Of a stretch of DNA of 34,774 nt, positions 1 to 34,774 are shown piece by piece. Both the position numbers and the translations under genes were made by a program. The stretch lies in assembly GCA_030605125.1 (NCBI GenBank), contig JAUWBD010000030.1, positions 1 to 34,774 on the forward strand, in the 5' to 3' direction. This DNA is from Verrucomicrobiota bacterium (lineage in GTDB: Bacteria > Verrucomicrobiota > Verrucomicrobiia > Opitutales > Opitutaceae). The notes under the pieces are model-generated. The model saw only the letters and a program-made list of their open reading frames with translations, had not been told where the DNA came from and made no database searches. Position 1 is the first letter of the stretch. Every line of letters starts with the position of its first letter.

Positions 1-975
1 GTCCGCGCCGCCGGCGCCTCGCTCGCCGCCAAGGCGCACATGCACGAGTTCGCCTACGGCATCACCGGTGAAAACCCGCACTACGGCGACTGCGAAGTGC
101 CCGGCCACCCCGGCCGCAGCACCGGCGGCTCCTCCAGCGGCTCGGCCCTGCTCGTCAAAGCCGGCGTCGTCCCCTTCGCCCTCGGCACCGACACCGGTGG
201 CAGCATCCGCGTGCCCGCCGCCTTTTGTGGCCTCTACGGCTTCCGCCTCACGCCCCGCCACCCTTGGATCGCCGACGGCGTCGCCCTCGCCGAATCGCTC
301 GACACCCCCGGCTTCTTCACGACCAACGCCGCCGACCTCCGCACCCTCCTCGACGCGCTGCTTCCGCCCCCCCCTTCAACTTCATCTCCCAACTTAAACC
401 GCCAGCCACGTGGGGCGTGGCTGGCTTTGCCCGGCCTCGACCCCGCCGTCGAGCGCGCCTTTCTCGCCGCCGCCCCGCGCCTCGCCGAGCCATTGCCCGA
501 ATCCACCGCCGCCGAGCTTCGCGCGCTCTTCGCCCCGGCGGCCGAGCTCTACGCCATCCTCGGCGGAGCCGAGACCTGGCGGCTCCACGCGCCCTTCTAC
601 GAACGCTACCGCGACTGCTACGACCCCAACGTCCGCACGCGCATCGACCGCGCGCGCACGCTCACCGGGGCCGACATCGCCCGCGCCCAGGCCAACCGCG
701 ACGCCATCACCGCCGCCTGGGCGTCCTTGTTTTCTGAATACGATTACCTCGTGCTCCCGGGCTCGCCCTGTCCCGCGATCACGAAGGCCGAGTGCACGGT
801 CGAGATGCGGTCGCGCATCCTCGGCCTCACGGTGCCCGCGAGCATGGGCAGCCTGCCCGCCCTCGCCCTGCCCGTCCCGCTCCCCGAAACCGGCGGCCTC
901 ACCACCGCGCTCCAAGTCGTGGTGCCCACCATCCACAGCCCGGCCCTCCGCCACGCCCTCGCGCTGCACGGCTGA
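1..975 (+). CDS. Amidase-signature hydrolase, 5' truncated by the window edge
   Basis: Amidase-signature family enzymes hydrolyse amide bonds with a Ser-cisSer-Lys triad. The frame is open from base 1, and the first internal ATG (base 40) lies inside the conserved core, so the true start is outside the window; 324 residues are visible. The Lys of 'AAKAHMHEF' fits the catalytic Lys. 'GRSTGGSSSGSA' carries the cis-Ser and 'GTDTGGSIRVPAA' the nucleophilic Ser. The C-terminal part ('YLVLPGSPCPA', 'GLTVPASMGSLPALALP') is typical of the family. About 100-130 N-terminal residues would be missing. The substrate cannot be told from sequence: allophanate hydrolase-like, aryl-acylamidase and GatA-like enzymes share this core, but no gatB/gatC is visible. 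The gene converges on the nucleotidyltransferase gene with 10 bases between the stop codons. Confidence 0.9.
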   Translation, partial: VRAAGASLAAKAHMHEFAYGITGENPHYGDCEVPGHPGRSTGGSSSGSALLVKAGVVPFALGTDTGGSIRVPAAFCGLYGFRLTPRHPWIADGVALAESLDTPGFFTTNAADLRTLLDALLPPPPSTSSPNLNRQPRGAWLALPGLDPAVERAFLAAAPRLAEPLPESTAAELRALFAPAAELYAILGGAETWRLHAPFYERYRDCYDPNVRTRIDRARTLTGADIARAQANRDAITAAWASLFSEYDYLVLPGSPCPAITKAECTVEMRSRILGLTVPASMGSLPALALPVPLPETGGLTTALQVVVPTIHSPALRHALALHG

Positions 976-985
976 ACTTGCCCTC

Positions 986-1495
986 TCACTTTTCGGGAAG
1001 GGGAAACGCGCCAAGGCCGCCTTGTTCGCGCAGCGCAATCACCCTCACCTCCTTGGCGACCAACAAATCCTTGTCCCGGGCCAGCGCTTCTTTCGCAGCG
1101 ATGAGATCTTGGATCGACATGACGCGCACCGGCTTCCCACCGAGTCGCATCTCTCGCGCCTGAGCATTCAGGCGTTCAAAGCCTCCCACCCCCAGCACCT
1201 CTGAAAGCACATCCAGCACCCCCAGACGGGTGCGCAGGTAAATGTTCTTCAGCTCGGTGCCCGGAGGCGGCGCCTCCAAAAACGAGCGCTTCTGCGCCGT
1301 CATACGATGACGCGGGTCCAGGTCCTTCAAAAGCCGCCGGAGCCGCTCTATGTTCTCCGACGAGCAGACGATGCAAATATCGAGGTCCTGCGTCACGTAG
1401 GACGAACCGTGCAGCACCGCGGCATAGCCGCCGATCACCACAAACTCCACGTCCCCCCCCGCCAGCAGTTCAAGCAGCCTCGCGGTCTCTTGCAC
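986..1495 (-). CDS. Nucleotidyltransferase-fold protein (MNT/AbiEii-like)
   Basis: A 169-residue protein with a minimal nucleotidyltransferase fold. '[11 protein letters not shown]' followed by 'TQDLDI' gives the Gly-Gly loop and the DxD metal ligands, and a third Asp lies in 'GVLDVLSEV'. The C-terminal helix '[18 protein letters not shown]' is typical of these proteins. Known relatives include toxin or antitoxin partners and stand-alone proteins of unknown target, so only the fold is called. The start is GTG at 1493-1495, chosen because GGGGAGGAG lies four bases upstream, one of the few clear Shine-Dalgarno sequences in this window. That ribosome site is inside the 3' end of the upstream small gene, and the two reading frames overlap by 26 bases, so the pair is probably translationally coupled. 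Confidence 0.75.
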
Positions 1496-1658
1496 GCATC
1501 TCCTCCCCGCATTGTTTTAGTTCCAGCACCGTCCGCAAAGCAGCGTCATGTTGCCGTGCGCGCTCCTCCGGTGATAGCGTCAGATTATGCTCCACCATCT
1601 CCAGATCGATTCCCGCGCGAACAGCCTCGGCGATGACTTCTTCGACTGGCTTGAGCAT
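1470..1658 (-). CDS. Small helical partner protein of the nucleotidyltransferase
   Basis: A 62-residue, charged, helix-rich protein with the stretch '[18 protein letters not shown]'. I remember similar 'L-x-L-T/S-P-E-E-R' small proteins next to nucleotidyltransferases in Verrucomicrobiota, but this is memory and not a search. The frame is open upstream to 1784, but the ATG at 1656-1658 starts the plausible protein; upstream sequence reads as low-complexity intergenic DNA including the 7-bp array. The arrangement (small gene first, overlapping nucleotidyltransferase second) resembles a two-gene toxin-antitoxin module. No HEPN motif (R-x4-6-H) is seen, so no toxin function is assigned. Confidence 0.6.
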
Positions 1659-1772
1659 AGACAAAGGGGAAACCAAGACAAAGGACCCCGCAACGACTTT
1701 TGGACTATCTCGAACCAAGCGCCAAGCCCCCCATGGCCCGCAGCCTGCTAAGATCCTGCCCCGCCTAGTCCC

Positions 1773-1807
1773 GTCATTGGTCATTGGTCATTCGTCATTC
1801 GTCATTC
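1773..1807 (+). repeat. Five-copy 7-bp tandem array upstream of ade
   Basis: Five consecutive copies of GTCATTS (two GTCATTG, three GTCATTC) with an exact 7-bp period. The array ends 23 bases before the ade ATG. A degenerate array of the same unit and copy number precedes the O-acetylhomoserine sulfhydrylase gene (32670-32704, minus strand), in the same orientation relative to its gene. Function unknown. Confidence 0.85.
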
Positions 1808-1830
1808 CGCGCCCCGCGCGGCCCCCTCTC

Positions 1831-3657
1831 ATGCCCCTCACCCGCTTCTCCGTCGCCCCGCTTCACAAACTCACCCGCACGCTCGCCGCCGTCGCCATGG
1901 GCCGCGCCGCGCCCGACCTCGTCATCACCGGCGCGCGCCTCCTCTCCACCTACACCGACCGCATTCTCCCCGACCGCGAGCTCTGGATCAAAGCCGGCCG
2001 CATCGCCTGCGCCCAGCCCGCCGGCACCGCCAAGAAACACTTCGCCGCCTCCGCCACCCCGCGCGTCCCCCATTTCGACGCCGCCGGCGCCCTCCTCGCC
2101 CCGGGCCTCGTGGACCCGCACGTGCACATCGAGAGCTCGATGATGACCGCCTGCGCCTACGCCGAGGCCGCCCTGCTCAACGGCACCACCACCCTCTTCT
2201 GCGATTCGCACGAGATCGGCAACGTCTGCGACGCCGAGGGCGTCGAATGGATGCTCCGCGATACCCGCCAGGCCCCGCTCAACATCTACCTCACCGTCCC
2301 CAGCACCGTCCCCGCCACCTCTCCCAAGTTCGAAACCGCCGGCGGCGACCTCACCCCCGCCAAGATCGGCGCGCTCTTCGACCGCTGGCCCGAGGCCCTC
2401 GCCCTCGGCGAAAAAATGGACTTCGTCCAAGTCGCCCACGGCGACCGCCGCTCCCACGCCATCCTCGCCGAGGCCCTTCGCCGCGGCCGCCCCGTCTGCG
2501 GCCACATCTACGGACGCGAGTTCGTCGCCGCCGGCGCCGCCTCCGGCATCACCGACACCCACGAGGCCATCGACCGCGACATCGCCGACGATTTTTTGGA
2601 GAACGGCGTCTGGGTCTTCCTCCGCGGCGGCAATCCCTCCACCCCCTGGCACTCCCTCCCCGAGGCAATCAAGACCGTCACCGAACTCGGCGCCTCCACC
2701 AAACGCATCTGCGTGTGCACCGACGACCGCGACGCCGACGACCTCTTCCTCTTCGGTCTCGACTGGGTGGCGCGCCAAGCCCGCGCCGCCGGCCTCCCCG
2801 CCACCACCGCCTGGGCGGCAGGCTCGCTCCACCCCGCCACCCGCTACGGCCTCGACGGCGAGATCGGCGGCCTCGGCCCCGGCCGCCGCGCCGACCTCGT
2901 CCTGCTCGACGACGACCTCAAGCCCCACACCACCTGGTTCGGCGGCCAGCTCGTCGTCAAAAACCGCCGCATCACTCCGCTCCTCGACCGCGCCCTCTCC
3001 ACCCGCTTCGCGTATCCGAAAAAGGCCTACGCCACGGTCAAGCTCCCGCCCGCCGCCCGCTCTGCGCCGCTCACCCCCGCGCTCCCAAAACGCGCCGTCA
3101 CCGCCAACGTGATCCGCACCGGCCTGCCCGGCATCATCGTCCACCACGAGCGCCTGCGCCTCGAGCCTGCCTCCTCCTGGGCCGAGCACTTCGCCGCCCA
3201 CGGTCTCTGCTTCGTCAGCGTGCTCGAGCGCCACGGCCGCTCCGGTGCGGTCGCCCACGGTCTGCTCAAAGATTTCGGCCTGCGCTCCGGTGCCGTTGCG
3301 AGCACGGTGGGCCACGACGCGCACAACCTCATCGTCGCCGGCACCAACGAGCCCGACATGCGACTCGCCGTCGAAACGCTCCGCACGCTCCGCGGCGGCG
3401 TCTGCGTGGTCAACCAAGGCAAGGTTCTCGCCTCCGTCGCCCTCCCCATCGCCGGCCTGCTCAGCGACGAGCGCGCCCCGGTGGTCGCGAGGCAAACCAC
3501 GAAGCTCAAAAAGGCCTGGTCCGCCGCCGGCTGCACCCTGCCCTACATGGGTTTCAACCTGCTCCCGCTCTCGGTCATCCCCGCGCTCCGCCTCACCGAC
3601 AAAGGCCTCGTCACCGTCCCCGGCATGCAGCAGCTCCCGCTCTTCGAGCCGGCGTAA
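1831..3657 (+). CDS. ade: Adenine deaminase (EC 3.5.4.2)
   Basis: Converts adenine to hypoxanthine plus ammonia in purine salvage. It is a metal-dependent amidohydrolase of 608 residues, near the usual family size of 570-600. The metal motif 'DPHVHIESS' (His97, His99) and 'SHEIGN' (His127, Glu128) are present, followed by '[14 protein letters not shown]', 'CGHIYGREF', '[12 protein letters not shown]' and the typical C-terminal part ending '[15 protein letters not shown]'. The frame is open from 1633, but the first 66 codons read as intergenic DNA including the 7-bp array; ATG 1831 fits the family N-terminus. No Shine-Dalgarno sequence is visible. An AzgA-type purine permease lies 5.4 kb downstream, which would supply the substrate. 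A near-identical copy of the gene's last 67 bp occurs again at 8356-8422. Confidence 0.95.
3581..3647 (+). repeat. Direct repeat, upstream copy (3' end of ade)
   Basis: This 67-bp stretch encodes the C-terminal residues [20 protein letters not shown] and FE of adenine deaminase. It recurs in direct orientation at 8356-8422 with 64 of 67 bases identical. The three differences (3603, 3620, 3645) are all synonymous third-codon positions. The two copies are 4775 bp apart and bracket exactly one large gene. Confidence 0.9.
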
Positions 3658-3737
3658 AGCGGAGGAGAGGGCGGCCTTTGCAACGCGTGGGCAGAGACGG
3701 CTTGCGTGAGTATTCCTGCTTACCTCTTATCCGGCCC

Positions 3738-6700
3738 GTGTCGCCGTCTTTCAGGTCCCTCCTCCTTCCGCTCTTCGCACTGCTGTGCCTCGGTCAACTA
3801 CCGGGCAGCCTCCTCGCCCACTCGTTCTCCGTAGGCGTGGATCTCGTCCAAGTCGCCACGTTTGCCGACCGCCCCCCGACAACGCTGGAGCTACCAATTA
3901 TCAGCTCGGACCCCGACTCTCCGCCGGTAGGCCTCACCGCTTCCAACAACTCCTCAGGCTGGCTCACCACCACGGTCTCGACCGACTCCACCGGCAACCA
4001 CTCCCTCCTTGTTTCCTGTGGGTATGACCAGGGTGCGGAACTAAGCGCACACGTCACGCTCACTGCGGGCGCGCACACCGTCACTCTCACGGTCAAGCGA
4101 CTCTGCATCGCCGGCTTCAACATACCCAAGGCGCTTCTGTCGCCAGACAGGTCCAAGATCTACGCGCTCTACTGGGATACTGTCCTGCTCCTCGACGCCG
4201 CCAACCAGAACGTGCTCGCACGCGCCCGACTGCCGCTCCCTCTCGGCTTCGCACTGAGCCATGTAGGCCGCTCCCTCTCCTTTTCGGAAGACGGGACCGC
4301 GATTCACGTGCACCTCGCCGGTTTGCCCAGGCTGTTCCGATTCTCCCCCGGCGACCTCTCACCGCTCGACCACCTCCCCCTGCCGCCCGCCACGAGCGCC
4401 TCCGCGCAACGCTTGTTCGCGGGCGAACGGAACGGCTTGCTCTACTTTATCCGTTACGGGGCGGCCATCTCCCTGGGGTATTATTCAGAGACCTTCAGCT
4501 ACCACCAGAGTGACATAGACATCGTCTCCCTCGCGTCGGGCGCTCTGGTGCAGACCTTCCGCTTTCCCGCACAGTCGCAGCCTGCCACGCTGGACGATCT
4601 CGTTCTGCATCCCAGCCGAGCCGAGCTGTGGGTGATCGAGCGCCTACAGGGGTCTTACATTTGGCTGCGGCGCCTCTCCCTCGATAACAACGGGCGCATA
4701 TTGAATGAAGTGGGCGTCCCCCTGGCCTTGGGGCACGCCGATTCGCAGCTCCAACCATGGTATGAAGGCCGGCATCGGCTCCTCCTGCGCCGCGACGTGC
4801 CGGTGGCCACCTTGGGATTCAGAAGAATTGACGTTACGGAGGAGGCTCCTCGATTGGCCGGCTCCAATCCGCTGGTGCTCACCCTGCTCGCCAACAACGG
4901 AGTCGGCGCCAACGCCGACACGATCTACCGCATCGATACGAAAGAAAGTCTCCCCACGTCGCTCTTCCGCCGACCCGACGGCTATAACCCTCTCCCCGTG
5001 GCCTTGTCCGACGATGGCCGGGACCTGCTCGCGCTCGATGATCGCCCCAATCTGCCTCGAGCCATCTTTCTGCCGGCCGCGCTTGCGGCCCTGCCAAGCA
5101 AGCAAGCCCGCATCCCCCAAGATGGCCAGATCGCCGCGCCCACCGACCAGCTCTCTTGGTATTCGCTGCCGGGTGCGGATTACTACCGCGTCTTTCTCTC
5201 ACTCGATGCCGCCGGGATATCCGCTCCCGAGCCCGATCCGTCCCTGCTGATCGGCGAGCCCACCGAAGCCAAGCTGACCCTAGCCTCCGCGCTCGAGCCC
5301 GGCGCGGTCTATCATTGGCGCGTCGATGCCGTCTTCGGCGACCGCACGGTGCAGGGGACGGTCCAAAGCTTCGCCATCGCCCACGCCCGCGTGGAAAGTC
5401 TGCCTCGTCAGGTCGCCACGCTTGCCGGCGCCCGCGTGCGCGCATTCTCGCTGCCGGTGACCACCACCGCTCCCGACACCGAATGGGAACTGGTGAGCGA
5501 CCACCCTTCGATCATCGTCCACACGCGGAGCGGCATCGGTCCGGGTAGCGCGGACATCGTGATCGACGCCCTTGAGTTGCCGGTCGGTCAGACAGCGGCC
5601 GCTCTCCGACTCGTCACCGCGGATGGCTCCGTGCCGGTTTCGATCCTCATCGCCACCCGTGCGCCCCAAGTCGCCGAAGCCGTCCTCCGTCCCGGCACAC
5701 CTCGCATCCTCGCCGTCGGCCCCGTGGTTTCCGTCTTCGGCGAATCATGCCGCTTCCTCTTCGTCCTCGACACGGCAGCAAAAGAGATCTCCCGCTGCGT
5801 CGTTCTCCCCTCCGCGACGCTCGACGTGTCCACCCTCATGCGCAGTTCCTGCGTGAGCGCGACCGCTCCGCTCCACATCCTTGGATCGAATTGGCGGCTC
5901 GGCGAATTCGATCCCGAGACGCTCGAGATCCGCCGAATCATCAACCATGTCGGCGAAGCCCGCGCGGTTCGGCCCGCCGACGATGGGCGACTGTGGATTC
6001 TCGACCGTAATCACACGCTCACCCGCCGCAACGCCGCCGGCACGGCCCCCGATCTGGTGCTGCCCGCCCTCGACGCCCGAGCGAGCTGTCTTTCGGCGTC
6101 GGGCACCACGCTGTTCACCCTCACGAACAACCAAACCTCCTCCAACGCGAGGTCGCAAACCATCCGCCGCTACGATGTCGAAGGCACGGCGTTGAAGCTC
6201 GTCGTCGAGCGCACCATCCCCGTCTCCGCCTTCACCAGCTCAAACGAGCAACTCATCCAAGGGCTCCATCCTTCACGGCTGGCTCATCGCGGCGTCATTT
6301 ACGACGAGTGGCTCGAGCCCGTCTTTCAGGCGCCCGCCAGCTTCACCTTTCCCGGCACGGCCGTCGCCGCGCTCACCGGGGCGTTGCTCCAGATGGGCGA
6401 CGACTACTCCGATGCCCGCGTGTTGCCGCCGGACTTTCCGCTCAACGCCCCGCTCGTGTTCGATCCCGAGACCGCGCAGCTCGTGTCTTTCGTGAACGGG
6501 CAGATTCACTTCGCCCCCACCTCCGCTTTTCCGGTAGCCGACGCCGGTTCCCTGTCGATCACCTCCGTGGGCGACAACCAAGCGGAGCTTGCGGTCCAGG
6601 ACCTGCCGGTCCGCGGCGCTTGGCCAAGCCACCTGCTTCTGCGCGAGATCTCCTACCGAGCCACGGGCACCTCGGCCCCTTGGACCAATCGCTCATTCGA

Positions 6701-8279
6701 CCTCTCGGCACCGATCCGCCTGCCGAACCTCTCTCCGGAGACGACCTACGAGACGCGCCTTCGCATCCTGCTCGCCAACACCGGACCGCTTTCTCCGTGG
6801 AAAGAGGCCGTCAGCTTCCGCACCACCGTGGCCCGCCCGGTGCGCGAAGGCCCCGCCTGGCCAAGGCTCAGCCACTTCGAGCCGGGAGACGAAGTGCTCC
6901 TGCACCTGCCGCTCACCGGCAAGAATCTCATATGGGAGGTCGGCGATCTGCCGCCGGGCCTCCACTTCGATCCCGACACCCAGACGATCCACGGTCGCGT
7001 CGAACAGCCTGGCAGCACCCGCATTCGGCTCACGGCATCGAACGATGGAGGGAGTTTCACCGAAACCATCCAAATCCGCGTCGCCGGCGACGCCCACAAG
7101 CGCCCCTTCGCCCGCTATACCGGCCTGATGGACATCTGGGGCGGGCCTCTCGCCGGCATCTGGCAGATCACCCGCAGCGGCGATCACATCACCGGCACAT
7201 GGCGCGCCCCGCTCTTCACCCGATCATTCCGGGCCCGCCTCAGCGCCCCGGTCCTTATCAACTACTACGACGGCTTCACCAACTATGCCCGCTACGCCGA
7301 AACCCGCGTCAGCTACCAAGGCGTTCGCATCGACATGACGGCCCGCTGGAATCTCGACCATGATCGGATGGAGCTGTTCGTCGGCTTCTTGCACGACTGG
7401 GAGATCATCTCCAACGACACCACGCGCGACACCGGCCTGGCCTCCTATTGGTCCGCGCGAAACCAACCTCACCCGGATGCGGGTCGCTATACGGCCTTGC
7501 TCGCGCCCGGGGAGGAGGACGGCCCGCACGGCGCGGGTTTCGTTCAGGTGAATCTAGCCCCTGACGGCACCGCCCGCCTCAGCGGCGAAACCGCGCTAGG
7601 GCAGAAATTCACCCAAGCCCTCGCCCTCTCCAACCGGCATAGCCAGCCCTTCTTCTATGCCAAGGGCCTTACCCTCGCGCTGGGTGAATACCAGCTGGTG
7701 CACGACATCGCACCCGGCCCCCGTCTCATTGGCGAATGGGTCTGGGCGCGCGACGAAAGCCGCAAGGCAAACGCCTACCCGAATGGCTTTATCCAAGAAC
7801 TCTTGCTCTTCGGCGCACCGCTGCCCCCGACAGGCAAAAAAGCACCCGCGCTCAACCCCTTTGCCAACGACGAAGGGCGCGCGAATTTTCTCCTCCATGG
7901 CGGCGGCCTCGAGCGGCTCTCCGAACCCGTCGCCCAAAGCCTGACGCCCACCGCCACCGGACTGCGCGCTCCCAAGGCAGGCTCGCCCGAAAACCCCAAT
8001 CGCGTCTCGGTGAAGCTCAACACCGGGACCGGCCTCGTCACCGGCTCCGCCGCCATCCTCAACGCCACCGGCACCCGGATGGTCCGCAACCAAAGCTTCC
8101 GCGGCATGTTCCTCAAAGACCCCTTGGGCGACGGACGCGACTACGTCGGCGGCTACTTCCTTCTGCCCGACGCCAAAGGCCTCCGCCAATCCGGCCTCCT
8201 CGAAATCAGCGAGCCAGACCTGGAGCCAGAATCCTTGCTCGAGCTTGAGACGCCGGAATCCCTCCCGCTCGCGCCCTGA
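3738..8279 (+). CDS. Giant secreted multidomain protein (propeller-like, FN3, He_PIG)
   Basis: A 1513-residue predicted exported protein. The start is placed at GTG 3738 because it gives a signal peptide (hydrophobic 'LLLPLFALLCLGQLPGSLLA'); the frame is open far upstream but only as a shadow of ade. Approximate order: N-terminal beta domain (30-115), propeller-like segment with 'LLSPDRSKIYALYWDTVLLL' (115-445), FN3-like module with 'LSWYSLPGADYYRVF' and 'YHWRVDAVF' (470-550), second propeller-like segment (645-920), FN3 with 'LSPETTYETRLRILLANTG' (940-1035), and He_PIG Ig domain with 'LPPGLHFDPDTQTIHGRV' (1050-1117). The C-terminal modules (1118-1512) include 'VKLNTGTGLVTGSAAIL' and 'GGYFLLPD', which resemble surface proteins of Verrucomicrobiota. 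No PEP-CTERM signal or catalytic motif is seen. Third codon positions are visibly less GC-rich than in ade, especially 3880-5000. Flanking ade repeats suggest acquisition. Confidence 0.8.
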   Translation: MSPSFRSLLLPLFALLCLGQLPGSLLAHSFSVGVDLVQVATFADRPPTTLELPIISSDPDSPPVGLTASNNSSGWLTTTVSTDSTGNHSLLVSCGYDQGAELSAHVTLTAGAHTVTLTVKRLCIAGFNIPKALLSPDRSKIYALYWDTVLLLDAANQNVLARARLPLPLGFALSHVGRSLSFSEDGTAIHVHLAGLPRLFRFSPGDLSPLDHLPLPPATSASAQRLFAGERNGLLYFIRYGAAISLGYYSETFSYHQSDIDIVSLASGALVQTFRFPAQSQPATLDDLVLHPSRAELWVIERLQGSYIWLRRLSLDNNGRILNEVGVPLALGHADSQLQPWYEGRHRLLLRRDVPVATLGFRRIDVTEEAPRLAGSNPLVLTLLANNGVGANADTIYRIDTKESLPTSLFRRPDGYNPLPVALSDDGRDLLALDDRPNLPRAIFLPAALAALPSKQARIPQDGQIAAPTDQLSWYSLPGADYYRVFLSLDAAGISAPEPDPSLLIGEPTEAKLTLASALEPGAVYHWRVDAVFGDRTVQGTVQSFAIAHARVESLPRQVATLAGARVRAFSLPVTTTAPDTEWELVSDHPSIIVHTRSGIGPGSADIVIDALELPVGQTAAALRLVTADGSVPVSILIATRAPQVAEAVLRPGTPRILAVGPVVSVFGESCRFLFVLDTAAKEISRCVVLPSATLDVSTLMRSSCVSATAPLHILGSNWRLGEFDPETLEIRRIINHVGEARAVRPADDGRLWILDRNHTLTRRNAAGTAPDLVLPALDARASCLSASGTTLFTLTNNQTSSNARSQTIRRYDVEGTALKLVVERTIPVSAFTSSNEQLIQGLHPSRLAHRGVIYDEWLEPVFQAPASFTFPGTAVAALTGALLQMGDDYSDARVLPPDFPLNAPLVFDPETAQLVSFVNGQIHFAPTSAFPVADAGSLSITSVGDNQAELAVQDLPVRGAWPSHLLLREISYRATGTSAPWTNRSFDLSAPIRLPNLSPETTYETRLRILLANTGPLSPWKEAVSFRTTVARPVREGPAWPRLSHFEPGDEVLLHLPLTGKNLIWEVGDLPPGLHFDPDTQTIHGRVEQPGSTRIRLTASNDGGSFTETIQIRVAGDAHKRPFARYTGLMDIWGGPLAGIWQITRSGDHITGTWRAPLFTRSFRARLSAPVLINYYDGFTNYARYAETRVSYQGVRIDMTARWNLDHDRMELFVGFLHDWEIISNDTTRDTGLASYWSARNQPHPDAGRYTALLAPGEEDGPHGAGFVQVNLAPDGTARLSGETALGQKFTQALALSNRHSQPFFYAKGLTLALGEYQLVHDIAPGPRLIGEWVWARDESRKANAYPNGFIQELLLFGAPLPPTGKKAPALNPFANDEGRANFLLHGGGLERLSEPVAQSLTPTATGLRAPKAGSPENPNRVSVKLNTGTGLVTGSAAILNATGTRMVRNQSFRGMFLKDPLGDGRDYVGGYFLLPDAKGLRQSGLLEISEPDLEPESLLELETPESLPLAP

Positions 8280-8355
8280 TTTTCGCGCAACCGAGCTGCC
8301 ATACTTTAGGCGCAAGCCCACGCCCCCTCCGCTCCGCCGTCGCGTGTTCTCCACG

Positions 8356-8429
8356 CCGCGCTCCGCCTCACCGACAAGGGCCTCGTCACCGTCCCTGGCA
8401 TGCAGCAGCTCCCGCTCTTTGAATCGTGA
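8356..8429 (+). pseudogene. Remnant of the 3' end of adenine deaminase
   Basis: Bases 8356-8422 repeat the last 67 bp of the ade coding region (3581-3647) with 64 of 67 identical, and the same frame continues to a stop (…LFES, TGA 8427-8429). All three differences are synonymous, so the copy behaved as coding sequence while it diverged from the intact ade. No other part of ade is present; weak similarity may extend about 15 bases upstream. The intact gene ends …LFEPA instead, so the final codons differ. Confidence 0.85.
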
Positions 8430-8470
8430 CGCTTCCCTCCGTCGCCTCCCGCTGCTAGGCACGGGGTCGA

Positions 8471-8938
8471 ATGCGGATTCGCGATTTCACCCCAGCGGAC
8501 ACCGAGGCGCTCGCCGCGCTGTATCGCGACGCCGTGCGCGAAATCGGCCCCCAAGCCTACACGCCCGCACAGGTGGACGCTTGGGCGCTTTATCCCGAGG
8601 ATCTCACGGAGTTCTCCGCACGTCTTTCGCGCGGCACGACCTTGGTGGCCGAATCGGAGCAAAGGGCCGTGGCCTTCGGTCAGCTCGATCCGGCCGACCA
8701 CATCGCGTTCCTCTACACCGCCAGCGCCTTCGGGCGTCGCGGACTCGCGACCGAGATCTATGGCCGGCTCGAGGCGCGCGCCGTCGCGCAGGGCGCACGT
8801 TTCCTCGACACCGAAGCGAGCAGGATCAGTCGCGGATTGTTCGCGAAGCTGGGATTCGCCCTCCGCGAGGTCGAGCGCGTTACCCGATACGGGGTCGAGT
8901 TTGAGCGCTTCCGCATGCGAAAGAAACTCGAAGCGTAG
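8471..8938 (+). CDS. GNAT-family N-acetyltransferase
   Basis: A 155-residue single-domain GNAT protein, predicted to transfer an acetyl group from acetyl-CoA to an amine on an unidentified substrate. 'MRIRDFTPADTEALAALYRD' is the usual first strand and helix. The segment around 'ASAFGRRGLATEIYGRLEA' matches the acetyl-CoA pyrophosphate loop (Q/R-x-x-G-x-G/A) with R-R-G-L-A, and 'ISRGLFAKLGFALRE' gives the typical 'F-x-x-x-G-F' end of motif B. The length fits the family. The ATG start lies 41 bases after the ade remnant stop. It is similar in style to YafP-like acetyltransferases, but the substrate cannot be inferred. Confidence 0.88.
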   Translation: MRIRDFTPADTEALAALYRDAVREIGPQAYTPAQVDAWALYPEDLTEFSARLSRGTTLVAESEQRAVAFGQLDPADHIAFLYTASAFGRRGLATEIYGRLEARAVAQGARFLDTEASRISRGLFAKLGFALREVERVTRYGVEFERFRMRKKLEA

Positions 8939-9033
8939 TCATTCCAACAAGGAGAGGGCGGTGCCGCCCGCCCATCGTTGCTCCTCCGGTGACGCCCACT
9001 CCCCCGCCGCCCCCTTCCCCGTCTCCTCCGCGA

Positions 9034-9070
9034 CCTTCGGCTCGATCTTTGCGTCTTCGCGTCAAAAATC
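9034..9070 (+). repeat. Three-unit array with GTCAAAAATC tail, upstream of azgA-type gene
   Basis: Three imperfect units (CCTTCGGCTCG, ATCTTTGCG, TCTTCGCG) are followed by TCAAAAATC, ending 11 bases before the permease ATG. The array at 12375-12410 aligns to it nearly base for base. See the finding on the array family. Function unknown. Confidence 0.65.
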
Positions 9071-9081
9071 CGCGTCCTCCC

Positions 9082-10479
9082 ATGCTTCAACGCCTCTTCA
9101 AACTTCGCGAAAACGGCACCACCGTGCCGCGTGAGATCGTCGCCGGCTGCATCACCTTCGCCGCGATGGCCTACATCTTGGCGGTCAACCCCTCCATCCT
9201 CATGAACGGCTTCGGGGCCGATCCCGCCATCGGCTCCGACCCCGCCGCCGAGTCCCACCTCGCCGTGCGCGCCGCGCTCACCGCCGCCACCGCGCTCACC
9301 GCCGCCATCGCCACCTTCCTGATGGCCGCGCTCACCAACTTCCCCCTCGCCCTCGCGCCCGGCATGGGGATCAACGCCTTCTTCGCCTTCACCATCTGCA
9401 TCGCCGCCGGCGTGCCCTGGCAACAGGCGCTCGGCATGGTCTTCGTCAACGGCGTGCTCTTCCTCGTGCTCTCCCTCACGGGCATCCGCGAAAAGATCAT
9501 CCACTGCATCCCCTACTCGCTCAAAATCGCCATCACCGCCGGTATCGGCATCTTCCTCGCCTTCATCGGCCTCGAAAACGCCGGCATCGTCGTGGACCAC
9601 CCCAAAACGCTCGTCGGCCCCGGCGACTTCACCTCGCCGCCCGTTGCGCTCGCCCTCGCCGGGATCATCCTCACCGCCGTGCTCGTGGTGCGCCGCGTGC
9701 CGGGCGCCATTCTCCTCGGCATCGTCGCGATCACCCTCGCCGGCCTCCTCGTCCCCGACGGCAAGGGAGGCAACGTGACCGCGCTCCCGCCCGTCTCCGG
9801 GCTCGTCTCCGCCCCGCCCTCGCTCGCGCCGATCTTTCTCCAGCTAGACCTCTCCTTCCTCGCCGACTTCTCCGCGCTGCTCAAGGCCCTGCCCTTCATC
9901 CTCACGCTCCTGCTCGTCGATCTCTTCGACAACCTCGGCTCGCTCATCGGCGTCACCAAACGCGCCGGGCTCCTCGACCGCCAGGGCCGCCTGCCCAAGG
10001 CCGGCCGCGCGCTCGTCGCCGATTCCTGCGCCGCGATCCTCAGCTCGCTCTTCGGCACCAGCACGGTCGTCACCTACGTCGAGAGCTCCTCCGGCGTCGA
10101 GGCGGGCGGGCGCACCGGCCTCACCGCCGTGACCGTCGGCGTGCTCATGCTGCTCGCGCTCTTCCTCACCCCGCTCTTCCTCGCCATCCCCGCCGCCGCC
10201 ACGGCGCCCGCGCTTATCCTCGTGGGCGTGTTCATGCTCCAGTCGGTGGTCGAGATCGAGTTCAACGACCTGCGCGTCGGCATCCCCTGCGCGCTCGTCA
10301 TCATCGGCATCCCGCTCACCTTCAGCATCGCCGAGGGCATCGGCTTCGGCCTCGTCTCCGCCGCGCTGCTCGCCCTCCTCGCCGGCCGCCCCCGCGAGTT
10401 CCCCGCGCTCGGCTACATCCTCGCCGCCGTCTTCTTCCTCTCGTTCTTCAAAATCTTCCCCTTCCACGTCAGCCACTGA
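9082..10479 (+). CDS. AzgA-type NCS2 purine permease (adenine/guanine/hypoxanthine)
   Basis: An integral inner-membrane purine:proton symporter of the AzgA/GhxP branch of the NCS2 family. It has 465 residues, slightly longer than the roughly 445-residue E. coli members. Family motifs: 'TTVPREIVAGCITFAAMAYI' at the N-terminus, 'LAPGMGINAFFAFTI' (residues 90-105), 'DLFDNLGSLIGVTKRAGLLD' in the middle, and 'GTSTVVTYVESSSGVEAGGR', which is diagnostic for AzgA-like transporters. About 13-14 hydrophobic segments are visible. The frame is open upstream to 8989, but that part is proline/serine-rich and out of family; ATG 9082 matches the family start 'MLQRLFKL'. It fits functionally with adenine deaminase upstream: uptake followed by deamination. 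The exact base transported is not decided by sequence. Confidence 0.92.
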   Translation: MLQRLFKLRENGTTVPREIVAGCITFAAMAYILAVNPSILMNGFGADPAIGSDPAAESHLAVRAALTAATALTAAIATFLMAALTNFPLALAPGMGINAFFAFTICIAAGVPWQQALGMVFVNGVLFLVLSLTGIREKIIHCIPYSLKIAITAGIGIFLAFIGLENAGIVVDHPKTLVGPGDFTSPPVALALAGIILTAVLVVRRVPGAILLGIVAITLAGLLVPDGKGGNVTALPPVSGLVSAPPSLAPIFLQLDLSFLADFSALLKALPFILTLLLVDLFDNLGSLIGVTKRAGLLDRQGRLPKAGRALVADSCAAILSSLFGTSTVVTYVESSSGVEAGGRTGLTAVTVGVLMLLALFLTPLFLAIPAAATAPALILVGVFMLQSVVEIEFNDLRVGIPCALVIIGIPLTFSIAEGIGFGLVSAALLALLAGRPREFPALGYILAAVFFLSFFKIFPFHVSH

Positions 10480-10504
10480 CCCCGGGCCCCTCCCGTATTC
10501 AGTA

Positions 10505-10676
10505 TTTAACCACGGATGGCACGGATGGAACCACGGCGGGCCCGCCTATCCGCGCCCATCCGCGAAATCCGCGGTTCTGTATTCTTCCGAAAGCGATCCA
10601 TTTAACCGCGGATAGCGCAGATGAGCGCGGATAAAACCGTCTGAATCCGTGCTCATCCGTGCCATCCGTGGTCAAA
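10505..10676. repeat. 172-bp nested inverted repeat (two hairpin arms within each other)
   Basis: Outer arms 10505-10528 and 10653-10676 are complementary at 22 of 24 positions (sense of the right arm: CATCCGTGCCATCCGTGG). Inner arms 10547-10576 and 10604-10633 are complementary at 26 of 30. The loop is 10577-10603. Each arm is itself an array of ATCCGYG units spaced 10 and 9 bases apart, ending in GGTTAAA or GGTCAAA. It fills most of the 283-bp gap between the permease and GTP cyclohydrolase II-like genes. Confidence 0.9.
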
Positions 10677-10762
10677 AAATCTGCGCCTCCCTCGCCTTTG
10701 CTCCCTGGAAATTCCGGTTCGCGCTGCTCCCGGTCGGTCCGTAGTTCTTTCCGCTCCCTCCG

Positions 10763-12340
10763 ATGTCCGCCGCCTCCTTCGATCCCGCCAGCGCCGTCCC
10801 GCCCGAGTTCGCGCCTCTCGTCCGCGAGCTCCAGCACGCCACCGGCGCGATCCTCAAGCCCACCGCGCTTGAGGAGCGGCCGCTCTACGGCACCACGCTC
10901 TACATCGCCAACTGCGTCCTCGACACCCGCTACGGCCTCTTCCGCGCCTACGTCTTCCAGGACGTAATCGACAAGCACTACATCATCGCCCTCGCCCACG
11001 GCGACGTCACCACCGCGGCCACGCTCTACACCCGCCTGCACTCGAGCTGCGTCACCTCCGAAACCCTCCGCGGCTGCGATTGCGACTGCGTGCAGCAGCT
11101 CGAGGGCGCCTTCAAGGTCATCTCCGAAAAAGGCAACGGCGTGCTCTTCTACCTCCTCCAGGAAGGCCGCGGCGTCGGCTACGTCGGCAAGGCCCGCGAC
11201 CGCATGCTCGTGCAGGCCTCGCTCGACCAGGTGTCCACCTTCGCCGCCTACGCCGCCATGGGCCTCGAGAAGGACCACCGCAACTACGAGAACATCTCCC
11301 ACATCTGCTACCTGCTCGGCATCCGCGCCTCGTGGATCGTGCTCACCAACAACCCCGACAAGGTCAACGCCCTCCGCGACCAGGGCCTCGTCGTCGCCGG
11401 CACCGAGACGCTCGAGTTCGAGCCCTCGCCCTTCAACCTCGCCTACCTCAGCTCCAAGGCCGCCGGCGGCCACATCCTCAAGCGCCCGCACGAGACCACC
11501 GTCAAACGCGCCCTCCCGCCCGAGCCCGTCAAACCCTTCCGCCCCCACGCCCTGCCCGAGGCGCGGCGCTTCATCTACTCGGCGAGCTACTTCCTGCCGA
11601 TGAAGCCGGTGGACAACGACATCCTCCTCTCCGAGCTCCAGTTTCGCGAACTCTTCGGCAAGGACCGCATCGACCGCTACATGTCGGGGCCGAATCCGCT
11701 CGTCCGCGGCTACCGCGTCATCCGCGACCACCGCTACTTCGTCACCATCAATCCCGAGGCCCTCGCGCTCCACAAGAAGACGCAACCCGACGACCCCATC
11801 CTCGACCTCCTCACCACGCCCTACTGGTTTCGCGTCCACGTTTACTACGACATCGTCACCAGCCAGGACTACGTCGTCCTGACCCACGGCCACCCGCGCG
11901 TGCACGACGTCCCGGTGGTGCGCCTGCACAGCGAGTCGCTCTTCAACCGCTTCCCGCTCCGTCAGGCCGAGAACCGCGACAAGATGAAGCACGCCGTGAA
12001 ACACATCGTGAGCTACGGCGTGGGCGCGATGTTGCTCGTCTATAACGACGGCCGCGGCGCCGGCTTTGGCGCCTACGCCGCCGACCGCATGATGACCGAG
12101 ACCGGCCAGGCCCTGAGCAGCAACGAGGCCTACAAGAAGCTCGGCATCGGCTACGACAGCCGCGACTACGAGGCGGCCTTCACGCTCCTCAAGCACCACA
12201 TCCCGAACGAAAAGATCCAGATGGTGATGAACAGCCCCGGCAGCCTGGTGAAGAAGCCCGAGTATGCCGAGGCCTTGAACCGCCAGCGCTTCGACGTCGA
12301 GAAGTGGATCTTCCTCGACGACGACGCCGTCGGCGACTGA
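10763..12340 (+). CDS. Tandem GTP cyclohydrolase II-like protein
   Basis: A 525-residue protein made of two GTP cyclohydrolase II (RibA-type) domains; ordinary RibA is about 200 residues. GCH II opens the GTP ring to 2,5-diamino-6-ribosylamino-pyrimidinone 5'-phosphate, the first step of riboflavin synthesis. Domain 1 (about 40-230) keeps the zinc spacing C-x10-C-x-C (Cys96, Cys107, Cys109, in 'SSCVTSETLRGCDCDC'), the catalytic loop 'LLQEGRGVGYVGKARD' (131-146) and 'LTNNPDKVNAL'. Domain 2 (about 310-500) aligns at 'RLHSESLFNRFPLRQ', 'VYNDGRGAGFGAYAADRMM' and 'VMNSPGSLVKKP', but has no zinc cysteines there. So domain 1 looks active and domain 2 degenerate. No riboflavin genes lie next to it, so a role outside riboflavin synthesis is possible. 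No Shine-Dalgarno sequence is seen. Confidence 0.85.
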   Translation: MSAASFDPASAVPPEFAPLVRELQHATGAILKPTALEERPLYGTTLYIANCVLDTRYGLFRAYVFQDVIDKHYIIALAHGDVTTAATLYTRLHSSCVTSETLRGCDCDCVQQLEGAFKVISEKGNGVLFYLLQEGRGVGYVGKARDRMLVQASLDQVSTFAAYAAMGLEKDHRNYENISHICYLLGIRASWIVLTNNPDKVNALRDQGLVVAGTETLEFEPSPFNLAYLSSKAAGGHILKRPHETTVKRALPPEPVKPFRPHALPEARRFIYSASYFLPMKPVDNDILLSELQFRELFGKDRIDRYMSGPNPLVRGYRVIRDHRYFVTINPEALALHKKTQPDDPILDLLTTPYWFRVHVYYDIVTSQDYVVLTHGHPRVHDVPVVRLHSESLFNRFPLRQAENRDKMKHAVKHIVSYGVGAMLLVYNDGRGAGFGAYAADRMMTETGQALSSNEAYKKLGIGYDSRDYEAAFTLLKHHIPNEKIQMVMNSPGSLVKKPEYAEALNRQRFDVEKWIFLDDDAVGD

Positions 12341-12374
12341 GCCGCGCTGGGAGCCCCGCCTGATCCCTTCGCGA

Positions 12375-12410
12375 TCTTCGGCTCGTCCTTCGGGTCTTCG
12401 CGTCGAAAAC
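12375..12410 (+). repeat. Three-unit array with GTCGAAAAC tail, upstream of the zinc-ribbon gene
   Basis: Units TCTTCGGCTCG, TCCTTCGGG and TCTTCGCG are followed by TCGAAAAC, ending 14 bases before the GTG start at 12425. It aligns with the array at 9034-9070, with most of about 40 positions identical. Confidence 0.65.
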
Positions 12411-12424
12411 AAGGTCCCCCTCCC

Positions 12425-12628
12425 GTGCCCCCGCCCACCCTCTATCCCGACGCCGTCTGCGAGGCCTGCGGCGTGTTTGGCGCCTTCCGCTTCGACGGCG
12501 AAACGCTCTGCGCCGAGTGCTACGCCGGGCGCGGCTCCTGTTGCTCCAGCGAATTCAGCGGCGCTTCGCCCGGCACCCCTCCGCCCCGCGACCACGCTCC
12601 CGCGGAAGATTGCAAACCCCTCGCCTGA
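12425..12628 (+). CDS. Small cysteine-rich zinc-ribbon-like protein
   Basis: A 67-residue protein starting at GTG 12425. It has C-x2-C ('CEACG', residues 12-15), C-x2-C ('CAECY', 29-32) and a further Cys pair ('GSCCSSEF', 38-39), followed by a Pro-rich acidic tail. The paired CxxC knuckles suggest a single bound zinc ion. I recognise the general pattern (CxxC, phenylalanine-aspartate-glycine, CxxC, GSCC) from short Verrucomicrobiota proteins of unknown function. It lies 67 bases upstream of the next gene on the same strand and is probably co-transcribed. The low hydrophobicity and conserved knuckle spacing argue for a real gene despite its size. Confidence 0.6.
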   Translation: MPPPTLYPDAVCEACGVFGAFRFDGETLCAECYAGRGSCCSSEFSGASPGTPPPRDHAPAEDCKPLA

Positions 12629-12640
12629 GGCTCTTTCTTC

Positions 12641-12670
12641 TTCGCGGCCCTTCGCGCCCTTCGCGGTTGA
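12641..12670 (+). repeat. Three TTCGCG units with GGTTGAA tail
   Basis: TTCGCG occurs at 12641, 12651 and 12660 (spacing 10 then 9) and the last unit runs into GGTTGAA. It ends 25 bases before the ATG at 12696. The 10/9 spacing and the tail match the arms of the hairpin at 10505-10676 although the unit sequence differs. Confidence 0.65.
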
Positions 12671-12695
12671 ACATCCGGGCGCGGCGGGCTCCGCC

Positions 12696-13427
12696 ATGAC
12701 CTTCCTCTACATCGGCCTCGGCCTCTGGCTCCTCGCCAAACTCGTCCCCTACCTCGTCGCGATCTTCGAAAAGGAACCCATCCGCAACGACACCGTGCCG
12801 CAGGTTTACGACCCCGCCACCTGGAAGTCCGCCCGCTACGAGAAGAAACTCGCCGAGGCGCGCGCCGCCGGCCTCGCCCTGTGCGGCAGCCGCTTCACCG
12901 GCCGCCACGGCAGCGTCGTCAAAGGCTACGTCCTGCTTCACCTCACCCCCGACCACCGCATTGCCGTCGCGCTCATCTCCGCCCGTATCTGCGGGCTCGA
13001 GATGAACAAGGTCGAGGCGCGCAGCGTCTTCACCGACGGCACCGCCCACTACACCATGGATACCGCCGTGGTCCCCGACTTCACGGGCGTCATCACCAAG
13101 GACACCTGTTTCGACGGCTCGCTCGTCGAGGTCCTCGCCCTGCACGAGCGGCGGCTCGCCGAGCTCGCGAAACCCGTGGTGGCGCTCCAAGCCGAGCGCG
13201 CCTTCGACACGTTGGAGGAGGCCGAGGCCCGCCGCGGCGAGGCGATGGTCGCCGGCGGCTTCGCCACCTGGGCCGACCCCGCCCAGACCAAGCTCCGCCG
13301 CACCTGGAAAGGCGTCCGCGCCACTGTCCGCGCCAACCGCGAAAGCAACCGCCGCCTCGTCGCGGAGCAGACCGCGAAGAACAAAGCAAAGGCGAAGGCC
13401 AAAGCACCCGCGCCGCGCACCCCCTGA
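12696..13427 (+). CDS. Membrane-anchored protein of unknown family
   Basis: A 243-residue protein not recognised. An N-terminal hydrophobic helix ('FLYIGLGLWLLAKLVPYLVA', residues 3-22) is followed by 'IFEKEP' and a soluble domain with 'HGSVVKGYVLLHLTPDHRIA' and 'SVFTDGTAHYTMDTAVVPD'. A charged helical segment with Ala/Glu/Arg (about 150-190) and a basic tail of alternating Lys-Ala and Pro residues end the protein. The arrangement suggests a single-pass inner-membrane protein with a large cytoplasmic part, though topology is not certain. The frame is open upstream to 12477, but that overlaps the zinc-ribbon gene; ATG 12696 begins the plausible protein. No enzyme motif is visible. Confidence 0.75.
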   Translation: MTFLYIGLGLWLLAKLVPYLVAIFEKEPIRNDTVPQVYDPATWKSARYEKKLAEARAAGLALCGSRFTGRHGSVVKGYVLLHLTPDHRIAVALISARICGLEMNKVEARSVFTDGTAHYTMDTAVVPDFTGVITKDTCFDGSLVEVLALHERRLAELAKPVVALQAERAFDTLEEAEARRGEAMVAGGFATWADPAQTKLRRTWKGVRATVRANRESNRRLVAEQTAKNKAKAKAKAPAPRTP

Positions 13428-13454
13428 GCGGCAAGCCCGGCGCTTTGATTTGGC

Positions 13455-13547
13455 GTGGAACGCGTTGTTCTCACCGCGTTGACGCGGCGAAGCCGCGCCC
13501 GCAGCCGCCCGCAGCCGGCGCGTTGAGGACAAACGCGCTCCGCCTTC
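13455..13547. repeat. GC-rich intergenic repeat, copy 1
   Basis: A 93-bp segment beginning GTGGAACGCGTTGTTCTC and ending with CGCGCTCCGCCTT. It contains the near-palindrome CGCGGCGAAGCCGCG. It shares its first about 45 bases and its last about 20 with 18643-18738. The two ends are inverted relative to each other (AACGCGTTGT against ACAAACGCGCT), so the unit can fold on itself. Confidence 0.8.
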
Positions 13548-13718
13548 CAGCCGCCGCCGGCGTGAGAGCTATCAGTCGGGAGGGGGGCGCGTCATCAGGT
13601 GTGCTGTAGCGTTAGGGTAGAGCGCTGTCGCGATTGCTTTCCTCCTCCGAGTTTGAATTCATCGGACGTTTGTGCCGCCGCCCGGCCTGCGCGGGCGGTC
13701 GCCGCCTTCCACCCCTCC

Positions 13719-16016
13719 ATGCACTTCATCGACTGGCTGATCGTCGTCCTCCCTGTTTTGCTCGTTTTGAGCGTTTCGGTTTACTCGAAGCGCTATGTTC
13801 GAGGGGTGGTGGACTTCCTCGCCGCCGGCCGTGTGGCCGGGCGCTACGTCATCTCCGTCGGCGACATGACGGCCGGTCTCGGCGTCATCACCCTCGTCGC
13901 CCTCGTGGAGGCCAAATACCAGGTCGGCTACGCGCTCACCTTCTGGGAATACCTCGTGGTGCCGGTCGGCATCATCATGGGCCTGACGGGCTACTGCACC
14001 TACCGTTTCCGTGAGACGCGCTCCCTCTCCATCGGCCAGTTCCTCGAGATGCGCTACAACCGGCCCTTCCGCATCGTCGCCGCCTCGCTTCGCACGCTTT
14101 CGGAGATGTTGACCAACGCCATCGGGCCTGCGGTCGCGGCCAACTTCTTCATCTATTTCCTCGGCCTGCCGCACAAGGTGATGATCGCCGGCATCAACCT
14201 GCCCACCTTCGCGCTCGTGGTCGGCCTCGTGCTCTGCCTCTGCCTCGTCGTCATCTGGCCGGGCGGCCGCATCTCGCTGCTCATCTCCGACTCCTTCCAA
14301 GGCCTGATCGGCTACCCGATCTTCGTCATCATCGCCGGCTACATCTTCCTCAACTTCAACTGGGGCGACACCATCGCGCCGGTGATGATGGACCGCGTGC
14401 CCGGCGAGAGCTTCCTCAACCCCTTCGACATCTCCCAGCTGCGCGACTTCAACATCTTCGCGCTCGTGGTCGGCATCATCAGCCAGGTGCTCAATCGCGC
14501 CAGCTGGATCGGCAACGACACCAGCGGCTCCGGCCGCACGCCCCACGAGCAAAAGATGGCCGGCATCCTCGGCCAGTGGCGCAACGGCTTCTCCGGCCTC
14601 ATGTGCCTCCTCGTGGCCATCATGATCATCACGCTCATGACGCACGCCAAGTTCGCCGACAAGGCCTACGAGATCCGCCACGAGCTCACCCGCCAGGTCG
14701 CCGCCGAGGCCGTCGCCGATCCCGGGCTGCGCGCCGAGCTCGGCGCCCGCATGGCCGCCCTGCCCGTGCAGCGCCACCAGATCGGCGAGGATCCCCCGCT
14801 CTCCCGCGCCAACAACGTGGACACCCTCTACATGGACACCGCCCGCGAGACGCTCGGCGGCACGCCCGAGGGCAACCTCCAGTTCCAAAAGTTCCGCACG
14901 CTCTACAACCAGATGATGATGCCGGTGGCGCTGAAAAACCTGCTCCCGGTCGGCCTCATGGGCCTCTTCTGCCTGCTCATGATCATGCTCATGCTCTCGA
15001 CCGACGACTCGCGCGTCTTCAACGCCGCCTCGACGATCATCCAGGACGTGATCCTGCCCCTGCGGAAGACGCCCTTCACCCCGAAGCAACACCTCTTCTG
15101 GCTGCGCGCCTGCTCGGTCGCGGTCTGCGTGTTCTTCTTCGTGGTCTCGCTGTTCTTCGTGCAGCTCGACTACATCAACATGTTCCTCACGATCATGACC
15201 GCCATGTGGCTCGGCGGCGCCGGCCCGATCATGGTCTTCGGCCTCTACAGCCGCTTCGGCACCACCACCGGCGCCTTCTGCTCGCTCATCTTCGGCTCCG
15301 GCATCTCGATCGGCGGCCTCTTCGTGCAGCGCAACTGGGCCGATGTGATCTACCCCTGGCTCCAGACCCATGGCTGGGCCGATCCCTTCGGCCGCTTCCT
15401 CGAAAACGTCTCGGGACCGCTCAATCCCTACATCGTCTGGAAGATGGATCCGGTTAAATTTCCCATCAACAGCTACGAGCTCTACTTCATGGCGATGATG
15501 AGCGGCATCGTGGCCTACGTCGTCGGCTCGCTCCTCACCTACAAAAAGCCCTACAACCTCGACCGCCTCCTGCACCGCGGCATCTACGACGTCGAGGGGC
15601 ACCTCAAGACCAAGACGCCGTGGAACATTCGCACCATGTGGGGCAAGCTCGTGGGCATCACCCCCGAATACACCCGCGGCGACAAGATCATCGCCTGGTC
15701 CGTGGTGGGCTACGCCATCGTTTACAAGTTTGGCCTCTGCTTCCTCGCCGTGCTGATCTGGAACATGATCCGCCCCTGGCCGGCGCACTGGTGGAGCACC
15801 TACTTCTTCGTCACGAGCCTGGTGGTGACCGGCATCGTGGGCATCGTGTCCACCTTCTGGTTCCTGATCGGCGGCGTGATCGACATGCGCCGCCTGTTCA
15901 AGGACCTCGCCGCGCGCGTGGACAACCCCTTGGACAACGGCGTGGTCGAAGGCCACGTCTCGCTCGCCGACAAGGCGCTCTTCGAGGCGAAGACCCACAA
16001 GAAGCAGGACGACTGA
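13719..16016 (+). CDS. Sodium:solute symporter (SSS family) with long hydrophilic insertion
   Basis: An inner-membrane Na+-coupled symporter of the SSS/SLC5 family, 765 residues, substrate unknown. Typical members are 480-550 residues. The start at ATG 13719 gives a first helix 'WLIVVLPVLLVLSVSVYSKR'; 'DFLAAGRVAGRYVISVGDMT' is the conserved N-terminal signature after helix 1, and 'GLTGYCTYRFRETRSLSIGQ' and 'RYNRPFRIVAASLRTLSEML' follow. A hydrophilic insertion of about 95 residues (roughly 308-405) separates two halves of the transporter. 'LSTDDSRVFNAASTIIQDVI' is the usual signature after it. The C-terminus adds a segment with further helices and a charged tail. Pantothenate, proline, sugars or other solutes are possible. 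An upstream GC-rich repeat fills part of the 291-bp gap. Confidence 0.88.
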   Translation: MHFIDWLIVVLPVLLVLSVSVYSKRYVRGVVDFLAAGRVAGRYVISVGDMTAGLGVITLVALVEAKYQVGYALTFWEYLVVPVGIIMGLTGYCTYRFRETRSLSIGQFLEMRYNRPFRIVAASLRTLSEMLTNAIGPAVAANFFIYFLGLPHKVMIAGINLPTFALVVGLVLCLCLVVIWPGGRISLLISDSFQGLIGYPIFVIIAGYIFLNFNWGDTIAPVMMDRVPGESFLNPFDISQLRDFNIFALVVGIISQVLNRASWIGNDTSGSGRTPHEQKMAGILGQWRNGFSGLMCLLVAIMIITLMTHAKFADKAYEIRHELTRQVAAEAVADPGLRAELGARMAALPVQRHQIGEDPPLSRANNVDTLYMDTARETLGGTPEGNLQFQKFRTLYNQMMMPVALKNLLPVGLMGLFCLLMIMLMLSTDDSRVFNAASTIIQDVILPLRKTPFTPKQHLFWLRACSVAVCVFFFVVSLFFVQLDYINMFLTIMTAMWLGGAGPIMVFGLYSRFGTTTGAFCSLIFGSGISIGGLFVQRNWADVIYPWLQTHGWADPFGRFLENVSGPLNPYIVWKMDPVKFPINSYELYFMAMMSGIVAYVVGSLLTYKKPYNLDRLLHRGIYDVEGHLKTKTPWNIRTMWGKLVGITPEYTRGDKIIAWSVVGYAIVYKFGLCFLAVLIWNMIRPWPAHWWSTYFFVTSLVVTGIVGIVSTFWFLIGGVIDMRRLFKDLAARVDNPLDNGVVEGHVSLADKALFEAKTHKKQDD

Positions 16017-16156
16017 TCCTAGGCGGATCCAGGCTTTGATCCCGCGCGGCCTGTCGAGGCCGGGCGGGCCCGCCGCGTTGCCTCCCGGCCTTCGCCCCTC
16101 CGACGCGGCGGGTTTGGCGGTCGCGCGGCCTTGTGGCTACGGTTCTTGAACCCTCC

Positions 16157-16211
16157 GAAGCCGCGAAGAAGCCGCAAATGACCACAAAACGCGTAAAAGG
16201 CCCAAAAAGAA
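16157..16211 (-). repeat. Array-family repeat, minus orientation, degenerate
   Basis: Read on the minus strand it gives units CTTTTTGGGC, CTTTTACGCG and TTTTGTG followed by GTCATTTGCGG, then a CTTCTTCGCGG stretch. Unit spacing and the G-GTC tail match the other arrays, but the copy is degraded. Confidence 0.4.
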
Positions 16212-16267
16212 CGGGCCGTCGTTTGTGGCAGATCTGCTTGTTTTCATACCCTCACCCGATGGCTTCA

Positions 16268-16303
16268 GACTTTTTCAACGCCAAGGGCACGAAGGTCGCG
16301 AAG
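16268..16303 (-). repeat. Three-unit array with GTTGAAAAAGTC tail, minus orientation
   Basis: On the minus strand the units CTTCGCGAC, CTTCGTGCC and CTTGGC run into GTTGAAAAAGTC, with a 9-base spacing. It is divergent from the plus-strand array that begins 32 bases away. Confidence 0.55.
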
Positions 16304-16334
16304 CATGAATCAGTTGATATCCGCAAGCTTGCGA

Positions 16335-16371
16335 TCTTCGGCTCGTTCTTGGCGGCTGCGCGCTAAAGATC
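16335..16371 (+). repeat. Three-unit array with CTAAAGATC tail, plus orientation
   Basis: Units TCTTCGGCTCG, TTCTTGGCG and GCTGCGCG are followed by CTAAAGATC. It shares GCGATCTTCGGCTCG with the array at 12375 and lies about 300 bases upstream of the PEP-CTERM gene start. Confidence 0.55.
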
Positions 16372-16482
16372 CGAAAGCTTCGGCAGGTGGGTCTTAAACC
16401 GCTCCGAACGGTGCAAGCGATCAGGCGATCGGCGCTGACCCTGATAAACATAGGGCGACAGCCCATACTAATAGGCCCGACT

Positions 16483-16521
16483 AGGCCTAAAGGCAGTGTG
16501 TGGCCAAGCAAAATCAGGCCT
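16483..16521 (+). promoter_or_regulatory. Paired AGGCCT sites upstream of PEP-CTERM gene (possible operator)
   Basis: Two palindromic AGGCCT sites begin at 16483 (TAGGCCTAAAGG) and 16516 (CAGGCCTGTTTT), 33 bases apart, centred about 175 bases upstream of the ATG at 16677. The other PEP-CTERM gene has a similar pair at the same distance but 22 bases apart. The 11-base difference is about one helical turn. Binding by a regulator is an inference. Confidence 0.35.
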
Positions 16522-16583
16522 GTTTTCACATTTATTGAACATTATTTGCATTTTTTTACATTATTTTCATTGACCGGGCTAGC

Positions 16584-16611
16584 TTGCGGGTGTGGAACGA
16601 AGATCTTATAG
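16584..16611 (+). promoter_or_regulatory. Weak sigma-70-like promoter candidate
   Basis: TTGCGG (16584-16589), a 16-base spacer, then TTATAG (16606-16611), in the AT-rich leader of the PEP-CTERM gene. The -35 match is poor, so this is only a candidate. The downstream leader of about 60 bases shows no Shine-Dalgarno sequence near the ATG. Confidence 0.25.
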
Positions 16612-16676
16612 GAAATATACCGGACACTTATTTAGGGGAATTTCTCCCTGGAATTACACCGTAGCCACTCCAGCAC

Positions 16677-18521
16677 ATGAAACCGCAAACTCGCACCACC
16701 GCGGCCCTCGCCGCCGCTTTCGCCGCCCTCGCGGCTGTTCCGTCGTATGGTCAGACAACTTTTAACTGGGTCGGTGGGGCCAGCAGCAACGGCAACATCG
16801 GCACGAGCGGAAATGTTAGCCCGAGCTTCGTGAGCTCCTCCGGAGCCGTTCTTGTCTTCGGCAATGCAGCCCTGACGGGCTCGGAGCGCAAAACTGCGGT
16901 CGTCAGCGCCGGCATCGATCTGCACAGCCTCAGATTTGGCGGCTCCCAAGACCTCTACGATTTCACCGTCTCCGGGACCCAGTTGGTCACCTTCAAAGCG
17001 TTCAATTCGGTCAACCCCACCATTCAGAACAACTCTTCGCGGACACACTTGGTCAGCGCTCCGCTCAAGATGGACAATCCGCTGACCCTTACGGGCAATG
17101 GTTCCGGCACCGTGACGCTGAGCGGCGCCATCACCACGGGCTCGCTGGCCATAACCAAATCCGGCACGAGCACCTTCGTCCTCTCTCACTCGTCGGTCAC
17201 CGGGTCCATGGCGCTCAACTTGAACGGCGGCGTTTTGGCCGTGAATTCCGCCAATGCCTTGGGAAGCTCCGGCACCATCACCTTCGGCGGCGGCACACTG
17301 CGTTATCAGAATGGCGTCACCACCGATTACTCGGCTAGATTGGCGGACACGGCTGGACAAGTTTATCGCATTGATGTGGGCGCCGACCATTCGGTGACTT
17401 TTGGAACGGGACGGGGTGCAAATGCGAAGTCTCTCAATAAGTCAGGCGCAGGAACGCTCGTTCTGGCTCCGAACGTCACGGATCAGACGGCAAACAATCG
17501 CACCAATAACTTTTCCAATGGCATCACCCTCTCCGGCGGCTACCTGCAGCTTGGCAACGGCAACGCCATCGGCACCGCCGGCACGATCAACTTCGCCGGC
17601 GGCGGGCTCCGCGCCACCTCGTCGAACACCTTAGACTACTCCGCCCGCTTCAGCACCGCGGCCGGGCAGCAATACAACATCGACACCAACGGCCAGAGCG
17701 TCACCTGGGCTTCGAACCTCCAGAGCTCCGGCGGCTCGCTGACCAAGAACGGCACCGGCACGCTCATCCTCACCGGCAACAACACCTACTCCGGCACGAC
17801 CAACGTCAACGCCGGCACGCTCGCCTTCGGCTCCGCCACGGCCCTCTCGCCCAACACCACCCTCAACGTGGCCAACGGCGCGACGGTGAACTTCTTCAAC
17901 CACACGATCTCCGGCGGCAACGTCAGCTTCAACGGCAACTACTCCACCGCCCTCACCGTCGCGGCGGGTTCCACCTGGAGTGGCAACAACACCGTCGCCG
18001 GCAAGGTCACCGTTAGCGGCAAGATCTCGCCCGGCAACAGCCCCGGCGTGCAAAACTACGCCAGTTCCGAGTGGCTGGGCGGCGGCGAGTATGACTGGGA
18101 AATCCTCGACGCCGAGGGCGTGGCCGGCACCGGCTACGATACGGTCAACATCACCGGCACCCTCGACCTCAGCGGCCTGAGCCCGAGCAGCAAGTTCACG
18201 ATCAACGTGATCTCGCTCAGCTCCATCGGCCCGGATGTGCCGGGCGACGCGCAGAACTTCGACGAGACCGGCTCCTTCGCCTGGACCCTCGCCACCGCCG
18301 GCACCATCTCGGGCTTCAACGCCGACCACTTCGACATCAACCTCGGCGGCTTCTCCAACGCCTACGTCGGCTCCTTCTCGCTCGGCGTGGTGACGACGAT
18401 GAGCAACCAGGAGCTGACGCTCTTCTACACCGCGATCCCCGAGCCCTCCAGCGTGGCGCTCCTCCTCGGTGTCGGCGCCCTCGGCGTCGCCGCCACGCGC
18501 CGCCGCCGCGTCCGCGCCTAA
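16677..18521 (+). CDS. PEP-CTERM protein with autotransporter-associated (PATR) repeats
   Basis: A 614-residue exported surface protein. The signal peptide spans residues 1-26 ('AALAAAFAALAAVPSYG'). The body is Gly/Thr/Asn-rich beta-helix sequence with PATR units such as 'GTGTLILTGNNTYSGTTNV' near 361-380. The C-terminus is a PEP-CTERM signal (587-614): IPEPSSVALL, hydrophobic stretch, then Arg cluster, normally recognised by an exosortase, which is not in this window. An internal duplication is visible: residues about 196-263 ('GTITFGGGTLRYQNG', 'DYSARLADTAGQVYRIDVG') and about 300-366 ('GTINFAGGGLRATSS', 'DYSARFSTAAGQQYNIDTN'). The first 850 bases look less GC-rich than the rest, suggesting a mosaic gene. 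A clear terminator follows. Confidence 0.9.
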   Translation: MKPQTRTTAALAAAFAALAAVPSYGQTTFNWVGGASSNGNIGTSGNVSPSFVSSSGAVLVFGNAALTGSERKTAVVSAGIDLHSLRFGGSQDLYDFTVSGTQLVTFKAFNSVNPTIQNNSSRTHLVSAPLKMDNPLTLTGNGSGTVTLSGAITTGSLAITKSGTSTFVLSHSSVTGSMALNLNGGVLAVNSANALGSSGTITFGGGTLRYQNGVTTDYSARLADTAGQVYRIDVGADHSVTFGTGRGANAKSLNKSGAGTLVLAPNVTDQTANNRTNNFSNGITLSGGYLQLGNGNAIGTAGTINFAGGGLRATSSNTLDYSARFSTAAGQQYNIDTNGQSVTWASNLQSSGGSLTKNGTGTLILTGNNTYSGTTNVNAGTLAFGSATALSPNTTLNVANGATVNFFNHTISGGNVSFNGNYSTALTVAAGSTWSGNNTVAGKVTVSGKISPGNSPGVQNYASSEWLGGGEYDWEILDAEGVAGTGYDTVNITGTLDLSGLSPSSKFTINVISLSSIGPDVPGDAQNFDETGSFAWTLATAGTISGFNADHFDINLGGFSNAYVGSFSLGVVTTMSNQELTLFYTAIPEPSSVALLLGVGALGVAATRRRRVRA

Positions 18522-18551
18522 GCCCGTCCGTCAGGTCACGCTTCGCCAACC

Positions 18552-18583
18552 AACCCGCCGCGGCTCGTCCGCGGCGGGTTTTT
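18552..18583 (+). terminator. Rho-independent terminator after the PEP-CTERM gene
   Basis: A perfect 12-bp stem, AACCCGCCGCGG (18552-18563) with CCGCGGCGGGTT (18569-18580), loop CTCGT, followed by a T-run to 18583. It lies 30 bases after the stop codon at 18521. Confidence 0.9.
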
Positions 18584-18642
18584 CATAAATAAAAAAGTAG
18601 CCGGCTTGGCGGGGCTTCGGCGTCCCGCCCTGTTGCCTTAGG

Positions 18643-18738
18643 GTAGAACGCGTTGTCCTCAACGCGTTGACGCGGCTAAGCCGCGCCCGGACCAGCGCGT
18701 TGGGACCAGCGCGTTGGGACAACGCGCTCCACCTTTGG
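18643..18738. repeat. GC-rich intergenic repeat, copy 2
   Basis: A 96-bp segment beginning GTAGAACGCGTTGTCCTC and ending ACAACGCGCTCCACCTT, with a central CGCGGCTAAGCCGCG. The sequence ACCAGCGCGTTGGG is tandemly doubled in its right half. It matches 13455-13547 and sits against the 3' end of the TPR gene. Confidence 0.85.
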
Positions 18739-18739
18739 C

Positions 18740-20446
18740 TCAGGGCAGCCGCGCCAGCACGTCGGTCACGCGCGCGATCAGTTCGCGATCCTGCGCCGGG
18801 TCGAGCGCGGCCAGCGCGTCCTCGAGCACGGCGCGCGCGGGCTTGCGCATCGCGAGCAGCCGCGGCAGGTGGCGGCGCAGCTCGGGCAGATCGCGCAGGC
18901 GCGCCCGGAGGAGGACCAGCTCGGAAAGCGCCGCCTGGTTGTAGATATCCTGCGCGGCCGCCTGATCGAGGGTGCGCGCCGCGGCGGCATCGGCCCCGAC
19001 CTGGAGCAGTTGCCGGGCGAGGAAGAGGCCTTCGGTGGCACGCAGGCGCGTGCCGCCCAGAAAGGCCGCGAGCTGGAGATCGCCGCGGGGACGATCACCG
19101 AGCGCGTAGTGCGCGACCGCGCGTAGTCCTGAAAACATCGAGCGAAAGTCGGTCACCGAGGCCTTGCGCGAAGCGTCGGCGCCGAGGTCGGCGGCGGCGA
19201 GGGCGCCGGCGTAGTCTTGGGCGACGAGCCGCGCCTGCATGAGCGCGAGGGCGAAAGGCTCGATCGCGGTGTCGCGGGCCCGCGCCAGCTCGAGGATGCG
19301 AGCGGCGAGCGCAGGGTCGCCCACGTCGAGGGCGAAGCCGGAGAGCAGTTGCAGCGCCCGCTCGTCCTCCGCGAAGTCGCGCAGATAGGCCTCGGTCTCC
19401 TCGCGCAGCGTGTCGAGGCGGTTGGCATCACGAGCCACGTAGAGCAGGTCGATGCGGGGACCGGGGCTGCCGGGCGAGAGTTCAAAGCGTTCGCGCGCCA
19501 CGGCCTGCGCCTCGGCGGTGCGGCCCAGCTCGCGGTAAAAGCGGATCAGGCGCACGCGCAGGTCGTCGCTGGCGGGGAAGTGCACGCGCTCCTGCTCGAG
19601 CCGGCGCACGGCCAGCTCGGCGTGGCCACGCTCCCAGTCGCCTTGGGCGAGCAGGAGCTGGCCCTCGGCCGCACGGTGCAGGCCCCAGCCGGCCACGAGT
19701 TCTTCCGCCTGGTCGTAGGCGCCACTGTGGTGCAGCGCGGTGGCGGCCTGGAGCGCAACAAAGAGGTGCGGAAGCTTTTCGTCGGGGCGCGGCGGCATAA
19801 GGCGCCGCGCGAGCGCGAGGGCGCGCTGGTCGTCCTGGACCTCGAAGAGCAGGCCGAAAAGCAAAGCGAGGTAGCTCGGGTCTTGGTCGATGGCGTCGCC
19901 GGCGCCCGCTTCGAGGGTTTGCAAGGCAAGGTCCACCCGGCCGAGGCCGAGATAGGCGGTGCCGAGCAGCTTGCGGCGCGGCAGATCTTCGGGCACGCGC
20001 TGGAGGCCCGCACGCAGGTGGGAAAGGCCCTGGACATGGCGCCCCTCGTGCCAATCCCGCTCGCCGCGGTCGAGGTGCCCGCGCGCGACGTTTTTCTTCG
20101 CTTCCGCCCAGAGCCAGGGGAGCAGCACCTGGTGGTAGCCGATGTTGTCGTGGCCGCGGCGGTAGCGCCAGGTGCCCCACACCAGGGCGGTGCCGGCCAT
20201 CCAAGACGCGAGCAGGGCAAAGACGAGCAGGGCAAAAACCCGCCGCCAAAACACATGCACCACCGATCCGCGCGAGCTTTGGTAAACCACCCAGAGGCGC
20301 AGCCGGAACTTGGGGGCGCGCGGATCAAATTTCCGCGAACTCGCCCGGCTCGAGCGCGAGGAAGACTCCCGGGATCGGGCGTTGGAGCTGCGCTCGGACG
20401 AGCGGGTGCGGCGCGGAGCGGACTCGGAAGAATCGCCGGAGGACAT
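18740..20446 (-). CDS. Membrane-anchored TPR protein
   Basis: A 568-residue protein. A Ser/Arg-rich, probably disordered N-terminus (residues 1-40) is followed by one membrane helix ('VFALLVFALLASWMAGTALV', about 70-89) and then a long series of helix pairs with TPR spacing. Examples are 'LPRRKLLGTAYLGLGRVDLA' (about 155-175), 'LIRFYRELGRTAEAQAVARE' and 'ALMQARLVAQDYAGALAAAD'. TPR domains are protein-protein scaffolds, so it probably holds an envelope complex, and the TPR part is likely periplasmic given the basic N-terminus. A TTG at 20452 would add two residues; ATG 20446 is preferred. Neither start has a Shine-Dalgarno sequence. The gene stands alone between two hairpins. No partner is identifiable. 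Confidence 0.82.
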   Translation of the reverse strand: MSSGDSSESAPRRTRSSERSSNARSRESSSRSSRASSRKFDPRAPKFRLRLWVVYQSSRGSVVHVFWRRVFALLVFALLASWMAGTALVWGTWRYRRGHDNIGYHQVLLPWLWAEAKKNVARGHLDRGERDWHEGRHVQGLSHLRAGLQRVPEDLPRRKLLGTAYLGLGRVDLALQTLEAGAGDAIDQDPSYLALLFGLLFEVQDDQRALALARRLMPPRPDEKLPHLFVALQAATALHHSGAYDQAEELVAGWGLHRAAEGQLLLAQGDWERGHAELAVRRLEQERVHFPASDDLRVRLIRFYRELGRTAEAQAVARERFELSPGSPGPRIDLLYVARDANRLDTLREETEAYLRDFAEDERALQLLSGFALDVGDPALAARILELARARDTAIEPFALALMQARLVAQDYAGALAAADLGADASRKASVTDFRSMFSGLRAVAHYALGDRPRGDLQLAAFLGGTRLRATEGLFLARQLLQVGADAAAARTLDQAAAQDIYNQAALSELVLLRARLRDLPELRRHLPRLLAMRKPARAVLEDALAALDPAQDRELIARVTDVLARLP

Positions 20447-20488
20447 GGGCAAAAAGGCGGGCGGAAGAAGGGCGGCGAAGCAGCGAAA

Positions 20489-20515
20489 GGCCCCGTCTCC
20501 AGTGGAGACGGGGCC
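20489..20515 (-). terminator. Hairpin between the PEP-CTERM and TPR genes
   Basis: A perfect 12-bp stem GGCCCCGTCTCC / GGAGACGGGGCC with an AGT loop. On the minus strand it is followed by only three T residues (TTTCGC). It lies 59 bases past the stop of the minus-strand PEP-CTERM gene and 43 bases before the TPR start, so it most likely ends the PEP-CTERM transcript. Confidence 0.65.
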
Positions 20516-20574
20516 GGTTGCTGGCTGGACCTGGACCGATTGGTCTTAGGCGGAGTGGGACTTAGCCAAAAGGC

Positions 20575-21495
20575 TTAGGCTTGGACCGAGCGGCGGCGGC
20601 GGGTGGCCGCGAAGCCGAGCGCGCCGAGCGCACCGAGCAGCGCCACGGAGGAGGGCTCGGGGATGGCCGAGGCGAGGATGAGGTCGCCATTGGCGGCGAA
20701 AGCGGCGGCTTCGCCACCGATCGTGAACGAGTTGGTGAGGCCCGCGATGACGCCGGTGAAGCGGATGAAGCTCGAGCCGGAGTGGGTGTAGTTGACGACG
20801 TCCACAACGCCGGTTCCGGAGTAGCCCGCGAAGGTCAGGGCGCCGGTGATGGCGTTGAAGTCGATGGTGCCGCCGCCGGAGCCGAGGGTCAGCGTGTCGG
20901 CCGAGTAGGAACCACCGGAGCCGAGGGCGAGCGTGGCGCCGCTGTCGATCTGGACGGCGGAGGTCGAATGCAAGGCTGCGGGGGTGCTGATGGTGAGCTT
21001 GCCGCCAATGACGGTGGTGGAGCCGGTGCGGTTGCCGGAAAGCGTCAATGTGCCGGCGCCGGTCTTGGTCACCGAGCCGGAGAGGGGCGCGCTGATGGTG
21101 GCGGCGATTCCGGTGCCGGTGGTGATGTTGCCAGCGACAGTCAGGGCGCTGGAGCCGCCGATGGTGTAACCGGTTGTCGTGAAAGAGATGCTGCCGACGC
21201 TAACCACGTCGTTCACGGTCACGATGCCTGCAGTGCCGCCGAAGACGGCTTCGGTGTTGGCGTTTGTGGCGTTGTCCCAGTGGGCCGAGTTAGCACCGCC
21301 GGTGATGCCAGTGGCCACAGTCGCCCATACCCGATTTGCTTGGCCACCAGAGGATAACCAATTATTCGTAACCAGAGTAGCCCCCGTGCCGGCGCCGGAG
21401 TTGTTTGCGTCGTAATAGAGCTGACCGAACGCCGCAGGCGCGAGGGCGAGGGCGGAGAGGGCCGCGGAGAGCGCGGCGATGTTGTTAGTTTTCAT
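20575..21495 (-). CDS. Short PEP-CTERM surface protein
   Basis: A 306-residue exported protein. ATG 21495 gives a signal peptide 'MKTNNIAALSAALSALALAP' ending at AAFGQ; the open frame upstream to 21609 adds only implausible residues. The body is a Gly/Thr/Ser-rich beta structure with one PATR-like unit ('KTGAGTLTLSGNRTGSTTV', about 180-200). The C-terminus is a PEP-CTERM signal: 'AIPEPSSVALLGALGALG' then 'RRRR'. It would be exported by Sec and sorted by an exosortase encoded elsewhere. It faces away from the C25-like gene across a 562-bp gap that has paired AGGCCT sites. The signal is nearly identical to that of the other PEP-CTERM protein, so the same sorting enzyme probably handles both. 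Confidence 0.88.
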   Translation of the reverse strand: MKTNNIAALSAALSALALAPAAFGQLYYDANNSGAGTGATLVTNNWLSSGGQANRVWATVATGITGGANSAHWDNATNANTEAVFGGTAGIVTVNDVVSVGSISFTTTGYTIGGSSALTVAGNITTGTGIAATISAPLSGSVTKTGAGTLTLSGNRTGSTTVIGGKLTISTPAALHSTSAVQIDSGATLALGSGGSYSADTLTLGSGGGTIDFNAITGALTFAGYSGTGVVDVVNYTHSGSSFIRFTGVIAGLTNSFTIGGEAAAFAANGDLILASAIPEPSSVALLGALGALGFAATRRRRSVQA

Positions 21496-22057
21496 GGTTA
21501 TTTTCGCTGGCTGGAGGTGAAGATGAGGAATCCTCCCGGTGTTACCCGAGCTTATGCAGGGCATGACTAGGTGGATTACCCCGGCTTTATTCAGCGCGCG
21601 TAGTGCCACGTAAAGGGTTTGCTATAGAAACAGCCTGAAAGAATTTCTTAACAAGGTTATTACAGGCCTACTAGTGAATCCATTCAGGCCTATTTCCATT
21701 TGTAGGATTCATTCCAACGCCATTTTTCCTCCGACTGAGTTGCAAAAGCACGGCACCGCTGCCTGTGCCCACTAGATTTTGATTAACGGCCGGTTAAAAA
21801 ACCACGCTCCCATTCTTTGTCTTAAAAAGATAGTTAGAGCCTCGCGGTTAAAAATCCTGATAGGGGAGCTTCACCCTATTTCTCAGCCGACACCCCCAAA
21901 CGCGTCCCACGCTGTTTCGGGACGATTTTGCACCTAGCTTGGGAATCGATGCCAGTCGCTCTGGGAAGGCTTCCCGTGCTGCCTAAAGGATCGCGCTGCC
22001 AACGCGCGGGGAAGCCTCCGCATACCCCGCAAAAAGGCACCGGAGTAGCCTTGGAGG
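21496..22057. other. Gene-free 562-bp divergent region
   Basis: No plausible gene is seen. The part 21600-21860 is AT-rich and must hold the promoters of the two divergent surface-protein genes; a CTATAG box is at 21620-21629 on the minus strand, without a good -35 box. TTAACGGCCGGTTAA (21783-21797) is a near-palindrome. GGTTAAAAATCC at 21846 resembles the tail of the array family. The leader near 21941-22030 contains an inverted GGGAAG/CTTCCC (21963-21975) and a GAAGCCTCCGCATACCC element discussed in the findings. Confidence 0.5.
21664..21691 (-). promoter_or_regulatory. Paired AGGCCT sites upstream of the second PEP-CTERM gene
   Basis: In gene direction the sites read TAGGCCTGAATGG and TAGGCCTGTAATAA, starting 22 bases apart and 169-196 bases upstream of the ATG at 21495. 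Their flanks resemble the pair at 16483-16521. A shared regulator is an inference. Confidence 0.35.
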
Positions 22058-24760
22058 ATGTTCTTCCCCAGCATACTTCAGACGTTTTCCCGGGCCGGAT
22101 CCCACTCTCTCCTCAAAGGAGCCGCCCTCACTCTGATCGGGCTCGCGCTGCTCCCCCGCCCTGCCACCGCCTCCCTCCCCCCCGAGCACCAAGCCGTCCA
22201 GGCTCACGCCAGCGTCACCCCCTCGCCGGCCCCGAGCATCACCCTGCGCTGGGCGCCGGATCTGGTGCAGCCCCCGCTCAGCCACGCCATCCGGCGCAAG
22301 GCCGCTGGCGCCGCGGATTGGGGGCCCGCCGTGGTCTTGCCCGGGCACGCGCTCAGCCACACCGACGCCGACGTCGTCCCCGGGCTCGCCTACGAATACG
22401 AGATTTCCAAGGTCCACTCCGCCTACACCGGCTACGGCTACGTGCAGGCGGCCATCGCGCTCCCGGCGGTCGAGCATCGGGGCGTGATCGTCCTGCTGGT
22501 GGACAACACCCAGTCGGCGCCGCTCGCCCCCGAGCTCGCCCGCCTGCAGGCCGACCTCGCGGGCGACGGCTGGCGCGTGGTGCGGCACGATCTGCCGCCC
22601 ACCCTGCCGCCCCCCGCGGTGAAGAGCCTCGTGCTCGAGGCCTGCCGCGCCCACCCCGGCGAAGTGCGCTCGGTGCTGCTCCTGGGCCGCGTGGCCGTGC
22701 CCTACTCCGGCCGCTACGCGCCCGACGCCCACTCCGACCACATCGGCGCCTGGCCGGCGGACGCCTACTACGGCGACATCGACGGGGAGTGGACCGACCG
22801 GCACGTCAACTTCACCCACACCCTCAACGCCGATCCGGAGATGCGCGAGCGCCTCACCAACGTGCCCGGCGACGGCAAGTTTGACGCGCAGGGCCTGCCC
22901 TCGCCGGTCGAGCTCGCCGTGGGGCGCGTGGACCTCTCGCGGCTGCCGGCCTTTGCCGCGAGCGAGACCGAGCTGCTCCGGCGCTACCTCGACAAAAACC
23001 ATCGCTTCCGCCACGGGCTCGAGCGGGTGGAGCGGCGCGCGCTCGCCGCCGACCACATCGGCTTTCTCGCCGGTGGGGAGTCCTTCTCGGTCGGGGCCTA
23101 CGCCGCCTTCGCCTCGCTCGTGGGCCCCGAGCGCATCAGCAATCTCAACACGCTCTACCCCGGCCGCACCGGGATGTGGTTGCCCACGCTCGCCGCCGAG
23201 GACCACCTGCTCGCCTTTGGCGCCGGCTGGGGCACTTGGACGGGCGCGCAGGGCGTGGCCACCACGGCCGGCTTCGCCGCGCAGGCGCCGCGCGGGGTCT
23301 TCGTTTTTCTCATGGGCAGCTACTTCGGCGACTGGGATACGCGCGACAACCTGCTGCGCGCCTCCCTCGCCTCCCCCGGCCTCGGCCTCGCCGCCGCCTG
23401 GTCGGGCCGGCCCCATTGGTTCCTCCACCCGATGGCCACCGGAGCCACCATCGGCGACGCCACCCGCCTCACCCAAAACAACCGCACCACCTACCGCGCC
23501 CCGGTCAACGGCCTCACCGGCTCGCCCCATATCGCGCTCCTCGGCGACCCCACGCTGCGCCTGCACCCGGTGCGGCCGCCCGCCGCGCTCCGCGCCGAGC
23601 CCGCGCCCGGCGGCGGCCTCGCCCTCGCCTGGGACGCCTCGCCCGACGCCGATCTCGGCTATCACGTGTATCGCGCCGACGGCCCCGATGCCGAGTTTGT
23701 CCGGCTCCACCCGGCCCCGCTCGCCACACGCACCTTCCTCGATCCCGCGCCGGCGCCCGCCGACGGCGCGGTTTACATGGTTCGCGCCCTGCGCCTCGAG
23801 GAGGGCACGGGCGGGACTTACCAAAACCTCAGCCAAGGCGTCTTCTGGTCGGCCTCGCCCGCCGGGGCGGACCTCGCCCCGCCCACCGTCGTGCTCGACC
23901 CGCCGCCCGCAATTGTCACCAATCTGGTGACAATCTCCGCACAGGCCTGGGACGATGTCGCCGTCGCGCAGGTGCGCCTCCTCGTCGATGGCCGCGAGGT
24001 CGGCCCGGCCGTATCCACACCGCCCTACACGTTCGAATGGGACAGCGCCAAGGTCGCCGACGGCACACGCTTCCTCGCCGCGCTCGCCACCGACACCGCC
24101 GGCCGCAGCCGCCTCTCGCCAAGCGTGGCGGTCGAGGTCGTCAACGCTCCCGCCCAGCCCGAGCCGCAGCCCGAACCCACTCCGGAGCCGGAACCCGCTC
24201 CGGGAAAGAAGGGTAAGTCGGGCAAGAACAGCACGCCCCCGCCTCCGCCTTCCGGCGATACGCTCTGGCTCGACGACGCCCTCCCTGCCGGCGCCATCGC
24301 CAGCACGACGGCCGGCGGCGATTGGTCCTGGATCGGCGCCCAGCCCGCGCCGTTTTCCGGACTGCGCGCACACGAGACCGGCTCCGCGACCGGCTGGGCC
24401 GAGAACATCCTCGAGCTCGGCGACGCGCCGCTCCCGGTCGCCACGGGCGACACGCTCTTCGTCCACGTGTGGCTCGATCCCGCGTCGCCGCCTCGCGAGC
24501 TCACGCTCACCTGGACCAGCGCCCAGGGCGATTTCCACTCCGCCACCTGGGGCCCGAAGAGCAGCGCCCGCGGCAAGGCGCCGGCGAATCAGGCGAGGCT
24601 CGGTGCCGTGCCTGCGGCCGGCGCGTGGACACTGCTCGAAGTGCCGGCCTCGGCGGTCGGCCTGGAGGGACGCCAGATTCGCCGGCTCTCCTTTGGCAGT
24701 CTGGAAGGTCGCGCGGTCTGGGACTACGCCGGCCGCGCCGCCGCCGCGCCGCGCCGGTGA
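22058..24760 (+). CDS. Secreted C25/gingipain-like protein with catalytic residues lost, FN3 and Ig domains
   Basis: A 900-residue exported protein. A signal peptide covers 1-38 ('LLKGAALTLIGLALLPRPAT'). Residues about 140-500 follow the peptidase C25 fold: 'GVIVLLVDNT', 'VRSVLLLGRVAVPYSG', 'WPADAYYGDIDGEW', 'ELAVGRVDLS', 'PHIALLGDPTLRL'. Where C25 enzymes have the catalytic His ('GHG'), this protein has 'GAGWG' (388-392), and where the Cys should be it has Ser421 ('MGSYFGDWD'). It is probably not a protease. FN3 (about 505-598), an Ig-like domain (608-695), a Pro/Glu linker and a C-terminal jelly-roll-like domain ('LWLDDALPAGA', 735-890) follow. A palindromic repeat lies in frame at the start of the Ig-like domain (about 619-628). 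GGAGG is directly against the ATG, too close for a normal ribosome site. Confidence 0.82.
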   Translation: MFFPSILQTFSRAGSHSLLKGAALTLIGLALLPRPATASLPPEHQAVQAHASVTPSPAPSITLRWAPDLVQPPLSHAIRRKAAGAADWGPAVVLPGHALSHTDADVVPGLAYEYEISKVHSAYTGYGYVQAAIALPAVEHRGVIVLLVDNTQSAPLAPELARLQADLAGDGWRVVRHDLPPTLPPPAVKSLVLEACRAHPGEVRSVLLLGRVAVPYSGRYAPDAHSDHIGAWPADAYYGDIDGEWTDRHVNFTHTLNADPEMRERLTNVPGDGKFDAQGLPSPVELAVGRVDLSRLPAFAASETELLRRYLDKNHRFRHGLERVERRALAADHIGFLAGGESFSVGAYAAFASLVGPERISNLNTLYPGRTGMWLPTLAAEDHLLAFGAGWGTWTGAQGVATTAGFAAQAPRGVFVFLMGSYFGDWDTRDNLLRASLASPGLGLAAAWSGRPHWFLHPMATGATIGDATRLTQNNRTTYRAPVNGLTGSPHIALLGDPTLRLHPVRPPAALRAEPAPGGGLALAWDASPDADLGYHVYRADGPDAEFVRLHPAPLATRTFLDPAPAPADGAVYMVRALRLEEGTGGTYQNLSQGVFWSASPAGADLAPPTVVLDPPPAIVTNLVTISAQAWDDVAVAQVRLLVDGREVGPAVSTPPYTFEWDSAKVADGTRFLAALATDTAGRSRLSPSVAVEVVNAPAQPEPQPEPTPEPEPAPGKKGKSGKNSTPPPPPSGDTLWLDDALPAGAIASTTAGGDWSWIGAQPAPFSGLRAHETGSATGWAENILELGDAPLPVATGDTLFVHVWLDPASPPRELTLTWTSAQGDFHSATWGPKSSARGKAPANQARLGAVPAAGAWTLLEVPASAVGLEGRQIRRLSFGSLEGRAVWDYAGRAAAAPRR
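23912..23940. repeat. In-frame palindromic repeat inside the C25-like gene
   Basis: ATTGTCACCA (23912-23921), loop ATC, TGGTGACAAT (23925-23934), a perfect 10-bp inverted repeat. Bases 23915-23940 occur again, 26 of 26 identical, in reverse orientation at 33186-33211 inside the alpha/beta-hydrolase gene. Here it encodes IVTNLVTISA. Confidence 0.9.
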
Positions 24761-24796
24761 AGCCGCCCAGGCCGCGGCGTGCCCGGCGATCGCGCC

Positions 24797-26377
24797 CTAC
24801 CTTTCGACCGCAATTGAAGGCTGCACCAGGACGAGCCGGTAGCCGATCAAGCGGTCGCGGCGGGCGCCGTTTACCTGCCGCACCGGCTCGGCGAGCACCG
24901 CCTGCAAGGAGTCGCCCACGCTGCCGCCCGCCACGCCGGCGGTGGGCGAGGGCCGACCCGATTCGGGCAACAACCACTCGGCGACGTTGCCCACCAGATC
25001 GTGAAAGCCGGCGGAGTTGGCCGCGAGGAGCGCGGTGTCGCGCACCAAGCCTTCGGAGTTTTCGGCCAGCCAGCCCGCCTGCTCCCCGTCCGCCAGCGCC
25101 GCCACCCACTCCGCCTGCGTCGGCAGGCGCACCTCCGCACCCATGATCCAGCCGAGCCGCTGCGCCACCGCCATGGCGTCGGTCCAGCTGACCGATTCCA
25201 CCGGGCGGTTGACGCCGGAGACGCGGCTCGGGTTGAGGTTGGCCACGCGCTCGTGCAGGCCCTGGGGCATCTCCACGCGCATCATCAGGAGCCGCGGCTG
25301 GCCCGGCACCGGGGAGAGGAGCGCGGAAAATTCTTTCTGCAGGTCGGCCAGGCGGGCGCGGCGCGGCGTGAGGTAGGCGAGGCGATCACGCAGGGCGGGC
25401 TCGAGCGCCACGCCGTCGGGATACGCGTTCGAGGCGGCGGTGATCTCCGTCATCGCCGCCTCGAGCCGCTGGGCGGCGGCCTCGGCGTCGCCGGCGCGAA
25501 GGAGCGCGGCGGCCTCGGCTTCGAGGCGGGTGGCGAGCAGGACCTGGGGCAGGGCCCGGATCGTCTGCACGCGACGCGAGAGGGCGGCGCGCCTCTCCGC
25601 CGCCTCGGCGGGGCTGAGCTTGGCGTCGAGCTGGGCTCGGAGCCGGACCGCCTCTTGCACCAAGCGCTCGCGCTCGGGCGCCCGGTCGGCGCGCGCCTCG
25701 GCCTCGGCCTTGTCGAGGAGTTGCTCGACCAAGCGCTCACGGTCCCCGCGGCGCAAGGCGGCAAGCTCGCCGTCGATCACTTTCAACCGCGCGACGCTGG
25801 CTTGGGCGGAGTCGGGGAAACGGCGGTTGATCTCCGACTGCAGCTCGCGGGCGCGGGTGTAGAACGCCTCGGCGTCGGCGCGGCCGGGCTCACGCGCCTG
25901 GGCGAGCGTGCGCTCGAGCTCGTTGGCGAGGGGGCGCACCTCGGCCCAGTTGATTCGCCTCTCGAGTCGTTGAATGAGACTCGGGTCGCGGGAGGGATCG
26001 GCCCAGCGGCCGCGCTGGATCTCGCGCAGACGGGCGAGGGACTCTTTCAACTCGGGGAGCCCCGCCTGCGAATCGGCATCCGCATCCGCCGCCGCGAGGA
26101 GCTCGGCCGCGCGCTGGCGGGCGATCTCGGCGCGGAGGCGTTCGCGTTCCACGCGCCACTGGCCGCGACGTTGCGGAGGCTCGCTCTCATCCGCGATCAA
26201 GGCGTCGAGGAGTTTAATCAGGTAGGCTGGCTTCGCGCCGCCTTCGCGGGCGCGCTCCAGCTCGCGCCGGCCCTGCTCATCCGCCCGGATCTCCGGAAGG
26301 GTCAAGCCGAGCGAAAGCGCGGCGAGGCTGCAGAGCCAGGCCGCGCGAGATTTCGAGAAGGAGAATGCCGACCGCAT
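24797..26377 (-). CDS. Exported coiled-coil protein with SUMF1/FGE-fold C-terminus
   Basis: A 526-residue protein. ATG 26377 gives a signal peptide ('AAWLCSLAALSLGLTLPEIR'); the frame upstream begins only with TTG 26413. Residues about 30-340 are almost entirely charged helix and probably form a long coiled coil. The C-terminal 180 residues have the formylglycine-generating enzyme/SUMF1 fold: 'NPSRVSGVNRPVESVSWTDA', 'RLPTQAEWVAALADGEQ', 'GFHDLVGNVAEWLLPES', 'AGGSVGD', 'GYRLVL'. The cysteines that act in true FGE are absent, so sulfatase activation is unlikely. Similar domains bind ligands or act in other envelope systems. It lies 78 bases downstream of the HEAT-like gene on the same strand and is probably co-transcribed with it. 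Confidence 0.82.
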   Translation of the reverse strand: MRSAFSFSKSRAAWLCSLAALSLGLTLPEIRADEQGRRELERAREGGAKPAYLIKLLDALIADESEPPQRRGQWRVERERLRAEIARQRAAELLAAADADADSQAGLPELKESLARLREIQRGRWADPSRDPSLIQRLERRINWAEVRPLANELERTLAQAREPGRADAEAFYTRARELQSEINRRFPDSAQASVARLKVIDGELAALRRGDRERLVEQLLDKAEAEARADRAPERERLVQEAVRLRAQLDAKLSPAEAAERRAALSRRVQTIRALPQVLLATRLEAEAAALLRAGDAEAAAQRLEAAMTEITAASNAYPDGVALEPALRDRLAYLTPRRARLADLQKEFSALLSPVPGQPRLLMMRVEMPQGLHERVANLNPSRVSGVNRPVESVSWTDAMAVAQRLGWIMGAEVRLPTQAEWVAALADGEQAGWLAENSEGLVRDTALLAANSAGFHDLVGNVAEWLLPESGRPSPTAGVAGGSVGDSLQAVLAEPVRQVNGARRDRLIGYRLVLVQPSIAVER

Positions 26378-26455
26378 GCCCAGCCGCTTGGCGGGAGGGC
26401 GCGGCAAACGCAATCCCGCTCGATCAAGCGAGGGGCGGCGCTCCGCGACGACCGC

Positions 26456-27094
26456 TCACGGAGCGGCGGTGCCGGCGGTGCGCAGGGTGACGTCGCGCCC
26501 GCGGGGGCCGCCGCGGACCTTGAAGGTGCCAGGGAGCGGGGGCGCGGGCGGGATTTCCAAAAACTCCGCGGCGTCGAGCAGGGCCGCGGATTCGCGCGGG
26601 TCGTGCGCCTCTTGGGCCGCCTTGCGCAGATACGCGATGCCATCGGCGTGGCCGACCTGCATGATCGCCTCGCGGGCGAAGGTGCGGATCTCGGGATCGG
26701 CATGGGCGAGGAAGCGCGCGAGCACGGGCAGGGCATCCGGGTGATAGGTGGTGTAGGCGGCCTCGATCTCGGCGATGAGACGATCACGCGTCTCCGGCGC
26801 CAATTCAGCGGCAGCGGGGCTCGCCGAGCCGGCGCCGGCGGCGAAAGTCGCGCCGGCGGCGGGCTCGGTGGAGTCGGGCACGGTGCCGCGAACGAGTGCC
26901 GCGGGGGCGGCGCCAAAATCGGAGGAGGCGCTGAAGGCGGCGGGAGCGCGCCCAGGCGAGGAAGGATCGAAGGCAGGCAACGCCTCGTCGTTACGGGCCG
27001 AGGTGGCTTCCGGACGGGCCGAGAACCAGGCGATACCGAGGCCGAGGCCGAGGCAGAGCGCGGAGAAGGGGAGCAGCTTGGCGAGGGGATGCAT
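26456..27094 (-). CDS. Membrane-anchored HEAT-repeat-like protein
   Basis: A 212-residue protein. ATG 27094 begins 'MHPLAKLLPFSALCLGLGLG', a membrane or signal anchor; the frame upstream starts only with GTG at 27154 inside the terminator hairpin, so it is rejected. An Ala/Pro-rich low-complexity stretch (30-100) precedes a short helical-repeat domain: 'ALPVLARFLAHADPEIRTFA' and 'GHADGIAYLRKAAQEAHDPR' (about 115-175), with HEAT/PBS-lyase-type spacing. The C-terminus ('GTFKVRGGPRGRDVTLRTAG') is not recognised. It is upstream of the SUMF1-fold gene in a likely two-gene operon. The function is unknown; HEAT repeats bind proteins. Confidence 0.7.
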   Translation of the reverse strand: MHPLAKLLPFSALCLGLGLGIAWFSARPEATSARNDEALPAFDPSSPGRAPAAFSASSDFGAAPAALVRGTVPDSTEPAAGATFAAGAGSASPAAAELAPETRDRLIAEIEAAYTTYHPDALPVLARFLAHADPEIRTFAREAIMQVGHADGIAYLRKAAQEAHDPRESAALLDAAEFLEIPPAPPLPGTFKVRGGPRGRDVTLRTAGTAAP

Positions 27095-27146
27095 TGAGAG
27101 AAAGGAGGTGGCGCAGGGAGGGAGGACAGCGGAGAGCAGATGGAGG

Positions 27147-27178
27147 AAAAACACCGGCCTGGGGCGGGGCCGGTGTTT
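27147..27178 (-). terminator. Rho-independent terminator of the 27208-28272 gene
   Basis: An 11-bp stem AAACACCGGCC (27149-27159) / GGCCGGTGTTT (27168-27178) with an 8-base loop. On the minus strand the stem runs into a five-T stretch. It lies 30 bases beyond the stop codon, between that gene and the HEAT-like gene. Confidence 0.85.
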
Positions 27179-27207
27179 GCGAGGTCGAAACGGCTAACTA
27201 GCCCGGC

Positions 27208-28272
27208 TCAGTTCACAGGCGGCAGCGCGTTGAGATACTTCTGCAGGTCGGGCTGGTAGGAGGCCTTGCCCATCGAGACGCTGCCGGTGATGATCGACTC
27301 GTGCGCACCGGTGTTCTCGCCCGCGGAGAAGACGGAGGCGGGGCCGGTGAGATTTTTGCCGGAGATGGCGCCGCGGGTGTAGGTGTTGCGGCGGGAATCG
27401 TAGGCCTCGCTCCAGTTCAGCACGCCGCCGGCGCGCATCCGGAGATACTCGCCGGAATCCACCCGGCGATAGAAGGCAAACTCGCCGAGAGCCTGGCCCT
27501 TGTAGGAGTCGGAGACGAGGGTGTAGTCCCAGGTGTTGTTCGGCGTGCGATCAAAACGATCCACATACTTGCCGCTCTCCACCGTCTCGAAGGAGGCGAA
27601 GTCGATCAGTTGCGGGGCGACGTAGCGATTGTCCTCGGCGCCGATGTAGATCGGCTGCGGGTCGTTGGCGCCCCGCTCGGCGAAGAAATAGAGGCCCGGG
27701 CGGATGATGGTGACGTGCGTCGGCGTGTTGTAGAGCAGGTCGAAGGCGGAGGGCACGCCGTCAAAACGCACCGCGACCAGGCGCCATCCGCGCGTGGACG
27801 TGATGCGCTGGGGGTAGATCCGGGCCAGATCGTTGAGGAGCGTGGTGTTGTTGTAGCGGGTCTTGAGGATCGAGTGGGCACCGTTGGCGGTCACGGTGAC
27901 CGCCGCGCCCGTCGCATCCTGGCGCTCGGTCACGCGCTCGACGAAGTAGTTGGTCCCGGTCGCGACGGCATTCCAGGCGAAGGGATTGAGCACGGCGGGG
28001 GCCGGCTCCGGGGGATTGAAGACGGCGTCGTAGCGTAGGAGGTCCTGGTGATAAACGATGCCGCGCCCGAGGTCGCGGGTGCGCTGGGCCTCGGTGATGC
28101 GGTGGCCGCCGACGGTTTCGCTGATCGTCAGCTTGACGCTGAGCGTCGAGAGGTTGCCCGGGAGGCTGAGCGGCACGCCGTTTTCGTCTTCATGATAGGT
28201 CTGCGCGGAGACCATCGGAGCGAAGAGCGCCTGGGCCAGCAGGACAGCGGGGGCGAGATAAGGTATTTTCAT
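27208..28272 (-). CDS. Secreted protein of unknown family
   Basis: A 354-residue protein not recognised. ATG 28272 gives a signal peptide ('MKIPYLAPAVLLAQALFAPM', cut after VSAQ). The mature part is beta-rich and polar: 'TLSVKLTISETVGGHRITEA' near the N-terminus, 'YFVERVTERQDATGAAVTVT', 'THVTIIRPGLYFFAERGAND' and 'ISGKNLTGPASVFSAGENTG'. No membrane helix, sorting signal or catalytic motif is seen. The longer open frame upstream to 28524 would lack a signal peptide and is rejected. It is divergent from the SGNH hydrolase gene and carries its own terminator, so it is monocistronic. Confidence 0.78.
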   Translation of the reverse strand: MKIPYLAPAVLLAQALFAPMVSAQTYHEDENGVPLSLPGNLSTLSVKLTISETVGGHRITEAQRTRDLGRGIVYHQDLLRYDAVFNPPEPAPAVLNPFAWNAVATGTNYFVERVTERQDATGAAVTVTANGAHSILKTRYNNTTLLNDLARIYPQRITSTRGWRLVAVRFDGVPSAFDLLYNTPTHVTIIRPGLYFFAERGANDPQPIYIGAEDNRYVAPQLIDFASFETVESGKYVDRFDRTPNNTWDYTLVSDSYKGQALGEFAFYRRVDSGEYLRMRAGGVLNWSEAYDSRRNTYTRGAISGKNLTGPASVFSAGENTGAHESIITGSVSMGKASYQPDLQKYLNALPPVN

Positions 28273-28608
28273 GGGTGTTCGTTTGGGAGGTGCCCTCGCA
28301 GAATAAGCGAAACGCCGATGGACGGAAAACCGGAGAACCCGAGGCGCGTTGAGGCCGGTGAACCTCCGCCTTCTGAGAAGAAAAACCCCTCGCACCACCG
28401 GGAGGGGAATCCGGTGGGGAGCAGGGCCCCGGCTACCTGCTCCGAGGCCTCGGAGCGGTGAAAAAGGGCGAATCCACGGGCGCAGGCGCCGGAGAAGCCC
28501 GCATACCCGTCGGTAGAGCGGCACAGCTAAGGTGATGCGCGACGAGTTGGCCGGGCCGATGCCGTGCCCGTTCGCGCCCCTTTCCCCTCACCCTACAAGA
28601 AAAACACC
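28273..28608. other. Gene-free 336-bp divergent region with strong secondary structure
   Basis: No gene is seen. It holds a GGAGCAGG/CCTGCTCC hairpin (28418-28443), the perfect 14-bp palindrome TCCGAGGCCTCGGA (28441-28454) and CCACCGG/CCGGTGG (28396-28416). On the minus strand CCCCT…AGGGG followed by TTTTTC (about 28383-28406) resembles a terminator inside the leader of the 28272 gene. GGGGAATCCGGTG (28404) and GAAGCCCGCATACCCG (28494) resemble parts of a cobalamin riboswitch, but the other conserved segments are not found. Confidence 0.4.
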
Positions 28609-30525
28609 ATGACAAGCCAAAGCCTCCCCGCCGGCGCTTCGCCCGCCCTTGCCGAGAATCATCGCCCGTCCTCCCGACGCGCGCGGCACCTGCTCGCCGC
28701 CTGTCTCCTGCTCTCCGCCGCTCCGCTTTTCGGACAGGTGCGGATCGTAACCAACGGCGACAGCATCACCGCCGGCGTGGGCGCCTCCGACCCCAACACC
28801 AGCGGCTACCCGGCGCGGCTCGACGCGCTGCTCGGCCCCGGCTTCACCGTGCAACGCGAGGCGACCAGCGGCGCCACCCTCCTCCAGCGCGGCCGCCCCT
28901 CTTACCGCTCCACCTCCGGCGTGGCTAACACCGTCGCCGCCGATCCCGACATCATCACGATCATGCTCGGATCCAACGACTCGAAGGCCGTGCACCAGGC
29001 CCTCCTGCCGGACTTCATCGACGACTACGTGTCCTTGATCGACACCTACCGCGGCGCCCTCGGCGACGTGTCGATCTACCCCGTGCTCCCCCCTCCGGCC
29101 ACCGATGTGGACGTGCGCGGCTCCGTGGTCGCCAACCACATCCTCCCCGGCGTGCTCGAGGCCGCCCGCCGCCGCGGACTGAACGTCATCGACGTCCACT
29201 CCGCCTTCGGCCGCGACCCGCTCGGCTTTTTCACCGACGGCGTGCACCCCGCCGACCAGGGCTATCAGATCATCGCCGAGCGCCTGCGCGACGGCCTCGT
29301 CTCCAACCTCGTGCTCCGCCCCCTGCCCGACGCCTGGCAACGCGCCGACATCGGCGCCACGGGCCTGGGCGGCGCCGACGCGCTCGATTTCGACGGCTCC
29401 GTGATCATGCTCGGCGCCGGTGTCGGCGTCGGCGCGCGGGCCGACGCTTTCCGCTTCGCCGCCCAGAGCACCGCCGGCGATTCCTCGGTGATAGCCCGCG
29501 TGGGCGTCGTGGAAAACGTGGACCCGCTCGTGCCCGTCGCCGCCAGCGCGGCCGCCGGCGTGATGATCCGCGAATCTCTCGGCCGCGACTCGCGTCACGC
29601 GGCGGTTCTCGTCACCGCCGGCCAGGGCGTGTCTTTTCGCTGGCGCGACTCGAAAGGCGCCACCGGCGGCGAGGTCAACATCCCCGGCGTCACGCCGCCG
29701 GTCTGGGTGCGCCTTGATCGCTCGGGCGACGACTTTACCGCCCAATATTCCGCCGACGGCTTCAACTGGAGCCCGATCGGCACCTCCCGCCGCATCACCA
29801 TGCCCGCCGGCGCCCACGCCGGGCTCGCGGTCAACAGCGGCTCCGCCACCCAGCTCGCCCGCGGGCGCTTCGAATCCGTCGAAGTCTCCCGGCAGGCGCC
29901 CGGCACGCCCTTCGCGCCGCTCAACGTCGAGGCGACCGCCACCGCCGGCTCGGTGACCCTCAACTGGCCCGCCTCGCCCGGCGCCACCTCGTATCGCATC
30001 CTTCGCGCCACCTCACCCGACGGCGCGTTCAGCGAGCGCGGCCTCGCCACCGCCGGCGCCACCACCTTCTCCGACGGAAGCGTGAACAGCGGCGCCACCT
30101 ACTACTACACCGTCGTGCCCCTCGACGGCTCCCTGCAAGGCCCCGCCAGCACGCCGCTGCGCGTCGGCCCGCCCGAGGCGCCCACCGGCCTCTCGGTCGT
30201 GATGATCTCGTTTGGTCAGGCCCGCCTTACTTGGAACGCCCGCGACGAGGCCACCAGCTACCGGGTAAAACGCGCCAGCGGCAACGGCTCCTACGCCACC
30301 ATCGCCACCGTCACGGGCGCCACCACCTACCTCGACTCGAGCGCGATCCCCGGCACGACCTACCGCTACATCGTCACCGCGGTGAACGGATCCGGCGAGA
30401 GCCGCGCTTCGGCAAACTTCACGCCCGAACCCTACGGGCTCCACCTGCGCCCGAGCGGCCCGCGCCAGACCCCCGGCCGCCGCGCGTTCATCATCGATTC
30501 GAACACCGAATACATGAGCCGCTAG
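28609..30525 (+). CDS. Secreted SGNH/GDSL hydrolase with concanavalin-like and two FN3 domains
   Basis: A 638-residue exported esterase-type enzyme. ATG 28609 leads to a late signal peptide ('HLLAACLLLSAAPLFGQ', about 27-43) after a basic N-region; the frame open to 28564 adds little. The SGNH blocks are complete: 'TNGDSITAG' (nucleophile Ser52), 'SGATLLQRG' (oxyanion Gly88), 'MLGSNDSK' (Asn123) and 'DGVHPADQGY' (Asp210, His213). Residues about 235-445 form a concanavalin-like domain ('PPVWVRLDRSGDDFTAQYSA'). Two FN3 domains (about 448-537 and 540-625) follow. Such enzymes often remove acetyl groups from plant polysaccharides, which would fit a polysaccharide-degrading lifestyle, but the substrate is not determined. 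A terminator follows the stop. Confidence 0.9.
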   Translation: MTSQSLPAGASPALAENHRPSSRRARHLLAACLLLSAAPLFGQVRIVTNGDSITAGVGASDPNTSGYPARLDALLGPGFTVQREATSGATLLQRGRPSYRSTSGVANTVAADPDIITIMLGSNDSKAVHQALLPDFIDDYVSLIDTYRGALGDVSIYPVLPPPATDVDVRGSVVANHILPGVLEAARRRGLNVIDVHSAFGRDPLGFFTDGVHPADQGYQIIAERLRDGLVSNLVLRPLPDAWQRADIGATGLGGADALDFDGSVIMLGAGVGVGARADAFRFAAQSTAGDSSVIARVGVVENVDPLVPVAASAAAGVMIRESLGRDSRHAAVLVTAGQGVSFRWRDSKGATGGEVNIPGVTPPVWVRLDRSGDDFTAQYSADGFNWSPIGTSRRITMPAGAHAGLAVNSGSATQLARGRFESVEVSRQAPGTPFAPLNVEATATAGSVTLNWPASPGATSYRILRATSPDGAFSERGLATAGATTFSDGSVNSGATYYYTVVPLDGSLQGPASTPLRVGPPEAPTGLSVVMISFGQARLTWNARDEATSYRVKRASGNGSYATIATVTGATTYLDSSAIPGTTYRYIVTAVNGSGESRASANFTPEPYGLHLRPSGPRQTPGRRAFIIDSNTEYMSR

Positions 30526-30555
30526 CGCACTTGCTTGCGGTGAAGCGCGTTGATC

Positions 30556-30589
30556 GCGCGGGGCGCGGCGATGCCGCCCCCGCGCTTTT
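30556..30589 (+). terminator. Terminator of the SGNH hydrolase gene
   Basis: GCGCGGGG (30556-30563) pairs with CCCCGCGC (30578-30585), with an inner CGGC/GCCG stem, followed by TTTT. It lies 30 bases after the stop. The minus-strand SRAP gene ends six bases beyond it. Confidence 0.7.
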
Positions 30590-30594
30590 GCGTT

Positions 30595-31326
30595 TCAAGA
30601 TCCAAACCCGAGCTCGAGGTTGGCGGAATCGTCTTCGTCGCGCGCGGCGAGGCCGTGCACGGCAGGGCGCACACACTCGGGCGAATCAAACTCGGCGCGG
30701 TTCATGCGCGGGCTCACCGGCGTGGCGCCCAGCCCGCCCGCCGCGGCCGGCGCGAGCAGCGCGGCGAGATCGGCCTCGCTGGCCTGCGGGTCGAGCCAGG
30801 CGCGGCAGGCCTCCGCGTCGGTGAGCAACGCCGGCATGCGGTGATGAATCGGCGCCATGAGCGCGTTGGCCGGGGTGGTGATGATCAGCGCGGCGGGCTC
30901 GGCCTCGGCGCTCGGCTCCCAAAGCGCCGCGAAAGCGAAGGACGCGGCATCGACGCGACGGAAAAGCCAGGGCAGGCGGGCGTGCCCGCGCTTTTCCCAC
31001 TCATAAAAACCCGTGGCGGGCACGAGGCAGCGGCGGCGGCGAAAGGCTTCGCGGAAGGTGGGCTTCCGCGCGAGGGTCTCGGCGCGTGCGTTAACGAGCA
31101 AGGGCGCGCCCTCGCCGGCCGCGGCGGCCGGGCGAAAGCCCCAGCGCGGCGAGAAGGCCCGGGCCGTGCGGGGCTTTTCACCGGCGCGCAGGGCGAGGAT
31201 CTCCGTCCCCGGGGCGATGTTGAAGCGGTCCATCGCCCGCGCCACGGCGAGCGCGAGCGCGTCGAGCCCGAGTTTTTTAAAACCCGACTCGGCGGCGGCG
31301 CGCTCGAGGACGAAGCGGGTGCACAT
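30595..31326 (-). CDS. SRAP-domain protein (YedK/HMCES-like)
   Basis: A 243-residue protein that protects abasic sites in single-stranded DNA by forming a thiazolidine link through its N-terminal cysteine. The start 'MCTRF' leaves Cys2 as the new N-terminus after Met removal. The active-site residues are in place: Asn36 ('FNIAPGTE'), the 'NARAET' motif (79-84), 'FREAFRRRRCLVPATGFYEW' with Glu109, and His161 in 'HHRMP'. The length fits the family. The gene lies 21 bases downstream of the O-acetylhomoserine sulfhydrylase gene and is probably co-transcribed; the two functions are not known to be related. The C-terminus beyond 205 is variable, as usual. Confidence 0.93.
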   Translation of the reverse strand: MCTRFVLERAAAESGFKKLGLDALALAVARAMDRFNIAPGTEILALRAGEKPRTARAFSPRWGFRPAAAAGEGAPLLVNARAETLARKPTFREAFRRRRCLVPATGFYEWEKRGHARLPWLFRRVDAASFAFAALWEPSAEAEPAALIITTPANALMAPIHHRMPALLTDAEACRAWLDPQASEADLAALLAPAAAGGLGATPVSPRMNRAEFDSPECVRPAVHGLAARDEDDSANLELGFGS

Positions 31327-31347
31327 GCGCGAACACGGGGGCGCGGC

Positions 31348-32661
31348 TCAGGCCTTGCCCAGCGCCTGCTCGAGGTCGGCCTTCAGGTCGGCGAAGTCCT
31401 CGCAGCCGAAGCTGAGGCGGATGTAGTCGGGCTGCACGCCGCTCGACACCTGCTGCTCGGGCGTGAGCTGGCTGTGCGTCGTGCTCGCGGGGTGGATGGC
31501 GAGGCTCTTCGCGTCGCCGATGTTGGCGAGGTGGCTGAAGAGCTTTAGGCCGTTGATCGTGCGCTTGGCGCCCTCGAAGCCGGCCTTCACGCCGAAGCCG
31601 AGCAGGCCGCCGTATCCACCGGTCAGATACTTGTTGGCCGCCGCGTGGTATTTCGAGCCCGGCAGGCCAGGATAGTTGACCCAGGCCACCTTCGGGTGGT
31701 CCTGGAGAAAGTGCGCGGCGGCGAGGGCGTTGGCGCAGATGCGCTCCATGCGGAGGTGGAGCGTCTCGAGGCCGATGAGCGACTGCCAGGCGTTGAAGGG
31801 CGAGATGCAGGCGCCGACATCGCGCAGGAGCTGGAGGCGCATCTTGAGCGCGAAGGCGACGTTGGCGCCGCCGGCCGGCGGGAAGGCCTTGAACGTGTCC
31901 CAGTGCACGAGGCCGTGGTAGGAGGCGTCGGGCGTGGTGAAGCCGGGGAAGCGGCCCGAGCCCCAGTCGAAATTGCCGCCGTCCACGACGATGCCGCCGA
32001 TGGAGGTGCCATGGCCGGCGAGGTATTTGGTGGTCGAGTGGACGACGATGTTGGCGCCCCATTCGAAGGAGCGGTGCAGGATCGGGCTGAGGCAGGTGTT
32101 GTCGAGGATGAGCGGCACGCCGGCCTCGCGGGCAATCTTGGCGACCTCCTCGACCGGAAAGATGTTGAGCGCGGGGTTGCCGAGGCCCTCGCCGTAGAAG
32201 GCCTTGGTGTTGGGCCGGAGCGCGCGGCGAAAGGCCTCGGGATCGTCGGCGTCCACGAAGGTGATCTGGAGGCCGAGCTTCGGCAGCGTGTGGTGGAAGA
32301 GATTGTAAGTGCCGCCGTAGAGCTGGGAGACGGAGACGATGTGGTCGCCGGCGCCGGCGAGGTTGAGGATTGCGTCGGTGATGGCGGCCTGGCCGGAGGC
32401 GTGGGCCACGGCGGCCGTGCCGCCCTCGAGCGCGGAGATGCGTTGCTCGAAGACGTCGGTAGTGGGATTGCCGATACGGGTGTAGATGTTGCCCAGCTCC
32501 TTCAGCGCGAAGAGATTCGCGGCGTGCTCGGTGTCACGGAAGACGTAGCTCGTGGTCTGGTAGAGCGGCACGGCGCGCGAGCCGGTGGCGGAGTCGGGCG
32601 TCTGGCCCGCGTGGAGGGATTTGGTGCCGAGACCGGAAGGATAGGGCTTGAGGGAGGACAT
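31348..32661 (-). CDS. metY: O-acetylhomoserine sulfhydrylase (Cys/Met metabolism PLP enzyme)
   Basis: Converts O-acetylhomoserine plus sulfide to homocysteine (methionine synthesis) using pyridoxal phosphate. It has 437 residues, the usual length for MetY and longer than MetB/MetC enzymes. 'LHAGQTPDSATGSRAVPLYQ' at the N-terminus, 'YTRIGNPTTDVFEQRISALE' (60-79), 'ASGQAAITDAIL', 'DNTCLSPIL' (188-196) and the PLP-lysine motif 'VVHSTTKYLAGHG' (Lys212) are typical of MetY. The ending 'RLSFGCEDFADLKADLEQAL' is also typical. The substrate preference for O-acetyl rather than O-succinyl homoserine follows from the family type and length. No Shine-Dalgarno sequence precedes the ATG; a 7-bp array lies just upstream. 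Confidence 0.93.
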   Translation of the reverse strand: MSSLKPYPSGLGTKSLHAGQTPDSATGSRAVPLYQTTSYVFRDTEHAANLFALKELGNIYTRIGNPTTDVFEQRISALEGGTAAVAHASGQAAITDAILNLAGAGDHIVSVSQLYGGTYNLFHHTLPKLGLQITFVDADDPEAFRRALRPNTKAFYGEGLGNPALNIFPVEEVAKIAREAGVPLILDNTCLSPILHRSFEWGANIVVHSTTKYLAGHGTSIGGIVVDGGNFDWGSGRFPGFTTPDASYHGLVHWDTFKAFPPAGGANVAFALKMRLQLLRDVGACISPFNAWQSLIGLETLHLRMERICANALAAAHFLQDHPKVAWVNYPGLPGSKYHAAANKYLTGGYGGLLGFGVKAGFEGAKRTINGLKLFSHLANIGDAKSLAIHPASTTHSQLTPEQQVSSGVQPDYIRLSFGCEDFADLKADLEQALGKA

Positions 32662-32669
32662 GGGGGGAG

Positions 32670-32704
32670 AGAATGAGGGATGACCGATGACGAATGTCGA
32701 ATGA
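32670..32704 (-). repeat. Degenerate five-unit 7-bp array upstream of metY
   Basis: In gene direction the units are TCATTCG, ACATTCG, TCATCGG, TCATCCC and TCATTCT, with an exact 7-bp period, ending 8 bases before the ATG at 32661. Same unit, copy number and orientation as the array upstream of ade. Confidence 0.7.
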
Positions 32705-32764
32705 GCGAACGGGGGTGGCGAATTCGGATTTGCCGCCGGGCGAGGGTAGAACAGGCCTGCGAGT

Positions 32765-33943
32765 GTGTTTGCGGAGTTTCTGATATTCGTGGCGGGCCTG
32801 GGGCTGCTGGCGGCGGCGCGGTTTTGCGTGCGGCCGGCGCGGACCTATCGCGCGTGGTGGGTGGCGCTCTTCGCGACGGAGCTGGGGCATCTGTGGTGTT
32901 TGCTCGCGCTGGTGCTGGTCGCGGGCGCGGGCCTGGCGGGCGGAGCGTGGTGGATCTTGGCGCCCGCCGGGGTGGCGGCGCTGCTCTTCGCGCGCCCCGC
33001 GTGGAGCGCCTGGCGGATGAGCGGAGGGGTGGAGGCACGTCTGACGGAGGTCTTCGGCCCGCACGACGGCGCGCCGCTCTGGTCCTGGCGCCGCCTCTGG
33101 CGCTGGCCCACCCGCTCCGGGCCCGTGCCCTCCGAAACCCATGACGCCGCCGGCCTCCGCCTCGATTTCCACCGGGCCAAGAGTGGCGGAGATTGTCACC
33201 AGATTGGTGACATACTCCGCCAGCCCTCGGGTGATGCGGGCGCTGCGCCTGGCGCGGTGCTGGGGCACGGCGGCGGCTGGGATGGCGGCGATCGGACGGA
33301 GCTGGCAGGGCTAAACCGCTGGCTCGCGGCCCGCGGCGTGGCGGTGGCGGCCTTCGACTACCGGCTCGCGCCGACGCACCCATGGCCGGCGCAGGCGGAG
33401 GATCTGCGCGTCGTGATCTCGTGGATACGCGCGAACGCCGCCCGCCTCGGCGTGGACCCGGAACGGCTCACGCTCGTCGGCCGCAGCGCGGGCGGGCAGA
33501 TCGCGGTGGCGACGGCCTACGGGGAGACCCTTCCCGGCGTGCGCGCGGTGGTGGCGCTCTACGCCTGCCACGACATGGACTTCGTGTGGTCGATCCGTTC
33601 GGAGCACGACGCGCTCAACTCGCACAAACTCATGAGCCAGTTCCTCGGCGGCGGCCCCGAGGGCGAGGCGCAGGCGGCACGCTACCGGAGCGCGAGCGGC
33701 GAGAAACTCGTCCATCCACGCGCACCGCGAACTCTGCTGATCCACGGCGCGCTCGACGAGCTCGTGTGGTGCCGCCACAGCGAGCGCCTCTCCGCGGCGC
33801 TCACGCGCGAAGGCGTGCCGCACGTGTTTGTGAAGCTCCCTTGGGCGACCCACGCCGGCGAGGCCAACCTGCACGGGCCGGCGGGGCAGTTGATCACGGG
33901 CGCGATCCTGCGTGCAGCGCTTGGGACCACTCCGCCTCCTTGA
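32765..33943 (+). CDS. Membrane-anchored alpha/beta-hydrolase (HSL-type esterase)
   Basis: A 392-residue protein starting at GTG 32765. Three hydrophobic segments (about 3-20, 33-55 and 60-78) precede a hormone-sensitive-lipase-type esterase domain. The oxyanion motif is 'GHGGGW' (167-172), the nucleophile is Ser241 in 'GRSAGG', and Asp331 ('HGALDELVW') and His363 ('WATHAGEAN') complete the triad, so the enzyme looks active on small esters. A palindromic repeat is inserted in frame between the membrane part and the catalytic domain, encoding 'GGDCHQIGDILRQ' (141-153) in a region where relatives need only a short linker. The stop is inside the 3' end of the convergent ArsC/Spx-like gene, giving a 50-base overlap. 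A later start would remove membrane segments but keep the enzyme. Confidence 0.85.
   Translation: MFAEFLIFVAGLGLLAAARFCVRPARTYRAWWVALFATELGHLWCLLALVLVAGAGLAGGAWWILAPAGVAALLFARPAWSAWRMSGGVEARLTEVFGPHDGAPLWSWRRLWRWPTRSGPVPSETHDAAGLRLDFHRAKSGGDCHQIGDILRQPSGDAGAAPGAVLGHGGGWDGGDRTELAGLNRWLAARGVAVAAFDYRLAPTHPWPAQAEDLRVVISWIRANAARLGVDPERLTLVGRSAGGQIAVATAYGETLPGVRAVVALYACHDMDFVWSIRSEHDALNSHKLMSQFLGGGPEGEAQAARYRSASGEKLVHPRAPRTLLIHGALDELVWCRHSERLSAALTREGVPHVFVKLPWATHAGEANLHGPAGQLITGAILRAALGTTPPP
33185..33221. repeat. In-frame palindromic repeat inside the esterase gene
   Basis: A 37-base near-palindrome bounded by GGCGGAG (33185-33191) and CTCCGCC (33215-33221), with GTCACCA / TGGTGAC inside. Bases 33186-33211 are the exact reverse complement of 23915-23940. 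Confidence 0.9.
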
Positions 33944-34280
33944 AACCCGCCAGGCCGAGCGGCGGCGCGGCGCGCAGCAGGAAGGGGCGCTTCACGAGGT
34001 TTCCGTTGGCCGCGAGCCGGGCCAAAAACTCCGCCTCGGGCAGCGTGTCCAACACCTCGCCGAGCTTGCTCTCGCGGTAGTCGGCGCCGGAGGTGTTGCA
34101 GAGCCGCCGGCGCTCGCCGCCGAGGTGGGCGAGCATGGCGCGCAGTTCCGCCACGCTGGGCGGCGTGTCGCGGATCGCGCGCTCCTCGAAAGAGATGCCC
34201 TGCGCGGCGAGCCACTTCACCGCTTTGCGGCAGGTGTCGCAGTTTTTGTAGGTGTAAACGGTGATCGCGGCGGCGGGCAT
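33894..34280 (-). CDS. ArsC/Spx-family protein (YffB-like)
   Basis: A 128-residue thioredoxin-fold protein of the ArsC/Spx/YffB family. ATG 34280 begins 'MPAAAITVYTYKNCDTCRKA', with the C-x2-C pair at 14 and 17. 'LCNTSGADYRESKLGEVLDT', 'LVKRPFLLRAAPPLGLAGF' and 'KEAEW' match the family throughout. True Spx acts through RNA polymerase and true ArsC reduces arsenate; this protein has the C-x-x-C form common to YffB/Spx-like members, and no arsenic genes are near, so the function is left open. The upstream open frame to 34400 overlaps purC and is rejected. It lies 23 bases after the purC stop and is probably co-transcribed with it, and it overlaps the convergent esterase gene by 50 bases. Confidence 0.88.
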   Translation of the reverse strand: MPAAAITVYTYKNCDTCRKAVKWLAAQGISFEERAIRDTPPSVAELRAMLAHLGGERRRLCNTSGADYRESKLGEVLDTLPEAEFLARLAANGNLVKRPFLLRAAPPLGLAGFKEAEWSQALHAGSRP

Positions 34281-34303
34281 GGCGCGGGGTTTCTTCGGGC
34301 GGC

Positions 34304-34774
34304 TCAACCGAGCAGGTTTTTCAAGGCCTGCAGGTATTTGTCCCGGGTGCGTTCGATCACCTCCGCCGGCAACTTTGGCGCGGGCGGCTTTTGGTCCCAC
34401 TTGATCGCGAGCAGGTGGTCGCGGACGAACTGCTTGTCGTAGCTCGGCGGCGAACAGTCCACCCGGTAGTCGGCGGCCGGCCAGTAGCGCGAGGAATCGG
34501 GCGTGAGCACCTCGTCGATCAGCACGAGTTTGCCGGCCCCGTCGGTGCCGAACTCGAACTTGGTGTCGGCCAGGATCATGCCGGCCTTCGCGGCGGTGTC
34601 GTGTCCGAGCGAATACAGCACGAGGCTCACGGCCTTCACCTGCTCGTAGAGCGAGGCGCCGACGATGGCCGCGCCCTGCGCGTCGTCGATCGGCTCGTCG
34701 TGCTGGCCCTTGGGCGCCTTGGTCGTCGGCGTGAAGAGCGGCGCGGGCAGGCGGTCGGCCTGGCGGAGGCCGGC
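34304..34774 (-). CDS. purC: SAICAR synthetase, N-terminal part outside the window
   Basis: Phosphoribosylaminoimidazole-succinocarboxamide synthase joins aspartate to CAIR in purine synthesis. The frame is open to the window edge (156 residues visible plus stop), so the N-terminal part is missing. The visible part carries family signatures: 'LPAPLFTPTTKAPKGQHDEP' near the edge, 'GMILADTKFEFG', 'LIDEVLTPDSSRYW' and the C-terminal 'KQFVRDHLLAIKWDQKPPAP'. This is the eukaryote/proteobacteria-type longer enzyme rather than the short Bacillus form, judging from the C-terminal extension. It is the first of two close minus-strand genes at this end (ArsC/Spx-like gene 23 bases downstream). Confidence 0.95.
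   Translation of the reverse strand, partial: AGLRQADRLPAPLFTPTTKAPKGQHDEPIDDAQGAAIVGASLYEQVKAVSLVLYSLGHDTAAKAGMILADTKFEFGTDGAGKLVLIDEVLTPDSSRYWPAADYRVDCSPPSYDKQFVRDHLLAIKWDQKPPAPKLPAEVIERTRDKYLQALKNLLG

Follow-up and report, generated by a model that had tools for sequence, protein, structure and literature searches.

The window analysed here, a 34,774-nucleotide stretch of DNA from a member of the Verrucomicrobiota (Opitutaceae), holds a set of short arrays of three repeated units and, flanked by genes for a xanthine/uracil-type permease and a GTP cyclohydrolase II-type protein identified with Pfam, a composite hairpin formed by four such arrays (Table 1). Read from its tail, a strict array has the form AACC-RCRRAK-RCRRAK-RCRRAK, which is on the strand opposite to the orientation used in a preliminary description of this DNA, and its units are spaced about 9 and then 9 to 10 nucleotides apart. 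The hairpin folds as RNA with a minimum free energy of −99.1 kcal/mol (z −10.3) and as DNA with a z of −8.8. The copies beginning at 9025, 12366 and 16326 represent a single GCGAAG subtype in which the gap before the third unit is wider. Three strict matches were found in the window, against 0 in 100 dinucleotide shuffles.

Table 1. Positions of the arrays and of the composite hairpin in the window
Feature	Position	Strand	Basis
Composite hairpin, four arrays forming two inverted pairs	10500..10680	.	RNA and DNA folding
Array, ACGGAT units	10508..10535	+	2 mismatches to the strict pattern
Array, GCGGAT units	10548..10576	-	exact
Array, GCGGAT/GCAGAT units	10604..10632	+	exact
Array, ACGGAT units	10645..10673	-	1 mismatch
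Array, GCGAAG units	12640..12668	-	exact
GCGAAG-subtype array, CGCGAAG-CGCAAAG-CCGAAG	9025..9068	-	direct-repeat family D16
GCGAAG-subtype array, 84% like the 9025 copy	12366..12409	-	direct-repeat family D16
GCGAAG-subtype array, degenerate (70%)	16326..16369	-	direct-repeat family D16
Degenerate array, TTTTTCAAC-GCCAAG-ACGAAG-GCGAAG	16272..16303	+	read in the sequence

The preliminary description had held that the layout is kept while the unit sequence changes, and that the arrays are therefore not simple copies of one repeat. Both statements stand: a single layout is shared by arrays whose units differ from array to array and are alike within each, three identical units being present in 39 of the 57 distinct arrays of the own-genome loci examined, where 3.4 would be expected if units were drawn independently. 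It had also named no family with this structure, and we likewise found no name for the layout and no paper describing these elements in the literature searched, whose coverage mostly excluded subscription papers and preprints; 0 Rfam families matched the window at gathering score, so a known Rfam family was rejected as the identity of the arrays there. The search of the full genome by pattern that it had proposed returned 147 strict arrays (72 and 75 on the two strands) in the source genome (4.88 Mb, 271 contigs), with 0 for a backwards-pattern control, and strict arrays were present in 66 of 145 genomes sampled from the phylum.

A further proposal had been that four of the arrays lie just upstream of start codons, in the orientation of the gene, and might be transcribed leaders. 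Position was assessed in a 432-kb sample made up of the window and 397 kb of other contigs, with genes called by our own script; because several contigs were picked for holding arrays and because arrays cluster, this sample informs position and not density. It contained 39 arrays at two mismatches or fewer, 34 of them intergenic and 5 inside called genes. The 34 intergenic arrays, which owing to clustering are not 34 independent sites, comprised 16 in convergent gaps, 8 in >> gaps, 6 in << gaps and 4 in <> gaps, and convergent gaps account for 28 of the 173 intergenic gaps that measure at least 60 bp. It is thus convergent gaps that are favoured, and the strand-bias test that had been suggested showed balanced strands. 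A leader or start-codon element, riboswitches included, was rejected on position and strand in this sample and on the 0 Rfam matches in the window, and the leader reading also lacks a G.U bias between element ends (see below). The original observation is therefore partly confirmed, for the arrays and not for a preference for start codons, and its interpretation is upheld in part, for the layout and not for transcribed leaders.

The idea that GxxExxY proteins often begin with a translated array prompted a search of the 145 genomes with the profile PF13366. This produced 293 matches in 69 genomes, and arrays and the gene occurred together in 57 genomes, arrays only in 9, the gene only in 12 and neither in 67 (Fisher p 8e-19, uncorrected for phylogeny). 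We examined 109 loci (110 genes) of the 293 matches, mostly the best-scoring, including four loci from the source genome or G068 at which arrays were already known; one locus (L310) contains two genes, and a further region (L279) contained no gene by tblastn. The gene at L255 scored well above the curated cut-offs of both GxxExxY profiles, TIGR04256 and PF13366 (152.7 bits vs 35 and 147.1 vs 22). Arrays flank many GxxExxY genes on both sides, mutually inverted and with their tails outward, in the order TTAACC-unit-unit-unit-[gene]-unit'-unit'-unit'-GGTTAA, the gene encoding about 120 residues. Arrays with no more than two mismatches were found upstream at 37 of 109 and downstream at 42 of 110. 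The corresponding upstream and downstream counts were 2 of 106 and 0 of 110 for distant windows, and 7 of 109 and 5 of 110 for arrays facing the wrong way. A near-exact array is missing on a given side from over half the genes studied, and some bear other words. Allowing four mismatches raised the counts out of 109 to 70 and 86, against backgrounds of 16 to 24, for which reason the looser limit is not relied on. Five of the seven PF13366 matches in the source genome were examined, and the five elements carry different words: ACGGAG (contig C96), GCGAAG (C78), ACGGAT (C158), ACGAAA (C164) and GCTAAA (C84).

To compare the two ends of each element, the left flank was aligned locally with the inverted right flank, which gave a median score of 50; for swapped pairs the median was 24. 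The end-to-end alignment exceeded the 99% level of swapped pairs in 52 of 109 GxxExxY elements and in 0 of 66 small control genes judged by their own 99% level; a fixed score of 40 was reached by 87 of the 109 elements but also by 10 of the 66 control genes. Among 54 elements, the variable positions of the units agreed between ends in 82.9% of comparisons within an element and in 47.4% across elements, and the spacers in 43.7% and 30.3%, respectively. Since units are far more alike than spacers, it is the words that are kept, more than a continuous stem.

The unit words also follow the phylogeny of the nuclease-like protein. A tree was built from 67 GxxExxY proteins, comprising 53 whose units were called automatically, 5 whose labels were assigned by eye and 9 from the genomes used for the word predictions described below; it rests on 116 columns, leaves 24 of 64 inner branches open and, by excluding loci without callable RCRRAK-like units, favours clear cases. 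Whole-unit labels changed 34 times on this tree, against 51.1 in shuffles, with 0 of 500 shuffles as low. Position 6 (7 changes vs 26.5), position 4 (13 vs 22.6) and position 3 (14 vs 25.2) likewise fell below all 500 shuffles, and no tree signal was seen for position 1 (18 vs 18.8; 204 of 500 shuffles as low). One branch (SH-aLRT 88) divides the tree into two groups: in one, all 36 proteins have units with a final G; in the other, the units of 30 of the 31 proteins have a final T or A. This clade split confounds column-by-column covariation between protein and unit, which was therefore discarded as evidence in favor of the label counts on the tree.

An alignment of 56 GxxExxY proteins showed D67, K79 and Q91 to be invariant and E27, E77 and Y95 nearly so, and we take the resulting D..ExK..QxxxY residues to be the motif of the Cas4/lambda-exonuclease branch of the PD-(D/E)XK nucleases. 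Sequence comparison gave no convincing PDB relative, with one match at E 0.63. An AlphaFold2 model (pLDDT 95.9) was matched best by Foldseek in the PDB to SSO0001 (E 6e-4, TM 0.44), presumably a Cas4 protein, followed by lambda-type exonucleases with modest scores. GxxExxY thus has the fold and residues in common with this branch but differs in being a single 123-aa domain, and the structural match is modest. No description of a role for GxxExxY was found in the literature searched.

Arrays also occur away from the gene, here called solo arrays, and in the source genome gene-bearing and gene-less copies have the same ends for two words. There are 25 ACGAAA arrays in that genome, including 2 that flank a GxxExxY gene, and 22 GCTAAA arrays, including 2 that flank another, with 0 in the backwards control for each; GCTAAA arrays are absent from 58 of 61 genomes of the family. 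Eight ACTAAT arrays are present without an ACTAAT gene copy among the five of seven PF13366 matches examined. From array counts we predicted that ACTAAT-flanked GxxExxY genes would be found in G182, G185 and G151 and a GCTAAA-flanked one in G146. The ACTAAT type was found as predicted in G182 and G185, and was not found in G151, a 67% complete genome with one GxxExxY gene present; no GCTAAA-flanked gene was found among the 8 genes read in G146, where ACTAAT-type GxxExxY ends also turned up, along with 8 ACTAAT arrays. Where solo arrays form close inverted pairs, only 11 of 19 pairs have a common unit, with 4.9 expected.

Comparison of related genomes revealed both presence-absence differences and elements at the same sites in several genera. 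The gap between the permease and cyclohydrolase genes measures 283 bp in the window and 81 bp in G085, of the same genus, which has neither array nor hairpin there. Two 200-kb stretches of G183 and G080, about 80 kb of which align at 95.6% identity, differ at two hairpins with AATG words in G183 and at an insert in G183 in which inverted AATG arrays enclose a four-helix-bundle gene; the G080 sequence at those sites is different and shorter, and the edges are not clean. A MITE-like composite repeat, about 200 bp long and holding as many as three arrays, occupies six loci of the source genome with differing flanks, some copies being truncated, and no target-site duplication around it was seen by eye. 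At locus L148, solo arrays are nested in one another. For the GxxExxY elements themselves, no movement, target-site duplication or clean empty site was seen in the genomes compared. These elements lie between protein genes at the sites read, of which gatA and gatB were confirmed by Pfam; the other neighbors we take to be ABC-transporter genes and NAD-synthetase-like/hemL-like, rmlB/rmlA-like and serS/tilS-like genes. Elements are found at the same site across genera at gatA/gatB, at the ABC-transporter pair and at a third site, which looks like long residence and speaks against easy movement. The ABC-transporter site carries ACGAAA in G000 (the source genome), G085 and G091 (and nearly so in G122) and GCGAAT in G060 and G099, and the third site carries GCTAAA in G000 and ACTGAT/ACTTAT in G075 and G088, so that at both sites all six units, or nearly all, have a different word from one genus to another; such a change at a fixed site may reflect concerted change or replacement by re-insertion.

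The association of arrays with GxxExxY genes is strong, and as to mechanism we infer that the protein binds the unit words, cleaves DNA and mobilizes the element. We put at roughly two in three the probability that the arrays represent terminal inverted repeats, intact or as remnants, of minimal, mobile-looking GxxExxY elements whose protein, or a partner, recognizes the units. Weighing against this reading are the elements that share a site across genera with no movement seen, the genomes that have arrays or the gene alone, the many genes lacking a near-exact array on one side, the control genes that reach a score of 40, the ACTAAT arrays of the source genome, the predictions that failed and the incomplete sharing of units by inverted pairs. 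Such an element would span about 450 bp, each end presenting an outward-facing TTAACC-like tail and, behind it, three units of 6 nt at intervals of roughly one helical turn, and its sole gene would encode the GxxExxY PD-(D/E)XK nuclease-like protein. This protein, or a partner tracking its phylogeny, most likely recognizes the unit on DNA, and such recognition would keep the six units of an element and its dependent solo copies alike and would shift them together with specificity. On this reading the arrays of the window are gene-less copies of the proposed elements; tblastn with 56 GxxExxY and 29 four-helix proteins (E 1e-3) detected neither kind of gene in it.

GxxExxY could instead be a settled cellular gene with the arrays as its binding sites, whether as operators for autoregulation or as places where a repair or defence nuclease acts, and the solo arrays as other targets. 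Conservation at the same sites across genera would fit this, as would the link between unit and protein on the tree and the strong co-orientation with neighboring genes: with orientation calls from a codon model built on the source genome, 42 of 110 GxxExxY genes run along both neighbors, 0 against both and 2 along the upstream but against the downstream neighbor, neighbors being uncalled on both sides for 35 and on one side for the remainder. In the sample from the source genome, 185 adjacent gene pairs lie on one strand and 97 on opposite strands. The co-orientation is most simply explained by selection for expression from the host operon, and an RNA-level step is possible. A settled gene would not lead one to expect solo arrays in inverted pairs, in a composite repeat at six loci with differing flanks or nested in one another, nor a hairpin that is missing from the corresponding gap in G085, and we regard this alternative as unlikely.

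The nearest described system is the 23S rRNA intervening sequence (IVS), a small element with inverted terminal repeats that form a stem and with one small sense ORF. In Coxiella, as reported in PMC4990558, three tandem GACAGAT heptamers stand upstream of the ORF, the terminal stem is 28 bp and the IVS is excised by RNase III. Complementary ends with tandem short repeats are common to the IVS and the array elements. The GxxExxY elements differ in that the loci with neighbors read lie between protein genes and not in 23S rRNA, in that their units are spaced 9 to 10 apart rather than 7, and in that their ORF is nuclease-like and not of the S23p/four-helix family (PF05635). That family is found in 100 of the 145 genomes, and we examined the loci of its best 30 matches, leaving out L383, which lies on a cut contig. 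The resulting 29 four-helix elements, chosen by this ORF family and so sharing it with the IVS, also have inverted ends (median score 48 vs 25 swapped; the 99% level was exceeded by 16 of 29), with words of 7 to 8 nt such as GGAGTCA and GAACGGA, and 10 of the 29 genes run along both neighbors, 1 against both and 8 without called neighbors. We infer a link between the Coxiella IVS and the intergenic elements.

The same system suggests that arrays could act as mRNA hairpins cut by RNase III, as in the 23S IVS, the stem keeping the ends alike and the cutting letting elements live harmlessly inside operons. The RNA folding of the window hairpin (z −10.3) and the orientation of genes along both neighbors (42 GxxExxY and 10 four-helix genes, with 0 and 1 against both) speak for this, and the ORF of the Coxiella IVS, whose excision by RNase III is reported in PMC4990558, is oriented in the same way. 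A selected RNA stem should, however, give an excess of differences that keep pairing through G.U over those that break it, and none was found, which argues against this possibility: the counts were 34 vs 42 at unit positions of GxxExxY elements (54 elements), 188 vs 224 over their whole ends (87 elements) and 53 vs 85 for four-helix ends (21 elements). With this asymmetry absent between ends, an RNA stem was rejected as the selected feature. Spacers far less alike than units also count against it, and a stem would leave unexplained both the three direct repeats per arm and the link between unit and nuclease tree; we consider RNase III hairpins an improbable explanation.

Two families of small repeats also bear comparison with the proposed elements. 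In MITEs with terminal inverted repeats, as here, gene-less copies have the ends of a gene-bearing element in one genome; the difference is that the gene-bearing form described above has a nuclease-like gene and no recognized transposase, that its ends are modular and variable and that no target duplication was found. REP, REPIN and BIME sequences with RAYTs are, like the arrays, abundant intergenic palindromes often found as inverted pairs, but REPs are defined by a palindrome of 20–40 bp that carries GTAG or CGTC as a tag at one end, whereas arrays have AACC tails or variants with no GTAG/CGTC, three direct repeats per arm and no requirement for Y1_Tnp. That Y1 (RAYT-type) transposases move the elements, the GxxExxY link arising secondarily because small mobile DNA abounds in the same genomes, is very improbable: arrays and Y1_Tnp do co-occur (58 genomes with both, 8 with arrays only, 44 with Y1_Tnp only and 35 with neither of the 145; p 2e-5, uncorrected for kinship) and GTAG repeats are reported to be highly enriched in Opitutus terrae (PMC3733652), but Y1_Tnp matches are absent from two array-rich genomes, G017 with 85 strict arrays and G128 with 26, which led us to reject such mobilization as a requirement, G042, G072 and G054 have 28, 15 and 12 Y1_Tnp matches and zero strict arrays, the tails are AACC and not GTAG or CGTC, and an array lies within the 1.5-kb flanks at only 1 of 4 own-genome Y1 loci.

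More tentatively, the GxxExxY elements may form a minimal class of autonomous mobile element, in which a Cas4-like PD-(D/E)XK nuclease is the sole protein and the ends are six evolvable 6-nt address words, with address and protein co-evolving and the address changeable at a fixed site; we hold this to be possible rather than probable. If it is true, the same design with words of 7 to 8 nt around four-helix-bundle genes would make the rRNA intervening sequences the single part so far described of a superfamily found across many bacterial phyla and in some archaea. The origin of the intervening sequences, a question raised in PMC4990558, would then gain a concrete, testable answer. Linking the arrays to GxxExxY genes (69 of 145 genomes) and four-helix genes (100 of 145) gives both a testable function, and the natural series of address words with cognate nucleases would let a protein–DNA code be read. 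A scan of species genomes, many of whose records are metagenome bins and which indicates breadth and not frequency, contained at least 117 array stretches, of which 80 were listed. Proteobacteria, Acidobacteria, Bacteroidetes, Planctomycetes, Chloroflexi, Spirochaetes, Nitrospirae and cyanobacterial genera are among the matches listed, as are the archaea Methanothrix and Ethanoperedens, and a GxxExxY gene adjoins the array at only 2 of these 80 listed loci, which counts against the proposed elements.

The strict unit pattern RCRRAK covers only part of word space, since the nuclease-like GxxExxY genes at loci L276 and L316 (sampled genomes G090 and G104), L287, L304 and L322 have end words of AATCCTGT or ACAGGAT types. 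In the genome from which the window derives, a MITE-like composite with ends resembling TGATACCAGCAGC / GCCGTCGGTATCA is found at loci L019, L022, L027, L029, L091 and L092 and contains up to three arrays of differing word types; its flanks vary between loci, and some copies are truncated. Hairpins with the words ACAGAG, ACGAAG and GCAGAT are present in a Thermoanaerobaculales record (L148), one nested inside another, as if the elements inserted preferentially into each other.

Coordinates of repeats, hairpins and palindromic inserts
Feature	Sequence	Positions
76-nt repeat	window	13436-13511, 18624-18699
67-nt repeat	window	3581-3647, 8356-8422
Hairpins	L148	6000-6700
Tandem Y1_Tnp	G140:C1	723729-725730
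Palindromic insert	G183:C1	598750
Palindromic insert	G080:C1	343433

The 76-nt repeat, whose two intergenic copies are 79% alike and share a palindromic core (ACGCGTTG...GACGCGGC-GAAGCCGCGCC), is a family separate from the arrays. The 67-nt repeat (96% identity, copies 4.8 kb apart) is a recent local duplication; its source is the end of an adenine-deaminase-like gene, and the copy away from that gene follows a large gene whose matches to PKD/Ig are weak.

Three matches to Y1_Tnp (Y1 transposase) lie in tandem in genome G140 at a spacing of exactly 836 bp. The closely related genomes G183 and G080 carry different palindromic inserts at the same spot, one of which is REP-like and GTAG-tagged (GGTAGCGCAGACT...AGTCTGCGCTACG).
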